DNA of 56,758 nucleotides from an uncultured Acholeplasmatales bacterium. Lineage in GTDB: Bacteria > Bacillota_I > Bacilli_A > Acholeplasmatales > Anaeroplasmataceae. Each line of letters opens with the position of its first letter. Positions within the stretch are counted from its first letter, which is position 1. Below the pieces are notes generated by a model. It searched no databases. It worked only from the letters and a program-made list of their open reading frames with translations, and was not told the origin of the DNA. Position numbers and translations under genes: made by a program. This document shows positions 1-56,758 of the stretch, piece by piece. Location: assembly GCA_944324805.1 (NCBI GenBank), contig CALUXS010000010.1, positions 1 through 56,758 on the forward strand. Reading direction: 5' to 3'.

Positions 1-711
1 ATCAAAAATATTATATACCAACTTCATTAACAATAATAAATATAACTAAGTCAACTGACATACCGGGATATGCATTTTATGGATGTAAGAATGTGGAGGT
101 GGTTAATATACCTGAAGGTACGTTAAATATAGATAATTATGCATTCTATGGTTGTACAAACTTAAGTAGACTAAATTCTAATACTGAAGGAAAGGTAAAT
201 TTACCAGTAGGCATTGTTGAGATTTCTAATTATCTATTCTATAAATGTGAGAGTATTTTTGAAATTATATTATCAAATGAAACATTAAATATAGGTGATT
301 ATGCATTCTATGGTTGTACAAATATTGTAAGATTTAATAGTGATGAAGAATATGTACTAAATACACCATCAAAATGTGAAACTATAGGAAAATATGCCTT
401 TGGTATGCTTTCAAAGATTAAGAAAGTTATCGTATGTGATACAGTTACAAGCATAGGAGATTATGTATTTGATAGGATGATAGCGTTAGAAGAATTATCA
501 ATCCCTTATATTCCTAATAATGAGTCAACTTATGTAGGTATAGGTAAAATATTTAGTTATTCTAATAATAGTATAAGTGAAATGTATATTGGTGGTGCTA
601 GGGATAGTAGTGGTTATCAAAAATATTATATACCAACTTCATTAACAATAATAAATATAACTAGATCAACCGACATACCAGGATATGCATTTTATAATTG
701 TAAGAATGTGA
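1..711 (+). repeat. Intragenic ~95-bp near-identical repeat pair
   Basis: Bases 1-95 and 617-711 are almost identical, differing at only a handful of positions. Both encode QKYYIPTSLTIINIT.STDIPGYAFY. A shorter repeat, ATTATGCATTCTATGGTTGT, occurs at about 137 and 298. These are leucine-rich-repeat units copied within the gene, a usual way such surface proteins grow and shrink. Confidence 0.85.
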
Positions 712-1677
712 AAATAATAAACTTGAGAATTGATAGTACATTAGGTAATGACGCTATATATAATTGCCAAGCAACTATAAATTATGTTTTTGAAAATCCA
801 TATTTTAGTAATAATTATTTGGAATGGGATGGTAAGACTATGGCAACAAAATATGATTCTGGCGATGGAACAATTGATAATCCATACGTTATTGCTAATT
901 CAATTCAGTTTGCCTATTTTGTCAATCAAATAAATGCTAGAAATACTTATTCTTGATTATACTTTGAAATTACAAACGATATTAATTTAGCTTCGTATGA
1001 AATTTCAAGTATTAAAGAGTTTGACGGTACTTTAAATGGAAAAAATCATATCATAAAAAATTTAAAATATGTATCAACTTCAAGCTTTATTGGTTTGTTT
1101 GAAATAATTGGTATAAATGGAAAAATAGAGAATTTAGGTTTATTAATAGTAGATCTCTCTATAGAATTAAGTGAAACTAGTGTTTATCATATAGGTGTAT
1201 TAGCTGGCTTGAATCACGGAACTATCACAAATTGTTATGCTTCAGGAAACTTAACATATATAGCTCAAAGTGATATATATATGGGCGGATTAGTTGGTAA
1301 AAATTGTGGTACTATCAGCAATTCATATTCTATAGTTAATGCATCGGAAATTACTAGTACTTCAGCATATGTAGGAGGACTTGTTGGATATAATGAAGGA
1401 AATATTGAAGGGTCAATTGCCTATGGTAATGTATTGGCTTCAGGATCTACAATAGCTTATTCATATGCAAGCGGATTGGTTGGCTATACAAGAGTACTGA
1501 TGTTATTAAAGAATGTTACAGAAGTAGTTTACAGGTAATAACTAGGTATGACAAAGTATCAAGCTCATATAATGATTTGGAATAGTTGATACAATTTTAA
1601 ATATCAAAGAATATTGTAAAAGTAATTGGGATAGTAGTGTTTGGGATTTTTCGGTTGATATTCCAAGATTTATATGA
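1..1677 (+). pseudogene. Decayed LRR_5/GLUG surface protein gene, 5' end outside window
   Basis: The reading frame is open from base 3 and runs to a TGA at 954-956, then continues in the same frame (957-1538). The first part holds BspA-like leucine-rich repeats (units with I.DYAFYGCTN), the second holds GLUG repeats (GGLVG.N.GTI.N.YS) of secreted adhesin or peptidase-like proteins. The two modules are normally fused, and the linker (GDGTIDNPYVI...YFEITNDINL) is intact apart from the TGA, which falls where related linkers have Gly, so a GGA-to-TGA nonsense change is the simplest reading. Near 1491 the GLUG frame is lost, but a shifted frame gives a plausible continuation (STDVIKECYR), and a further shift yields a C-terminal relic with WDSSVWDFS ending at the TGA at 1675-1677. 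Several lesions together indicate a pseudogene. The ancestral product was probably exported and cell-surface attached. Confidence 0.75.
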
Positions 1678-1864
1678 AATAATATCAGGTTCTATGAAAT
1701 TGAAAAAATTAAAATGTAACTATCAATATATGATTTCTATTTTTAACTTTTTTATATCATAAATATTAATATACGTCTCAGTACTGTAACAAATTATTAT
1801 TTGATATGTTATATAAATTTTGCATTTTGCACATCTTAAAAACATTATTGGTTTAATATAGTTA

Positions 1865-1893
1865 TTGCAAAAAAAAGTTCTTTATGTTATGAT
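1865..1893 (+). promoter_or_regulatory. SigA-type promoter of the mntP transcript
   Basis: TTGCAA (1865-1870) and TATGAT (1888-1893) are separated by 17 bp. This places the start site just upstream of the riboswitch aptamer. Confidence 0.6.
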
Positions 1894-1909
1894 AAATGCG
1901 TTAATATTC

Positions 1910-2035
1910 TTGATAAGGGAGTAGTTTGCTAGAAATAGTGATTGGTCTACAAAATGGATTATCCAGGCTCAATCTTAAAAAACGAGACTTATGTTTTATT
2001 ATTTAATTATAATAAGACATAAGTCTTTTCTTTTT
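1910..2035 (+). promoter_or_regulatory. yybP-ykoY manganese riboswitch with terminator, upstream of mntP
   Basis: The aptamer hallmarks are GGGAGTAG near 1917, CCAGGCT near 1963 and GAGACTTAT at 1984-1992. The 5' strand GATAAG can pair with CTTAT of the last motif (P1), and GATTG/CAATC brackets the inner arm that contains a TGGAT/ATCCA hairpin. A terminator hairpin follows: AGACTTATGT (1985-1994) with ACATAAGTCT (2017-2026), then a T-rich tract. The P1 3' strand is also the terminator 5' strand, so forming P1 would block termination. Members of this family bind Mn2+ and commonly sit before Mn exporters, which fits the next gene: high Mn2+ should switch it on. Family assignment is by eye. Confidence 0.78.
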
Positions 2036-2063
2036 ATCAAGAAATAGAAAGAGGTTTACAAGT

Positions 2064-2636
2064 ATGGATTGGTTATTTTTTGTTAAAAGTATTTTTCTAG
2101 GAGTTGCTTTGGCTATGGATGCATGTGCCGTTTCAATGACAAATGGTTTAGAGGAACCTAAGATGCGTTTTCCAAAGGTACTTTTTATAGCTTTAATGTT
2201 TGGTATTTTCCAAGGTGGAATGCCACTTATAGGCTATTTTGTAGGACATGCCGTTTTAAAATATATCGAAATGTTTATTCCTTGGATAGCTTTAGTTTTA
2301 TTATTATTTTTGGGAATTAAGATGATAATTGATGGTATTAAGAAAAAAGAAGAAACTGAGGAATTAAAGAAGTTAACATTTTTAACTATTTTTATTCAAG
2401 CAATTGCTACTTCAATTGATGCATTAAGCGTAGGATTTACTTTTGCAGATTATACAAATACAATGGCTCTTGTTTGTGTATTTATAGTTGCTATAGTTAC
2501 AACCTTTATATGTATAGTTGCTGTATATATAGGTAAAAAATTTGGTTCAAAATTAGAAAATAAAGCTGTTATTTTAGGTGGAATAATTTTAATTGCTATA
2601 GGATTAGAGATATTCATATCTGGAATGATAGGATAA
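2064..2636 (+). CDS. mntP: Manganese efflux pump MntP
   Basis: This 190-residue membrane protein exports Mn2+ across the cytoplasmic membrane. It has the family's six hydrophobic segments and two-fold repeated layout. Conserved acidic residues lie in membrane segments: Asp in GVALAMDACAVS (about residues 13-24) and Asp in TSIDALSVGF (about 117-126), as in MntP (former YebN). Length is normal. The ATG at 2064 follows AGAAAGAGG at a suitable distance. The gene is transcribed alone, between a manganese riboswitch and a bidirectional terminator at 2641, so expression should rise when cytoplasmic manganese is high. No anomaly seen. Confidence 0.92.
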   Translation: MDWLFFVKSIFLGVALAMDACAVSMTNGLEEPKMRFPKVLFIALMFGIFQGGMPLIGYFVGHAVLKYIEMFIPWIALVLLLFLGIKMIIDGIKKKEETEELKKLTFLTIFIQAIATSIDALSVGFTFADYTNTMALVCVFIVAIVTTFICIVAVYIGKKFGSKLENKAVILGGIILIAIGLEIFISGMIG

Positions 2637-2640
2637 TAAA

Positions 2641-2672
2641 AAAGACTTAGAAATGAATCTAAGTCTTTTTAT
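2641..2672. terminator. Bidirectional terminator between mntP and tRNA-Arg
   Basis: AAAGACTTAG (2641-2650) pairs with CTAAGTCTTT (2659-2668). It has A-tracts upstream and T-tracts downstream, so it can serve mntP on the plus strand and the tRNA on the minus strand. Confidence 0.8.
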
Positions 2673-2720
2673 ATGGGTTAAATGGTTCTAAAAGTTTAAA
2701 AACCTATAGTATTCCATAAA

Positions 2721-2797
2721 TGGCGTCCCAGAGAAGATTTGAACTTCCGACCGATTGCTTAGGAGGCAATTCCTCTATCCAGCTGAGGTACTGGGAC
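2721..2797 (-). tRNA. tRNA-Arg (anticodon CCT)
   Basis: Read on the minus strand, the acceptor stem GTCCCAG/CTGGGAC closes a normal cloverleaf with an encoded CCA end (plus-strand TGG at 2721-2723). The anticodon arm ATTGC-CTCCTAA-GCAAT gives anticodon CCT, reading AGG. The T arm contains GTTCAAATC. Confidence 0.95.
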
Positions 2798-2807
2798 ATA
2801 TACTGAA

Positions 2808-2836
2808 ATTATATTCTATTTTGTCATTTTTATCAA
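2808..2836 (-). promoter_or_regulatory. Promoter of tRNA-Arg
   Basis: On the minus strand TTGATA (2836-2831) and TATAAT (2813-2808) are 17 bp apart, about ten bases before the tRNA 5' end. Confidence 0.7.
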
Positions 2837-3020
2837 GGGTAATAAGTCAAAAAAGATTAAAAGCCCTTTCAACGATTATTAATAAAAAACAAACGTAAAA
2901 CGATCCATTTACATAAAAAAACAAAATGATAAAAACTTAACTATTAGGCTATTTTTAATTTACACAGTCACGGAGTATCGCAAAAAAGTTAAAAAAAGTT
3001 AAAAAGTAGTTGTTTTTTTG

Positions 3021-3049
3021 TTGACTTAGAAAAAACAGGTTAGTATAAT
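3021..3049 (+). promoter_or_regulatory. SigA promoter of the str operon
   Basis: TTGACT (3021-3026), 17 bp, TATAAT (3044-3049). It gives a leader of about 55 nt before rpsL. The stretch 2837-3020 shows no gene; it is AT-rich with no structure I recognise. Confidence 0.8.
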
Positions 3050-3109
3050 ACGTTTGTCTATTTTGGTAAAGGACATTAATATTCTTATCTATGGAAAGGA
3101 GAAAATTTT

Positions 3110-3532
3110 ATGCCAACTATTGAACAATTAGTACGCAAGGGAAGACAAGATAAGGTATCTAAATCTAAATCACCATCATTAGGTATTAGCTTTAACACAT
3201 TAGAAAAGAGATACAATAACTTACCTTCACCACAAAAACGTGGAGTATGTACACGTGTTACTACTATGACACCTAAGAAACCTAACTCAGCATTACGTAA
3301 GTATGCCCGTGTTCGTTTAACTAATGGTATCGAGGTAACAGCATACATTCCAGGTATTGGACATAGCTTACAAGAACATAGTACTGTATTAATCCGTGGC
3401 GGTCGTGTTAAGGATTTACCAGGTGTTCGTTATCATATTATTCGTGGTGCTCTTGATACAACAGGTGTAGCAAACCGTATGCAATCTCGTTCTAAATACG
3501 GTGCTAAGAGACCAAAAGCAACTAAAAAATAA
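3110..3532 (+). CDS. rpsL: 30S ribosomal protein S12
   Basis: S12 sits at the decoding centre of the small subunit and helps proofread codon-anticodon pairing; it is the classical streptomycin-resistance target. The protein is 140 residues, normal for the family. It starts [12 protein letters not shown] and carries KKPNSALRK (about 57-65) and the loop [13 protein letters not shown] (about 98-110). The start follows GGAAAGGAG. It is the first gene of rpsL-rpsG-fusA-tuf. The two Lys residues tied to streptomycin susceptibility (in KKPNSALRK and GGRVKDLPG) are present. Confidence 0.98.
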
Positions 3533-3564
3533 TTTATTATAAAGATTAAAGGAGGAAACTGACT

Positions 3565-4035
3565 ATGCCTCGTAAGGGTCATATTGCAAAAAGAGATGTG
3601 CTTCCTGATCCAATATATAATTCAAAGCTTGTAACAAGAGCTATTAATGCAATTATGTTAGATGGTAAAAAAGGAACTGCACAAACTATATTATACAATG
3701 CATTAGAACGTGTTAAAAATCAAACAGGTCAAGATGCATTAGAAGTATTTAACAAAGCATTAGAAAACATTATGCCAGTTTTAGAAGTAAAGAGCCGTCG
3801 TATTGGTGGCCAAAACTATCAAGTACCTATTGAAGTACGTCCTGAACGTCGTCAAACTTTAGGTTTAAGATGGTTAGTTCGTTATGCTAGATTACGTAAC
3901 GATAAGACTATGGAAGAAAAATTAGCAAGAGAAATCATCGATGCTTCAAATGGTACAGGTGGTGCTTGCAAGAAACGTGAAGATACTCACAAGATGGCAG
4001 AAGCTAATAAAGCATTCGCACATTATCGTTGGTAA
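3565..4035 (+). CDS. rpsG: 30S ribosomal protein S7
   Basis: S7 binds the 3' major domain of 16S rRNA, nucleates head assembly of the small subunit and contacts the E-site tRNA. At 156 residues it has the standard bacterial length, beginning [16 protein letters not shown], with the conserved [14 protein letters not shown] segment (about 76-89) and [10 protein letters not shown]. The ATG is preceded by AAAGGAGG. It lies 32 bases after rpsL and 24 before fusA, in the same transcript. In other bacteria S7 is the translational repressor of this operon; no operator structure was identified here. Confidence 0.98.
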
Positions 4036-4059
4036 TACTTTTTTAGGAGAGAATACATT

Positions 4060-6126
4060 ATGCCAAGACAATATTCACTAGAAATGACTCGTAATATCGG
4101 TATCATGGCTCACATTGATGCTGGTAAGACGACTACTACTGAACGTATTTTATACCACACAAAGAAAATCCATAAGATTGGTGAAACACATGATGGTGCT
4201 GCAACAATGGACTGGATGGTTCAAGAACAAGAACGTGGTATTACAATTACATCAGCAGCTACAACTGCAATTTGGAAAAATCATAGAGTTAACATCATTG
4301 ATACTCCAGGACACGTTGACTTCACAGTTGAAGTTTCTCGTTCTTTACGTGTATTAGATGGTGCTGTTACAGTATTAGATGGACAAGCTGGTGTTGAACC
4401 TCAAACTGAAACAGTTTGGCGTCAAGCAACAGATTACAATGTTCCACGTATTGTATTTGTTAATAAGATGGACAAGATTGGTGCTGATTTTGAATATTCT
4501 GTAAGTACTATCCATGATCGTTTAGGTGCTACAGCAGCAGCAATTCAATGGCCAATCGGTGCTGAAGATCAATTCAAAGGTCAAGTAGATTTAATTACTA
4601 TGAAGGCTTATGTTTATGATGGTGGCGCTGATGAAAATTATCAAGAAACTGAAATTCCAGCTGATTTAGTTGACATTTGCCAAGAAAAACGTGATGTTTT
4701 ATTAGATACATTATCACAATTTGATGATGAATTAGCTATGGCATATCTTGAAGGAGAAGAAATCGCTCCTGAAACTATTAAGGCTGTAATTCGTAAGGCT
4801 ACATTAGCAGTAAAATTCTTCCCTGTATTATGTGGTTCAGCATTCAAAAATATGGGTGTTAAGAAGGTTCTAGATGCTGCTATTGATTACTTACCTTCAC
4901 CACTTGATGTACAAGATATTATTGCTCATAATCCAGATGGTTCTACATTTACATTAACAGTATCTGATGACGCACCATTTGCTGCATTAGCATTTAAGGT
5001 AGTTACAGATCCATTCGTTGGTAAATTAACATACTTCCGTGTTTATTCAGGTAAATGCGAAGGTGGTTCTTATGTAAAGAACACTACTAAGGGAACTAAA
5101 GAAAGATTAGGACGTATCATGCAAATGCATGCTAACCACCGTGAAGAAATTAAAGAAGTTTACTGTGGTGATATTGCTGCAGCAGTTGGTTTCAAAAATA
5201 CAACTACAGGTGACACTTTAGGTGATGAAAAGGCTGAATTCATCCTTGAAAAGATGGTATTCCCTGAACCAGTTATCAGTGTTGCTGTTGAGCCAAAAAC
5301 TAAGGCTGATCAAGAAAAAATGACTACAGCATTATTAAAATTAGCTGAAGAAGATCCTACTTTCAAAACTTATACTGATTCTGAAACAGGTCAAACAATC
5401 ATTGCTGGTATGGGTGAACTTCACTTAGACATCATTGTTGACCGTATGAAACGTGAGTTCAACGTTGTTGCTAATGTTGGTGCTCCACAAGTTTCTTATC
5501 GTGAAACTATTACTCAAGCAGCTGATTGCGAAGGTAAATTCGTTCGTCAATCAGGTGGTCGTGGTCAATATGGTCACTGCTGGATTAAGTTTGAACCAAA
5601 TCCAGAAAAAGGATATGAATTCGTTGATAATATCGTTGGTGGTGTTATCCCTCGTGAATACATTCCTGTTGTTGATAAAGGTTTACAAGAAGCATTACCA
5701 AATGGTATTTTAGCTGGATATCCTTTAATAGATATCAAAGCTACATTATTTGATGGTTCATACCATGAAGTTGACTCTTCTGAAATGGCATTTAAGGTTG
5801 CTGCTTCATTAGCTTTAAAGGCTGCTAAAGACAAATGTAAACCAGTATTATTAGAGCCAATTATGGAAGTTGATGTAACAATTCCTGAAGAATACATGGG
5901 TAACGTTATCGGTGATTTAACAAGTCGTCGTGGACGCTTAGATTCACAAGAGAAACGTGGTAATGGTATTAAGATTCGTGCTTATGTACCATTAGCTGAA
6001 ATGTTCGGTTATGCTACAGCACTTCGTTCAAATTCTCAAGGACGTGGAAACTTCACAATGCAAACTCATCATTATGAAGCTTGTCCAAAGAATATCCAAG
6101 AAGAAATCATTAAATCTAGATCTTAA
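4060..6126 (+). CDS. fusA: Elongation factor G
   Basis: EF-G is the GTPase that drives tRNA-mRNA translocation on the ribosome and, with RRF, ribosome recycling. The 688 residues carry the G-domain motifs [13 protein letters not shown] (P loop, about 17-29), the switch segment [19 protein letters not shown] and NKMDK. Domain II and the C-terminal domains follow ([21 protein letters not shown]). Length is normal and there is a clear AGGAGAG ribosome site. It is third in the str operon. The only EF-G gene in this window, so it is presumably the essential copy. Confidence 0.98.
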
Positions 6127-6151
6127 TTTAGATTAAAAATAAGGGTAATAC

Positions 6152-6180
6152 TTGATTTTACCGACCATATCTAGTAAAAT
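6152..6180 (+). promoter_or_regulatory. Possible internal promoter for tuf
   Basis: TTGATT (6152-6157), 17 bp, TAAAAT (6175-6180) lies in the 121-bp gap between fusA and tuf. A small dyad, ATATCT...AGATAT (6168-6187), overlaps the -10. It would allow EF-Tu to be made in excess over the rest of the operon. Confidence 0.5.
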
Positions 6181-6247
6181 AGATATGATAAAAAATTATC
6201 AAGAAGTAATATAAAATACAAAAATTAATTAGGAGGACCATTATAAA

Positions 6248-7432
6248 ATGGCAAAGGAAAAATTTGTTCGTACAAAACCACATGTTAACATTGGTACTAT
6301 TGGTCACGTTGACCATGGTAAAACAACTTTAACTGCAGCTATCACTAACGTATTAGCTAAAAAAGGTTTAGCACAAGCTAAAGCTTATGATGCTATCGAT
6401 GCTGCTCCAGAAGAAAAAGAACGTGGTATTACTATTAACTCAGCTCACGTTGAGTATGAAACTGAAAAACGTCACTATGCACACGTTGACTGTCCAGGAC
6501 ATGCCGACTATGTAAAGAACATGATCACTGGTGCAGCTCAAATGGATGGTGCTATCTTAGTTATCGCTGCTACAGATGGCCCTATGGCTCAAACTCGTGA
6601 GCACATCTTATTAGCTCGTCAAGTTGGTGTACCTCGTATTGTTGTATTCTTAAATAAGTGTGATATGGTTGATGATGAAGAATTAATCGACTTAGTAGAA
6701 ATGGATACTCGTGACTTATTAAATGAGTATGGTTTCCCTGGAGATGACACTCCAATTATCCGTGGTTCAGCTTTAGGTGCATTAAATGGTGATCCAAAAT
6801 GGGTTGAAAGAGTAGAAGAATTAATGAATGTTGTTGATGAATACATTCCTACTCCAGAACGTGATACAGATAAACCATTCTTAATGCCAATCGAAGACGT
6901 ATTCACAATCACAGGTCGTGGTACAGTAGTTACTGGACGTGTTGAACGTGGTCAAGTACGTGTTGGTGATACTGTTGAAATCATTGGTATCCATGAAACT
7001 CAATCATCAGTAGTTACTGGTGTTGAAATGTTCCGTAAGCTATTAGACTATGCTGAAGCTGGTGACAATATCGGTGTATTATTACGTGGTATTTCTCGTG
7101 ATCAAGTTCAACGTGGTCAAGTATTAGCTAAACCAAAATCAGTTAATCCACATCATAAATTCAAAGCTCAAGTTTACGTTTTAACTAAAGAAGAAGGTGG
7201 ACGTCATACAGCATTCTTCTCTAACTATCGTCCTCAATTCTATTTCCGTACAACTGACGTTACTGGTATCATTACTCTTGAACCAGGTACAGAAATGGTA
7301 ATGCCAGGTGATAATACAGTTATGACTGTTGAGTTAATTCACCCAATCGCTATTGAACAAGGTACTAAGTTCTCAATCCGTGAAGGTGGTAGAACAGTTG
7401 GTGCTGGTTCAGTTACTGACATTATTGAATAA
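6248..7432 (+). CDS. tuf: Elongation factor Tu
   Basis: EF-Tu delivers aminoacyl-tRNA to the ribosomal A site as a GTP complex. The 394-residue product has [14 protein letters not shown] (P loop, about 18-31), [25 protein letters not shown] and [11 protein letters not shown], then beta-barrel domains 2 and 3 ([31 protein letters not shown]). The ATG follows AGGAGGACC. It ends the str operon and is followed by two terminators in a row. Codon use is biased toward the GGT, CGT and GAA type seen in the ribosomal genes, as expected for a highly expressed gene. Confidence 0.98.
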
Positions 7433-7442
7433 TTTTAAAATT

Positions 7443-7470
7443 AGAAGATACGTGAGTATCTTCTTTTTTT
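7443..7470 (+). terminator. Terminator 1 after tuf
   Basis: GAAGATAC (7444-7451), loop GTGA, GTATCTTC (7456-7463), then seven T. Confidence 0.88.
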
Positions 7471-7476
7471 ATTTAT

Positions 7477-7500
7477 GCACCTAGAAGGTGCTTTTCTTTT
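7477..7500 (+). terminator. Terminator 2 after tuf
   Basis: GCACCT (7477-7482), short loop, AGGTGC (7486-7491), then TTTTCTTTT. It lies in tandem with the previous one, insulating the next gene from the very active str operon. Confidence 0.7.
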
Positions 7501-7542
7501 TATATGAATAATTGTATAATAGTAAAATACGGTGGTGATTTT

Positions 7543-8304
7543 ATGATTGATTCGCATGCGCATATTTTTGCTAGTGAATTTGATGTAGATAGAAATGATG
7601 TTATTGAAAGAGCAAAAAAAGAAGGGGTTAAAAAAATAATCCTGGTTGGTTTTTCATCTAAAACAAATGAACAAGCTTATGCATTAGCCAAAATGGATTC
7701 TTTTTTTTATCCTACTTGTGGTCTACACCCTTCAGAGGTAGATGATGGATTTGAAGAAGAAATAAAAAAATTAGAAGAATTCATAAAGAAAAATAAGGTT
7801 TATGCTGTTGGAGAATGTGGACTAGATTATTATTGGGATACTTCTTACAAGGAACAGCAAAAGGAAGCATTTAGAAGACAAATAGAATTATCTATAAAGT
7901 ATGATTTACCGCTTATAATCCATTGTAGAGATGCAATTCAAGACACCTATGATATACTAAAGGATTATGAAAAAGCGTATGGAGTTATGCATTGCTATAG
8001 TGGTTCTTATGAGATGGCTAAGGAATTTATAAAACTTGGTTTTTGTATTTCTTTAGGGGGTCCTGTTACATTTAAGAATGCTAAAGAACCAAAACGTGTT
8101 GCAGAAAATATTCCATTAGAGTATTTACTAATAGAAACAGATTCTCCTTATTTAGCACCTACACCATATAGGGGGAAAAGAAATGAATCTTCTTTTGTAA
8201 AGTATACATTAGAAGAAATTGCTAAAATAAGAAATATAGAAATAAAAGAATTAGAAAAAATTCTTGATTCAAATACTATAAAATTATTCAAATTGGAGGA
8301 TTAA
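7543..8304 (+). CDS. TatD family metal-dependent hydrolase
   Basis: TatD-type TIM-barrel enzymes use two divalent metals; members act as DNases or D-aminoacyl-tRNA-related hydrolases. The 253-residue protein has the signature MIDSHAHIF (metal HxH at residues 4-6), GECGLDYYWD, the HCRD motif (about 127-130), MHCYSGS and ETDSPYLAPTPYRGKRNE near the end, all diagnostic. An in-frame ATG upstream at 7504 is rejected because TATAAT (7515-7520) lies between it and the chosen start, and GGTGGTGAT precedes 7543. It is followed after one base by a lipoprotein protease gene. Confidence 0.93.
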   Translation: MIDSHAHIFASEFDVDRNDVIERAKKEGVKKIILVGFSSKTNEQAYALAKMDSFFYPTCGLHPSEVDDGFEEEIKKLEEFIKKNKVYAVGECGLDYYWDTSYKEQQKEAFRRQIELSIKYDLPLIIHCRDAIQDTYDILKDYEKAYGVMHCYSGSYEMAKEFIKLGFCISLGGPVTFKNAKEPKRVAENIPLEYLLIETDSPYLAPTPYRGKRNESSFVKYTLEEIAKIRNIEIKELEKILDSNTIKLFKLED

Positions 8305-8305
8305 T

Positions 8306-9478
8306 ATGAAAAAAATAGCAGTTTTATTGGTTGGTATATTTCTATCTTTGAGTTTAGTGAGTTGTGATCTTAATTTTTCTGATCCTAATGTTATCATAAA
8401 TACAATAGAGGACGAAAGCACAGAAAAAATACAAGTTCAAAACCAAATTAGTGAGACAATAAAGAAGGTTTCTCGTTATTGTGTTGGTATATATACTACT
8501 AATGGTACAACAGCATCAATAGGTTCTGGTGTTGTTTATAGAATAATTGATTTAGAGACTAATGATACAGCTACTGAAAGTACTAAGGAGGCACTATGCT
8601 ATGTAGTTACTAACGAGCACGTCATTGCTAGTGAGAGTACAAATGTTAAATATAAAGTATATATGGGAAATGATACATATTACCATGCTGACATAGTAGG
8701 TAGTGATGCTACAAATGATATTGCTGTTTTAACATTCCAAGTTAAACTTGGTGATGATACTATTAAATATAATGAATTTGCAGACATTTTTTCAGATGAA
8801 ATGTCTATGCCAGCACCAGGTAGTTATGCAATCGCTATTGGTTGCCCTTTATCATTAGATAACTATAACTACCCTACTGTTGGGTTAGTTGGAAAGGTTA
8901 CACTTAAGACTATTACGCACTCAGCCTTAATTAATCCAGGAAATAGTGGTGGTGGATTATTTGATACTAGTGGACGTCTAATGGGATTAAATGTACGTAA
9001 AAGCACAGTTATTGTAGAACCAGGTGAAAATGGTGAGGATGATATTGTACCTATTGAAGGTATATGTGAAGCAATTCCTATTTGGACATTGAAAACAGTT
9101 ATAAATGATATTGAAAATTTAAACAAGGTTGTTGTTCGTCCTAGTTTAGGTGTTGAGGTTTACAATGCAAATGCTAGTTTATATGATGAGCATAGAGATG
9201 TTTTACCTAATACTATGAGTCAAGGTGTCGTAGTTAATAATGTTACTATTAATGGCAATGCATCTAAAATGAATGGAGAAGATAATGAGGGTATTAAGTA
9301 TTTATCTTTAGAAAAAGGAGATGTAATTGCTAAGGTTAATGATGAAAATATAAAAAGAAGTGAAGATTTAGGATATTATCTAAGTATTGCAAAGCCAGGC
9401 GATACTATGAAATTGACAATATATAGAAATATTAATAATAGCTGGAAGGAAATAAATTTTTCAGGTAAATTATCATAA
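8306..9478 (+). CDS. HtrA-like serine protease lipoprotein with PDZ domain
   Basis: The product (390 residues) looks like an exported quality-control protease. It opens with a lipoprotein signal peptide ending LSLVSC, so it is anchored to the outer face of the membrane at Cys20. The trypsin-like domain shows the catalytic triad: His in TNEHVIA (about 105), Asp in TNDIAVL (about 138) and Ser in NPGNSGGGLFD (about 214). A PDZ-like region follows (about 280-385; SLEKGDVIAKVNDENI). It lies one base after tatD and 16 before the cation transporter, so the three are probably co-transcribed. A paralogue lies at 20171-21277 on the other strand. Confidence 0.88.
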   Translation: MKKIAVLLVGIFLSLSLVSCDLNFSDPNVIINTIEDESTEKIQVQNQISETIKKVSRYCVGIYTTNGTTASIGSGVVYRIIDLETNDTATESTKEALCYVVTNEHVIASESTNVKYKVYMGNDTYYHADIVGSDATNDIAVLTFQVKLGDDTIKYNEFADIFSDEMSMPAPGSYAIAIGCPLSLDNYNYPTVGLVGKVTLKTITHSALINPGNSGGGLFDTSGRLMGLNVRKSTVIVEPGENGEDDIVPIEGICEAIPIWTLKTVINDIENLNKVVVRPSLGVEVYNANASLYDEHRDVLPNTMSQGVVVNNVTINGNASKMNGEDNEGIKYLSLEKGDVIAKVNDENIKRSEDLGYYLSIAKPGDTMKLTIYRNINNSWKEINFSGKLS

Positions 9479-9494
9479 AGGGTGAGATTTTAAT

Positions 9495-10670
9495 ATGGTT
9501 AATTTATTACGTAGGGTGTTTATAAAAAATTATGAGGATGTTAATAATCCTAAGGTTCGTGATGCGCATGGTAAATTGGCGTGCTTTGTTGGTATTATTT
9601 CAAATTTGATTTTATTTGCATTAAAGATGGCTTTTGGTTTAATTAGTGGTAGTGTTGCTATTATTGGTGATAGTATCAATAACCTATCTGATATGGGAAG
9701 CTCAATTATTACACTTTTAGGATTTAAATTAGCTTCAATGCCTGCTGATAATGAGCATCCTTATGGACATGAGCGCCTTGAATATATAGCTGGATTAATT
9801 GTAAGTATTATTATTCTTGTAGTTGGATTTCAACTTTTGAAGGACTCTATCAATGCAATTATTGAAAATGCTAAGATTGAAGTTAGTGTAATAACGTTAA
9901 TTATTCTAGTTATTTCTATTTTAATTAAAGTTTGGCAAGGCTTGTTTTATAAAAGAATGGCTAAAACAATTAAATCTGTTGCTTTAGAGGCAACAGCCCA
10001 AGATTCTATCAATGACGTTGTTTCAACTGGAGTAATTTTAATAGGAAGTATTGTTATTTTCTTTTTCCCAAATTTGCCATTTGCTCTTGATGGTGTATTA
10101 GGTATTTTTGTAGCTATATTTATATTTATTGGTGGAATTGGTATGATAAAGGAAACTACAAATCCTTTGATTGGTATTAATCCTAATCATGAATACATTA
10201 AAACTATATTAGCTGATATTAGAAAGCATAAAATTGTTATTGATGTTCACGATGTTAGATGTCATATGTATGGCCCTACTAAAGCTTTTATGACACTTCA
10301 TGCAGAAGTTCCTGCTAAGGAAGATTTTTTAGAGGCACACGATGAAATAGATAATATTGAACGTGAAATTAGGAAAAAGTATGGTATTGAGCTTACTATC
10401 CACATGGACCCTGTTGAAAATGATAATAAAGATGTTATGGAACTAAAAGAAGAGGTTGGAAAAGTAATTTCTAGTCTTGGTCTTAGTTTTCATGATTTTA
10501 GATTAGTTAAGGGAAATACACATACTAATGTTTTGTTTGATGTTGCAATTCCTCTTAAATATGAATTGTCAAAGGAAGAAATAAGAAAGAAAATAGAAGA
10601 AAATTTCGTTGGAAAAAATTATTATTTTGTGATAGATTTTGATGGTGAGTATATTGATCCGGCTGCTTAA
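9495..10670 (+). CDS. Cation diffusion facilitator family transporter
   Basis: CDF proteins export divalent metals (Zn, Fe, Mn, Co) in exchange for protons. The 391-residue product has six predicted membrane helices, the TM2 metal motif GDSINNLSDMGSS with the following HPYGHERLEY signature, and the TM5 motif DSINDVVSTG. A long cytosolic ferredoxin-like domain follows (about 215-385). The Asn/Asp-rich TM2 and DxxxD TM5 sites resemble the MMT1/YdfM group, often linked to manganese, but the substrate cannot be read off. GGTGAG precedes the ATG. A small membrane protein gene overlaps its 3' end. Confidence 0.9.
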   Translation: MVNLLRRVFIKNYEDVNNPKVRDAHGKLACFVGIISNLILFALKMAFGLISGSVAIIGDSINNLSDMGSSIITLLGFKLASMPADNEHPYGHERLEYIAGLIVSIIILVVGFQLLKDSINAIIENAKIEVSVITLIILVISILIKVWQGLFYKRMAKTIKSVALEATAQDSINDVVSTGVILIGSIVIFFFPNLPFALDGVLGIFVAIFIFIGGIGMIKETTNPLIGINPNHEYIKTILADIRKHKIVIDVHDVRCHMYGPTKAFMTLHAEVPAKEDFLEAHDEIDNIEREIRKKYGIELTIHMDPVENDNKDVMELKEEVGKVISSLGLSFHDFRLVKGNTHTNVLFDVAIPLKYELSKEEIRKKIEENFVGKNYYFVIDFDGEYIDPAA

Positions 10671-11376
10671 ATATTTCCGTAAATTAGAAAATGGAATTCT
10701 TTTAGATGATAATGAGCTTAAAATAGTTCGTTCTTATTTAGGACTAAGATTTTCATTATATCAGGCAAGAGGAATTTTTTTCCCGATTCTCTTTCTTATA
10801 TTAAGTATAATTATTTTAGTAGCTAATAAAGATTTTTACTTTTTTAGCATAGTATTCGTACTTGCTGCAATTATTTCATTTTTTTACTTTATTCCTATAT
10901 ATCCTCAATATTTTAGAAAAAAATATAATGAAAAATTATTGTTATTTTTAAAAAAATATCTTGAGCCTAATGATTACAAAATAAAATATGTTAGCTATAT
11001 GCCTCATACAGCATATGAAATTTCTAAGAATACGGCATATTTTTGTTATGATGATTATTATTTTAAAATTATTGAGGACTTACTTAATTATGAGCGATAT
11101 TCGATAGGTAAAAAAGAAGTTCTTTTTAAATATCCTGACTATGATAGTTTAAATAAAAAGCCTATTTCCTTTAAATTATCAGATATAGTATCATATTGTT
11201 CTAATTATGATTTAGAATATAAAGAAGATAATTATCAAGATTTAATAGACAATGTTCCTAGCGATGAACCATGCTTGAAGATAAATTTAAAAAATTTTAA
11301 ATCTATTTATATAAGTGGTAACTTAATTAATTATTTTAGACAAATTATTCCACATAAAGAAGTAAATAACTCTTGA
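10642..11376 (+). CDS. Hypothetical membrane protein, 2 TM segments
   Basis: I do not recognise the family. The roughly 244-residue product has a short basic/hydrophilic N-terminus, two closely spaced membrane segments (about 40-85), and a cytosolic tail of about 150 residues rich in Tyr, Asp and Lys. The start overlaps the 3' end of the cation transporter gene by 29 bases. ATG at 10642 has only a weak GTGAT ribosome site, whereas TTG at 10654 sits 5 bases after GGTGAG and is a real alternative, giving a protein 4 residues shorter. The overlap points to translational coupling with the transporter. It ends in TGA, six bases into the rpsF promoter region. Confidence 0.7.
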   Translation: MVSILIRLLKYFRKLENGILLDDNELKIVRSYLGLRFSLYQARGIFFPILFLILSIIILVANKDFYFFSIVFVLAAIISFFYFIPIYPQYFRKKYNEKLLLFLKKYLEPNDYKIKYVSYMPHTAYEISKNTAYFCYDDYYFKIIEDLLNYERYSIGKKEVLFKYPDYDSLNKKPISFKLSDIVSYCSNYDLEYKEDNYQDLIDNVPSDEPCLKINLKNFKSIYISGNLINYFRQIIPHKEVNNS

Positions 11377-11401
11377 TAATATTTACAAAAAAGTGTATAA
11401 T
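11373..11401 (+). promoter_or_regulatory. SigA promoter of rpsF-ssb-rpsR
   Basis: TTGATA (11373-11378) and TATAAT (11396-11401) with 17 bp between; the -35 overlaps the stop codon of the preceding gene. Confidence 0.8.
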
Positions 11402-11405
11402 AGAA

Positions 11406-11462
11406 AAGCATTCGCGGAATGCCCTTGCCTAATACCAATTAGGCCACTAGACCATAAGGAGG
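11406..11462 (+). promoter_or_regulatory. Structured leader of rpsF, candidate S6:S18 autoregulatory element
   Basis: Two hairpins follow the start site: GCATTC/GAATGC (11408-11422) and GCCTAAT-ACCA-ATTAGGC (11427-11444). CCTT (11423-11426) can pair with AAGG (11456-11459), part of the rpsF ribosome site AAGGAGG, which would sequester it. Many bacteria control this operon through binding of S6:S18 to such a leader. The specific consensus of that element was not confirmed here. Confidence 0.4.
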
Positions 11463-11471
11463 TATAATTAA

Positions 11472-11759
11472 ATGAGAAAATATGAAGTTATGTATATTCT
11501 TCGTTCTAATCTAGAACAAGAAGCAATTAAAAAAGAGGTAGAAAATATTAAAAAGATTTTCACTGACAATGCTTCTTCAGTTTTAGAATGTAAAGAATGG
11601 GGTCTTAGAGAATTAGCATACGAAATCGAACATATGCGTAAAGGTTATTATGTTTGGATGTTAGTAGAAGCTACACCTAAGGCAGTTGAAGAATTCAATC
11701 GTATTGTAGGTTATAGTGAAACTGTAATCCGTCACATTGTTGTAAAAGACGGAGAATAA
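11472..11759 (+). CDS. rpsF: 30S ribosomal protein S6
   Basis: S6 binds the central domain of 16S rRNA as a heterodimer with S18, whose gene lies two genes downstream. The 95-residue protein starts MRKYEVMYILR and includes the conserved WGLRELAYEIEHMRKGYYVWM segment split around residues 43-63, plus RIVGYSETVIRHIVV. AAGGAGG is placed 9 bases before the ATG. It is first in rpsF-ssb-rpsR, a near-universal bacterial arrangement, and has a structured leader that may mediate autoregulation. Confidence 0.97.
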   Translation: MRKYEVMYILRSNLEQEAIKKEVENIKKIFTDNASSVLECKEWGLRELAYEIEHMRKGYYVWMLVEATPKAVEEFNRIVGYSETVIRHIVVKDGE

Positions 11760-11772
11760 GAGGTGTATAAGA

Positions 11773-12279
11773 ATGAATAAGGTAGTCTTAACTGGTAGAA
11801 TTACTAGAGATCCAGAAATTCGTTATACCCAAACCGGAATAGGGACGGTATCTTTTTCCCTAGCTGTTGATCGTCAAATTAAAGACGCTTCAGGTAATAG
11901 ACAAGCTGATTTCATCAATTGTGTTGCATGGCGTAATCAAGCAGAGTTTATTTCTCGATACATTAAAAAGGGATATATGCTTTGTGTAGAGGGTCGTATT
12001 ACAACAAGAAGCTACCAAGGTCAAGATAATGCTATGCATTATGTTACAGAGGTAGTTGTTGATCAAGTTGAAAATTTGACACCACGTCAAAATGATATGA
12101 ACGGCTATGTAGATAATAGACAAGCAGGAATGCAAACTAATTATCAACAACCATCATATCAACAACCAAGCTATCAGCAGCCAACTTACCAACAACCTAC
12201 AAATCAACAATCAAATTATGATAATGGTCCAATGTCTATTAACAATTTGAGTGTTGATGATGATGATTTACCATTTTAG
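11773..12279 (+). CDS. ssb: Single-stranded DNA-binding protein
   Basis: SSB coats single-stranded DNA in replication, repair and recombination, and recruits partners through its C-terminal tip. The 168-residue protein has the OB fold (about 1-105; [32 protein letters not shown]). A Gln/Pro/Tyr-rich linker of YQQP units follows (about 122-145), then the acidic tip DDDDLPF that binds replication proteins. It lies 13 bases after rpsF and 14 before rpsR. The linker repeats are usual for SSB and vary between species. Confidence 0.97.
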
Positions 12280-12293
12280 AAAGGAGAATAATT

Positions 12294-12542
12294 ATGCAAA
12301 ATAATCGTAAGAATGATCGTGACTTCCCACGTCGTGGTCGTAAAAAAGAATGCTATTTTACTAAGAATCATATCGAGCACATTGATTTCAAGGATGTTGA
12401 CTTATTAAAACAATTTATCACTGAAAGAGGAAAGATTTTACCTCGTCGTGTTAAAGGTACAAGTGCTAGATATCAACGTAAGTTAGCTATCGCAATCAAA
12501 AGAGCACGTCATATGGCATTATTACCATTCGTAAAAGAATAG
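12294..12542 (+). CDS. rpsR: 30S ribosomal protein S18
   Basis: S18 pairs with S6 on the platform of the small subunit. The 82-residue protein has the family core: [19 protein letters not shown] (about 30-48), [24 protein letters not shown] split around residues 51-74, and the terminal LLPF. Its N-terminus is basic and slightly extended. AAAGGAG precedes the ATG. It is last in the operon, followed by a strong terminator at 12550. Confidence 0.97.
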
Positions 12543-12549
12543 TATTTTT

Positions 12550-12597
12550 AAGGAATATAATGTGGGTTTTAAACCTATGTATATTCCTTTTTTATTT
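12550..12597 (+). terminator. Terminator after rpsR
   Basis: AAGGAATATA (12550-12559) pairs with TATATTCCTT (12580-12589), with an inner GGGTTT/AAACCT stem, followed by a T-rich tract. Confidence 0.85.
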
Positions 12598-12618
12598 TAA
12601 TAGAGGCTTTTGTTTTAG

Positions 12619-12647
12619 TTGTAAAAAAAATAAAAAATTGCTATAAT
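12619..12647 (+). promoter_or_regulatory. Promoter of the gdpP-rplI/dnaB/prfA genes
   Basis: TTGTAA (12619-12624), 17 bp, TATAAT (12642-12647), then the ribosome site GGGGTGAT at 12658. Confidence 0.65.
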
Positions 12648-12669
12648 TAATAAAGATGGGGTGATATTC

Positions 12670-15105
12670 ATGGTAAACGGAATTCTATGCATGGTAAGTT
12701 TTTTTCTTAGCGGAATCTTTTGGTACCTTTTTGGTATTGCACCAATGGAAGGACACGCTAAATTAATATATTTCATATTAGCATGTGGCTTTATTTTACT
12801 TGGTATTATTTTTATCTTTTTATATTTTTATTTAAAGGAAAGAAAAAATGTTAAAGACTTACAAGAGCAAATAAAGGTATGGGGAAATACAACATATCAT
12901 ATTAATGCATCAGGTGATGTAGCTTTTGAAGAAATGCCTATTGGTATTGTAGTTTATGATGATAATAAACTTATTAAATGGTTTAATAATTATATGCAAG
13001 ATATTGTCCAAGCTAAACTAAATGATAGTCCTTTAACAACCATTAGCGGTGACATATTAAATAGAATTGAAAGTAATCAAGAAAAATTTTTAGTTAAAAT
13101 TGGTGAAAATGTATACGATTGTGTTCATTACAAGGAAAATAAATTATTATACTTTTTCGATGTTACAAGTCGTGAGGAGTTAAAACAAAAATATCAAAAT
13201 AGAACTCTTGCAATGGGAATAGTTGTGGTTGATAACCTTGAAGAATCATTAAAACGTTATGATTTACAGGGTAAAACAACTATTAGTGGACAAATATTAG
13301 GTAAGATTTCTAATTATTTTGAAAGCTTTAATTGTTTTTTTCAAACAGTAGATGATGATAGAATGATTTTCATTTGCGATAGATATGATTTGAATAGAAT
13401 GATTGATGATAAATTTAGTATTTTAAATGGAATAAGAGAGATTTCTAAGAGCGCACACTTAAAGACAACAATTAGTATAGGAGCTGCTTGTTTTGATTCA
13501 AAGGGTTCAGAATTTGTTGGAAAGGTTAATGGTGCCGTTGAATTGGCAGAAAAGCGTGGTGGAGATCAGGCTGTAGTTAATATTCAAAATGAGAGTATTC
13601 GTTATATTGGCGGAGAATTGAATGCCTTAGAAAAGAATACTTTGGTTACAGCTCGTATGCAAACAACAGCATTACGTGATATTTCATTAAATGCTAGCAA
13701 TGTAATAATTATGGCTCATAAGGCTGCTGATTGTGACGCTTTAGGTGCAATGATTGGAGCGTTACGTCTGGTTCAAAGTTTTGGAGTAAAGGACGTAAAA
13801 ATCGTGCTTGAAAGAAAGTATTTAGATGTAACTGCTAAAAGGGCTTATGATGCTTTAATTGAAATGGATCCTGATTTTGAAGATGAATTAATTACAGAAG
13901 AAAAAGCCTTGTTTGAAATGGGTGAGGATACATTATTATTAATTTGTGATACTCAAGCCCCAAAATTAGTCATGTTTGATGAGGTATTAAAAAGAGCTAG
14001 CCACTTAGCAATTATTGATCATCATCGTGTTGGTGATGTTGATTTTGAACATGTTGAAATGTCTTATGTTGAAACATATTCTTCATCAACAGTTGAACTA
14101 ATTTCAGAAATGCTTATTTTCAGTTCACAAACTAAGATAAATGCCGTGGAAGCGACAATTATGCTTTCTGGTATTATTGTCGATACAAATAACTTTACAT
14201 ATCGTTCTGGTTCGAGAACCTTTGAGGCAGCCTCAACATTAAAGGAATTAGGTGCTGATATGGTTAAGGTAAGAAAGCTATTGCGTGATAGCTATGATGC
14301 TGAAAAAGAAATGGCTGAAGCTTTACTTAATGCTAAAATTTACTTTAATCGTTTTGCAATAGTAACTATTGATAAGGAAAATATGTCTGATAGAACATTA
14401 TTAGCTCGTATTTCTGAGCGTTTATTGACAGTAGAAGGAATAGATGCAGCTTTCACTATTGCTAATATGACTGATGGTACAGTTTCTGTTTCTAGTAGAA
14501 GTTTAGAGGGTGTAAATGTTCAAATCATAATGGAAGAGCTTGGTGGTGGTGGTCATCTTCAACAGGCTGCTTGCCAACTTAAAGATAAGAATATTGAAGA
14601 GGTTAAAGAACTAATTTTAAATATTTTAAAACGTGATTATGGATATGAAGGAGAAGAAAAAATGAAAGTAATTTTAACTGTTGATGTCAAAGGAAAAGGT
14701 AAAAAGGATGATATTATTGAAGTAAATAATGGTTATGGCAATTATTTAATCAATAATAATATGGGACTTTTAGCTAATGAAGCTAATTTGAAGAAATTAG
14801 CTGAAAATCAAAAGCAAGCTGCCCTAGATGAGACAAATCGTATAAATTTACTTAATAAATTGAAATCTGAAATTGATGGGAAATCCGTTACAATTTATTT
14901 AAAGGTTGGTGCTGACGGAAAAGCCTTCGGTCATGTTACTTCTAAGTTAATCTGTGATGAATTTGAAGCTCAAAATGGTATTCGTCTTGATAAGAAAAAA
15001 CTAGAATTACCTAGCGATATTAATGCTATTGGTATTTATACGGCAAATATTGTTTTAGATAAAGGTATTGTTGCAAGCTTCCAAGTAAATGTAATAGGTA
15101 ATTAA
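12670..15105 (+). CDS. GdpP-type c-di-AMP phosphodiesterase fused to ribosomal protein L9
   Basis: One frame encodes two proteins that are usually separate neighbours. Residues 1-650 match GdpP: two N-terminal TM helices (about 1-55), a degenerate PAS region, a degenerate GGDEF domain (about 170-300), then DHH (AHKAADCDALG about 348-360, CDTQ, IIDHHR) and DHHA1 (GGGGHLQQAACQ), with the metal-binding Asp and His residues kept; the family hydrolyses c-di-AMP to pApA. Residues 665-811 are a complete bL9 starting MKVILTVDVKGKGKK with NNGYGNYLI. An in-frame ATG at 14662 sits 7 bases after GAAGGAG, so free L9 could also be made. The main start 12670 is chosen over GTG 12661 because GGGGTGAT precedes it. 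Confidence 0.92.
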   Translation: MVNGILCMVSFFLSGIFWYLFGIAPMEGHAKLIYFILACGFILLGIIFIFLYFYLKERKNVKDLQEQIKVWGNTTYHINASGDVAFEEMPIGIVVYDDNKLIKWFNNYMQDIVQAKLNDSPLTTISGDILNRIESNQEKFLVKIGENVYDCVHYKENKLLYFFDVTSREELKQKYQNRTLAMGIVVVDNLEESLKRYDLQGKTTISGQILGKISNYFESFNCFFQTVDDDRMIFICDRYDLNRMIDDKFSILNGIREISKSAHLKTTISIGAACFDSKGSEFVGKVNGAVELAEKRGGDQAVVNIQNESIRYIGGELNALEKNTLVTARMQTTALRDISLNASNVIIMAHKAADCDALGAMIGALRLVQSFGVKDVKIVLERKYLDVTAKRAYDALIEMDPDFEDELITEEKALFEMGEDTLLLICDTQAPKLVMFDEVLKRASHLAIIDHHRVGDVDFEHVEMSYVETYSSSTVELISEMLIFSSQTKINAVEATIMLSGIIVDTNNFTYRSGSRTFEAASTLKELGADMVKVRKLLRDSYDAEKEMAEALLNAKIYFNRFAIVTIDKENMSDRTLLARISERLLTVEGIDAAFTIANMTDGTVSVSSRSLEGVNVQIIMEELGGGGHLQQAACQLKDKNIEEVKELILNILKRDYGYEGEEKMKVILTVDVKGKGKKDDIIEVNNGYGNYLINNNMGLLANEANLKKLAENQKQAALDETNRINLLNKLKSEIDGKSVTIYLKVGADGKAFGHVTSKLICDEFEAQNGIRLDKKKLELPSDINAIGIYTANIVLDKGIVASFQVNVIGN
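14648..14664 (+). promoter_or_regulatory. rplI: Internal ribosome site and start codon for free L9
   Basis: AAGGAG (14648-14653) precedes the in-frame ATG at 14662-14664, exactly where L9 normally begins (MKVIL). Initiation here would yield a 147-residue standalone bL9 ending at 15105. The bases also encode the GdpP-L9 linker (GYEGEEK). Confidence 0.6.
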
Positions 15106-15107
15106 TT

Positions 15108-16442
15108 ATGCAACAGCGTTTAGTTATTCCATCTAATGTAGATGCAGAAATAGCTTTACTAGGCTGTATTATAATTGATGAATCTGCCTTTGTGCATGTT
15201 GTTGATATGGTGGAACTAGATGATTTTTATGATCCACATAATAAGGCTATTTTTAAGGCTATGTCAACAATTTATGCTAATGGGCAAAATATTGATATAA
15301 CAACCTTGTTGAGCTATTTAGAAAAGGAAAATCTTTTAGAACAAGTAGGTGGCTATGAATATCTAGCCAACTTATCAAATATTGGTTATTCAACGTCTAA
15401 TATTGATACATATATTGAGTTAATCACTGATGCTTCTTTGAGAAGAAAAACAATAAATTTACTTAATAACTTATCACAAGAAGGATATAAGTCAGAAAAA
15501 AGTACTTTTGATTATGTTGAAGAAATTGAAAAAGCTGTTTTTGAACTTTCACGCAGAAGAAGAGTAGATTCTTTTAGAACAATTGCTGATGTGTCAAAGC
15601 AGGTATTATTCAATACGGAAGCTAATTCAAATCAAAAGGAAGAAATAATTGGACTAAAAACTGGCTTCTCTAAGGTTGATAGAATTACTTTAGGCTTTCA
15701 ACCAGGACAGTTATTGATATTAGCGGCTCGTCCTGCTATGGGAAAGTCAGCAATGGCAATCAATTTAGCATGTAATATTGCTAGTAAAAATAAAAATGGT
15801 CATGCTAATGTAGCTATGTTTTCACTAGAAATGACTGCAGAGCAATTAGTTGAAAGAATGATTGCAAGTGACTCAAAGATTCAGCTTTCTGATATTAAAA
15901 CAGGTAAAATTGGATCATCTGAGTGGATAAGATTTAATACAAGCTGCTCTAGATTAAGTAAATTAGGTTTATTTTTTGATGATTCAACCGATTTAACTGT
16001 AGCTAAAATTAGAGCAAAATGTAGAAAACTTGCAGTTGATCAAGGATTAGATTTTGTTGTAATAGATTATTTACAGCTTATAAATAGTGAAAATGATTCA
16101 AAGTCTGCTCAAGAGGCAGTCGCAAAAATATCACGTGAATTAAAGCTAATGGCAATGGAATTGAAAATCCCTGTAATGGCATTATCGCAGCTTTCTCGTG
16201 CCGTTGAAAAGCGTGAAGATAGACATCCAATAATGGCAGATTTGCGTGATTCTGGTAGTATCGAGCAAGATGCTGATATAGTTATGTTTTTATATCGTGA
16301 TGATTATTATAATAAATCTTCTACTCGTAAGGGTGAAGCTGATTTAATTATTGCAAAGAACCGTAGTGGTTCGACACATGAAGGGTTACCAATGCTTTTT
16401 AATGGTGCCTGCGCATGTTTTGATGAAAAATTGGAAGAATAG
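15108..16442 (+). CDS. dnaB: Replicative DNA helicase DnaB
   Basis: This is the hexameric 5'-3' helicase that unwinds DNA at the replication fork. The 444-residue protein has the N-terminal primase-interacting domain (about 5-105; VDAEIALLGCIIIDESAF) and the RecA-like domain with Walker A ARPAMGKSA (about 205-213), the Walker B region VVIDYLQLI, and SQLSRAVEKREDRHP plus DLRDSGSIEQDAD near the C-terminus. Length is typical. It starts two bases after gdpP-rplI, with no strong ribosome site of its own, so it probably depends on coupling. Ends 15 bases before prfA. Confidence 0.97.
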   Translation: MQQRLVIPSNVDAEIALLGCIIIDESAFVHVVDMVELDDFYDPHNKAIFKAMSTIYANGQNIDITTLLSYLEKENLLEQVGGYEYLANLSNIGYSTSNIDTYIELITDASLRRKTINLLNNLSQEGYKSEKSTFDYVEEIEKAVFELSRRRRVDSFRTIADVSKQVLFNTEANSNQKEEIIGLKTGFSKVDRITLGFQPGQLLILAARPAMGKSAMAINLACNIASKNKNGHANVAMFSLEMTAEQLVERMIASDSKIQLSDIKTGKIGSSEWIRFNTSCSRLSKLGLFFDDSTDLTVAKIRAKCRKLAVDQGLDFVVIDYLQLINSENDSKSAQEAVAKISRELKLMAMELKIPVMALSQLSRAVEKREDRHPIMADLRDSGSIEQDADIVMFLYRDDYYNKSSTRKGEADLIIAKNRSGSTHEGLPMLFNGACACFDEKLEE

Positions 16443-16457
16443 AATGGAGAAATTACG

Positions 16458-17528
16458 ATGGTTGATCGTTTAGAAATGATGGAAAAGCGTTATGAAGAGC
16501 TAAACCAATTACTACAAGATCCTGAAGTAGTTATGAATATTAAGTTAGTTACTGAATACGCTAAAGAACAAAAAAATTTAGAAAAAACTGTTGTTTTATA
16601 TCGTGAGTTAAAAAAATTAGAAGCTAGCTTACCTGATCTTAGAGAAATGAAAAAGTCTGATGATGAAGATTTAGCATTAATGGCTGCTGAAGAGCTAGAA
16701 GAAAGTGAAAATAGAATTAAGCAAATTAATGAAGAAATAAAATTACAACTTTTGCCAAAAGATCCAAATGATGACAAAAATGTTATTATGGAAATTAGAG
16801 GTGCTGTTGGTGGTGATGAAGCCAATATTTTTGCCGGTGATTTATATAGAATGTATTCAAAATATGCAGAATCAAAGGGTTGGAAAATAGAGGTATTAGA
16901 TACTGTAGAATCTGAAATGGGTGGATACTCTTCTATTCAATTTATGGTTAAAGGTGAAAATATTTATTCATTCTTAAAATATGAATCTGGTGGACATCGT
17001 GTACAACGTGTTCCTCAAACAGAATCACAAGGAAGAATTCATACTTCAATTGCTACTGTATTAGTTATGCCTGAGGCTCCTGAATTAGAATTTGAGCTAG
17101 ATATGAATGATATTCGTGTTGATACATTCTGTTCTTCAGGTCCTGGTGGACAAGGTGTAAATACAACTTATAGTGCAGTTCGTGTTACACATATTCCAAC
17201 TGGTGTTGCAGTTGCTTGTCAAATTCATCGTTCACAACATGAAAATAAGGCTGCTGCTCTTCAATTATTACGCGCTCGTATTTATGACCAAATGTTACAA
17301 GAAAAAGAAGCAAAAGAAGGAGCAGAACGTCAATCTTTAGTTGGCCATGGTGAACGTAGCGAAAAGATTCGTACATATAATTACCCTCAAAATAGAGTTA
17401 CTGATCATCGTATAGGATTTACTATTAATCGTCTAGATGTAATAATGGATGGTAAGCTTGATTTAGTAATTCAAGAATTAATAAATGAGGATCAAAAACG
17501 TAAATTAGAAGCTGAGTCTTCTAAATAA
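16458..17528 (+). CDS. prfA: Peptide chain release factor 1
   Basis: RF1 recognises UAA and UAG and triggers release of the finished peptide. The 356-residue protein has the coiled N-terminal domain (about 1-100), the GGQ loop GPGGQGVNTTYSAVR (about 229-243) whose Gln is the methylation target of PrmC, and an HRSQHENK segment. RF1 rather than RF2 is indicated by overall length, by the absence of the RF2 programmed frameshift, and by the next gene being prmC. GGAG precedes the ATG at 16458. Confidence 0.96.
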   Translation: MVDRLEMMEKRYEELNQLLQDPEVVMNIKLVTEYAKEQKNLEKTVVLYRELKKLEASLPDLREMKKSDDEDLALMAAEELEESENRIKQINEEIKLQLLPKDPNDDKNVIMEIRGAVGGDEANIFAGDLYRMYSKYAESKGWKIEVLDTVESEMGGYSSIQFMVKGENIYSFLKYESGGHRVQRVPQTESQGRIHTSIATVLVMPEAPELEFELDMNDIRVDTFCSSGPGGQGVNTTYSAVRVTHIPTGVAVACQIHRSQHENKAAALQLLRARIYDQMLQEKEAKEGAERQSLVGHGERSEKIRTYNYPQNRVTDHRIGFTINRLDVIMDGKLDLVIQELINEDQKRKLEAESSK

Positions 17529-17552
17529 AAGCTCACTTTGTGAGCTTTTTTT
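17528..17552 (+). terminator. Terminator or attenuator between prfA and prmC
   Basis: AAGCTCAC (17529-17536), loop TTT, GTGAGCTT (17540-17547), then seven T. It sits in the 34-bp gap, and no separate prmC promoter is evident, so it may act as a partial attenuator. Confidence 0.75.
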
Positions 17553-17562
17553 AAAGGAGAAA

Positions 17563-18417
17563 ATGATGATAGTTAGAAAATTTATTAAGGAAAAGGAAAG
17601 AGAAGCTTTAGAAAATAATAAAGAAGATAGTGCAGTAATTTTATTACTTTGTCATATTATGAATATTGAAACAACAAAGCTATTTTTATTATTAGATGAT
17701 GAACTTTCTACAGATATTATTGAAAAATTTAATGAACAATTTGACTTATATTTACATCATAACAAACCTATACAATATTTAATAGGAACAAGCTGTTTTT
17801 ATGGGTATGATTTTATAGTTAACGAAGATGTTTTAATACCTCGTTTTGAAACAGAAGAGTTGGTTGAAAATGTATTGTATCGTTATGATAAATATTTTAA
17901 AAATCAAAAAATAAAAGTTGCTGATGTAGCAACAGGAAGTGGTTGTATTGGTATTACATTAGCACTAGAAGAACCAAATTTAGATGTTTATGCAACTGAT
18001 ATTTCTAGTAATGCATTAGCTGTTGCAAGAAAAAATGCGGAAAAATTAGGAGCTAATGTCAAATTTTATGAAGGAGATATGCTAGAACCATTAAATGATA
18101 AATTTGACATTTTAGTATCTAATCCTCCTTATATACCAGAAAATGAAGAGGTAATGAGTTTAGTTAAGGATAATGAACCAAATATTGCCTTGTTTGGTGG
18201 TCTTGATGGTTTAAAGTTCTATAATATAATTTTACGTGATGCTAAAAGAATTTTAAAAGATAGAGCTATGATAGCATTTGAACATGGCTATGATAAGAAA
18301 AAAGAAATAGAAGCCTTAGCTAAAAAATATTTTCCATTAGCAAAGGTAGAAACATTAAAGGATTTAGAAGGAAAGGATAGAATGACATTCATTTATATAG
18401 GTGATTTTAATGAGTAA
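17563..18417 (+). CDS. prmC: Peptide chain release factor N5-glutamine methyltransferase
   Basis: PrmC methylates the Gln of the GGQ loop of release factors with S-adenosylmethionine. The 284-residue protein has an N-terminal helical domain and a Rossmann methyltransferase domain with DVATGSGCIGITLALE (SAM loop, about 122-137), and the catalytic NPPY motif (about 187-190) that holds the glutamine. The first ATG (17563) lies three bases after AGGAGA; the adjacent ATG at 17566 is better spaced and equally possible. Its substrate gene prfA is immediately upstream. It overlaps sua5 by 8 bases. Confidence 0.95.
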   Translation: MMIVRKFIKEKEREALENNKEDSAVILLLCHIMNIETTKLFLLLDDELSTDIIEKFNEQFDLYLHHNKPIQYLIGTSCFYGYDFIVNEDVLIPRFETEELVENVLYRYDKYFKNQKIKVADVATGSGCIGITLALEEPNLDVYATDISSNALAVARKNAEKLGANVKFYEGDMLEPLNDKFDILVSNPPYIPENEEVMSLVKDNEPNIALFGGLDGLKFYNIILRDAKRILKDRAMIAFEHGYDKKKEIEALAKKYFPLAKVETLKDLEGKDRMTFIYIGDFNE

Positions 18418-18964
18418 GGTTTTGATATTTCCTACGGATACTGTTTATGGAATAGGAGCCTCAATTTATGATGAGGAAGGTCAAAAAAGAATATATGAGA
18501 TAAAGCATAGGGATCGTAATAAGCCACTTGCGGTATTATGTGCAAATCTAGAACAAATAAAAGAAATTGCCGTTGTTAGTCCTTTAGCTGAAAAACTTAT
18601 TAATAAATTCTTGCCTGGTGCAGTAACATTTATATTACCAGCAAAAGACAACATAAAAAAAATAATGGGTATTCCTACAATTGGAGTTAGAATACCAAAT
18701 AGCAAGTTAGCATTAGAAATTTTGACTAATGAAGGTCCAATGGCAACAACTAGTGTTAACGAAAGTGGAGAAAAGCCTCTAGATACATATGAAGAAATTG
18801 CTTCAAAATATGCAAATCAAGTTGAAAAAATTTATGAGAAGACAGAGGTTTCCTCAAGTCAAGCATCAACAGTAATTGATGTAACAGGAGATAGCTTTAA
18901 GGTGTTACGTGAAGGTGCTATTACTTTAAAAATGGTTCTTGATTTTGTTGCAACTTTATCTTAA
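18410..18964 (+). CDS. L-threonylcarbamoyladenylate synthase (Sua5/YrdC domain)
   Basis: This enzyme makes threonylcarbamoyl-AMP from Thr, bicarbonate and ATP, the first step of t6A37 tRNA modification. The 184-residue protein is the short TsaC type, with FPTDTVYGIGA (about 6-16), KHRDRNKPLAVLC (about 32-44), PGAVTFILP and the GVRIPNS and TSVNESGEKP motifs. It lacks the extra C-terminal domain of long Sua5 proteins. ATG 18410 is chosen over 18401 because GGTGAT precedes it; it overlaps the end of prmC, a common pairing in Firmicutes. A promoter for the next gene lies inside its last codons. Confidence 0.92.
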   Translation: MSKVLIFPTDTVYGIGASIYDEEGQKRIYEIKHRDRNKPLAVLCANLEQIKEIAVVSPLAEKLINKFLPGAVTFILPAKDNIKKIMGIPTIGVRIPNSKLALEILTNEGPMATTSVNESGEKPLDTYEEIASKYANQVEKIYEKTEVSSSQASTVIDVTGDSFKVLREGAITLKMVLDFVATLS

Positions 18965-18976
18965 TTTTAATATAAT
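18948..18976 (+). promoter_or_regulatory. Promoter of the GH105 gene, inside the sua5 3' end
   Basis: TTGCAA (18948-18953), 17 bp, TATAAT (18971-18976). The -35 lies within the last codons of sua5. Confidence 0.7.
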
Positions 18977-19004
18977 AATGATAAAGGAAGAGGGGGACTT
19001 TAAA

Positions 19005-20135
19005 ATGGAACTAATTGATAAGTATATTGACAAGCTTATGACTTCAAAGCCAGGGGAACCACTATGGAATATTGAGGCTATAAGACAAGGGAAAAAAGCA
19101 GGCTGGAACTATATTGATGGTTGTATGCTTAATTCATTAATTTCTCTTTATGAAACAACAAATGATAGCAAATATTTAGATTTTGTAATAAAATTTGTTG
19201 ATTATTATGTTGATGAAGATGGAAATATTTTAGGATATGAAAAAGAAAATTATTCAACAGATGATGTAGCTGAAAGTAGAATTCTTTTTGACCTATACAA
19301 GTACACAAAAAATGAAAAATATAGCAAAGCAATTGAAAAAACGTACGAGCAAATTTTAACCCATCCACGTACTAAGGAGGGTAATTTTTGGCATAAGAAA
19401 ATTTATCCAAACCAAGTTTGGTTAGATGGATTATATATGATGCAAGTTTTTTATATGCGTTATGAGACTGAAAGAAATGGATATAAGAACTATAGTGACA
19501 TTTTAAAGCAATATAAAAATGTTCATGATATAATGTTAAATCCAAAGAAAAAACTATATTATCATGGCTATGATTCTGCTAAACAAATGTTTTGGGCAGA
19601 TAAAGAGACTGGCTTATCTAAAAATTTTTGGTTAAGAGCTATGGGATGGATGATTGTTTCTTTAGCTGATAATTTAGGATATATGGATCAGCAAATGTAT
19701 GATGAATATCATTATCTAAAAGACATGCTTAAAGAAGCAATAGATGGTGTTTTGATGTACCAAGATAAAGAATCTAAGATGTTCTATCAAGTTGTTGATA
19801 AAGGTGATAAAGAAGGTAATTATCTAGAAACATCTGGATCATCTATGATAGCATATGCTATTTTAAAAGGTGTTAGACTTGGAGTATTACCTGAACGCTA
19901 CTTAGAAATTGGATTAGGCATTTTTGATGGTATTACTAAAAAGTATTTAACTGACAAAAATGGTGATTTAAATTTAGGTGGTATTTGTCTAGTTGCTGGT
20001 TTAGGACCTGAAAATAATCTAAGAAGAGATGGTACATTCAAGTATTATATATCTGAACCTGTTGTTGAAAATGATGCAAAGGGTGTAGGTCCATATATAA
20101 TGGCTTATACTGAAGTAATCAAAGTTCGTAAATAA
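19005..20135 (+). CDS. Glycoside hydrolase family 105/88-like protein (unsaturated glucuronyl/rhamnogalacturonyl hydrolase)
   Basis: The family removes the unsaturated uronic acid left at the end of oligosaccharides by polysaccharide lyases. The 376-residue protein has the (alpha/alpha)6-barrel signatures: GCMLNSLISLYE (about 44), PNQVWLDGLYMMQVFYMRY (about 135-153, with the likely catalytic Asp in WLDG), FWLRAMGWM (about 206) and LETSGSSMIAYAI (about 276). There is no signal peptide, so it acts in the cytoplasm. The ORF could start earlier (18939), but AGGAAGAGGGGG precedes ATG 19005 and a promoter lies upstream. No lyase or transporter is nearby. Confidence 0.85.
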   Translation: MELIDKYIDKLMTSKPGEPLWNIEAIRQGKKAGWNYIDGCMLNSLISLYETTNDSKYLDFVIKFVDYYVDEDGNILGYEKENYSTDDVAESRILFDLYKYTKNEKYSKAIEKTYEQILTHPRTKEGNFWHKKIYPNQVWLDGLYMMQVFYMRYETERNGYKNYSDILKQYKNVHDIMLNPKKKLYYHGYDSAKQMFWADKETGLSKNFWLRAMGWMIVSLADNLGYMDQQMYDEYHYLKDMLKEAIDGVLMYQDKESKMFYQVVDKGDKEGNYLETSGSSMIAYAILKGVRLGVLPERYLEIGLGIFDGITKKYLTDKNGDLNLGGICLVAGLGPENNLRRDGTFKYYISEPVVENDAKGVGPYIMAYTEVIKVRK

Positions 20136-20139
20136 GTAG

Positions 20140-20172
20140 AAAAAAAGCGTTACAACGAGTAACGCTTTTTTT
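20140..20172. terminator. Bidirectional terminator between convergent genes
   Basis: AAAAAAGCGTTAC (20141-20153) pairs with GTAACGCTTTTTTT (20159-20172). It serves GH105 (plus) and the HtrA gene (minus), whose stop codon lies at its edge. Confidence 0.9.
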
Positions 20173-21277
20173 ATTCAGGTATAAATTGAATTAATGGTAC
20201 TGCAATTTCTAATTGTTGTCCACCTCTAGAAACACTAAATATAATCTTATCCCCAATCTTTAGATTTAATTGATAAATACTATAGTAAAATTCATCTGAA
20301 CTATTAACAGGGATACTTGTTCCTTCATTATCAATATAAGCGGTAGCAGATAATATTCTATCGCCAATTTGCATACTATCATAACCACATGTATTTGAAT
20401 TTGTAGATACTTTACTTACGCCAACATATGAAATAGAAGGGAAGATTGATATATTTGAAATAGTGAATCCAAGTTCCCAAGAACCATTATAATAACCTTT
20501 TTTCCAAGAATTATTTTCACTATTATAAGTAGCGGTAGCTAGAACGCTATTTGCAACATCCATTGCATCAGAAATAGCAATAGCAAAGCCTAATCCCTCG
20601 ATGCCTTCATCTGCATATTTGGCATTAACTATTCCAACTAGTCTACCCTTAGTATCAAACATGCCTCCACCACTATTTCCAGAATTTATAGCAGTATCAG
20701 TTTGAATAAGCTTCATTTTACGATAATCGCTAGAATAAACTTCTCTACCAATATATGATACATAACCAACAGAGATTGAACCTGGTAGAGTTCCTAATGG
20801 ATTACCAACTACTACAACCATTGATCCTAGACGTAGTGTATTAGAACTAGGAAGAGTTGCACAATTAAAGTTAAGACCTTGAACTGATAATACGGCAATA
20901 TCTTTACCTACATCTCCTCCGACTAATTGAGAAGAATAAGTATCACCATTTGAAAGGGTAATCTCAAAGCTATTACCATCAGCAATAACATGGTAGCAAG
21001 TTAAAATGTAAGATAATTTTAATGTGTCATCATTTGCGAAGAATACTCCACTTCCTGAACCATATAATGTTCCGTCTAAATAAGTATTAATAGAAACAAC
21101 GCTAGAGTATACATCATCAACTACGGATTCTACAATAGTTTCACTAGTTTCTTCATCGCTATAATTGATATTTGGACTGCTATTACTATAAGTAGTGTTA
21201 GTTTCGTTAGAACAAGAACTACTCATAAATGTAATAAGCACAAGTATAGAGACTAAAAGGTATTTTTTCATATTCAT
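20171..21277 (-). CDS. HtrA-like serine protease lipoprotein (second copy)
   Basis: A second exported trypsin-like protease. The roughly 368-residue protein has a lipoprotein signal peptide ending FMSSSC and a Ser/Asn/Thr-rich linker. The protease domain carries the triad His in LTCYHVIADG, Asp in GKDIAVLSV and Ser in AINSGNSGGGMFD. The C-terminal 100 residues look like a divergent PDZ domain. Likely anchored outside the membrane and acting on misfolded envelope proteins. Starts at 21277 (ATG) or 21271 (ATG) both follow GTGAGG; the first is slightly close to it. It differs markedly from the copy at 8306, so the pair is old rather than a recent duplication. Confidence 0.87.
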   Translation of the reverse strand: MNMKKYLLVSILVLITFMSSSCSNETNTTYSNSSPNINYSDEETSETIVESVVDDVYSSVVSINTYLDGTLYGSGSGVFFANDDTLKLSYILTCYHVIADGNSFEITLSNGDTYSSQLVGGDVGKDIAVLSVQGLNFNCATLPSSNTLRLGSMVVVVGNPLGTLPGSISVGYVSYIGREVYSSDYRKMKLIQTDTAINSGNSGGGMFDTKGRLVGIVNAKYADEGIEGLGFAIAISDAMDVANSVLATATYNSENNSWKKGYYNGSWELGFTISNISIFPSISYVGVSKVSTNSNTCGYDSMQIGDRILSATAYIDNEGTSIPVNSSDEFYYSIYQLNLKIGDKIIFSVSRGGQQLEIAVPLIQFIPE

Positions 21278-21381
21278 CAAACCTCACTTATCATATCTAA
21301 TGTTATTATATTATTAAAATATGTGATAATTATGTGAAAAAAATTTTAAATTTTTGTTTTAAATATCTTTTAAAAATAGAC

Positions 21382-21410
21382 TTGCAATTTTAATAATAAT
21401 CGTGTATAAT
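21382..21410 (+). promoter_or_regulatory. Promoter of tRNA-Ser
   Basis: TTGCAA (21382-21387), 17 bp, TATAAT (21405-21410), 18 bases before the tRNA. Confidence 0.8.
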
Positions 21411-21427
21411 GAAAAAGCTTGGTAATT

Positions 21428-21518
21428 GAAGTAGTACTCAAGAGGCTCAAGAGGCTTCCCTGCTAAGGAAGTAGACTGGGTGACTGGTGCGAGGGTTCGA
21501 ATCCCTCCTACTTCGCCA
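21428..21518 (+). tRNA. tRNA-Ser (anticodon GCT)
   Basis: Acceptor stem GAAGTAG (21428-21434) with CTACTTC (21508-21514), discriminator G and encoded CCA. The anticodon arm CTTCC-CTGCTAA-GGAAG gives GCT, reading AGC and AGU. The long variable arm (GACTGGGTGACTGGTGC region) marks a class II serine tRNA. T arm GGTTCGAATCC. Confidence 0.95.
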
Positions 21519-21530
21519 CTAAGAAGATTA

Positions 21531-21554
21531 AGGCTCAATTAGAGCCTTTTTTTG
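21531..21554 (+). terminator. Terminator after tRNA-Ser
   Basis: AGGCTC (21531-21536), loop AATTA, GAGCCT (21542-21547), then a T-run. Confidence 0.8.
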
Positions 21555-21566
21555 TTTTTATAATCT

Positions 21567-21821
21567 TTATTTATCAAAAGTAGATGAAACAGTAAAATAA
21601 TTTTTATTAGTTGGATCATCTTTTATGTACATATATTTATTTTTTAGATAATCATTAATAATTTCTTTAATTAACTCTCTATTAGAATCATTTAAGTTTT
21701 TCAATTCTATACCATTACATGAGCATCCACCAATAGTATGAATTGTCACATTATAGCCTTTTTCTTTTAAAAGCATATTAATTTGATATAACATTTGAAA
21801 ATCGATTGTACAAGCATACAT
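21567..21821 (-). CDS. Small hypothetical protein with CSC motif
   Basis: I do not recognise this 84-residue protein. It begins MYACTIDFQMLYQINMLL, is predicted to mix helix and strand, and has GGCSCNGIEL at about residues 31-40, giving two closely spaced cysteines plus Cys4. There is no membrane segment or signal peptide. A strong AGGAGG precedes the ATG on the minus strand, which argues that it is a real gene. It is monocistronic between tRNA-Ser and yaaA. A redox or metal role is possible from the cysteines but is only a guess. Confidence 0.65.
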   Translation of the reverse strand: MYACTIDFQMLYQINMLLKEKGYNVTIHTIGGCSCNGIELKNLNDSNRELIKEIINDYLKNKYMYIKDDPTNKNYFTVSSTFDK

Positions 21822-21981
21822 ATTTTTTCCTCCTGAATGTAAACTTAATTTTGGTATATTTATTATAGCGTATTTTTATGTTTATGTAAAAAATTATACA
21901 TACTAAAAATAATTTATATAAATGGATAAAGAAAATAAAATAATGTATAATAGATTATAAATTATATTAGAGGTGTTTAGG

Positions 21982-22677
21982 ATGAAAATTATTTTTTCCC
22001 CAACTAAAACAATGATTTATAGTGAGATTGAAGGGACAACAAAGCCTATTTATAATAATAGAGCCAAAAAGATTTTTGATGACCTAAAAGCAATGTCACA
22101 AGCTGATTTAAAGAAAGTATGGAAGGTAAATGATAATTATTTTTTAAAATGTAAGGAAGAATTAGATAATAGTAGCTTTGAGAAAACTAGTATGGCGCTT
22201 TATAGTTATCAGGGACTTTCATTTAGTTATTTAAATCCTAAAGAGCTTTCAAAGGAAGCAATTGAATATATAAATAAGAATTTAGTAATTATATCAGGAT
22301 TATATGGTGCACTAAAGCCAACAGATGCGATTATTAACTATAGGTTAGAAATGAATTATGCTAAAAAGTATTGGGATAAGGATTTATCATCCTACTTTTC
22401 TACTGATGAAGTTATTATTAATTTAGCCTCTAATGAATATAGTAAGGTAATTCATAATAAAAGAATGATTAACGTCATTTTTTATAAACTTAAAAATGAT
22501 AAGCTTAAGCAAGAGTCGACAGAATCTAAAATGATGAGAGGTATCTTTTTAAGGTATTTAGCTAAAAATAATATAACTGATACTAAAAAGATGCAAGAAT
22601 TTAATGGAAATGGATATTTTTATGATTCTAGTCTTTCTGATGATAAAAATATTATATTTGTAAAAAAAGATAATTGA
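21982..22677 (+). CDS. yaaA: YaaA/UPF0246 family peroxide-stress protein
   Basis: YaaA in E. coli lowers free intracellular iron during peroxide stress and binds DNA. The 231-residue protein begins MKIIFSPTKTM, the family's start, and carries ALYSYQGLSFSYL (about 72-84), LVIISGLYGALKPTDAIINYRLEM split around residues 102-125, and NLASNEYSKVI. GTG 21973 is an upstream option, but AGAGGTG is well placed for ATG 21982. A TATAAT at 21946 with a poor -35 is the likely promoter. It is followed 28 bases later by an acetyltransferase gene. Confidence 0.9.
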   Translation: MKIIFSPTKTMIYSEIEGTTKPIYNNRAKKIFDDLKAMSQADLKKVWKVNDNYFLKCKEELDNSSFEKTSMALYSYQGLSFSYLNPKELSKEAIEYINKNLVIISGLYGALKPTDAIINYRLEMNYAKKYWDKDLSSYFSTDEVIINLASNEYSKVIHNKRMINVIFYKLKNDKLKQESTESKMMRGIFLRYLAKNNITDTKKMQEFNGNGYFYDSSLSDDKNIIFVKKDN

Positions 22678-22705
22678 TTTTTTATTAAAAATACAGGTGA
22701 AGATA

Positions 22706-23194
22706 ATGTGTATAATTCGCAAATGTAATAAAAATGACATAAAAGGTAGAGCCTTTGTGCACTATACTTCATGGAAAGAAACATACCATAATTTAATACC
22801 TTCTTCATATCTTGATAAACTTAATTTAGAGAAACTAGAAGAAATAGCAAGAGAAAATATAGATAATACTTTAGTTGCGATTAGTAACAACAAAATAGTC
22901 GGTTTTTTATGCTATTTAAATAAAGCACGTGATTTTTCTAGTTTAAATCAAGCTGTAGAGATTGTGGCTCTTTATGTTTTAGAAGCATATCAGGGCAAGG
23001 GAATAGGTAAAAGACTAGTAGATAATTTTATAACTAAAAACTATAATAAAAAAGTTGTTTTATTTGTACTAAAAGATAATTTAAAAGCGATAGGATTTTA
23101 TAAGTATCTTGGTTTTAAATTTACAGGGCATAAAATTTCTCAAAAGATTGATAGTGTAGTATTAGAAGAACTTGAAATGTGTTTAGAACTTTAA
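22706..23194 (+). CDS. GNAT family N-acetyltransferase
   Basis: The 162-residue protein has the GNAT fold. Motif A reads VEIVALYVLEAYQGKGIGKRLV (acetyl-CoA loop QGKGIG, about residues 97-102) and the C-terminal part has NLKAIGFYKYLGFKFTG, typical of small-molecule or ribosomal-protein acetyltransferases. The substrate cannot be told. ATG 22706 follows ACAGGTGAAG; GTG 22697 upstream lies within that ribosome site. Probably co-transcribed with yaaA and followed by a terminator. Confidence 0.88.
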   Translation: MCIIRKCNKNDIKGRAFVHYTSWKETYHNLIPSSYLDKLNLEKLEEIARENIDNTLVAISNNKIVGFLCYLNKARDFSSLNQAVEIVALYVLEAYQGKGIGKRLVDNFITKNYNKKVVLFVLKDNLKAIGFYKYLGFKFTGHKISQKIDSVVLEELEMCLEL

Positions 23195-23207
23195 TTTTAT
23201 GAAAATA

Positions 23208-23238
23208 GGGCACCTCGTTTGAGGTGCCCATTATTTTT
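23208..23238 (+). terminator. Terminator after GNAT gene
   Basis: GGGCACCTC (23208-23216), loop GTTT, GAGGTGCCC (23221-23229), then ATTATTTTT. Confidence 0.75.
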
Positions 23239-23254
23239 AAGATTGATTAAATAA

Positions 23255-23503
23255 TTAAATTATAAAGCTTACTATTAGCATAATAATAGCGCCTGGAATA
23301 CCTAAAAAGCCTACAATTAATGCTGACCACCATGTTAATGGAATGTTAACAGCTGGAATGAAATTTAAAACATAAATTATTAATAAACCGATTAGGCCAT
23401 TGATAGCGATTTTTAAAATAGTTTTTATACTAAATTTTAAAAGCTTTAATATAATAAATAAAGCAAGAACTGCGACTATCGCAACAATAATAAATTGGGT
23501 CAT
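23255..23503 (-). CDS. BofA family (pro-sigma-K processing inhibitor-like) membrane protein
   Basis: The 82-residue protein is almost entirely hydrophobic with two to three membrane segments. It matches the BofA family pattern at the C-terminus: NGLIGLLIIYVLNF, then VNIPLTWWSALIVGFLGIPG with the conserved GxLGxPG-type turn. In Bacillus, BofA holds the SpoIVFB protease inactive during sporulation. In non-sporulating relatives the family persists with unknown role. The ribosome site AAGGAGG is strong. It is monocistronic and lies upstream of a B12-radical SAM gene on the same strand. Confidence 0.75.
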   Translation of the reverse strand: MTQFIIVAIVAVLALFIILKLLKFSIKTILKIAINGLIGLLIIYVLNFIPAVNIPLTWWSALIVGFLGIPGAIIMLIVSFII

Positions 23504-23566
23504 AAAATACCTCCTTCAAGTAAATTATAGCATTTATGATAATTAAAGATATGAAAAATAAGTGAA

Positions 23567-25159
23567 TTAAAATTCTAATATTTCTTTATGATTAGGAAGA
23601 AATATAGCAAGGATTATTTTTTCTTTTAATTTTACGATTAAACTATATTTATATAAATCAGTTAAGGAAAAATTTAGTTTGTTTGTTTCAAATAAAAGTC
23701 TAATCAAATTGTTACGTTCCTTTGGCATCAAAGCTTCATCCCACCAAGCCTTTGGTTTTACATTAAAATAGGCTAAATAATCTTTTATCAATAAAGTATG
23801 CAAGTCTTGATAATAATTTTTATTTTTAGTAAAGTCATCAATTATTCTGAAAATTTTTTCAAGAGGTTTTCTTTTAAAGTTTTGGTAGCCTAGTTGATGG
23901 AAAAATTCAAAGGGATTATTTTCATTATCAACAATAAAACGGATAGCTCTTGGCATTATTCCTTGATTATAGTAAGTTTCAAAAGCATCTTCGGTTATAT
24001 GAATCTCTTTTATATCCTCTATAGATAAAAAGTCATTAGAAATAACCTCATATGGTGCTTCATTTTGCCAAATATAGTTATACTTTTTAGCTTCCTTATA
24101 TAATGCCGTTCCATAAAGTAATTTTAAAAATCCTAATTGTAGTTCCTTTGGCTTTAAAGCAACAACATCGTTAAAGGTTTTAGTGAAAGTCAAATAGTCC
24201 TCATATGGTAGGCCTGCTATTAAATCTAAATGTAAATCAATTATATTAGCATCTTGAATTAAATTGATATTATTAAATAGCTTTTCATTATTTTGAATTC
24301 TACCAACACTTAAATTTGTTTTTATATTTGTTGATTGTATTCCTATTTCAAAACGAAAGAGGTTTTGAGGAGCTTTTTTATTGATATATTCGATAATATC
24401 AGGATCTAACAAATCGCCTGTTATTTCAAATTGATATGACTGTCCGTTTGTATGATTTTCAATAATAAAATCGATAAGATTTATAAAATTCTTTTTGTTA
24501 GCATTAAAAGTACGATCTAAAAATTTATAGACTCTAGCACCTTTTTTATTTAGATTTAATATTTCAGTTTTGATTTTTTCAATATCAAAAAAACGTACTT
24601 TATTATCTAGGCTTGCCATGCAGTATCCACAATGGTATGGGCAGCCTCTTGAAGTTTCAAGATAAACTATTTTATTTTTTAAATCATCTAAGGTGTCATA
24701 GGCCATTTTAGAGGAGTTAATATCTATTAGCTTATCAAATGTAAATCCGCCTTTGTAATAAAGGTTTGGTACTTTTTCTAACTCTAGTTTATTGTCAAGA
24801 TGAAGAAGTAATTTATCAAAGGCCTCTTCACCTTCATTTTTAATTACAAATTTAGCTAGATTATTTTCTAGGTAATAATAAGCATTATAACTTACCTCAG
24901 GTCCACCTAAAATAATAGTTATGTTTTTATTTTTTAGCATTATTAATATTTCTTTTATTAAATTTATATTCCAAATATAACAAGAAAAACCGACTACGTC
25001 ATATTTATTTTCTAATATGTAATTAATTATGGTATCTTTTTTATCTTTGATAGTAAATTCTATTATATCAACTGGCATACTAGCATTCTTTTTTAATAAT
25101 CTAATCGCTAGATTTGGGTGGATATATTTAGCATTTATACCAACTAACAATGTTTTCAT
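23567..25159 (-). CDS. B12-binding domain/radical SAM protein, DUF4080 type
   Basis: The 530-residue protein has an N-terminal cobalamin-binding Rossmann domain (about 1-130; VGFSCYIWN, IILGGPEVSY), then a radical SAM barrel with the cluster motif CPYHCGYC (about 175-182). The C-terminal DUF4080-like region of about 150 residues includes AWWDEA. The family's reaction is not established; relatives carry out methylations or rearrangements. ATG 25159 is chosen because GGTGAT precedes it; an earlier in-frame start at 25189 lacks this. It is transcribed divergently from ygiQ, the other radical SAM gene. Confidence 0.88.
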   Translation of the reverse strand: MKTLLVGINAKYIHPNLAIRLLKKNASMPVDIIEFTIKDKKDTIINYILENKYDVVGFSCYIWNINLIKEILIMLKNKNITIILGGPEVSYNAYYYLENNLAKFVIKNEGEEAFDKLLLHLDNKLELEKVPNLYYKGGFTFDKLIDINSSKMAYDTLDDLKNKIVYLETSRGCPYHCGYCMASLDNKVRFFDIEKIKTEILNLNKKGARVYKFLDRTFNANKKNFINLIDFIIENHTNGQSYQFEITGDLLDPDIIEYINKKAPQNLFRFEIGIQSTNIKTNLSVGRIQNNEKLFNNINLIQDANIIDLHLDLIAGLPYEDYLTFTKTFNDVVALKPKELQLGFLKLLYGTALYKEAKKYNYIWQNEAPYEVISNDFLSIEDIKEIHITEDAFETYYNQGIMPRAIRFIVDNENNPFEFFHQLGYQNFKRKPLEKIFRIIDDFTKNKNYYQDLHTLLIKDYLAYFNVKPKAWWDEALMPKERNNLIRLLFETNKLNFSLTDLYKYSLIVKLKEKIILAIFLPNHKEILEF

Positions 25160-25202
25160 AAATATCACCGAATAGATTTTATCATACAATGGTACCTTTT
25201 TG

Positions 25203-25232
25203 TTGATATTTTAACGATTTTTATGATAAAAT
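25203..25232 (+). promoter_or_regulatory. Promoter of ygiQ
   Basis: TTGATA (25203-25208), 18 bp, TAAAAT (25227-25232), 22 bases before the ATG at 25255. Confidence 0.5.
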
Positions 25233-25254
25233 TAAATAGATTGGAGTTGATTTT

Positions 25255-27048
25255 ATGCCTTTTTTACCAATAACTAGGGAAGAAATGGAAGCATATGGCT
25301 GGGAACAACCAGATTTTGTTTACATAATTGGAGATGCTTATATTGATCATCCCTCCTTTGGCCCTGCGATTATCTCGCGTGTTTTAGAAAATTTTGGCTA
25401 TAAGGTTTGTATAATTTCTCAACCTGATATTAATAACAATGAAGATTTTAAACGTTTTGGTGAACCAAGATTGGCCTTTTTAGTGTGTGCTGGTAATATT
25501 GATTCAATGGTTGATCATTATAGTGTATCTAAGCGTAGGAGAAAGAAGGATTACTATACCCCAGGTGGAGTTATGGGAAAACGTCCTGATCGAGCATTAA
25601 TTAGATATAGTTCTAAGTTAAGGGAGCTATACCCAAATAGTGCAATTGTAGTTGGTGGAATAGAGGCTTCACTTCGTAGACTTAATCATTATGATTATTG
25701 GGATAATTCAGTTAGACGTTCTATTTTACTAGATTCAAAGGCCGATTTACTTTTGTACGGAATGGGCGAAAAAACGATTGTTCAAGTAGCAGATGCTTTA
25801 GATTCAGGATTAGATGTTAAAGATATAATTTATATTAGAAATTCTGTTTGGAAAACGAAGGATAAGGATCTTTTACCTACTAATGCAATTATGCTTCCAA
25901 GTTATGATGAAGTTTTAGCTGATAAAAGAAATTATGTAAAATCATTTCAAATTCAATACAAAAATACAGATGCTTTTACAGGGAAACCATTAGTAGAGGA
26001 ATATAAGAATTGTTTTGTAGTTCAAAATCCACCTGAATTTCCACTATCACAAGAGGAAATGGATGCAGTTTATGCTTTACCATATATGCGTGCTTGTCAT
26101 CCTTTAATAGAAAAGAAGGGGCATGTTCCTGCGATTGATGAGGTTAAATTTAGTGTAATTGCTAATCGTGGTTGCTATGGTGGTTGTCATTTTTGTGCTT
26201 TAACTATGCATCAAGGACGTATCATACAATCTAGAACAAAGGAATCTATTCTAAATGAGGTAGAGTTAATTAGTAAGGATAAAGATTTTAAAGGCTATAT
26301 TCATGATATAGGAGGACCAACAGCTAACTTTTATCGCCCTGCATGTAAAAAGCAATTAGATAAGGGTGTTTGTACAAATAGAGAATGTATTGGCTATAAT
26401 CCATGCAAAAATTTAGAGGTTGATCATAGCGAATATTTAGATATTTTGAAGGAAGCAAGAAAAATCCCTGGTGTGAAAAAGGTTTTTGTTAGATCTGGTT
26501 TACGCTATGATTATATAATGTATGATAAGAATAAAGAGTTTTTTGAAGAATTGGTAAAATATCATGTTTCAGGACAACTAAAGGTAGCTCCTGAGCATGT
26601 AGATGATAGGGTATTAGTTAGAATGGGCAAGCCTTCACGTGGCCTTTATGATGAGTTTGTTAGAACGTATAATAAGATTAATGAAAAGTTTGATATGAAG
26701 CAATATTTAGTACCATATTTAATGAGTAGCCATCCTGGTTCAACGTTAGATGCGGCAATTAATTTAGCTGAATATTTGCGTGATACAGGCCATATGCCTG
26801 AGCAGGTTCAAGATTTTTATCCTACTCCAGGTACAGCTTCAACATGTATGTATTATACAGGAATCGATCCTTTTACTAATGAGGAGGTATATGTTCCTCG
26901 TAATCCACATGAAAAAGCAATGCAAAGAGCTTTAATGCAATATAAGTTGCCGCAAAATTATGATTTGGTTTATGAAGCATTAGTAAAAGCAGGTAGAAAA
27001 GATTTAATTGGTTATGGTAAAAAATGTTTAATTAAGCCTAGAAAGTAG
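25255..27048 (+). CDS. YgiQ family radical SAM protein
   Basis: The 597-residue protein matches the widespread, functionally uncharacterised YgiQ/UPF0313 family. N-terminal PFLPITREEMEAYGWEQPDFV and GDAYIDHPSFG are signatures, as are the RALIRYSSKLRE and GGIEASLRRLNHYDYW blocks. The [4Fe-4S]-SAM motif is CYGGCHFC (about 310-317), followed by the conserved Cys-rich segment GVCTNRECIGYNPC (about 376-389) and QDFYPTPGTAST. Length is near the family norm, without a long C-terminal extension. Monocistronic with a terminator at its stop. Confidence 0.93.
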   Translation: MPFLPITREEMEAYGWEQPDFVYIIGDAYIDHPSFGPAIISRVLENFGYKVCIISQPDINNNEDFKRFGEPRLAFLVCAGNIDSMVDHYSVSKRRRKKDYYTPGGVMGKRPDRALIRYSSKLRELYPNSAIVVGGIEASLRRLNHYDYWDNSVRRSILLDSKADLLLYGMGEKTIVQVADALDSGLDVKDIIYIRNSVWKTKDKDLLPTNAIMLPSYDEVLADKRNYVKSFQIQYKNTDAFTGKPLVEEYKNCFVVQNPPEFPLSQEEMDAVYALPYMRACHPLIEKKGHVPAIDEVKFSVIANRGCYGGCHFCALTMHQGRIIQSRTKESILNEVELISKDKDFKGYIHDIGGPTANFYRPACKKQLDKGVCTNRECIGYNPCKNLEVDHSEYLDILKEARKIPGVKKVFVRSGLRYDYIMYDKNKEFFEELVKYHVSGQLKVAPEHVDDRVLVRMGKPSRGLYDEFVRTYNKINEKFDMKQYLVPYLMSSHPGSTLDAAINLAEYLRDTGHMPEQVQDFYPTPGTASTCMYYTGIDPFTNEEVYVPRNPHEKAMQRALMQYKLPQNYDLVYEALVKAGRKDLIGYGKKCLIKPRK

Positions 27049-27067
27049 TCTTTTTAGGCTTTTTTTC
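27035..27067 (+). terminator. Terminator overlapping the ygiQ stop codon
   Basis: AGCCTA (27035-27040) pairs with TAGGCT (27055-27060), with AAAG/CTTT inside, then a T-run. The stop codon TAG (27046-27048) is in the loop region. Confidence 0.7.
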
Positions 27068-27153
27068 TAGTTTTTATTTAAAAGGTAAATTAATACTTAC
27101 AATGTTTTTATTTTTAATATGATATAATTATTTATAAAAGGAGTAGTAAACAA

Positions 27154-28926
27154 ATGAAAAAATTTTATTTAGCCTATGGCTCAAATTTGAATATAGCAGA
27201 AATGAAAAAACGTTGTCCTAGCTCTAAGGTTATAGGAAAAACGACGTTATTAGGATATAAATTAGTTAATAGAAGATATTTAACAATAGAGGAAGAAAAA
27301 GATTCAAAGGTATATCTTGGAGTATATGAGATTGAAGATATTGATTTACCTAAATTAGACTTTTATGAGGATTATCCTAACCTATACTATAAAAAAGAGA
27401 TTGAAGTTGAAGTTAATGGAAAAAGTGTCAATGCTCTAATTTATATAATGAATGAAGGCTATAATATTGAAAGAGCAACGGTTAGCTATGAAAAAATTTG
27501 TATAGAAGGTTATAAAGATTTTGGTTTTCCTGAGGAAGAAATAAAAAAATGCTTTAGGGAAAGCAAGGGTCTATTAGAAAGACAACAAGATTACTATAGG
27601 CTCGGAGTAACAAAAGATTATAGTTTTAGAATAATGATGTTAAAAAAGCTAAAAAATGTTATTTATGATAATGAAAATATAATATATGATGCTCTAAAAA
27701 AAGATTTAAATAAAAGTGAATATGAATCCTATATGACAGAAATTAGTATGGTATATACGGAAATTAATTACTTTTTAAAAAATCTAAAAAAGCTTATGAA
27801 ACCTAGAAAGGTAAAAACACCTATCACTGTTTTTCCTGCTAATGGTTATTTATATCAAGAACCATATGGAAATGTTTTAATAATAGGTCCATGGAATTAT
27901 CCACTTCAACTTACTTTAGCCCCTTTAGTAGGAGCAATTGCAGGAGGAAACACTGCTATTATTAAAACTTCAGAATTATCTCCTAATACTAGTATGGTAA
28001 TTGAAAAAATTATTAAGGAAGCTTTCGCTGAGGAATATATAAGTGTAGTCTCAGGAGGTGTAGAAGAATCTACAAAACTCTTGAAACAAAAATTTAATAA
28101 AATATTTTTTACAGGTAGTGTAAGAGTTGGAAAAATTATTATGGAGCACGCTAGTAAGAATTTAGTCCCAGTTACGCTAGAACTTGGTGGTAAGAGCCCT
28201 GTGATAGTTACAAAAAACGCTAATTTAGATTTAGCTTGTAAACGTATTGTATGGGGAAAAATATTAAATGCTGGACAAACATGTGTTGCTCCTGACTATG
28301 TATTTGTAGATGAAAATATTAAAGATGAATTTATAAATAAACTTAAAATATACATTGTAGAGATGCTTGGTGAAGATGCTATTAATAATGAAAACTATCC
28401 TAAAATAATTTCAAAAAATCATTTTGATCGTTTAGTTAATATGATCGATAAGGAATCATTAGTATTCGGAGGAAATTATGATAATAACAAATTAAAAATA
28501 GCTCCTACTATCTTCTTAAATCCAAATATGGATTTGAAAATTTTAGAAGAAGAAATATTTGGTCCTTTATTACCTGTTTTGACATATGATGATATTAATG
28601 ATGTATATGATTATATTTTAGATCATGATAAGCCTTTAGCCTTATATTTATTTAGCGATGACAAAAGAGAGCAAAAAGAGGTGATAGAAAAGCTATCATT
28701 CGGAGGCGGAGCAATCAATGATACTATTTTACATCTCACTTGTGATAATCTTCCTTTTGGGGGAGTAGGTGCTAGTGGAATGGGTACTTATCATGGTAAG
28801 GCTAGTTTCGAAGCTTTTACGCATCAAAAAAGTATTTTAAAAAAGAAGAATTATTTAGATATAAAGCTTAGATATTATCCATTTACAAATGAAAAACTAA
28901 AAAAAATTAAGAAGTTAATGAAGTAG
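27154..28926 (+). CDS. Fusion: gamma-glutamylcyclotransferase-like (AIG2) domain + aldehyde dehydrogenase
   Basis: The 590-residue protein joins two enzymes. Residues 1-130 are a GGCT/AIG2-like fold (YLAYGSNLNIAEM; LDFYEDYPNLYY with the conserved Glu), a family that cleaves gamma-glutamyl groups with cyclisation. Residues 143-590 are a full class-3-type NAD(P)-dependent aldehyde dehydrogenase: IGPWNYPL, FTGSVRVGK, LELGGKSPV (general-base Glu), NAGQTCVAPD (nucleophile Cys, about 387) and FGPLLPV. The junction is in frame and no ATG or ribosome site precedes the ALDH part, so it is a true fusion. It heads an operon with EFR1 and EEP genes. Confidence 0.88.
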   Translation: MKKFYLAYGSNLNIAEMKKRCPSSKVIGKTTLLGYKLVNRRYLTIEEEKDSKVYLGVYEIEDIDLPKLDFYEDYPNLYYKKEIEVEVNGKSVNALIYIMNEGYNIERATVSYEKICIEGYKDFGFPEEEIKKCFRESKGLLERQQDYYRLGVTKDYSFRIMMLKKLKNVIYDNENIIYDALKKDLNKSEYESYMTEISMVYTEINYFLKNLKKLMKPRKVKTPITVFPANGYLYQEPYGNVLIIGPWNYPLQLTLAPLVGAIAGGNTAIIKTSELSPNTSMVIEKIIKEAFAEEYISVVSGGVEESTKLLKQKFNKIFFTGSVRVGKIIMEHASKNLVPVTLELGGKSPVIVTKNANLDLACKRIVWGKILNAGQTCVAPDYVFVDENIKDEFINKLKIYIVEMLGEDAINNENYPKIISKNHFDRLVNMIDKESLVFGGNYDNNKLKIAPTIFLNPNMDLKILEEEIFGPLLPVLTYDDINDVYDYILDHDKPLALYLFSDDKREQKEVIEKLSFGGGAINDTILHLTCDNLPFGGVGASGMGTYHGKASFEAFTHQKSILKKKNYLDIKLRYYPFTNEKLKKIKKLMK

Positions 28927-28934
28927 GTGATTAT

Positions 28935-29669
28935 ATGATTTATGGAATTTATTTTAGTCCTACAGGTAGTACTAAAGTGGTGGTTGAATATTTAGCAGAA
29001 GCTGATAAATTAATTGACATTACAAATGAAAATATAAAAATAGAGTTTTGTAAGGATGATGTTGTTTATGTCGGAGTACCATCCTTTGGTGGAAGAGTTC
29101 CCGGTTTAGCTTTAGAGAGAATGAATGAAATAGTTGGTAATAATGCGCGTGCAGTTTTAATATCAGCATATGGTAATAGAGCTAGTGAAGATACTCTAAT
29201 AGAGCTTAGTGATTTCTTGAAAAATAAGGGGTTTACAATTTTATGTGGAATAGAAGCAGTTTGTAGACATTCAATTTTTACAGAAGTTGCAAAAGATAGA
29301 CCAGATTTAAAAGATTTTTTAGATTATGATTATTTTAAAAAGAAAATAGAATCATTATTACTTAAGGAATATAAGGAACCGATTATACCTGGTAATAGAC
29401 CTTATAAAATGTCTAAGCCAGCTAAATTAATCCCTTTAACTAATTCTTTTTGTAATGATTGTGGTCTTTGTGTTAAAAAGTGTCCTACAAAAGCAATAGA
29501 TAGTAATAATTTCCATAAAATAGATGAAAATCTATGTATATCTTGTATGCGCTGTATTCATATTTGCCCAAGTCATGCAAAGCATATAGAAGAGAAAACA
29601 TTTAAAATGCTAGAAGAAAAATTAATGCCTTTTTTTGCTGAAAGGAAAAATAATAATTTTTATTGCTGA
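28935..29669 (+). CDS. EFR1-type flavodoxin-ferredoxin fusion protein
   Basis: The 244-residue protein combines an FMN-binding flavodoxin-like domain (YFSPTGSTKVVVEYLA at about 5-20; VPSFGGRVP) with a C-terminal ferredoxin domain holding two [4Fe-4S] motifs, CNDCGLCVKKCP (about 175-186) and CISCMRCIHICP (about 203-214). Such proteins shuttle electrons in anaerobes. Eight bases separate it from the GGCT-ALDH gene, suggesting that electrons from aldehyde oxidation or another redox step are handled together. It ends in TGA. GTAGGTGATT precedes the ATG. Confidence 0.9.
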   Translation: MIYGIYFSPTGSTKVVVEYLAEADKLIDITNENIKIEFCKDDVVYVGVPSFGGRVPGLALERMNEIVGNNARAVLISAYGNRASEDTLIELSDFLKNKGFTILCGIEAVCRHSIFTEVAKDRPDLKDFLDYDYFKKKIESLLLKEYKEPIIPGNRPYKMSKPAKLIPLTNSFCNDCGLCVKKCPTKAIDSNNFHKIDENLCISCMRCIHICPSHAKHIEEKTFKMLEEKLMPFFAERKNNNFYC

Positions 29670-29680
29670 GGTGAATTAAT

Positions 29681-30766
29681 ATGGTGATTTTGTGGATACT
29701 ATTAGCAATTTTCTTGTTTTTAATCTTGGTATTAGTAGGATATTATATTTATTTAGCAACAAGTTATTATCGTATTGAAGATGATTTGAAAATAAAAATA
29801 GAAGAAAATGCAATGCAATGCATTAATTTAGGTGAAAAATATAGTATTTTAACAACAAATATAGGATTTGGTGCCTATAGTGATTCTTATACCTTTTTTA
29901 TGGATAGAGGTGTAATGGAAAATGGTAAGATTAATCATGGTAGGTATAGTAAAGCAAGAAGTAAATTAGAGTGTCTAGAAAATGTTAATGGTTCTATAGC
30001 TTTAGTTAAAAGCTATAATCCTGATTTTGTTTTTTTTCAAGAAGTAGATACCGATTCTACACGTTCGTATCATATAAATCAAGCTCAGATGATAAAAAAG
30101 GAATTTAGAAAATATTCTGCTAGCTTTGGAGTTAATTTTCATAGTGCATTTTTGGCTTATCCTCTTTATTCTTTTCATGGAAAATCAAATTCGGGTTTAC
30201 TTACTTTAGCTAATAAAAAAATAGATGAAGCCATTAGAAAAAGTTTACCTATAGATGAAGGAATGTTCTCTCGTTTTTTCGATTTAGATAGAGCAATTGT
30301 TATTAACTACTTACCAATTTCAAATGGCAAAAAATTAGTACTAATAAATTGTCATTTATCTGCCTATGACAAGGGTGGAAAATATCGTGAACTTCAGACT
30401 AAACTTTTATCTTCTTTACTAGAAAATTTATATAAAGATGGTAACTATGTTATAGCCGGTGGTGATTTTAATCAGGATATAAGTGATAGTATTGATTATT
30501 TCCCTACAAAAGAAAAGGTGCCATATTGGGTAAAAAAATTTAAAAAAGAATATTTGTCTAATAATTTTTATTTTGCTGATGCTAAAAATAATGCCCCTAC
30601 TTGTAGAGGGGCAAACATTCCCTATGAGAAAGGGATTTCTTATCTAACTGTAATTGATGGCTTTATTCTTTCAAAAAATATTGAGGTTATAAAGGTATTT
30701 AATGTAGAAAATGAATTTAAATATAGTGACCATAATCCTGTTTATTTAGAATTCATTTTAAAATAG
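29681..30766 (+). CDS. Membrane-anchored endonuclease/exonuclease/phosphatase-fold protein
   Basis: The 361-residue protein has one N-terminal membrane anchor (about 3-28) and an EEP (DNase I-like) domain: TTNIGFGAYSD, FFQEVDTDST with the metal-binding Glu, NCHLSAYDKGGK with a catalytic His, AGGDFNQDI and SDHNPVYLEF at the end. EEP members cleave phosphodiesters in nucleic acids, sphingomyelin or inositol phosphates; the substrate is not clear. The anchor places the domain outside the cell or at the membrane surface. It lies 11 bases after EFR1 and ends one base from the convergent MFS gene. Confidence 0.85.
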   Translation: MVILWILLAIFLFLILVLVGYYIYLATSYYRIEDDLKIKIEENAMQCINLGEKYSILTTNIGFGAYSDSYTFFMDRGVMENGKINHGRYSKARSKLECLENVNGSIALVKSYNPDFVFFQEVDTDSTRSYHINQAQMIKKEFRKYSASFGVNFHSAFLAYPLYSFHGKSNSGLLTLANKKIDEAIRKSLPIDEGMFSRFFDLDRAIVINYLPISNGKKLVLINCHLSAYDKGGKYRELQTKLLSSLLENLYKDGNYVIAGGDFNQDISDSIDYFPTKEKVPYWVKKFKKEYLSNNFYFADAKNNAPTCRGANIPYEKGISYLTVIDGFILSKNIEVIKVFNVENEFKYSDHNPVYLEFILK

Positions 30767-30767
30767 T

Positions 30768-32108
30768 TTAATTTTCTAAAATTTCACTAGTCAATGCTAG
30801 GTCAGTTTCTAATACGATATCTGAATTAGCATTGACTTTTTTATTTTTTTCCTTTAAAGAAATAAGGAAAACTATTCCACCTATTAAAACTAAAAATACT
30901 AGAGGGATTATACCTAAATTCGCATTGTTTGTCGCTTGATTAATAATTCCAAAGAGTAATGTACCTAGAAAGCTAGCACCTTTTCCAAATGCATCATATA
31001 AAGAGAAGAACTCTCCACTTTTATTTTCAGGAATAATTTTTGCAAAATAGCTTCTTGACAATGATTGAATTCCACCTTGAAATAGTCCAACACAAATAGC
31101 AAGTACCCAAAACATCCAATTGCTATTTATAAAGCAAGCAAAAGTTGTTATTCCTAAATAACCTATTATGCAGCAAATGATTGACTTTTCTGTTTTTATT
31201 CTTTTAGAAAGTAATGCAAAGATAATACTAGAAGGAAAAGCAATAAATTGCACGCCTATTAGAGCAATTAATGCTTGTATTTGATCAACACCTAAAGATT
31301 CAGATACCTTGATTGCTAATTCTATTATTGAATAGACTGCATCAATGTAGAAGAAAAAGGCAATTAAAAACAAGAAGATTTTTTTGTGCTTTTTGGCATC
31401 TTTAAAAGTTTCTATTAATGTTTTGTATGAACTTTTTAGGAGGTTACCTTCTTTTTTTATAAAGTTTTTTTGTTTATAGGTTTTGAAAACAGGAATAGTA
31501 AAAATTAACCACCAAATAGCATTTATTGCAAAACAAATCAAATATCCCCATGGGCAAGCTAAACTTGCCTCCATACTTGGTGTAGTTGTATTATAATTTT
31601 GAAATCCTAAGGCAACTATAGCGATGCCGATTAAAAAAGGTATAACACTAAAAACGTATCCAAGAGCATATCCGTATGTAGATACCTTATCCATTCTTTC
31701 TTTCGATGTAATATCTACAAGCATAGAGTCATAAATCATCAATGCCCCATTATATAGGACTTTTGTTAAGATTAAAATTATAAGCCAAAGAATATAATTC
31801 ATAGGAATACCAAGAGCAATGCAGCCTAAAATTCCTAGAAGGCTAAGTAACATAAATATTGGTCTTTTCATTCCTTCGCGATCACTAATAGTTCCAATTA
31901 GAGGACCAACAAAGACAGCAATTAAGGTTACAATACTAGCACTATAGCTCCATAAACTATTACTTAAAGAGGTACTGATGTTATTATTTTTTGTTAATAT
32001 ACCAAAAAAAAGTGCAAATAATGATACCGATACCATTGTAAAGGCACTATTTCCAACATCATATAAAATCCACGCTTTTTCTTGTTTAGTTAATTTTTGT
32101 TTGTTCAT
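30768..32108 (-). CDS. MFS transporter, UMF1/Atg22-like
   Basis: The 446-residue protein has 12 predicted membrane segments and the family start KQEKAWILYDVGNSAFT, characteristic of the Atg22-like (UMF1) branch, whose eukaryotic members export amino acids from the vacuole. The MFS A-loop appears as GTISDREGMKRP (about residues 75-86). The bacterial substrate is unknown. ATG 32108 follows GGGTGAT; an in-frame start 12 bases upstream overlaps that site. Its 3' end contains a hairpin terminator for the opposite strand. Confidence 0.85.
   Translation of the reverse strand: MNKQKLTKQEKAWILYDVGNSAFTMVSVSLFALFFGILTKNNNISTSLSNSLWSYSASIVTLIAVFVGPLIGTISDREGMKRPIFMLLSLLGILGCIALGIPMNYILWLIILILTKVLYNGALMIYDSMLVDITSKERMDKVSTYGYALGYVFSVIPFLIGIAIVALGFQNYNTTTPSMEASLACPWGYLICFAINAIWWLIFTIPVFKTYKQKNFIKKEGNLLKSSYKTLIETFKDAKKHKKIFLFLIAFFFYIDAVYSIIELAIKVSESLGVDQIQALIALIGVQFIAFPSSIIFALLSKRIKTEKSIICCIIGYLGITTFACFINSNWMFWVLAICVGLFQGGIQSLSRSYFAKIIPENKSGEFFSLYDAFGKGASFLGTLLFGIINQATNNANLGIIPLVFLVLIGGIVFLISLKEKNKKVNANSDIVLETDLALTSEILEN
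30790..30852 (+). terminator. Plus-strand terminator inside the MFS 3' coding region
   Basis: GTCAATGCTA (30790-30799) pairs with TAGCATTGAC (30827-30836), with an inner TCAG/CTGA stem, followed by TTTTTTATTTTTTT. It would end transcripts of the GGCT-ALDH/EFR1/EEP operon. The bases also encode the last residues of the transporter. Confidence 0.65.
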
Positions 32109-32213
32109 TATATCACCCATAGCTATTTTATAGTTATAAAAATACTTTTTCTATAGATTAAACTAATGTTGACAAACAATTTACATAGCTTTACAAAAAA
32201 TTTATAAAAAATT

Positions 32214-32292
32214 TTGGCACTTACCTATTGACATTGCCAAAAATAAGAGTATACTATAATTGTAATTGGCAGAGAGACATAAAGAGTGCCAA
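32214..32292 (+). promoter_or_regulatory. hsp20 promoter with two CIRCE-like operators
   Basis: The promoter is TTGACA (32228-32233), 16 bp, TATACT (32250-32255). It is bracketed by two 27-bp inverted repeats of identical layout: TTGGCA-N15-TGCCAA at 32214-32240 (covering the -35) and at 32266-32292 (in the leader). The classical CIRCE is TTAGCACTC-N9-GAGTGCTAA, also 27 bp. The right arm of the second site, GAGTGCCAA, and the left arm of the first, TTGGCACTT, differ from it by one or two bases per arm. HrcA repression, relieved by heat, is inferred. Confidence 0.75.
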
Positions 32293-32308
32293 TAAGGAGG
32301 AAAGCAAT

Positions 32309-32674
32309 ATGAATGATTTTTGGTATGATTTTTTCAATAACGTTAATTATAAGGAAAGCTTCCCAGTAGATGTAATCTCAAAGGAAGACTTGTATGAGGT
32401 TTATGCAAACCTACCAGGCTTTAGTAAAGAAGAGGTAAGCGTAAGCTTTGATAATGGTTACCTAACAATAGGAGCAAAGCATAAGGAGGTAGAAGGAGAA
32501 AGAGTAAATTATGTATTACGTGAACGCTCAAGAAAAGCATTAAAGCGTTCAATCTACTTCGGAGATTTAAATGAAGATCATATAGGAGCAAAACTAGAAA
32601 ACGGAGTATTGAAGGTAAGTATTTATCTAAAGAAGCCAGAAATAAAAGAAAAAAAGGCTATTACAATCGAATAA
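32309..32674 (+). CDS. Hsp20/alpha-crystallin small heat shock protein 1
   Basis: Small heat shock proteins are ATP-independent holdases that bind unfolding proteins. The 121-residue protein has a short N-terminus (MNDFWYDFFNNV) and an alpha-crystallin domain from about 18 to 110: DLYEVYANLPGFSKEEVSVS, YLTIGAKH and the LENGVLKVSI motif (A-x-x-x-n-GVL). ATG 32309 follows AAGGAGG; upstream in-frame codons lie in the promoter. It is transcribed with the second Hsp20 gene 29 bases later and is controlled by the tandem operators above. Confidence 0.93.
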   Translation: MNDFWYDFFNNVNYKESFPVDVISKEDLYEVYANLPGFSKEEVSVSFDNGYLTIGAKHKEVEGERVNYVLRERSRKALKRSIYFGDLNEDHIGAKLENGVLKVSIYLKKPEIKEKKAITIE

Positions 32675-32703
32675 TAAAAAGAAAAATGAAGGAGGAAAAT
32701 AAT

Positions 32704-33102
32704 ATGAGAAAGCAAAATGCCTTAAGTATCTTTGATGAAATGGGTGAAATGTTTGAAGAATTATTTCCTGTTTCAGCAAATAATATGAAATCAGATGTAA
32801 AGGAGCTAGAAAATGAATATGTAATAGACATAGAACTTCCAGGATATAAAAAAGAGGAAGTAAGTGTAGATTACAATGAAGGCTACTTAACAGTAAAAGC
32901 AAGTCATAATGATAGTAGTGAGGATAAGAAGCATAAGTATATACGTCAAGAGATAAGAAGAAGTATGCAAGAAAGAAGCTACTATGTAGGAGACATAGAA
33001 GAAGAAAAGGTAAAGGCCAAGATGGAAAATGGAATACTAGAATTAAGAATTCCAAAGGTAGAGGCTTTACCTGAAAAAACAAACCAAATCTTAATTGAAT
33101 AA
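32704..33102 (+). CDS. Hsp20/alpha-crystallin small heat shock protein 2
   Basis: The 132-residue paralogue of the preceding protein has MRKQNALSIFDEMGEMFEELF at the N-terminus and an alpha-crystallin domain (about 33-125; DIELPGYKKEEVSVDY, YLTVKASH, MENGILELRIPK). An ATG at 32686 is rejected because the ribosome site AAGGAGG lies between it and ATG 32704. Two co-transcribed, diverged Hsp20s can form mixed oligomers. Both genes are unusually rich in AAG, GAG and GTA codons compared with neighbours, consistent with high expression on induction. A strong terminator follows. Confidence 0.93.
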   Translation: MRKQNALSIFDEMGEMFEELFPVSANNMKSDVKELENEYVIDIELPGYKKEEVSVDYNEGYLTVKASHNDSSEDKKHKYIRQEIRRSMQERSYYVGDIEEEKVKAKMENGILELRIPKVEALPEKTNQILIE

Positions 33103-33107
33103 AAATA

Positions 33108-33138
33108 AATCCGTAGGAAAAACCTACGGATTTTTTTA
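33108..33138 (+). terminator. Terminator of the hsp20 operon
   Basis: AATCCGTAGG (33108-33117), AAAAA loop, CCTACGGATT (33123-33132), then T-run. Confidence 0.9.
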
Positions 33139-33147
33139 TAATATTTT

Positions 33148-33176
33148 TTGCAAAATTGATTTAAATTTGTTATTAT
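33148..33176 (+). promoter_or_regulatory. Probable promoter of the surface protein gene
   Basis: TTGCAA (33148-33153), 17 bp, TATTAT (33171-33176). A further TATAAT at 33178 lacks a correctly spaced -35. Confidence 0.45.
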
Positions 33177-33219
33177 ATATAATATGAGGGTTACTTTTCT
33201 TGCTTAATAGGAGGTAAAA

Positions 33220-35193
33220 ATGAAAAAGCTTTTTTTATTACTTTTTTTTAGTCTTAGCATTGTAGCTGTTTTCCAAATAAATGCAAGGGCCGCTTCTAAT
33301 CAAGTTTTGACAATCGATGGAGTTGATCTTTTGACAACTAATGAAGTTGAACTAGAAAGTGGAAAGGCAACATATGATGAAAAAAATAACACTTTAACAC
33401 TTGATAATGCAGTAACTAAAAATAAAGGACTTGACGTCAAAAACATGGATTTGAATATTAGCGTAATTGGGGAAAATGTATTGTCAGTTGAGGATGATAA
33501 TAATAGTATAAATTTAATTAATTGTGGTAATATGACGCTTATAGGAAAAGATGAAAGCAAATTAAAATTATCATCAACAATGTATATAGATAATAGTCAA
33601 ATCACTCTAGAAAATATTTTTATTGACGCTACTTTAGATAATATGGAATATACTAAAGCAGCTATTAGTATGCAAAATAATGCTAGTTTAATTTTAAATG
33701 GAAATGCATATATTAAAGCTAGAGGCTCACTAAATCCATTAGGTATTTACGCTCATGCTATAGAGGCCCGTAATATTACCTTAAATAAAAATTCTAAATT
33801 AGAATTATATGGCGGTAAAGATGGCACTAAAAATAATGGTACAGCAATTAGTGGTGAGGGTGCTAATATAACCTTAAATGAAGAAGCATCGATTGAAATT
33901 CTTGGATATAATGCAGCTGGTATTGATGCAGATAATTTAATTTTAAACGATAAGGCAAATATTAATATTCAAATTGAAAATGATTCTACATATAGTAATG
34001 AATATGCATTTGGTCTAATAATTCATAATAAATTAGAAGTTAACGATGATGCTAATTTAGATATTTACTCAGCAGGTGCTGGAATACTTGGAATGCAAGA
34101 AATAACTACATATAGTATAAATGATAACGCTAAAGTTAATATTTTTACTTCTAATGACTATCCTGGTATTTATGCTTTAAACGCTAGCATTAATTTAAAC
34201 AATAGTGCTAATTTAAATATTACATCGACAAAATCAAACTTTGGAATTATTGCTAAATCATTAGATGTAACTGGAAATACAATTCTAAAGGTAGATACTA
34301 AAAATTATGGTTGTTCTATTTATTTAGATGATTATTTAAATCTTACAACAGGAGAAATTAGGGTAAATAGTAATATAAGAGCAACAGGAAGAATAACTAT
34401 AAATTCAGGTATTTTAGTTGCTGAAGAAATCATAAGTGCAACTTCAAAAATAGAAATACTTTCTGGTGATATTTCTATTTCTAAGATTTCCTCTAATTTA
34501 CCTGCTACTTTATTTATTTCGCTTTCAGAAGAGGCTAAGAATTTTATTACGCTTGAAAAATATAATTATGAAGTAGGAGAAATAGTAAATTTAAATGTTG
34601 TAGTTGGTTTTGATAAGCTTATATATGCTAATAATACTTTAGTTGAAAATAATAGTTTTGTAATGCCTAATGAAATTGTTTATATTACAATTAGAGAAAC
34701 AACTATTGAAAAGGCTGATTATAAAGAATTAGAAAAGTTAGTTGATAAAGCCAATGCTTTAGACAAAACTTTATATAAAAATTTTGATACAGTAGAAGCT
34801 ATTATAGAAGAGATTGATTGGGATAAAACTGCAAATGAGCAAGATATAGTTGATGATTATTGTAATAGATTATCAGAAGCCATAAATCAATTAGAGTATA
34901 AGGAAGCAGATTATTCACGTGTTAATAGTATAATTGAAAGAGCTAATTCACTAGATAAAACAATATATAAGGATTTTTCTCCTGTCGATGAAGCAATAGC
35001 CCAGGTTGTTTATGGCAAGGATATAAGAGAACAAGATGTTGTTGATGGCTATGCAAAAAAAATTGAAAAGGCAATTAATGAGTTAGAACTTAAAGGAAAT
35101 TATGCTTGGTATTTTATAGGTGGAAGTTTAGTTTTAGTAATGTTAATCGGAATAGGTGCAGTTTTGGTAATTAGAAAAAAGAATGCTAAATAA
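33220..35193 (+). CDS. Surface protein with beta-solenoid region, two FIVAR-like repeats and a C-terminal anchor
   Basis: The 657-residue protein has a signal peptide (MKKLFLLLFFSLSIVAVF...ARA, cut near 25). A long stretch of short beta-strand repeats follows (about 30-420; units such as LILNDKANINI and LNNSANLNI), resembling the carbohydrate-binding-type solenoids of gut Firmicutes. Two copies of a helical module of about 65 residues come next (about 505-630; ADYKELEKLVDKANALDKTLYK and ADYSRVNSIIERANSLDKTIYK), like FIVAR domains. A TM helix and basic tail (IRKKNAK) end it. It is therefore an anchored extracellular protein, probably for attachment or glycan binding. Confidence 0.82.
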   Translation: MKKLFLLLFFSLSIVAVFQINARAASNQVLTIDGVDLLTTNEVELESGKATYDEKNNTLTLDNAVTKNKGLDVKNMDLNISVIGENVLSVEDDNNSINLINCGNMTLIGKDESKLKLSSTMYIDNSQITLENIFIDATLDNMEYTKAAISMQNNASLILNGNAYIKARGSLNPLGIYAHAIEARNITLNKNSKLELYGGKDGTKNNGTAISGEGANITLNEEASIEILGYNAAGIDADNLILNDKANINIQIENDSTYSNEYAFGLIIHNKLEVNDDANLDIYSAGAGILGMQEITTYSINDNAKVNIFTSNDYPGIYALNASINLNNSANLNITSTKSNFGIIAKSLDVTGNTILKVDTKNYGCSIYLDDYLNLTTGEIRVNSNIRATGRITINSGILVAEEIISATSKIEILSGDISISKISSNLPATLFISLSEEAKNFITLEKYNYEVGEIVNLNVVVGFDKLIYANNTLVENNSFVMPNEIVYITIRETTIEKADYKELEKLVDKANALDKTLYKNFDTVEAIIEEIDWDKTANEQDIVDDYCNRLSEAINQLEYKEADYSRVNSIIERANSLDKTIYKDFSPVDEAIAQVVYGKDIREQDVVDGYAKKIEKAINELELKGNYAWYFIGGSLVLVMLIGIGAVLVIRKKNAK

Positions 35194-35207
35194 GGCTTGA
35201 ATAGATA

Positions 35208-35238
35208 TTGACTATAGGGTTAGACTATAGTTTATACT
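35208..35238 (+). promoter_or_regulatory. MerR-type promoter/operator before a GNAT gene
   Basis: TTGACT (35208-35213) and TATACT (35233-35238) are 19 bp apart, too long for efficient SigA use. The spacer carries the dyad ACTATAG-N7-CTATAGT (35211-35231). This combination is the signature of promoters activated by MerR-family regulators, such as those of multidrug and polyamine acetyltransferase genes in Bacillus. Confidence 0.6.
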
Positions 35239-35268
35239 GACATTGGATAAGAGAAAAGAGGTATATTT

Positions 35269-35706
35269 ATGAATATCCAATTTGTTCCTCTTACAAAAGA
35301 AAATGAGGCTAGACTTTTAGGCTTAGAAATATATAAGAGCCAAAAGGGTTTTGTAGAGGATATGTCAGATTCTATTGAGTTAGCTAAAGAAAATCAAGAT
35401 TGGAAGGCAGTAGGTATCTATGATGATAGCCTACTAGTAGGCTTTGCATTATATGGAAAGTGGAAGGATGAAGTATGGTTAGATCGCTTCTTAATTTCTA
35501 AAGATTATCAAGGTAGAGGATATGGAAAAAATTCTTTAAGCATGATGATTACCTATCTAAAAAATGCTTATAACCCTAAGAATATTTATTTAAGTGTATT
35601 CAAAGAAAACACTAAAGCTATAGGTCTTTATCAAAATTTTGGTTTTAAATTCGATGGTAGGCTAGATACACATGGTGAAATGGTAATGGAGCTTGCTATC
35701 AATTAA
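35269..35706 (+). CDS. GNAT acetyltransferase, polyamine N-acetyltransferase-like
   Basis: The 145-residue protein resembles BltD/PaiA-type spermine/spermidine acetyltransferases: FVPLTKENEARLLGLEI at the start, VGFALYGKW, WLDRFLISKDYQGRGYGKNSL (acetyl-CoA loop QGRGYG, about 84-89), and KENTKAIGLYQNFGFKFDG. Polyamine acetylation detoxifies excess spermidine or spermine; the exact substrate is inferred from resemblance only. AAAGAGG precedes the ATG. Its promoter has a 19-bp spacer with a MerR-type dyad, as the Bacillus blt operon has, but no MerR gene is in the window. A terminator follows. Confidence 0.85.
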   Translation: MNIQFVPLTKENEARLLGLEIYKSQKGFVEDMSDSIELAKENQDWKAVGIYDDSLLVGFALYGKWKDEVWLDRFLISKDYQGRGYGKNSLSMMITYLKNAYNPKNIYLSVFKENTKAIGLYQNFGFKFDGRLDTHGEMVMELAIN

Positions 35707-35714
35707 TATTTATT

Positions 35715-35745
35715 AAACAGCCATTTTTGGCTGTTTTTTCTTTTT
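35715..35745 (+). terminator. Terminator after GNAT gene
   Basis: ACAGCCA (35717-35723) pairs with TGGCTGT (35728-35734), then TTTTTCTTTTT. Confidence 0.8.
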
Positions 35746-35780
35746 AAAAAAGTTATAATTATTATAAGGAGATGTTAAGA

Positions 35781-36650
35781 ATGGATAATAAAATAAAATA
35801 TATTATTGAAAAGCTAAATAAGGTTAGAAGAAAAGGAATATTAGGAGTAGTACTTTCTTCAGTGATTTTAGGAATTGGTTTTTTAGGTTTTTTCGCATTT
35901 CCGATTCTAGCAGCTGTTTTAGAAAATAAATTGTTTTTTATATTTTTTGGATTGGCATTTTTAATAGAGATGTTTAGTGGTATTTTATTATCAGTAGCTT
36001 TAACAAAACCTAGAAATATTTTTATTAAAGTTTTACTAGAATACTTAGGAGAAAAATACTATCAGAACTTCAGTGTAAATTATAAAAAATATATTCCTAA
36101 GAGTAGTATTAAGGATAAAAAAATCCTAAAGAAATATAAGGAAGATATGCCAGGATTTTATTATTCTGGTAATGTTTTTGATTTAAGCTTTGAAACATCT
36201 TATTTTGAATTTGTTAAAATCAAGAATATGATACCAAGTGAACGTAAAGGAAGAATAATTATCTTCAAGCTACCTAATAAAATAGACTATAGCCTTCTTA
36301 TTGAATCTAAGTCGACTAAGGCTAATTATAATGATGATTCTTTTAAAAAGGTGAATACAGAAATAAATTCATTTAATGAAAAATATAATTTCTATGTTAA
36401 AGATACAAAAAATGCATATAAAATATTAACACCAAGCTTTTTAGCTTATTTAAATGATTTTATTAATAATCAAGATTGCAAATTGAACTTATTATGTGAG
36501 GAAGAGTATGCATATGCCTTAATTTATGATTATTCTAATAGATTTGTCTACAAATTAACAAGAAAAGTAGATTTAAATTATATAGAAGATTTTTTAACAG
36601 AGGTTAAAATAGTTTACGATTTAGCTAAAGCAATCAATCTACTAAAATAG
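35781..36650 (+). CDS. DUF3137-like membrane protein
   Basis: The 289-residue protein has two adjacent membrane segments (about 20-75) followed by a long soluble region. The pattern FETSYFEFVKIKNM...RKGRIIIFKLPNK...YSLLIES fits the DUF3137 family of unknown function, in which a two-helix hairpin precedes a cytosolic beta-rich domain. An ATG at 35772 abuts the ribosome site AAGGAG, so ATG 35781 is preferred. TATAAT (35753-35758) may be its -10. It lies 49 bases before the next operon, which has its own -10. Confidence 0.6.
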   Translation: MDNKIKYIIEKLNKVRRKGILGVVLSSVILGIGFLGFFAFPILAAVLENKLFFIFFGLAFLIEMFSGILLSVALTKPRNIFIKVLLEYLGEKYYQNFSVNYKKYIPKSSIKDKKILKKYKEDMPGFYYSGNVFDLSFETSYFEFVKIKNMIPSERKGRIIIFKLPNKIDYSLLIESKSTKANYNDDSFKKVNTEINSFNEKYNFYVKDTKNAYKILTPSFLAYLNDFINNQDCKLNLLCEEEYAYALIYDYSNRFVYKLTRKVDLNYIEDFLTEVKIVYDLAKAINLLK

Positions 36651-36699
36651 GTTTATAAAATTATATTTTATGCTATAATTTCATAAAGAGGTGTCTACA

Positions 36700-38223
36700 A
36701 TGGCTGCTATAAATAAAATTAATGCAACGATTAATTTTGACTTGTTAAAAGATGAGTATACAATTACTAAATATACATCACATGATTCTTTTATTAAGAA
36801 AAGTAATCGTAATCTTAATAAAAAATACATTGAAGCAAAGGCAATTTATTTTAGCTATGGGAAAAGCTTTTACGCTCTTTTTGATAAAGATAAAAGTGTT
36901 GAAATTGAAGGCTTTAGTAAAGAAAATCTTGCTATTAATACGATAGATATTTCAATTTTAGTATCATTGCTATTAGAAGTATCATTAAGTAAAGAATATA
37001 TTGAAATTTCAGGAAGTATTTTTAAAATAATAAAGAGATATGATAATAAACTTATTGCTTTAAATTTTAAAATTAATGATCTTATTCTTGAAGTAAATCA
37101 AACAAGCTTTATTTTAGTGAATGCTAATACTGAAGGTGCTTTATTTTTTGAAAAAGAAAACAAATATTACATAAGAAATGGTCATATTGATAAAAAGGAT
37201 ATTTTACCATTTTTTAGTAAGGATAACCTAAACAAAATGGAAGAAATGAAAAAAATAATAGCAAATTTCAATAGTTTTTATACTAATAAGGCCAAATTAG
37301 AATTAAATAATTATGAGGCATTTTATAGTTGTGATTTAGCAAAAATAATGGATTATAAACTAGATATCCAAAAAATATATCAAGAGAGACCTCTATTTAT
37401 GATTAATCAAATTAGTTCAGTTAAAGGTAAAGAAAGATTTGAAGAAATAAGGAAGGCTCTAGAAAATTATTTAAAAGTAAGTATTAATGTTGCTAATATT
37501 CCTTCTGAGCAAGCATTAAATCTAATTTATCTACATAATAAGAGTTTTTATAGCATTAATAAAATACCAGATAATTATAAAAAGTTATTATATAAGGCAC
37601 CTATTCAAGGTTTTACAATTGAAAATGATAATTATTTTTTGACAAAAAACAAAGAGATAAATAAAGCATTAATTACAACACTTAAAGAGCTTATTATTAA
37701 ATATGATTTATTAGTAAAGCATGAAATTAGTCTAAATAGGCCTATTGGCTATGAGTACACATTTGTTATGGAAAGTAATAACAATTACTATGAGATGAAT
37801 TTAAATAAAAATGGCAGTTTCAAAATAAAAAGAATAGAAGATGATATATTTAATCAAGAGGAATTAAATCTATATCGAAATTGTCTAAATAATAGCAAAT
37901 TAAAAAAAATTTTGATAAAAGATAATTATGGAAATATAAATACTATCAATCAAACTAATTTAGTATATTTAGACTTGATATCTAGTGGTATAAATTTCTA
38001 TAATGTAGATGAAAATTTATATTATGCAGTATCCTTGGGATTAGAAAATAATATTAAAGCAACACACTTATACAAAATAGAGTTAGTAAGAGGTAATAAA
38101 AATTTATTACTAGATATAGTATCTTTATTAGGCAGTAGAGTAATAAGTGATGAGAATATTATGGTCTATCCTTATCCAATTAAATACCTGAGGGAATTTA
38201 TTGCATTAGAAAATGATAAATAA
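36700..38223 (+). CDS. Hypothetical protein, 507 residues
   Basis: I do not recognise it. The protein has no signal peptide or membrane segment, is very rich in Ile, Lys, Asn and Tyr, and shows two roughly similar halves by composition (beta-strand patches such as YIEISGSIFKIIKRYDNKLIALNF, split here around residues 102-125, and YEYTFVMESNNNYYEMNL near 350). ATG 36700 follows AGAGGTG and a TATAAT (36674-36679). It is the first gene of an apparent five-gene operon with gaps of 11 to 25 bases (flavin-reductase-like, nicotinamidase-like, macro domain, WYL-like), so its function may belong to that set. Confidence 0.7.
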   Translation: MAAINKINATINFDLLKDEYTITKYTSHDSFIKKSNRNLNKKYIEAKAIYFSYGKSFYALFDKDKSVEIEGFSKENLAINTIDISILVSLLLEVSLSKEYIEISGSIFKIIKRYDNKLIALNFKINDLILEVNQTSFILVNANTEGALFFEKENKYYIRNGHIDKKDILPFFSKDNLNKMEEMKKIIANFNSFYTNKAKLELNNYEAFYSCDLAKIMDYKLDIQKIYQERPLFMINQISSVKGKERFEEIRKALENYLKVSINVANIPSEQALNLIYLHNKSFYSINKIPDNYKKLLYKAPIQGFTIENDNYFLTKNKEINKALITTLKELIIKYDLLVKHEISLNRPIGYEYTFVMESNNNYYEMNLNKNGSFKIKRIEDDIFNQEELNLYRNCLNNSKLKKILIKDNYGNINTINQTNLVYLDLISSGINFYNVDENLYYAVSLGLENNIKATHLYKIELVRGNKNLLLDIVSLLGSRVISDENIMVYPYPIKYLREFIALENDK

Positions 38224-38248
38224 AAAAATAAGAAAAGAGGAAACAAAA

Positions 38249-38689
38249 ATGGCAGATTTACAAGCAGTTAATATGGGAGCAAACGTTATTACTTTAAATA
38301 AAAATAATAAATTTTATGCAATGACTTGTGCTTGGATGATGATGGTAGATTACGATAAGCTTTTATGCTTATTAGGAAGTCAATCTACAACCGGAAAAGC
38401 AGTTGAAAAAGGTGACACTTTAGGTGTAAGTGCTCTTGCAAAAGGAATGCAAGAGGAGGCTAATTTTTTTGGTGACCTTCATTCAGATACCATAGATAAG
38501 AAAAATATGGCCTACTTAGAACCTTTTTCTGATGTGTTCGTTGTAAAAAATGCAAAGGTTACTATGAAATGTGAGGTTATAGATATTCTAAAACCTACAG
38601 GATTAGAGGCAGATAATTTATTATACTTAAAGATTGTAGATGCAAAGAGTGATTCTAATAAGGAATTCTTATCATTAACTGATTTTTAG
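38249..38689 (+). CDS. Flavin reductase-like (FMN-binding split barrel) protein
   Basis: The 146-residue protein starts ADLQAVNMGANVITLNKNNKFYAMTCAWMMMVDYDKLL, split around residues 2-37, which follows the pattern of FMN-binding split-barrel flavin reductases (GVxVVT..., A.TAS.W...V..dPPL). FGDLHSDTIDK and VFVVKNAKVTMKCEVID match later strands. Such proteins reduce flavins or bind FMN; the reaction here is unknown. The first ATG of the frame (38213) overlaps the previous gene; GAGGAAAC before ATG 38249 decides the start. It is second in the operon. Confidence 0.7.
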   Translation: MADLQAVNMGANVITLNKNNKFYAMTCAWMMMVDYDKLLCLLGSQSTTGKAVEKGDTLGVSALAKGMQEEANFFGDLHSDTIDKKNMAYLEPFSDVFVVKNAKVTMKCEVIDILKPTGLEADNLLYLKIVDAKSDSNKEFLSLTDF

Positions 38690-38700
38690 AGGTAATTACT

Positions 38701-39228
38701 ATGAAAGTATTAGTAATAGTAGATATGCAAAATGATTTTATTGATGGTGCACTTGCAAATAAAGAGGCTTTGGCTAGTGTTGATAAAATATGTGATTTAA
38801 TAAGAAATTTTAAGGGGTTAATAGTATTTACTCGTGATACCCATGATAAAAACTATCTAGAAACAAAAGAAGGTAAAAACTTACCTATAGTTCATTGTCT
38901 AAAGGATACATACGGTTGGCAAATAAACTCTAAAATATATAATGAAGCTGAAAAAAATAAAAATGCTACAATTAAAATTGTTGATAAAACAAGTTTTGGA
39001 AGTATCAAAACATTATATGAAGAGATTGAATTAAATGGAAAGCCATCAGAAATATTATTATGTGGTACATGTACTGATATTTGTGTTATTAGTAATGCTT
39101 TAATATTAAAAGCATATTATCCTGAGGTTAAAATGGCTATCGTAAAGGAATGCTCTTCAGGGCTTACAATAGATAAACATAATGCTGCATTAGATGTAAT
39201 GAGTAGTTGTCAAATTGAAATTATTTAG
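38701..39228 (+). CDS. Nicotinamidase-like cysteine hydrolase (isochorismatase family)
   Basis: The 175-residue protein carries the Asp-Lys-Cys triad: Asp in DMQNDFIDG (about 8-16), Lys in VDKTSFGS (about 99) and Cys in LLCGTCTDICV (about 118-128). It also has the metal-ligand pattern of nicotinamidases: TRDTHD (about 44-49) and PIVHCLKDTYGW (about 61-72). Nicotinamidase converts nicotinamide to nicotinate for NAD salvage. The following gene is a macro-domain protein that binds or removes ADP-ribose, so the pair fits recycling of NAD breakdown products. The ribosome site AGAGGT precedes the ATG. Confidence 0.82.
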   Translation: MKVLVIVDMQNDFIDGALANKEALASVDKICDLIRNFKGLIVFTRDTHDKNYLETKEGKNLPIVHCLKDTYGWQINSKIYNEAEKNKNATIKIVDKTSFGSIKTLYEEIELNGKPSEILLCGTCTDICVISNALILKAYYPEVKMAIVKECSSGLTIDKHNAALDVMSSCQIEII

Positions 39229-39245
39229 ATGCGAGGTTTATTAAA

Positions 39246-39671
39246 ATGGGAGAAGTATATTATTTACACGGAGATGCATTAAAAAACGATTGTGATATTT
39301 TGTGTCATCAAGTAAATCTTCATGGTTCAATGGGTGGTGGAATTGCCTTGACGATTGCTAGAAATTTTCCTAACGTTGAAAAGGTGTATGAAAATTATCC
39401 AAACAAAAAGCTTGGTGAAGTTTGTTTTGCAAAAACAAAAAATTATGTAATTGCAAATTGCTTTTCCGAAGAAGAAGGATTTATAACTAATTACAAAGCT
39501 TTAGAGGAATGTCTTGATAAGGTCTTAAAATACTTAGAAGATAATAACTTAAAAAGTATTGCCATACCATACAAATATGGTTGTGGTATTGCTAATGGCA
39601 ATTGGGATATAGTAGAGGAAATATTCAAGGATAAATTTAAAAAATATGTTCTTAAGATATATAAGCTTTAA
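39246..39671 (+). CDS. Macro domain protein (ADP-ribose binding/hydrolase)
   Basis: The 141-residue protein is a lone macro domain. It has GDALKNDCDILCHQVNLHGSMGGGIA (about 9-34, split around the conserved Asn/Gly loop contacting the distal ribose), then CFSEEEG and IAIPYKYGCGIANGNWD (about 106-122; phosphate loop). It resembles the ALC1/TARG1-like branch, members of which bind ADP-ribose or remove it from proteins, DNA or O-acetyl groups. It has no membrane segment. It lies 17 bases after the nicotinamidase-like gene and 11 before a WYL-like regulator, so an NAD/ADP-ribose cassette is inferred. Confidence 0.85.
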   Translation: MGEVYYLHGDALKNDCDILCHQVNLHGSMGGGIALTIARNFPNVEKVYENYPNKKLGEVCFAKTKNYVIANCFSEEEGFITNYKALEECLDKVLKYLEDNNLKSIAIPYKYGCGIANGNWDIVEEIFKDKFKKYVLKIYKL

Positions 39672-39682
39672 GGAATATTAAT

Positions 39683-40837
39683 ATGGAAGAAATTATAAGA
39701 AAAAGAACATCTGAAGAAACTCTAAATAAATGTCGTATTTATATTTTAGATTATCTATTAAAATACACTAATGAGAATAATTTGACTAACATAACAAAAA
39801 CTAGTAAATATTTAGTGACTAACTATAATATAAATCTAAATAGAGAAACGATAAGTAAAATTTTTAGAGATTTATATAGCTTAAATAATATTTTTAAAGG
39901 TACTTTTCTATTTGAAATAAAAAAAACAGGGAATGGTAAAAAACAATATTATTATACTGAAAGATCATTAAGCAGTGAGGAAATAAATGAATTATGTTTA
40001 GCTACTAATAATTATAATAATATTTTGCCTAGAATTGCTAATGATATTATTGAGAAGCTTAAAGGGCTTTTTACAATCTATGATGATTATTATATTAAAA
40101 GCCTTGAATCAACAAAAAAAGATGTATCTAAATATTCTGATAAGTTTGAAGACATTTTAAAAAAAGCTAAGCAATATTGTGATGAATGTAAGAAAGTAAA
40201 AATAAAATATAATAATAACAGTTTTAATCGTACTTTTCTTTCAAATAAAAGTAACATAATTCCAAATAGATTAGAATTAGAAGGCTATATTAAAGATATT
40301 TTATTATTCTTTGATGAACCGTACTTGAAAATTACAAGTTCTAATACTAATAAAAGTAAAAATATAGCTCTTTTTGACATAAATTCTATAGAAGAGGTTT
40401 TTGATAGTAGATTAAAAATCGAAAATTCTAATGATTACAATGAAACTAAAATAATATTTTGCTTAGAAAATAATTGTAATATAGAAAGTATACTAATAAG
40501 ATTTAAGGAAAGTATTAGGATCTTATGTGAGAACAATGTGGTTGAAAAGTGGATTGTTTTTGTTAACAATAAAATAGAAAATAAAAAAAGTATAGAAGCA
40601 TTTGATTTTGAGGATGAGGCAAGAAAATTTTATATGAAGAAGGATAAAAATATTTTTTGTTCAGTTCCTGAAAAAAGAAAATGCTATATATGTCAAATAG
40701 ATGAAAATCTATTTATTAAATTAGTTTTAGATACAAATATATGGCCATATATAATTATTATATCTCCTCAAAAAACAATCTCTAGAATTGGTTATATAAT
40801 AAATGAATATGTATCAAGATTTAAAAACTATTATTAA
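39683..40837 (+). CDS. WYL-domain-like regulator
   Basis: The 384-residue protein has an N-terminal helical part (about 5-75) compatible with a winged helix (LNRETISKIFRDLYSLNNI), a linker, then a region resembling a WYL domain: KKVKIKYNN...NIIPNRLELEG...LKITSSN...KNIALFDINSIEEVFD (about 170-250). A C-terminal WCX-like end follows (IIISPQKTISRI). WYL regulators sense ligands such as nucleotides or ssDNA and often control phage-defence loci. Assignment is by pattern and is moderate. It closes the operon and may regulate it. Confidence 0.5.
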   Translation: MEEIIRKRTSEETLNKCRIYILDYLLKYTNENNLTNITKTSKYLVTNYNINLNRETISKIFRDLYSLNNIFKGTFLFEIKKTGNGKKQYYYTERSLSSEEINELCLATNNYNNILPRIANDIIEKLKGLFTIYDDYYIKSLESTKKDVSKYSDKFEDILKKAKQYCDECKKVKIKYNNNSFNRTFLSNKSNIIPNRLELEGYIKDILLFFDEPYLKITSSNTNKSKNIALFDINSIEEVFDSRLKIENSNDYNETKIIFCLENNCNIESILIRFKESIRILCENNVVEKWIVFVNNKIENKKSIEAFDFEDEARKFYMKKDKNIFCSVPEKRKCYICQIDENLFIKLVLDTNIWPYIIIISPQKTISRIGYIINEYVSRFKNYY

Positions 40838-40847
40838 TTATGAAGTA

Positions 40848-40893
40848 AAGCATTTTATGTCGATGATTATAGGCATAAAATGCTTTTTTTTGT
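40848..40893 (+). terminator. Terminator of the 36.7-40.8 kb operon
   Basis: AAGCATTTTATG (40848-40859) pairs perfectly with CATAAAATGCTT (40874-40885), followed by a T-run. Confidence 0.9.
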
Positions 40894-40957
40894 TTTGTAT
40901 TTGATTAAGATAAAATAAATATGCTATTTTTGTTTTGCAAGAAAGGAAGAAAACAAG

Positions 40958-41584
40958 ATGGAAGAATTATTATTAGAAAATCAAAAAATATTTATTAGTA
41001 GTATTTTAGATTATACTTTTTTAAATCTAGAAAACTTAGAGGACGTTTATTTTGATGGTAAAGATGGTTCATTAAATGATTATTATAAATTAGTAAAATA
41101 TGGAGAAAATATTGTTAATTTTTTACTAGATAAATACCCTTCAAACTTAAAAAGCCACTACAAAAATAACCTTTATAAATTTATTGAGGCATATGGACTA
41201 GAAGAATTTTACGATCATCCTTCAAATGTACTTAATACAGAAACAAAAAATGAATTATTTTACGCCTTATTAGGTGCAGTTGCTTATGATAGTAATTGGA
41301 ATATAGAACAAATTTTAAGAACTTTTAATGCTTTATTTGATATAAATTATTTAGAAATAGATAAAAAGAATCTTGATATTTGGAAGATTAGAGACTTTAT
41401 GGATTATTGTACCCAAAGTGAGCATTTTGAAAATTACATAACAATTAATAATAATATTTGTAGCTTAGAATTAGATGGTTTTTTCTATACAACTATCGGT
41501 AAAGGAAAAACATTGTTTGAGGCGCGTAATGATGCATGTTCAAAAATGATTTGTTTATTTATTAATAAAGGATATATAAGGTAA
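40958..41584 (+). CDS. Degenerate RNase III-like protein with C-terminal dsRBD-like segment
   Basis: Layout of the 208-residue protein follows RNase III: ILDYTFLNLENLEDVYF (first helix), DYYKLVKYGENIVNFLL aligning with the signature YERLEFLGDAVL, and KNELFYALLGAVAYDSNW aligning with DTFEALIGAIYLDGG. The end, TIGKGKTLFEARNDACSKMICLFINKG, looks like the last strand and helix of a dsRNA-binding domain. The four catalytic acids are mostly replaced (signature Glu/Glu/Asp become Tyr/Val/Glu; the DxxE becomes ExxY), so cleavage is unlikely and RNA binding more plausible. Monocistronic, with AGAAAGGA before the ATG. The family call rests on pattern only. Confidence 0.45.
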   Translation: MEELLLENQKIFISSILDYTFLNLENLEDVYFDGKDGSLNDYYKLVKYGENIVNFLLDKYPSNLKSHYKNNLYKFIEAYGLEEFYDHPSNVLNTETKNELFYALLGAVAYDSNWNIEQILRTFNALFDINYLEIDKKNLDIWKIRDFMDYCTQSEHFENYITINNNICSLELDGFFYTTIGKGKTLFEARNDACSKMICLFINKGYIR

Positions 41585-41758
41585 GTAATATTTTTATATG
41601 TTTCTAGGGCGTATCCGTTTTTCTCCTCATGGGTTTATATATAATAGTTAACGAAAGCTAGTGAAAATATGAGGTGATAAAATAATAAAAATGTATTAAA
41701 TATAAAAATAGGAGGTGTAAAGTATAAAATATTTTTGTTAACGTTAAGGAGAAAGAAA

Positions 41759-42430
41759 ATGCTTGAAAAATCTTTAGAAGAATCATTAGAAATTAAATTG
41801 CCAGTTTATAAATCGATTTTAATTGGCTATGATGAATATGGGAGAAGAGTTATTGATAAAATAGAAAGTTATAAAATTGATAATGTTATTTGTTCTAAAG
41901 AATTTAGTCCTAATTTACTAGAAACCGGCACCATTTTCTTATTATTTTTGATAGGAAAAAGTAAGTGGAGTTTTGGAGAGACTCTTCTTGCTGATGATAG
42001 ATTTTATGCGAAATTTATTAGTTATGAAGGATTTGCCGATATAAGAAAATATGATAACACCTATTTATTCAATGGTATTGAGAAGGATAGTTATTATTTA
42101 GGATTAATGTATTTTTTAAGTGCAATTCATTTTCCTAGTTGTGTTGGTATTGAATACGCTGATATTAAATACCTTTATGGCTCTAATAGAAAAATTGATT
42201 TTACTATTGAAAGAACCAATAATCTATATGATTATGTTAATAAAAATAAAAAGATAATAGAAGAAAATAATACACTTTTTATTCTTGATAGAAATATTAA
42301 AACTATTTTAAATGATGTATGGTTACTGATCGCTGAAGTGAATAAAATTAAACATAAAGATATTTTATGCACAACAAATTTTCATAATAATACTAATGAT
42401 TATGTAATCACATTATTTTATTTTAGCTGA
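41759..42430 (+). CDS. Unknown protein with faint FtsZ/tubulin-like pattern
   Basis: The 223-residue product is not recognised with confidence. Three segments recall FtsZ in the right order: ILIGYDEYGRRVIDKI near residue 28 (where FtsZ has its first strand and glycine loop), IEYADIKYLYGSNRKI near 135-150 (FtsZ: DFADVKTIM...G.A), and DILCTTNFHNNTNDYVITLFYF at the end (FtsZ: IIFG...D...VTVIATGF). The GTP-binding GGGTGTG loop is absent, so any relation would be to a nucleotide-free relic. TTG 41735 is rejected; AAGGAGA precedes ATG 41759. It stops with TGA, 53 bases before the next gene. Confidence 0.4.
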   Translation: MLEKSLEESLEIKLPVYKSILIGYDEYGRRVIDKIESYKIDNVICSKEFSPNLLETGTIFLLFLIGKSKWSFGETLLADDRFYAKFISYEGFADIRKYDNTYLFNGIEKDSYYLGLMYFLSAIHFPSCVGIEYADIKYLYGSNRKIDFTIERTNNLYDYVNKNKKIIEENNTLFILDRNIKTILNDVWLLIAEVNKIKHKDILCTTNFHNNTNDYVITLFYFS

Positions 42431-42483
42431 AATAATGATATACAAATTCAGTTTTATAAGTTACATTTTTAAGGAGTAATAAT

Positions 42484-42879
42484 ATGACAGAGAAAGATTT
42501 AAAAATTTTGAATGATTTTAAAGAAAAAGCAATTAAAATGATTGAAAAATATAAGAATAATTGCTATGTTGGAGAAATATATTTTCATAGCGGTAAAAAC
42601 TTTTTAAATTTTGAAGTTGGAAAAGCTAAAATTGGATTAACTATAGCTTATGGTGATGTTAATATTGCTATTGATAGAAGTAGGTTAACTGAAGAAGAAA
42701 TAGAAACAATTCGTAATACGTTTGTAAAAGAAGGATACATATTAAAACGTTTTAATTATCATAAGAAGGTTTTTGATAGTATAACTGAAAGTACAATAGA
42801 TGATGCTGTAAATGCTTGTGAGGATGTATTATTTAAAAATGATAAATTAGTTGAAAGACTATTTAAGTTGTTTAACTAA
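42484..42879 (+). CDS. Hypothetical protein, 131 residues
   Basis: Not recognised. The product is soluble and charged, begins with an amphipathic helix (DLKILNDFKEKAIKMIEKY), then beta-rich segments (VGEIYFHSGKNFLNFEV, KIGLTIAYGDVNIAI) and a helical C-terminus. AAGGAG is well placed before the ATG. It may be co-transcribed with the preceding FtsZ-like gene (53-base gap, no terminator between) and ends at a bidirectional terminator. The compact alpha+beta pattern is common among small immunity or chaperone-like proteins, but nothing specific supports that. Confidence 0.6.
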   Translation: MTEKDLKILNDFKEKAIKMIEKYKNNCYVGEIYFHSGKNFLNFEVGKAKIGLTIAYGDVNIAIDRSRLTEEEIETIRNTFVKEGYILKRFNYHKKVFDSITESTIDDAVNACEDVLFKNDKLVERLFKLFN

Positions 42880-42892
42880 AATATATTGATTT

Positions 42893-42937
42893 AAAAAAAG
42901 ATAGGAGATAAAAATATTTATCTCCTATCTTTTTTTA
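42893..42937. terminator. Bidirectional terminator between convergent genes
   Basis: A 20-bp perfect stem: AAAAAAAGATAGGAGATAAA (42893-42912) with TTTATCTCCTATCTTTTTTT (42917-42936), loop AATA. It overlaps the stop codon of the minus-strand gene. Confidence 0.92.
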
Positions 42938-43921
42938 TTGTAAGTAACTTGTTATTATATTTAATTCTTTTTCAATATCAATGTTACAATACTCTTTATT
43001 AAATATACCTAAGAAATATTCAGTCTTAGATTTTGTATTTCTCTTTTTTTGTGGATTTGCTAGGTAGAATTTACCACTACCTAATATATATATTATTTTG
43101 TCTAGAATGTAATTTGGGAAACTTATATTGTTACTATATTTTTTGACTTCCTCGTTAGCTTTATCCATAAGGGTTAGATAACTATCTACAGCTACGAAAT
43201 CATTAATAGAGTTTAGATTTAATTTTGTCAAATTTGTTTTAGTTGCATATTGACTCATATCATAATCGTTAAGATTTAATAAGATAAATCTTCTTAGATG
43301 TAAGTCTGGTTTTGGATAATTAAATACCTTTGAATCAAATTCCTTTAAGAAATCAAGAGTTAATGCTAATCCATAACCTTTTTTAATTCTATTAGTAAAT
43401 TTATTGAAGGCTTCTTTGTATGAATTTGCTTTTAAATCAGCAATAACCTCTGCTTTGTTATTTTTTGTTACTAAATATTCAGCGCAATATTTTAAGCATT
43501 TTAGATAATTTAATACAAATTTAGAACTTTTGTTAGGATCACCATTAGATAGACCTTCAATAAATTCAGAGACATTTGCTTCAGTGATATTATTACCAAT
43601 CTTATTTAAGAAAGCTTTTGGATTATAATGCATTGTGAACTCATATATGAATTTACTGTCTAATTCGAAATTTATTAGACTATTATTGCTTCCATTTTGG
43701 GCATGGAATGCTAATTCCTTGAAGATAAAGGAAATTTCATCTAAATTCTCATCTGCATCTTTCAAGAACTTTTCATCAGATGCTACATAATATTTTTGGT
43801 CAGCCATTTTTTCTTCTTCGTAGTTTTCTGCGATTTCATGAAATTTTTTGACTGAATATAATAATATTTGTAGTGCTTCCTTTCCTGATAAATCTTTTAG
43901 TTTAAACTTTTCTTTTTCCAT
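42935..43921 (-). CDS. Hypothetical helical protein, 328 residues
   Basis: Not recognised. The protein is mostly helical, without signal peptide or TM helix. The middle-to-end region PKPDLHLRRFILLNLNDYD (about 213-231) followed by ISFPNYILDKIIYILGSGKFYL (about 275-296) loosely recalls HhH-GPD DNA glycosylase-type folds or related DNA-binding domains, but the diagnostic hairpin and catalytic Asp cannot be pinned down. The ribosome site is weak (GGGATTG). It is divergent from the helicase gene at 44122, sharing a 200-bp intergenic region, so the two could be coregulated. Confidence 0.6.
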   Translation of the reverse strand: MEKEKFKLKDLSGKEALQILLYSVKKFHEIAENYEEEKMADQKYYVASDEKFLKDADENLDEISFIFKELAFHAQNGSNNSLINFELDSKFIYEFTMHYNPKAFLNKIGNNITEANVSEFIEGLSNGDPNKSSKFVLNYLKCLKYCAEYLVTKNNKAEVIADLKANSYKEAFNKFTNRIKKGYGLALTLDFLKEFDSKVFNYPKPDLHLRRFILLNLNDYDMSQYATKTNLTKLNLNSINDFVAVDSYLTLMDKANEEVKKYSNNISFPNYILDKIIYILGSGKFYLANPQKKRNTKSKTEYFLGIFNKEYCNIDIEKELNIITSYLQ

Positions 43922-44094
43922 TTTTTCAATCCCATAATCAAACTTATAGTTGACTATTTTTTCCTTTCTTATTAGTACAAAGACTAAATTTTATGTTATT
44001 AATAGTATACATTTGCTGTTAGGGAAAAAAACGGATATCAAACCAAAAATTGATAAAAAAACTTATAAACAACGAGTTTTTTTATAAAAAATGG

Positions 44095-44117
44095 TATAAT
44101 ATAAGAAATAGGGTGAT
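44095..44117 (+). promoter_or_regulatory. -10 element and ribosome site deciding the helicase start
   Basis: TATAAT (44095-44100) and GGGTGA (44111-44116) lie inside the upstream part of the open frame. They exclude the TTG at 44050 as start. ATG 44116 overlaps the ribosome site with no spacing, leaving TTG 44122 as the best-spaced codon. Confidence 0.55.
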
Positions 44118-44121
44118 GCTT

Positions 44122-47100
44122 TTGAAGAATATTGGGAAAATTTTATTAAAATCAATAATACAAGGATATTGGTGCAAAATTGAATACAATAATAAAAAGA
44201 ATATGACTACTAGTTTTATGATTGCTGTTAAAGATATTTTTGTAGATAAAAAACTTTTGAAGTGCGATAGTTTTAATGTTGCATATAATTATGATACTGA
44301 GGAAAGAATGTTGTATTTTGATGGCATTCAAGATATTGATATTGTAGAAGGTTCAACATATGATAAACCACAAGAACTAATTGATAATATTTTTAATAAT
44401 ATAGAGGACTATTCATTTTTAGATTCATCAGTTACTAAAGATGATATTTTAGATTATTATAGGGATTGTTTTAAATTAGATACAACACCTTATATTAGTA
44501 AATATGGTCTTATTCCTGGTATTGATAATGATACAATTATTGAAAATGGAACATATAAACTTAATGATGAGCAATTTAAAATATTAGCAGATAATAATTT
44601 TTTTAGTTCGGAAAGAAAAAAATCTAAGAAGGAAATGAATCAAGAACGATATGATGATTTTCTTTGTATGAATATTTTAAGTATTAATACAAAAAAGGGA
44701 CTTTATGTATTAGCTTATCGTGAACTTTTGCTTGATATTAAGAATAAAACTTTGTCACCTTCTCAAAATATTATGATTAATAAAGAGTTTTCTTTTTCTA
44801 TTGATGATAATAATATAAATAATGTCGAGAGCATTTTTAAATATATGCCAGAAGAGGATTATTATCTATTAGATGATTTTGAAAATAATATACAAGAAAT
44901 AACAGATTCTATTCACAAGTATAATAATACGAGAATATCTTCCTATAAATCAGAAATAAAAACAGATGGAAGACCTTTTATAATAAGTTTAAGTAAAAGA
45001 TATACTATGGATGTTGATAAAGAGGTTACAGAACTAAAAAATTTAGTTAATAGTGAAGATTATCCTATGCCTTTAAAGGTTTTTTTTGGTCTATTGAACA
45101 CAAAATTATCTAGAAGGCAAAATTATCCTATATTCACTGTTGATGAAAAGTGTGATGTATCGCAAATAAATGCTATTTACACTAGCATGCGTTCACCAGT
45201 AAGTTATATTCAAGGTCCACCGGGAACAGGAAAAACTCAAACATTACTTAATGCCATTTTAACTGCTCAGTTCAATGGTAAAACAGTACTAGTTAGTTCA
45301 AATAATAATATCCCTATGGATGGAGTTTACGAAGATATTTTATCTCTAAAATATAAAGATAGTCAGCTATTATTTCCTGCAATTAGATTGGGAAGTAATA
45401 ATAATATAATAAATGCAATTGCTAGAATAAAAGAAATGTATGAAATAGCTAAGAAACTTACACCAAGGGAATCATTAATTAAAAGTATTAAAACCGAAAG
45501 AAAAAGTGAAATGGAAGATTTGGTTGCTTATCTAGAAAAGTATGAGCGCTATACTGAATTAAAGGAAAATTTAGACAGTATTAATTTTATATTGAAGAGT
45601 GCAACTGATTCAATGTTTTCAATCAATTTAGAAAGTAGAAAAGCAATTATTGAATCTGAACTGAATAGTATTGGTGAAATATCTGAAAATGAATTTTCAA
45701 ATTATATGAAAATTGACTATCATTATTTGTTTATGGCAATTCATTTTGAGACTGCTTCAAAGCTTCAACAATTGAAAAAAGAGCGTTATAAAGAACTTTA
45801 TAATATAATTTTCATGAAAAATGAAGAACATGAAGATGAACAATTACAAATTCGTAAATTTAGAGATTTTATGTCAAATGAAAATAATCTAAAGTTGTTT
45901 TTAGAAATTTTCCCTGTAATAATATCAACTAACTTATCCTCTACATATCTAGGACCTACAGCACCTAACTTTGATATGGTAATGATAGATGAAGCAGGAC
46001 AATGCAATATTATGAATTCTTTAATTCCTATTTCTAGAGGTAAACAATTATTACTAATTGGTGATCCACAACAACTTAATCCAGTTATTTTATTAGATAA
46101 ATCTATTAATAAGAAATTAATGAAAAAATATAACATATCAGAAGAATATAATTATATTAGTAATTCTATTTATACTGCTTATACAAAAATAGATGTAGTT
46201 AATAAGGAAACTTTATTAAAATTTCATTATCGTTGCAATGAAAAAATTATTAATTTTTCTAATCAAAAATATTATCATAATAAACTTGTTGTAAAAAATA
46301 GTAACAAAGAATTAGCACCGCTTGAGTTTGTTGATACATCAAAAATTGATTTAGATGATGCAAATTATGATAAAAATACATCTGATTTAGAAGCAAGAAT
46401 AATTTGTGAATACATAAAGAGAAATCCTGAAATGAATATTGCAGTTATTACTCCTTTTGTTCACCAAAAAGAATGCATAGAGTATTATTTGCAAAAAAAT
46501 AAAATAGATGGCATACCAGTTGGAACTGTTCATTCATTTCAAGGTGATCAATGTGATACGGTCATTTTTTCAACTGCAATTACCAAAGGTACACATCAAA
46601 AAACATATGAATGGTTAAAGAATAATAGAGAACTTATCAATGTTGCTGTATCAAGAGCCAAAAATAAATTAATTGTTCTTGGCAGCAAAAAAATGGTTAA
46701 TAACTTATCAAATGGTAATGATGATATGAAGGAGCTATTTGAATATGTAGAAACTAATGGTAAAATAAAGTTAACTGATGTAAGTCCGACATCTACAGCC
46801 CTAGGAACAAGACAAATAAGTACGGATAGTGAAAAAGAATTAACAAAAACTGTACAACATGTATTATCTGTAATTGATGAAACAGCAAGAGTAAAAAATG
46901 AGGTTGCAATTTGTACAATTTTCAAAAAAACTAACCTTAAATCAAAACTATATTACACAGGAAGATTCGATTTGGTGATAGTTGGTAGTGGCTTTGGTGA
47001 AGAAAAACCATTACTAGTAATTGAGAGTAATGGTCCCGAACATTATTTAGATGATAATGTAATAGCACATGATAATTTTAAAAAAGAAATTTGTAAGGAA

Positions 47101-47196
47101 CACAATGTAGATTATATTGAAATTACAAGAGATTGTGTTAGAGATTATATTCCGATAAAGAAAATGATTATGTCAATAATTAAACCATCAAAATAA
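44122..47196 (+). CDS. SF1 (Upf1-like) helicase with C-terminal DUF2726-like nuclease domain
   Basis: The protein (about 1024 residues) has an N-terminal region of about 350 residues without known motifs, then an SF1 helicase core: Walker A QGPPGTGKTQT (about 363-373), DEAGQCN (about 622), GDPQQLNP (motif III), FHYRCNEKI (motif IV), TVHSFQGDQCDT (motif V) and NVAVSRAKNKL (motif VI). The last 100 residues (FDLVIVGSG...LLVIESNGPEHYLDD) look like the DUF2726/Vsr-type endonuclease fold. Helicase-nuclease fusions of this kind are common in phage-defence islands. It is monocistronic and stands among unknown genes. Nucleic-acid processing is sure; defence is inference. Confidence 0.85.
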   Translation: MKNIGKILLKSIIQGYWCKIEYNNKKNMTTSFMIAVKDIFVDKKLLKCDSFNVAYNYDTEERMLYFDGIQDIDIVEGSTYDKPQELIDNIFNNIEDYSFLDSSVTKDDILDYYRDCFKLDTTPYISKYGLIPGIDNDTIIENGTYKLNDEQFKILADNNFFSSERKKSKKEMNQERYDDFLCMNILSINTKKGLYVLAYRELLLDIKNKTLSPSQNIMINKEFSFSIDDNNINNVESIFKYMPEEDYYLLDDFENNIQEITDSIHKYNNTRISSYKSEIKTDGRPFIISLSKRYTMDVDKEVTELKNLVNSEDYPMPLKVFFGLLNTKLSRRQNYPIFTVDEKCDVSQINAIYTSMRSPVSYIQGPPGTGKTQTLLNAILTAQFNGKTVLVSSNNNIPMDGVYEDILSLKYKDSQLLFPAIRLGSNNNIINAIARIKEMYEIAKKLTPRESLIKSIKTERKSEMEDLVAYLEKYERYTELKENLDSINFILKSATDSMFSINLESRKAIIESELNSIGEISENEFSNYMKIDYHYLFMAIHFETASKLQQLKKERYKELYNIIFMKNEEHEDEQLQIRKFRDFMSNENNLKLFLEIFPVIISTNLSSTYLGPTAPNFDMVMIDEAGQCNIMNSLIPISRGKQLLLIGDPQQLNPVILLDKSINKKLMKKYNISEEYNYISNSIYTAYTKIDVVNKETLLKFHYRCNEKIINFSNQKYYHNKLVVKNSNKELAPLEFVDTSKIDLDDANYDKNTSDLEARIICEYIKRNPEMNIAVITPFVHQKECIEYYLQKNKIDGIPVGTVHSFQGDQCDTVIFSTAITKGTHQKTYEWLKNNRELINVAVSRAKNKLIVLGSKKMVNNLSNGNDDMKELFEYVETNGKIKLTDVSPTSTALGTRQISTDSEKELTKTVQHVLSVIDETARVKNEVAICTIFKKTNLKSKLYYTGRFDLVIVGSGFGEEKPLLVIESNGPEHYLDDNVIAHDNFKKEICKEHNVDYIEITRDCVRDYIPIKKMIMSIIKPSK

Positions 47197-47539
47197 AATA
47201 GAAGTTGAAAAAATTGTTACCTTGATTAATTTTTAACTATCTAAAATATATCTAAAGTCTTTTAAAAGAACATTAGATATATTTAATTAATGATACAAAT
47301 ATTATAATAATATTGTGCGCAACTTTTAGTTGCGCTTTTTATAATTTTGATTGATAGACTTATGCGTGAATTAACATTAAAATGAAAATGAAGATAAAAA
47401 AACGATATAAAATTAATATTCTTATATATGAAAAAAATATTGAATAAAATAGTATGTTTTTTTGATGATTAAAATGCACGATTCAATTTAAAGAAGTATG
47501 TAACATACATTTAATATTAAAAAGAAAGAGGTGTTGAAA
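47197..47539 (+). other. Intergenic region with one hairpin, no gene seen
   Basis: The AT-rich gap after the helicase holds the hairpin at 47317-47335 and no credible open frame. It ends in the ribosome site AAGAGGTG of a mini-ORF. Confidence 0.6.
47317..47345 (+). terminator. Hairpin GCGCAACT/AGTTGCGC (copy 1)
   Basis: GCGCAACT (47317-47324), loop TTT, AGTTGCGC (47328-47335), then TTTTTATAATTTT. A near copy occurs at 52305, also followed by a GGTAGACT/GATAGACT sequence, and both lie before gene blocks of the accessory region. Confidence 0.7.
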
Positions 47540-47566
47540 ATGATTTTATTACATAAGTATCATTAA
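47540..47566 (+). CDS. Possible 8-residue leader peptide
   Basis: ATG at 47540 follows AAGAGGTG at correct distance and reads MILLHKYH before TAA. It lies 44 bases before the start of the secreted-protein gene. Either a regulatory leader or the remnant of a lost gene; the ribosome site is the only support. Confidence 0.3.
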   Translation: MILLHKYH

Positions 47567-47590
47567 AATAAAGAAAGGATAATTGAAAAA

Positions 47591-47617
47591 ATGTTGATGG
47601 TGATTAAAAATGATTAA
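47591..47617 (+). CDS. Possible mini-ORF overlapping the next start codon
   Basis: ATG 47591 follows GAAAGGATAATTG and reads MLMVIKND; its TAA (47615-47617) falls just inside the next gene, which starts at 47610. Overlap of 8 bases would permit translational coupling. Unproven. Confidence 0.3.
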   Translation: MLMVIKND

Positions 47618-49844
47618 AAAAATGTTTATAATTATATTTGTAGTTATTTTGGATTTATTCTCTATGTCGTTTTATTTAGATAAAGATGAAGATTTTTTCC
47701 CAAGTTTAGATTATGAGAATCTTTCATACAAAAAGGTATTATTAGATAACGATGATTTTTTTTATATTTCTGATGATTTTTTGCCGAATAGTTTTTATAA
47801 TGTTTTGATAGATAGGAACGATTATTATGGTAAAACAACAAGTAATTTCTACTTACACATAGATTATAATAATAGTCGTTATACAAAAGAAATAAATTTA
47901 GAAAGTATAGATTTATCCTATAGTTGCATATCATATGAAAGTTTTCTATGTAATAATGAGTTGTTATGGCGTTTTAATCATATTAATTTTATTAATACAA
48001 ATAAAAGAGTGAAAGAATTCAAAGAAAGTAGAACAAATTTTCTTAATACGAATACTGATACAGATGTGTTAATTGATTTTTATGAAGTTCCTTATTATTC
48101 TACAACTGAAAACGAGAAAAAAATTAATGACCCAATAATTGATATTGTACCTGAAGAATATTTTTATTCAGAGGGGGAAAAAATTTTTATTGGGAAAGAA
48201 TATGGTTATTATATTAGAACTACATCTCCAGAGAACAAAAAGGTTGGTCAAGTATTCTCATCAATTGTTGCAATTTATGATATAGAAGTAGAACCTGCAA
48301 TATTTGTGGGTGGTGCTAGTAAACCAGAGGGGGCAAAATATAATAGTTTTAATTCAGTATATTCTCTCTTTTCATTCAATCAAAAATTTTGTTGTTATTA
48401 TGAAACTTATGAACGTTATACATTGAGCTATGAAATATGGGTTAATAATTATGGTTTTTCTGATAACTTAAATAAGATTGTTATTAATTCATCAAACAAA
48501 TTTTTTAATAGTGCAGAATTAATGCCGTATAATTTTGATTATGTTATTTTTGGAAAGGATGAAACTGGAAAAATAATAAATGATATAGATTTATTTCAAC
48601 CAAATGTATTATATGCTACTACATTTATACAAAAGCCTATAGATGTTCAAATAAGTATTTCTGATGTTTATAAAGTATTGCAAGTCCTAAGTTTATCTAA
48701 TGCTACATTTAAGGCGATTGTGGATTCTTTAGAACCTACTATAAATGCTATTGACAAAATAATTGATTATTATGAGGAACAATTTGAATTAGAAAAACAA
48801 GAAAATATTGTAGATTCTATAATTCCAAATAGTGGTTCTTATGTTAGATTAGAAGAAGTTATTTCTAATTATTATTTAGAAAATTACAGTTTTTTACCTA
48901 GAATTTTAGAATTTTATCCTTTGATTTTACGAGCTGCAAATAGTCCGATTACTGAAGAGAGAAGTAGCATAGTTGGAACATCTAATCATGTTGACATTTA
49001 TGACTTCTACAAAAAATATGGTGTGGTAGAGACATACAATAGCTTAGAAATTGAATTTAATAGTTTATCAAAAGATATTGGTAATTTTACTCAGGTTATT
49101 AGTTACAATTTTGAAATGAAAGTTCTTGGTGAAAATAAGAAATTTGAGTACAAGTATGAATACATACCTACAAGTTATATCTCAAAAGGTAATTGTGGTT
49201 ATGACAACATTAATAATAATACAGTTTCATTAGAACAAAATGAACGTATCAAAGTTTATGAATTAAAATTTTTATCAGATGATACAATATATTTTGAACC
49301 AAATGTTAATGATAGTTTAGACTACAAAATAGAAATATATATTTATGATCAAATTGGTAATCAGGTTAATTTTAGAGTTAGTAATTTCATTGATAGTACA
49401 TCTTTTTTAAAAGGAAAAACAAATGAAAAATATTATGTTTTTATTGTTAATAACTCCAATCTTACATGTAACATAACTTTAAGACATGTTGAGACTTTAT
49501 ATTCTACCACAAATCATTATATTACTCAAAAGAATATAACACCTGTTGTTAATAGAAATATGTTACTAATTTATGAAATTTCAACTAATTATTCGAAATT
49601 TATGATAAATACAACGGGTTATTATGATACATATATCTATTTGTTTAGAGATTCAGGACAGTTAGTTAGTTTTAATGATGATGCATTTTACAATCCTGAT
49701 GATGATCCTTCAGATTATAATGCAGAAATAGTTTACGAGAATGAAATAAATTTCTACAAGGGAACACATTTGGTGATGATAGCCATAAATGCATATGGAA
49801 ATACTATGGGAAGTCTAACTATCAATTTTGATTTATCAGCTTAA
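47610..49844 (+). CDS. Large exported protein with C-terminal beta-sandwich (PPC-like) repeats
   Basis: The 744-residue protein begins with a signal/anchor segment (KKMFIIIFVVILDLFSMSFYL) and is otherwise extracellular in character: rich in Asn, Tyr, Asp and aromatic strands, no further TM helix. The N-terminal 370 residues show no known domain. About 375-480 is helical. From about 560 two beta-sandwich modules (RIKVYELKFLSDDTIYFE...; LLIYEISTNYSKFMI...TYIYLFRDSGQLVSFNDD) resemble pre-peptidase C-terminal (PPC-like) domains, where acidic loops often bind calcium. No catalytic motif is seen. It lacks a clear ribosome site except GGTGAT and shares the start context GATTAAAAATGAT with the next gene. 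Confidence 0.6.
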   Translation: MIKKMFIIIFVVILDLFSMSFYLDKDEDFFPSLDYENLSYKKVLLDNDDFFYISDDFLPNSFYNVLIDRNDYYGKTTSNFYLHIDYNNSRYTKEINLESIDLSYSCISYESFLCNNELLWRFNHINFINTNKRVKEFKESRTNFLNTNTDTDVLIDFYEVPYYSTTENEKKINDPIIDIVPEEYFYSEGEKIFIGKEYGYYIRTTSPENKKVGQVFSSIVAIYDIEVEPAIFVGGASKPEGAKYNSFNSVYSLFSFNQKFCCYYETYERYTLSYEIWVNNYGFSDNLNKIVINSSNKFFNSAELMPYNFDYVIFGKDETGKIINDIDLFQPNVLYATTFIQKPIDVQISISDVYKVLQVLSLSNATFKAIVDSLEPTINAIDKIIDYYEEQFELEKQENIVDSIIPNSGSYVRLEEVISNYYLENYSFLPRILEFYPLILRAANSPITEERSSIVGTSNHVDIYDFYKKYGVVETYNSLEIEFNSLSKDIGNFTQVISYNFEMKVLGENKKFEYKYEYIPTSYISKGNCGYDNINNNTVSLEQNERIKVYELKFLSDDTIYFEPNVNDSLDYKIEIYIYDQIGNQVNFRVSNFIDSTSFLKGKTNEKYYVFIVNNSNLTCNITLRHVETLYSTTNHYITQKNITPVVNRNMLLIYEISTNYSKFMINTTGYYDTYIYLFRDSGQLVSFNDDAFYNPDDDPSDYNAEIVYENEINFYKGTHLVMIAINAYGNTMGSLTINFDLSA

Positions 49845-49908
49845 TTTCTAAAAGTATAGAAAGAACTAATATTGAAGAAAGGAATGGCATTGAAGTGCCG
49901 GATTAAAA

Positions 49909-51228
49909 ATGATAAAAAGAAAAATACCATTAATAGCTTTAATAGTAATTTTATTCGTTATACCAATTACAATTGGTGGTATCTTATTATTACAAAAAAG
50001 ATGGGAATATGATAGAACGCATTTAGATATTGGTGAGACATATGAATATAATGGAGTTACATATAAAATAGAAAAATATGAAGATAGAAGATATTTTGAT
50101 GAAACAGGATTACCAACAGGCATAACTGAATACAACTTGTATTTTGAAAAAATTAATAATACACTAGCAATAGAATATACATGGGCAAATAAAATAGTTG
50201 CGACAGTTATAGATATTAATTTAAAAAATGAAGATGAATTAATTATCGATTTAGGAGAAATAAAACATAATTGCGATGTTGTTTATATGCCAAAAGCTAT
50301 GCTAGATAATGCTAAATTTAAAAAGTTAACTATTAATATTCTTACATATTTTGAAGAAGGATGTATGAATGGTAATCTTTATCTAGAAGAGATTTCTTCA
50401 AATAGTGGTTTTATGACAGCCCCTAGAACATTTATGAACTTAAAAAATTTGGTGACAATATATAGTGGTATGTCTAGTTATTATGAATGTAAAAACATTG
50501 GTCCTGATAGTTTTAATAATTGTTTAAAATTAAAATATGTAGATGTTATGTTTTTAACACCAGGAGCATTCCATAATTGTAATATAGAAAATTTTACAAC
50601 TAATGGTAAAAATATTCCTACAAATAAACCAGGTGAAATATATTATTCTTATAATAGTGAGACCAATGAAGAAATATGTTCAGATGCATATTTATATAAT
50701 AAAAATAATGGGCTTGATTATCACTATTACTTAGAGGATAATATGGTATTTCAATTTGGAAATTTAATTTATATAAATGATGATCAAAATAGAAGTACAA
50801 TAGATTTTTATCCTCATCAAGAGATATCCGATTTTGGCGTTTTACCTAAACATACAAAATTAAATATAATAGGTAATAGTGATTATTATTACAATGAAGA
50901 TTCAAATTTATTAAAAAACATTTCATATGAAAGTAATAACTACACTGTCTTGATTCGTTTAGGAAAGATAGAATATGGTGTTTTAGATGTTTCTAAATAT
51001 GACGCTATTTCCTCATATGCTGGGTTAAATGTAAAGGCTAATACATTGATACTAGATAAAAATCAAGGATTATCAAATTATATATTCTACGATTGTGATA
51101 TTGAGAATATTAATTACAAGCAAAATTATGAGCCTACTAACAATTATCTTAATATGGTTGTATTAAAATACAATAAAAATAAGCAAGATTTAAAAATGGA
51201 TGTAAGGATTGGCTTCGTAACAAAGTAA
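49909..51228 (+). CDS. Membrane-anchored extracellular protein with degenerate LRR_5-like repeats
   Basis: The 439-residue protein has an N-terminal TM anchor (about 6-30) and a large outer part. It opens with a small domain (GETYEYNGVTYKIEKYE), followed by repeats such as YFEEGCMNGNLYLEEI, GPDSFNNCLKLKYVDV and TPGAFHNCNIENFTTNG (about 140-235). These keep the F.NC.L...D pattern of BspA-like leucine-rich repeats, as in the pseudogene at the window start, but more degenerate. Probably a surface protein. It shares the GATTAAAAATGAT start context with the preceding gene and is closed by a terminator at 51245, so the two form a unit. Confidence 0.6.
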   Translation: MIKRKIPLIALIVILFVIPITIGGILLLQKRWEYDRTHLDIGETYEYNGVTYKIEKYEDRRYFDETGLPTGITEYNLYFEKINNTLAIEYTWANKIVATVIDINLKNEDELIIDLGEIKHNCDVVYMPKAMLDNAKFKKLTINILTYFEEGCMNGNLYLEEISSNSGFMTAPRTFMNLKNLVTIYSGMSSYYECKNIGPDSFNNCLKLKYVDVMFLTPGAFHNCNIENFTTNGKNIPTNKPGEIYYSYNSETNEEICSDAYLYNKNNGLDYHYYLEDNMVFQFGNLIYINDDQNRSTIDFYPHQEISDFGVLPKHTKLNIIGNSDYYYNEDSNLLKNISYESNNYTVLIRLGKIEYGVLDVSKYDAISSYAGLNVKANTLILDKNQGLSNYIFYDCDIENINYKQNYEPTNNYLNMVVLKYNKNKQDLKMDVRIGFVTK

Positions 51229-51244
51229 CTATAAATTATAAAAT

Positions 51245-51292
51245 ACCCCATAGGTTTAACTAAGTAAATTTGGAAAGACCTATGGGGTTTTA
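51245..51292 (+). terminator. Terminator after the LRR-like gene
   Basis: ACCCCATAGGT (51245-51255) pairs with ACCTATGGGGT (51278-51288), then TTTTATAA; loop of 22 bases. Confidence 0.7.
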
Positions 51293-52134
51293 TAAAGTAA
51301 TTAGGAGATTGACTAGGTATAGATATAATTCATTAAACTAAGTATTAATTTTTAGTGGCATAGGAGAAGTTAGATTTTGGAAACTTATTATTTTTAGAAT
51401 TAAATTTTAAACAAGTATATGGAGTTGGTTATTTAAAAATATTAAAAAATTGAAACGAAATAAGATAATGTATATTATGAAAAAGATGTTAACTTAATTT
51501 AACTAAAATATATCTTTTTCATAAGAACTAGCGATAATTTTAAAGATTTAATTATAATTTTATCTGTTTTTGTTGTAAATTTTTCATTAGAGCAAGTAAA
51601 TTAAATGTAAAAGGAATGAGATAATATAGTTAGATAAAATATCATATAGCTGACCTTTAGAAAAAAGTAAAAGGCTTTATAGATAAAATGGATTGTTATT
51701 TGGTTTTAAATGTAATTTCACATAAAATTAAACACATTAAGTCTATATCATTTTTAATAGGAATGTATTTTTGTGAGATTTCTAAATAAGTAGCTATGAA
51801 ATGTTTCTATTGTACTTGAAAGTGGTTATGTTAATGTGTTATCTTATATGTGTTATAACAAAAATATTTTTGTATGAATATAGTTTACTAAAAATTCTTG
51901 AACCAATTATACTTGTTATTTACTAAATTTCAAAAAACAAAATTTACAATTTGAAGAACTAGTAAAATAAAACTAGAAAAAGTGTTAAACTTAAGTTGAA
52001 TTTTACAAAATATATTAACATTATGATTCTGTTTCAATGTAATAAATATTTGGATGATTATGAACTTATAAAATTTATAGGAAGGAGCAATAGTTAATTT
52101 AGTAATTTGTTTATTAAATTAATCAGAGTATTTT
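51293..52134 (+). other. 840-bp gene-poor AT-rich stretch
   Basis: No credible gene in any frame and no homology visible by eye. It contains the 13-bp inverted repeat at 51475-51524. Extremely low GC, compatible with decayed sequence. Confidence 0.6.
51475..51524 (+). repeat. 13-bp perfect inverted repeat
   Basis: TTATGAAAAAGAT (51475-51487) and ATCTTTTTCATAA (51512-51524) with 24 bases between. The second arm is not followed by a T-run, so it is not a standard terminator; it could be a protein-binding dyad or RNA hairpin. Confidence 0.6.
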
Positions 52135-52278
52135 ATGACAAAAAAAGGCAAAATTATTGTTTTTAGTTTATTTTTATTAATTATTATAATAGTAGTTGTA
52201 GGATATTTTTGTTTGAGAAATGTTGAAGTTGAAGATACAGTAGGTAAAGAACATTATCCAATAAATATTATTATGTAA
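52135..52278 (+). CDS. Small 47-residue single-pass membrane protein or truncated anchor
   Basis: ATG 52135 opens MTKKGKIIVFSLFLL followed by a run of Ile/Val (TM about 7-26) and a short acidic outer tail (NVEVEDTVGKEHYP). The N-terminus resembles the basic-plus-TM anchors of the two larger neighbours, so it may be the stub of another such protein. The ribosome site is poor (CAGAGTA). Could be a real small membrane protein. Confidence 0.4.
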   Translation: MTKKGKIIVFSLFLLIIIIVVVGYFCLRNVEVEDTVGKEHYPINIIM

Positions 52279-52304
52279 TATGAGATTAATTTATAGAAAA
52301 TAGT

Positions 52305-52331
52305 ATGCGCAACTTAAAGTTGCGCATTTTC
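52305..52331 (+). repeat. Palindrome ATGCGCAACTT-A-AAGTTGCGCAT (copy 2)
   Basis: Perfect 11-bp arms (52305-52315 and 52317-52327) followed by TTTTC. It shares GCGCAACTT and the downstream TAGACT with the hairpin at 47317. Position is just before the XRE gene, so it may be either a terminator for the small ORF or a regulator site. Confidence 0.65.
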
Positions 52332-52390
52332 AAATAATAATTGGTAGACTAAATTACAAAAAAATATAAAATTTAGGTTGAGGTGAAAAA

Positions 52391-52915
52391 ATGCAGTTCA
52401 ATGAGAAACTGGTTTATTTGAGAAAAAAGAATGGTATGACACAAGAAAATTTAGCATTTAAACTTGGTATTTCTAGACAGTCAGTTTCAAAATGGGAAAA
52501 TGGTGAAACTGAACCAGAACTTAGTAAGTTAAAAGAGATTGCAAATATATTTAGTGTAAGTTTTAATTACTTATTAGATGATTCTTTTCAAGAAAATGAT
52601 TTAAATGAACAATCAAATATAGAGGTTGTAAAAACAAAAGGAAAAGATGTAAACACAATAGTTCCAAATATTTTAATATTAAGTTTTTCTACTCTTACTT
52701 TTGTTTTAGTGTTGTTATGTATGTATTTTAGCGAGCGTGTTGAACGTAGGAGACGTATGATTATAGGATTTTTATTGGATAATTGGGAAATTGATGGCAT
52801 TTTGCTTAAGATTATTATGATATCATCTATCATATTCATATTTATAGGATCATTCAATTTAATAAGAAATAGGAGAGATAATAATGAAAAGTTTAATAGC
52901 AATGATAGCAAGTAG
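52391..52915 (+). CDS. XRE-family regulator with C-terminal membrane domain
   Basis: The 174-residue protein has an N-terminal helix-turn-helix (about 5-65; MTQENLAFKLGISRQSVSKWENGETEPELSKL, split here by domain) typical of the Cro/CI type. A linker follows, then two membrane segments (about 95-117 and 138-160). DNA-binding proteins tethered to the membrane in this way occur in Firmicutes, often next to a membrane or exported partner. AGGTGAAAAA precedes the ATG. Its last 32 bases overlap the next gene, which encodes an exported protein, suggesting a sensor-partner pair. Confidence 0.85.
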   Translation: MQFNEKLVYLRKKNGMTQENLAFKLGISRQSVSKWENGETEPELSKLKEIANIFSVSFNYLLDDSFQENDLNEQSNIEVVKTKGKDVNTIVPNILILSFSTLTFVLVLLCMYFSERVERRRRMIIGFLLDNWEIDGILLKIIMISSIIFIFIGSFNLIRNRRDNNEKFNSNDSK

Positions 52916-53951
52916 TATTTTAGGAGTAACTAGTATTTATAATGTTGAAACAAACACAATAGATAATTCTAATGTTATTGTTTTAAATAATGAAGAATTT
53001 GTTTCGTTAAATGATAGAGTTACTCCTGATAATAGTGCAATTTTCTATATAAATGAAGATTTTGCAAAAAAAATTGATAATAGTGGCACTAGTTTGATTT
53101 CAGTAGAAAATAATAATTCTACCGTTGAGGAAGAGCTTATATTGGCGGGAAAATATAATTTTATTTTAAAAGATATAGAGTATGATGGGGAAATATATGG
53201 TACTTCATCATCAACACTAGAAACTATTAGTAATAAAATTAATTTTATAATGACTCAAATAAATGATGATTCTTATTTTGAAGGTAAAAAAGTAAGTAAT
53301 AATAATTCTAGAATTGATGAAGGAGTTATTGTTGATTCTAATTGGAAGAAGATAGATGAACGTAGAATCGATATTGATTGTACAACTGATGGAGAACATT
53401 TTGGAGATGTATCGGAATGGAGAACTACTTTTAAGCTTACTGAATCTAGTGATGTATATTATGCTTTCATTAATGAAACATTTATAAAACCAAATCCGGA
53501 TAAAACTGATTATAGGACAGATAGTTTAGTTTGTAAATTTAAACCAGATTCAAATTCACATGTTCAATTAAGAAATTATGGCCCTAAATTTAAAAATGAA
53601 GATGCTACTATTAGTTATAGTTTAAATGCTGGAACAAGTATATCTAGTATGATTAGTGTTTCTTATGTAACACTAGATGATGCCCCATGGGTATATGATA
53701 GAGGAAGTTTGACTGATAATTATGGAGAAGTATTTTTTGGGTATTTAAGCACTTTTGAAAATTCTGGGAAGTACTATGAATACAATATTTCACAAACATA
53801 TCAAGCTTGTGTTTTCTTAACTAAAACAACAGCATCTTCAGGATCATTTGTTACTAGACAAGATAGAACAATCAGTATACAGCGTGATGGTTTTTGGTCA
53901 AATAAGTTAGCGCATTTTAATTTTGAATCTGAAGTTGTTGTTAATAATTAA
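52884..53951 (+). CDS. Hypothetical exported protein, 355 residues
   Basis: Not recognised. The protein starts with a signal peptide (KSLIAMIASSILGVTSIYNVE) and is otherwise soluble, with a beta-rich pattern (RIDIDCTTDGEHFGD, WRTTFKLTESSDVYYAFINETF, ATISYSLNAGTSISSMISVSY) and aromatic-rich C-terminus. There is no anchor, so it is probably secreted. The RBS GGAGAGATAAT lies inside the XRE gene, and the 32-base overlap implies coupled translation. No catalytic motif is seen. The beta-sandwich-like pattern is also common in pore-forming or jellyroll proteins, but nothing decides it. Confidence 0.65.
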   Translation: MKSLIAMIASSILGVTSIYNVETNTIDNSNVIVLNNEEFVSLNDRVTPDNSAIFYINEDFAKKIDNSGTSLISVENNNSTVEEELILAGKYNFILKDIEYDGEIYGTSSSTLETISNKINFIMTQINDDSYFEGKKVSNNNSRIDEGVIVDSNWKKIDERRIDIDCTTDGEHFGDVSEWRTTFKLTESSDVYYAFINETFIKPNPDKTDYRTDSLVCKFKPDSNSHVQLRNYGPKFKNEDATISYSLNAGTSISSMISVSYVTLDDAPWVYDRGSLTDNYGEVFFGYLSTFENSGKYYEYNISQTYQACVFLTKTTASSGSFVTRQDRTISIQRDGFWSNKLAHFNFESEVVVNN

Positions 53952-53982
53952 TGTTAATATTTTATTTACAAATATATTAATC

Positions 53983-54020
53983 AAGTAGATGCTATGGAGT
54001 GCTTGGCATCTACTTTTAAT
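53983..54020 (+). terminator. Terminator of the XRE/secreted-protein pair
   Basis: AAGTAGATGC (53983-53992) with GCATCTACTT (54006-54015), then TTAATATT. Confidence 0.75.
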
Positions 54021-54104
54021 ATTAAAAAATATAAATGTTTGAAATATAAAAATTTTAAATAATCAATATAAATTAGTACAGGAAATTTATTTGTGGGGGA
54101 ATAT

Positions 54105-54494
54105 ATGGATTGTAAAGTTAAACATTTAGAGATTATTCAAGGCATTATAACTAGAATGGCACAAAACTCTTTTATGATTAAAGGATGGACTCTCTCTTTG
54201 ATTATAGCTACATATGCATTTATTAGTAGTAATATTTTGTACATTACTTTAGTTTTATGTACTATTATTTTATTTTCATCATTAGATGCATATTATCTAT
54301 ATCTAGAAAAAGAGTATCGTTCTTTATATGATATTGTAAGGCTTAAGGATGAGGAACAAATTGATTTTTGTGTAAGAATAGATTATGAGAAAGGATGGGT
54401 AAAAAAATATTTTAAATGCCTACTTAATAAGACGATAGTATTATTTTATTTAGCTTTAATTATAGTAAATGTGGTTGTTTTTATATTAATTTAG
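54105..54494 (+). CDS. Small 2TM protein associated with TIR-like gene
   Basis: The 129-residue protein begins KHLEIIQGIITRMAQNSFMIKGW and has two closely spaced membrane segments (about 28-65), then LDAYYLYLEKEYRSLYDIVR and a third hydrophobic segment at the C-terminus (about 107-128). This pattern (LE.IQ..I.RMA.NSF..KGW, DAYYL..E...R.LY..VR) is one I associate with small membrane proteins encoded beside TIR-like (DUF1863/ThsB-type) genes, and a TIR-like start follows 13 bases downstream. GGGGG precedes ATG 54105. In a defence setting it could be a membrane effector; its function is unproven. Confidence 0.65.
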   Translation: MDCKVKHLEIIQGIITRMAQNSFMIKGWTLSLIIATYAFISSNILYITLVLCTIILFSSLDAYYLYLEKEYRSLYDIVRLKDEEQIDFCVRIDYEKGWVKKYFKCLLNKTIVLFYLALIIVNVVVFILI

Positions 54495-54507
54495 AGGGGG
54501 GATAATA

Positions 54508-54663
54508 ATGAGAATTTTTATTAGTTATCATAGGGCAGATCAAAAATATAGAGAAAAAATTGAGAAAATACTTAAATCAAATAATATTAGTTATTATGCT
54601 GTCCCCAAAAATTCTAACTTTGATGGTTCAAACCTCCAGCGTATGAAAATGGATTTTTCATAA
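54508..54663 (+). pseudogene. Truncated TIR-like (DUF1863/ThsB-type) gene
   Basis: Only 51 codons remain. MRIFISYHRADQKYREKIEKIL (split by strand/helix) and YYAVPKNSNFDGSN match the first strand, helix and loop of TIR-like proteins such as Thoeris ThsB, which make cyclic ADP-ribose signals or degrade NAD. Residues after about 42 (LQRMKMDFS) no longer fit and the frame stops. The full domain needs about 120 residues or more, so the gene is cut. The cut falls about 120 bases from an integrase gene, so insertion of the integrative element, or a deletion at its edge, is the likely cause. Strong AGAGGGGGG ribosome site. Confidence 0.7.
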
Positions 54664-54677
54664 AATCCATTCATAAT
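54642..54677 (+). repeat. Inverted repeat at the TIR break, candidate attachment region
   Basis: TATGAAAATGGATTTT (54642-54657) and AAAATCCATTCATA (54664-54677) form an imperfect dyad directly where TIR homology ends. Candidate junction of the integrative element; no second att copy is in the window to compare. Confidence 0.35.
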
Positions 54678-54686
54678 ATTAGAAGA

Positions 54687-54739
54687 AGATAGTATTATAC
54701 TGAATTATTAGTGAGTTTGGTATAGTACTATCTTTTTTT
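54687..54739 (+). terminator. Terminator between the TIR fragment and integrase gene
   Basis: AGATAGTA (54687-54694) pairs with TACTATCT (54726-54733), extended by ATAC/GTAT-type pairs, then a T-run to 54739. Confidence 0.65.
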
Positions 54740-54755
54740 GTTTTCCATACGTTGA

Positions 54756-54774
54756 CTGTTCCGTTCCCGAACAG
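54756..54774. repeat. Small dyad CTGTTC-N7-GAACAG beside integrase
   Basis: CTGTTC (54756-54761) and GAACAG (54769-54774) lie just past the 3' end of the integrase gene and stand out as GC-richer than their surroundings. Position fits an att core or arm site, but no partner copy is visible. Confidence 0.35.
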
Positions 54775-54782
54775 ATTCTAAA

Positions 54783-55730
54783 TTATCGTTTTAGATTATT
54801 TAGAGGATTATATTTAAAATTGTTTTCTTTAATTTCTTGGTTTGTAAAATCTATATACCTTTGAGTCATTTCTAGCTTAGTGTGACCTAATAATTCTTTT
54901 ACGGTCTTAATATCAGCACCATTTCTAAGTAATTGGGTAGCAAAAAAATGTCTTATCTTGTGTGAACTTAAAACATCTATATTTAAATCACGTTTAAGTT
55001 TATACAAGAATGAAGTAATAGATTGCTTATCTATGTGGGTTGTCCCGGAAGCAAATAGAAAAGGATTTGTTTTTGAGTTATTATTCTCTATTTGTTTAAT
55101 TATAAGTTCTTCGATTTGCTTGTTAAAGTAAATATACCTAGGCTTTCCTGATTTGGTTGTTGTTAGATATATAGACTTAGCTTGGAAGTTTATGTTCTTA
55201 ACCTCTATGTTTATTAATTCGGTTCTCCTAATTCCCGTTCCAATTAAAAGAAGAAGTATTAGTTGATGAGATACTTTTAGATTTGGTAAATAATCATAAA
55301 TCTTTTGTATATCATCTAACTTTACAGGAGTAATCTTAGCTTCCTGTTCTTTTAAGTTTTTATAAGAAACATTAGGCATAGTGATATAATTTCTTTCACT
55401 CATATACTTTAATATACCAACAAAAACTCCCATACGCTTATTGATAGTTATGTTCTTATTATTATTGAATTTTGAGTATTTAACAAAATTATCAATAGCT
55501 TCTTGGGTTAAATCCTTTGTCTCATATATATTCATGTTTCTAAAGAAACTGAAAACATAGCTCATATGGACTTTGTAGCTTTCTTTTGTCTCTGATCTTA
55601 TCTCGTATTCTCGTAATTTTAAATACAAAGATAATAAAGGCTCAAAGTCCATAGATTTGATTTCTGTAGTTTCTTTTGTGAAAAGTGAGAGTATTTCTCT
55701 CATAGATAAGTTTTGGTCTAAAATATTCAT
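54783..55730 (-). CDS. Tyrosine recombinase / integrase
   Basis: The 315-residue protein has an N-terminal core-binding (SAM-like) domain (about 28-118) and a catalytic domain with the full set of active-site residues: Arg168 in GTGIRRTEL, Lys193 in TTKSGKPR, His257 and Arg260 in SSHKIRHFFAT, His283 in LLGHTKLEM and nucleophile Tyr292. It resembles Xer/phage-type integrases of mobile elements. AAAGGAG precedes the ATG. Located at the left edge of an element, it reads toward the chromosome junction, and the XRE repressor gene lies upstream on the same strand. Confidence 0.92.
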   Translation of the reverse strand: MNILDQNLSMREILSLFTKETTEIKSMDFEPLLSLYLKLREYEIRSETKESYKVHMSYVFSFFRNMNIYETKDLTQEAIDNFVKYSKFNNNKNITINKRMGVFVGILKYMSERNYITMPNVSYKNLKEQEAKITPVKLDDIQKIYDYLPNLKVSHQLILLLLIGTGIRRTELINIEVKNINFQAKSIYLTTTKSGKPRYIYFNKQIEELIIKQIENNNSKTNPFLFASGTTHIDKQSITSFLYKLKRDLNIDVLSSHKIRHFFATQLLRNGADIKTVKELLGHTKLEMTQRYIDFTNQEIKENNFKYNPLNNLKR

Positions 55731-55839
55731 AGTTTTCTCCTTTGTTAAATAATATTAAATATACATTACATAAGGACCTTATTTTAGACTTTTTAGTACA
55801 AACTATAATATTTACTTTGTCAGACAATATATGTAAAAG

Positions 55840-56052
55840 TTAATTATTTTCTTTTGATAAATCTTTTTTTAATAAGTCATCAATACTAACATTGTATATT
55901 TGACTTATTTTTAAAAGTGTATTTGCTCTTGGGTTATCAGTATTTAATAGAGATGTAATAGATTGTCTACTAATTCCAAGAATAGAAGCTAATTTATTTT
56001 GATTAATTTCAGTATTTTTAGTTAAATATTTTAGATTTTCTTTAAAAAACAT
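55840..56052 (-). CDS. Small XRE-family repressor of the integrative element
   Basis: The 70-residue protein is a single helix-turn-helix domain of Cro/CI type: NLKYLTKNTEINQNKLASILGISRQSITSLL, split around helices 1-3, followed by ANTLLKISQIYNVSIDDLL. ATG 56052 is chosen because GAGGTG lies five bases upstream; the frame could start at GTG 56058 inside that site. It sits between the integrase gene and a control region with two matching operators (56071-56092 and 56120-56141), so it is the likely repressor that keeps the element quiescent. Confidence 0.85.
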   Translation of the reverse strand: MFFKENLKYLTKNTEINQNKLASILGISRQSITSLLNTDNPRANTLLKISQIYNVSIDDLLKKDLSKENN

Positions 56053-56070
56053 ATTCACCTCAATAAAAAA

Positions 56071-56141
56071 ATGTAAAGTAATATCTTGACATTATATCAC
56101 TGTTTGTTTAAAATTAATTATGTAAGGTTAATACTTTACAT
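56071..56141. promoter_or_regulatory. Divergent control region with paired operators
   Basis: Operator O1 (56071-56092) is ATGTAAAGT-N4-TCTTGACAT; operator O2 (56120-56141) is ATGTAAGGT-N4-ACTTTACAT. Their centres are 49 bp apart. Between them lies a plus-strand promoter, TTGACA (56086-56091), 17 bp, TAAAAT (56109-56114), with O1 on the -35 and O2 near the start site. A minus-strand -10, TATAAT (56096-56091), for the XRE gene overlaps O1. Binding of the XRE protein to both sites would block the element's plus-strand operon and its own gene. Confidence 0.7.
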
Positions 56142-56259
56142 TAAGATAACAAAAAAACAGCATATAAAAATGCTTAATAAAAAAATATATAATTGTCTGA
56201 CCATTTTCTATTATATCATACTTTATTAAGCTTTGTTGTTGTTTTTTTCCTAAAAACAT

Positions 56260-56299
56260 GGAAGGGGAAACTCCATTGCAACCATATTTTACCCCTTCC
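56260..56299 (+). repeat. G/C-rich hairpin in the element leader
   Basis: GGAAGGGG (56260-56267) pairs with CCCCTTCC (56292-56299), extended by AAA/TTT, and is followed by TTCCCCCC. It contrasts with the AT-rich background. An attenuator or a transfer-origin hairpin is possible. Confidence 0.5.
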
Positions 56300-56329
56300 T
56301 TCCCCCCTTAGTATTAAGAAAGGAAGTAC

Positions 56330-56644
56330 ATGCGTATGTCTACATTTGTTAATTCGGTAAAAATTGGTAGTCGATTTTTTATAGACATTTCCGATTTAAA
56401 GCTTTTGTGTTCTGACAGGATTACAAGCAATGGTAATCAGGAGTGTCAGGACTTTTTGTGTATTTTACCATTATTAGATTCTATTAGTAATGCAGTTAGA
56501 TCTTCAGAAGATGAAGATCCATACGAAGATGGTGAAATCATTACTATTGAAATTGACAGAGAAAAAGTAGAAGGTATTTTTGAGGAATACTACAAAAATA
56601 AAAAGAAAAATGAGAAAGAGGTGGTAAAGGATGTTAAAAAATAA
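56330..56644 (+). CDS. Hypothetical element protein, 104 residues
   Basis: Not recognised. The protein has a beta-rich N-terminus (STFVNSVKIGSRFFIDISDLKLL), two cysteines in the middle and an acidic then highly charged C-terminus (EEYYKNKKKNEKEVVKDVKK). There is no signal or TM helix. AAAGGAAG precedes ATG 56330; a second in-frame ATG lies two codons later. It is the first gene after the element's repressed plus-strand promoter, a position taken in integrative elements by small regulatory, excision or transfer genes. It overlaps the next gene by 14 bases. Confidence 0.65.
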   Translation: MRMSTFVNSVKIGSRFFIDISDLKLLCSDRITSNGNQECQDFLCILPLLDSISNAVRSSEDEDPYEDGEIITIEIDREKVEGIFEEYYKNKKKNEKEVVKDVKK

Positions 56645-56758
56645 TACCACCAAAGAACAATTAAACACTTTTGGCAAGTATATAATGGATCTCTTTAAAT
56701 TTGCTAATACGGTAGTTAATTATAATGGAATTTATTACGACAAAGGCAAGTTTATAAT
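56631..56758 (+). CDS. Partial hypothetical element protein, runs off the window
   Basis: ATG 56631 follows GAGGTGGTAAAG and the frame is open to the window end, giving MLKNNTTKEQLNTFGKYIMD and then LFKFANTVVNYNGIYYDKGKF at least. It overlaps the 3' end of the preceding gene, so the two are coupled in one operon. Too little is present to name it. Confidence 0.6.
   Translation, partial: MLKNNTTKEQLNTFGKYIMDLFKFANTVVNYNGIYYDKGKFI

Follow-up and report, generated by a model that had tools for sequence, protein, structure and literature searches.

The genes for the c-di-AMP phosphodiesterase GdpP and for ribosomal protein L9 (rplI) are widely paired in the Bacillota, and we found no explanation for this pairing in the literature searched. 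In the window, the whole stretch of 56,758 nucleotides analyzed here (contig CALUXS010000010.1 of an uncultured Acholeplasmatales bacterium), the two share a single reading frame. L9 is needed at about one copy per ribosome and GdpP is presumably a low-copy protein. The locus raises the question of how free L9 could be made from such a gene and whether the fused protein is of use in itself. We assign a probability of about 0.8 to the reading that an old in-frame gdpP-rplI fusion is read from two starts, giving a membrane-bound GdpP-L9 and free L9, and that the fused form itself is under selection.

Structure of the Fused Gene

The frame is continuous on the forward strand and reaches position 15105 without an internal stop, whether it is opened at GTG 12661, the mechanical start of the ORF, or at ATG 12670, from which it encodes 811 amino acids. 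The duplex with the anti-Shine–Dalgarno (SD) sequence amounts to −10.4 kcal/mol at the ATG versus −0.9 kcal/mol at the GTG, and ATG 12670 is the likely upstream start of gdpP-rplI. As this is the better start, Met1 of L9 is codon 665, the number given in a preliminary description of the locus that had been made from the DNA letters alone.

Two hydrophobic stretches at 12670–12846, read off the translation by eye, are the probable transmembrane helices of GdpP. They are followed on the same strand by a PAS domain at 12904–13164 (PAS_GdpP, Pfam PF21370, 63 bits), a degenerate GGDEF domain at 13225–13593 (GGDEF_GdpP, PF24898, 61 bits), the DHH domain with the c-di-AMP phosphodiesterase active site at 13699–14175 (PF01368), the DHHA1 domain with its GGGH motif at 14389–14631 (PF02272) and the L9 part of 147 amino acids at 14662–15105 (Ribosomal_L9_N and Ribosomal_L9_C). 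Each of these domains scores above its cut-off, and the open frame with six Pfam domains in this order bears out the in-frame fusion that had been proposed. The L9 part is complete, with 96 bits against a cut-off of 58.6 for TIGR00158 and matches to both Pfam L9 domains. It has its own start codon, ATG 14662, with an internal SD sequence, AAGGAG, 8 bases upstream at 14648–14653 (duplex −9.0 kcal/mol); this ATG is residue 1 of L9, and the preliminary description had correctly placed the site exactly at the N terminus of the ribosomal protein. The product as a whole matches the family model NF011110/PRK14538 with 744.2 bits (cut-off 707), residues 35–812 covering positions 53–833 of the 838 in the model. 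The preliminary description had also suggested looking for a separate rplI elsewhere in the genome, and we found no second L9 in the assembly (96% complete, 22 contigs).

The fused gene lies downstream of S6 (rpsF), SSB and S18 (rpsR) at 11472–12542, S6 identified by NCBIfam and the other two recognized from their translations, and upstream of the replicative helicase gene dnaB at 15108–16442 (TIGR00665, 481 bits), all on the forward strand. The dnaB start follows the L9 stop by 2 bases (window positions 15099–15110) and has a weak ribosome site of its own (−3.8 kcal/mol), and for these reasons its translation may be coupled to that of L9. Outside the window, the same genome contains two adjacent stand-alone genes (G000:C7:290-1922), about 325–330 codons long, with matches to the DHH section of the model for the fusion.

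Distribution and Origin of the Fusion

L9 was matched in 262 genomes from three orders, and in every one of them it lies within a fused frame or the frame hits a contig end: 140 of 140 in the order of the window, 83 of 83 in that of G024 and 39 of 39 in that holding G235 and G165. The preliminary description had suggested a search for this domain order; the fusion is an annotated family, NF011110/PRK14538, present in three or more orders. Frames of more than 700 codons occur in 253 of the genomes, and in 9 more the frame is open to the contig end, which rules out a sequencing error or local frameshift as the source of the fusion and agrees with the expectation that no stop or frameshift parts the two halves. 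The short frames seen in G343, G392, G404, G406, G416, G435, G454, G458 and G486 are only apparent, as all of them run to contig ends, judged by the length of the contig or calculated from the coordinates. In G246 (genus g105, 97% complete) the matches to L9, GdpP and DnaB are all absent, more likely through an assembly gap than through loss of the locus. The genomes of the window's order include a genus of 0.3–0.9 Mb genomes, presumably the phytoplasmas. One partial relative, the short locus L002 from an uncultured Acholeplasmatales bacterium, has 65% identity in L9.

In other families of the same class, the L9 gene is separate, gdpP mostly overlapping it or lying a few bases away, and the ribosome site of rplI is within or close to the 3′ end of gdpP. 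At one locus, L143 (G213:C4:36300-39300), gdpP and L9 share a frame and are parted by a single TAA and one further codon, an arrangement that could be either an immediate precursor of the fusion or the product of a later split. A 34-row GdpP tree divides fused from unfused genes by one branch with a support of 89, which is not decisive, and an 84-row tree places G213 on a long branch among the fused genes. A single origin of the fusion would be compatible with both trees, though not proven by them.

Where neighboring genes overlap or nearly touch, a lost stop or a small indel is enough to fuse them, and G213 is one TAA codon short of it. The fusion could thus be a neutral accident that leaves GdpP and L9 effectively separate and the read-through GdpP-L9 without function. 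Against this stands the lack of any stop or frameshift across the 262 genomes. Moreover, a rough model that takes the synonymous rate and treats all base changes as equal predicts about 49 stop gains among 25 independent sister pairs in the eight codons preceding L9 if stops were harmless, and none was seen. L9 itself could explain part of the constraint on the frame, but not that in the linker, and we consider a functionless read-through product quite unlikely.

Conservation of the Internal Start

We studied the junction in 117 fusions from genomes with a single L9, the start in G353 being placed two codons upstream by eye. Position 1 of L9 is a start codon in every one of them, ATG in 110 and GTG in 7, with no other codon found; several of the genomes with GTG are closely related, and the independent changes to GTG are thus fewer than 7. 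Valine in this column is always encoded by GTG, a codon that accounts for only 3–16% of all valine codons in the six of these genes that are in the alignment, and the other methionine columns of the fusion show ordinary substitutions to leucine, isoleucine or valine by any codon. In 116 of the 117, the internal SD pairs at −5 kcal/mol or below (median −10.3, weakest −4.4 kcal/mol), compared with a mean of about −2.1 kcal/mol across all codons of the same genes in a 71-locus set. Taken by itself, the window genome gives the site no statistical distinction, ATG 14662 ranking third among 36 in-frame start-like codons by SD strength; the comparison across loci goes far beyond chance.

The sequence between the two parts gives an indication of what is being conserved. 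The last four residues of the linker form 85 different peptides among the 117 loci and the codon phase of the SD differs between families, and yet the SD persists, which points to the signal in the RNA, rather than the peptide, as the conserved element. This also bears on whether a protease, instead of internal initiation, supplies free L9 by cutting the fusion. Cleavage would likewise yield free L9, and the junction is short and hydrophilic; given that SD and start codon are conserved and the linker peptide is not, we regard proteolytic release as highly improbable.

A second alternative is that only the fusion is made, L9 entering the ribosome while still joined to membrane-bound GdpP as its C-terminal domain and the internal SD and ATG being a relic or a by-product of the linker. 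The composition of the linker gives this some footing: when the sequences were shuffled synonymously, the shuffles averaged −8.3 kcal/mol and the internal SD had a median rank of 0.30, a signal that is weak overall and stronger in family f8. The weakness of this test is explained by the Gly/Glu-rich linkers, which readily encode SDs. Composition does not account for the start codon, kept throughout with GTG as the sole alternative, nor for an SD that outlasts changes of peptide and phase, and a low-copy membrane protein would fit poorly with the demand for L9. Production of the fusion alone is, in our assessment, very unlikely, also in view of the genomes described below, in which the signals are lost just where a free L9 exists.

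Two further features of the frame were examined. The in-frame ATG 14260 has an SD-like site of about equal strength (−9.1 kcal/mol), and methionine is found there in 50 of 112 relatives; the site probably arose by chance. Promoter-like sites that could serve L9 from within the gene are no commoner than in shuffled sequences.

Genomes with an Additional Free L9

Five genomes from two unrelated genera carry a second, free-standing L9 gene 15–70 bases behind the fusion: G072 and G354 (loci L003 and L004) of genus g2, which belongs to the window's family, and G494, G495 and G496 (L103, L104 and L105) of genus g105 in family f20. The internal SD is gone in all five (−1.5, −1.5, −2.0, −2.0 and +0.4 kcal/mol), and the three fused copies of g105 have also lost the internal start codon, reading AAG, AAG and ACT in its place. 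The free copies have SDs of their own (−5.4 to −10.3 kcal/mol), and loss of the start was seen in none of the 117 single-L9 fusions. The loss of the SD wherever a separate L9 is present indicates that free L9 is most likely produced from the internal start, with the limit that this natural experiment consists of two independent evolutionary events only, both in the direction that dual production predicts. The comparison thereby gives strong support to dual production, which the preliminary description had put forward as a possibility: single-L9 genomes keep SD and start, and the SD is lost beside a free copy.

The same genomes show what becomes of the fused domain. The frame stays open through L9 in all five, and dN/dS of the fused L9 and of the free copy was 0.12 and 0.14 for G072 versus G354, 0.32 and 0.16 for G494 versus G495, and 0.57 and 0.36 for G494 versus G496, respectively. 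The fused L9 is under purifying selection in these genomes, relaxed in g105, and its maintenance beside a free copy again goes against a neutral accident. The open frame and the purifying selection despite the free copy suggest that the fused L9 has a role of its own. The conserved Gly24-Tyr25 of the GYAN stretch, which we take to contact 23S rRNA, has been lost from the fused copy in all five genomes, independently in the two genera, and both residues are kept in the free copies. The fused L9 of g2 and g105 is therefore probably no longer a ribosomal protein, and yet it is retained; as the domain persists after losing residues believed to contact rRNA, it may be kept for something other than binding ribosomes.

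Activity of GdpP and a Possible Link to the Ribosome

The enzymatic part of the fusion appears intact. The catalytic residues H, D, D, D, DHH and D together with GGGH are invariant in 112 of 112 fusions, the window included, and the catalytic part matches the solved c-di-AMP phosphodiesterases 9n0l and 5xsi. A diadenylate cyclase gene was present in all 34 genomes tested, small ones and the window genome among them, which rules out that c-di-AMP synthesis was lost in the small phytoplasma-like genomes and GdpP retained as a mere carrier of L9. The GdpP of the fusion is, by these signs, likely to be active on c-di-AMP.

With dual production in place, the fused L9 could in addition tether ribosomes to GdpP at the membrane and so couple c-di-AMP breakdown to translation, a function of the kind that the preliminary description had proposed. 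Fused and free L9 would be identical in sequence in the single-L9 genomes, GdpP has a membrane anchor along with its intact active site, and the gdpP-rplI neighborhood is widespread (PMC4568413, PMC6398277). In g2 and g105, the loss of G24 and Y25 from the fused domain and their retention in the free copies imply that something other than ribosome binding is being preserved, and in Streptococcus pneumoniae, in which gdpP and rplI are separate genes with a short overlap, deletion of rplI left resistance, growth and morphology unchanged (PMC10576035). Such tethering is possible but doubtful.

An Account of the Fused Gene

The sequences compared show directly the fusion and its distribution, an internal start that is conserved except beside a free L9, and purifying selection. 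Two starts on one old fusion would bring them together as follows. Initiation at ATG 12670 would give the membrane-anchored GdpP-L9; initiation at the internal SD and ATG (14648 and 14662), the retained start of the ancestral rplI, would give free L9 for the ribosome; and selection for the fused protein would hold the frame open. A separate L9 gene, where one is gained, would relieve the fusion of its ribosomal duty, with the L9 part kept as an altered accessory domain of GdpP. Both proteins are presumably present in cells, and the fused L9 domain may have a regulatory or structural role in GdpP. We offer only tentatively the more specific proposal that the L9 arm serves in ribosome or RNA sensing or in tethering, such that c-di-AMP breakdown follows the state of the ribosome at the membrane, and that in the two genera with a free L9 it has become a dedicated regulatory module. 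A link between c-di-AMP and the ribosome is the attractive idea here, and a structural role within GdpP the modest one.

Across three orders, selection appears to hold the two partners together as one protein and also to keep a route to L9 alone, and the fused protein therefore probably brings a benefit of its own. In the five genomes that gained a free L9, the two duties are divided between two genes, and the features that the fused domain retains or abandons become visible; a connection of c-di-AMP turnover with L9 can thus be put to a direct test. Annotation lists one product for a gene from which there are probably two.

Comparison with Known Systems

The gene order gdpP-rplI(-dnaB) is shared with the separate-gene operon of the Bacillota, in which rplI overlaps or closely follows gdpP (PMC6398277, PMC10576035); there a stop codon or a change of frame parts the two genes, and in the window the frame is continuous. 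Such an operon has been described in Bacillus thuringiensis (PMC4568413), and in Streptococcus gallolyticus the ribosome site of rplI lies inside the last 69 bp of gdpP (PMC6398277). Our literature search returned the separate-gene operon only and no GdpP-L9 fusion, which is weak evidence as it covered open-licence papers. One study treats L9 as lost in only a few Mollicutes and states that fusions are marked in its supplementary table (PMC4014445), and the main text of the Acholeplasma laidlawii proteome paper makes no mention of the two products (PMC3139596).

The PAS, degenerate GGDEF, DHH and DHHA1 domains are common to the window protein and GdpP of the YybT type, from which it differs by the C-terminal L9 extension. 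It is a full member, with the same domain order, of NF011110/PRK14538, named "putative bifunctional signaling protein/50S ribosomal protein L9". That name covers the fusion only; the model does not include a start for L9 inside the frame, nor the facts that this start is conserved and that it is lost beside a free L9. The fusion was thus already known as a named family, and what is new is the comparative evidence on the internal start. Some bacterial genes are known to contain a second start in frame, from which a C-terminal isoform is made. The gdpP-rplI gene would resemble them in having one frame, two initiation sites and a C-terminal product that is also made alone. Unlike in those genes, the short product would be a whole ribosomal protein and the internal site the retained start of a gene, not one newly gained.
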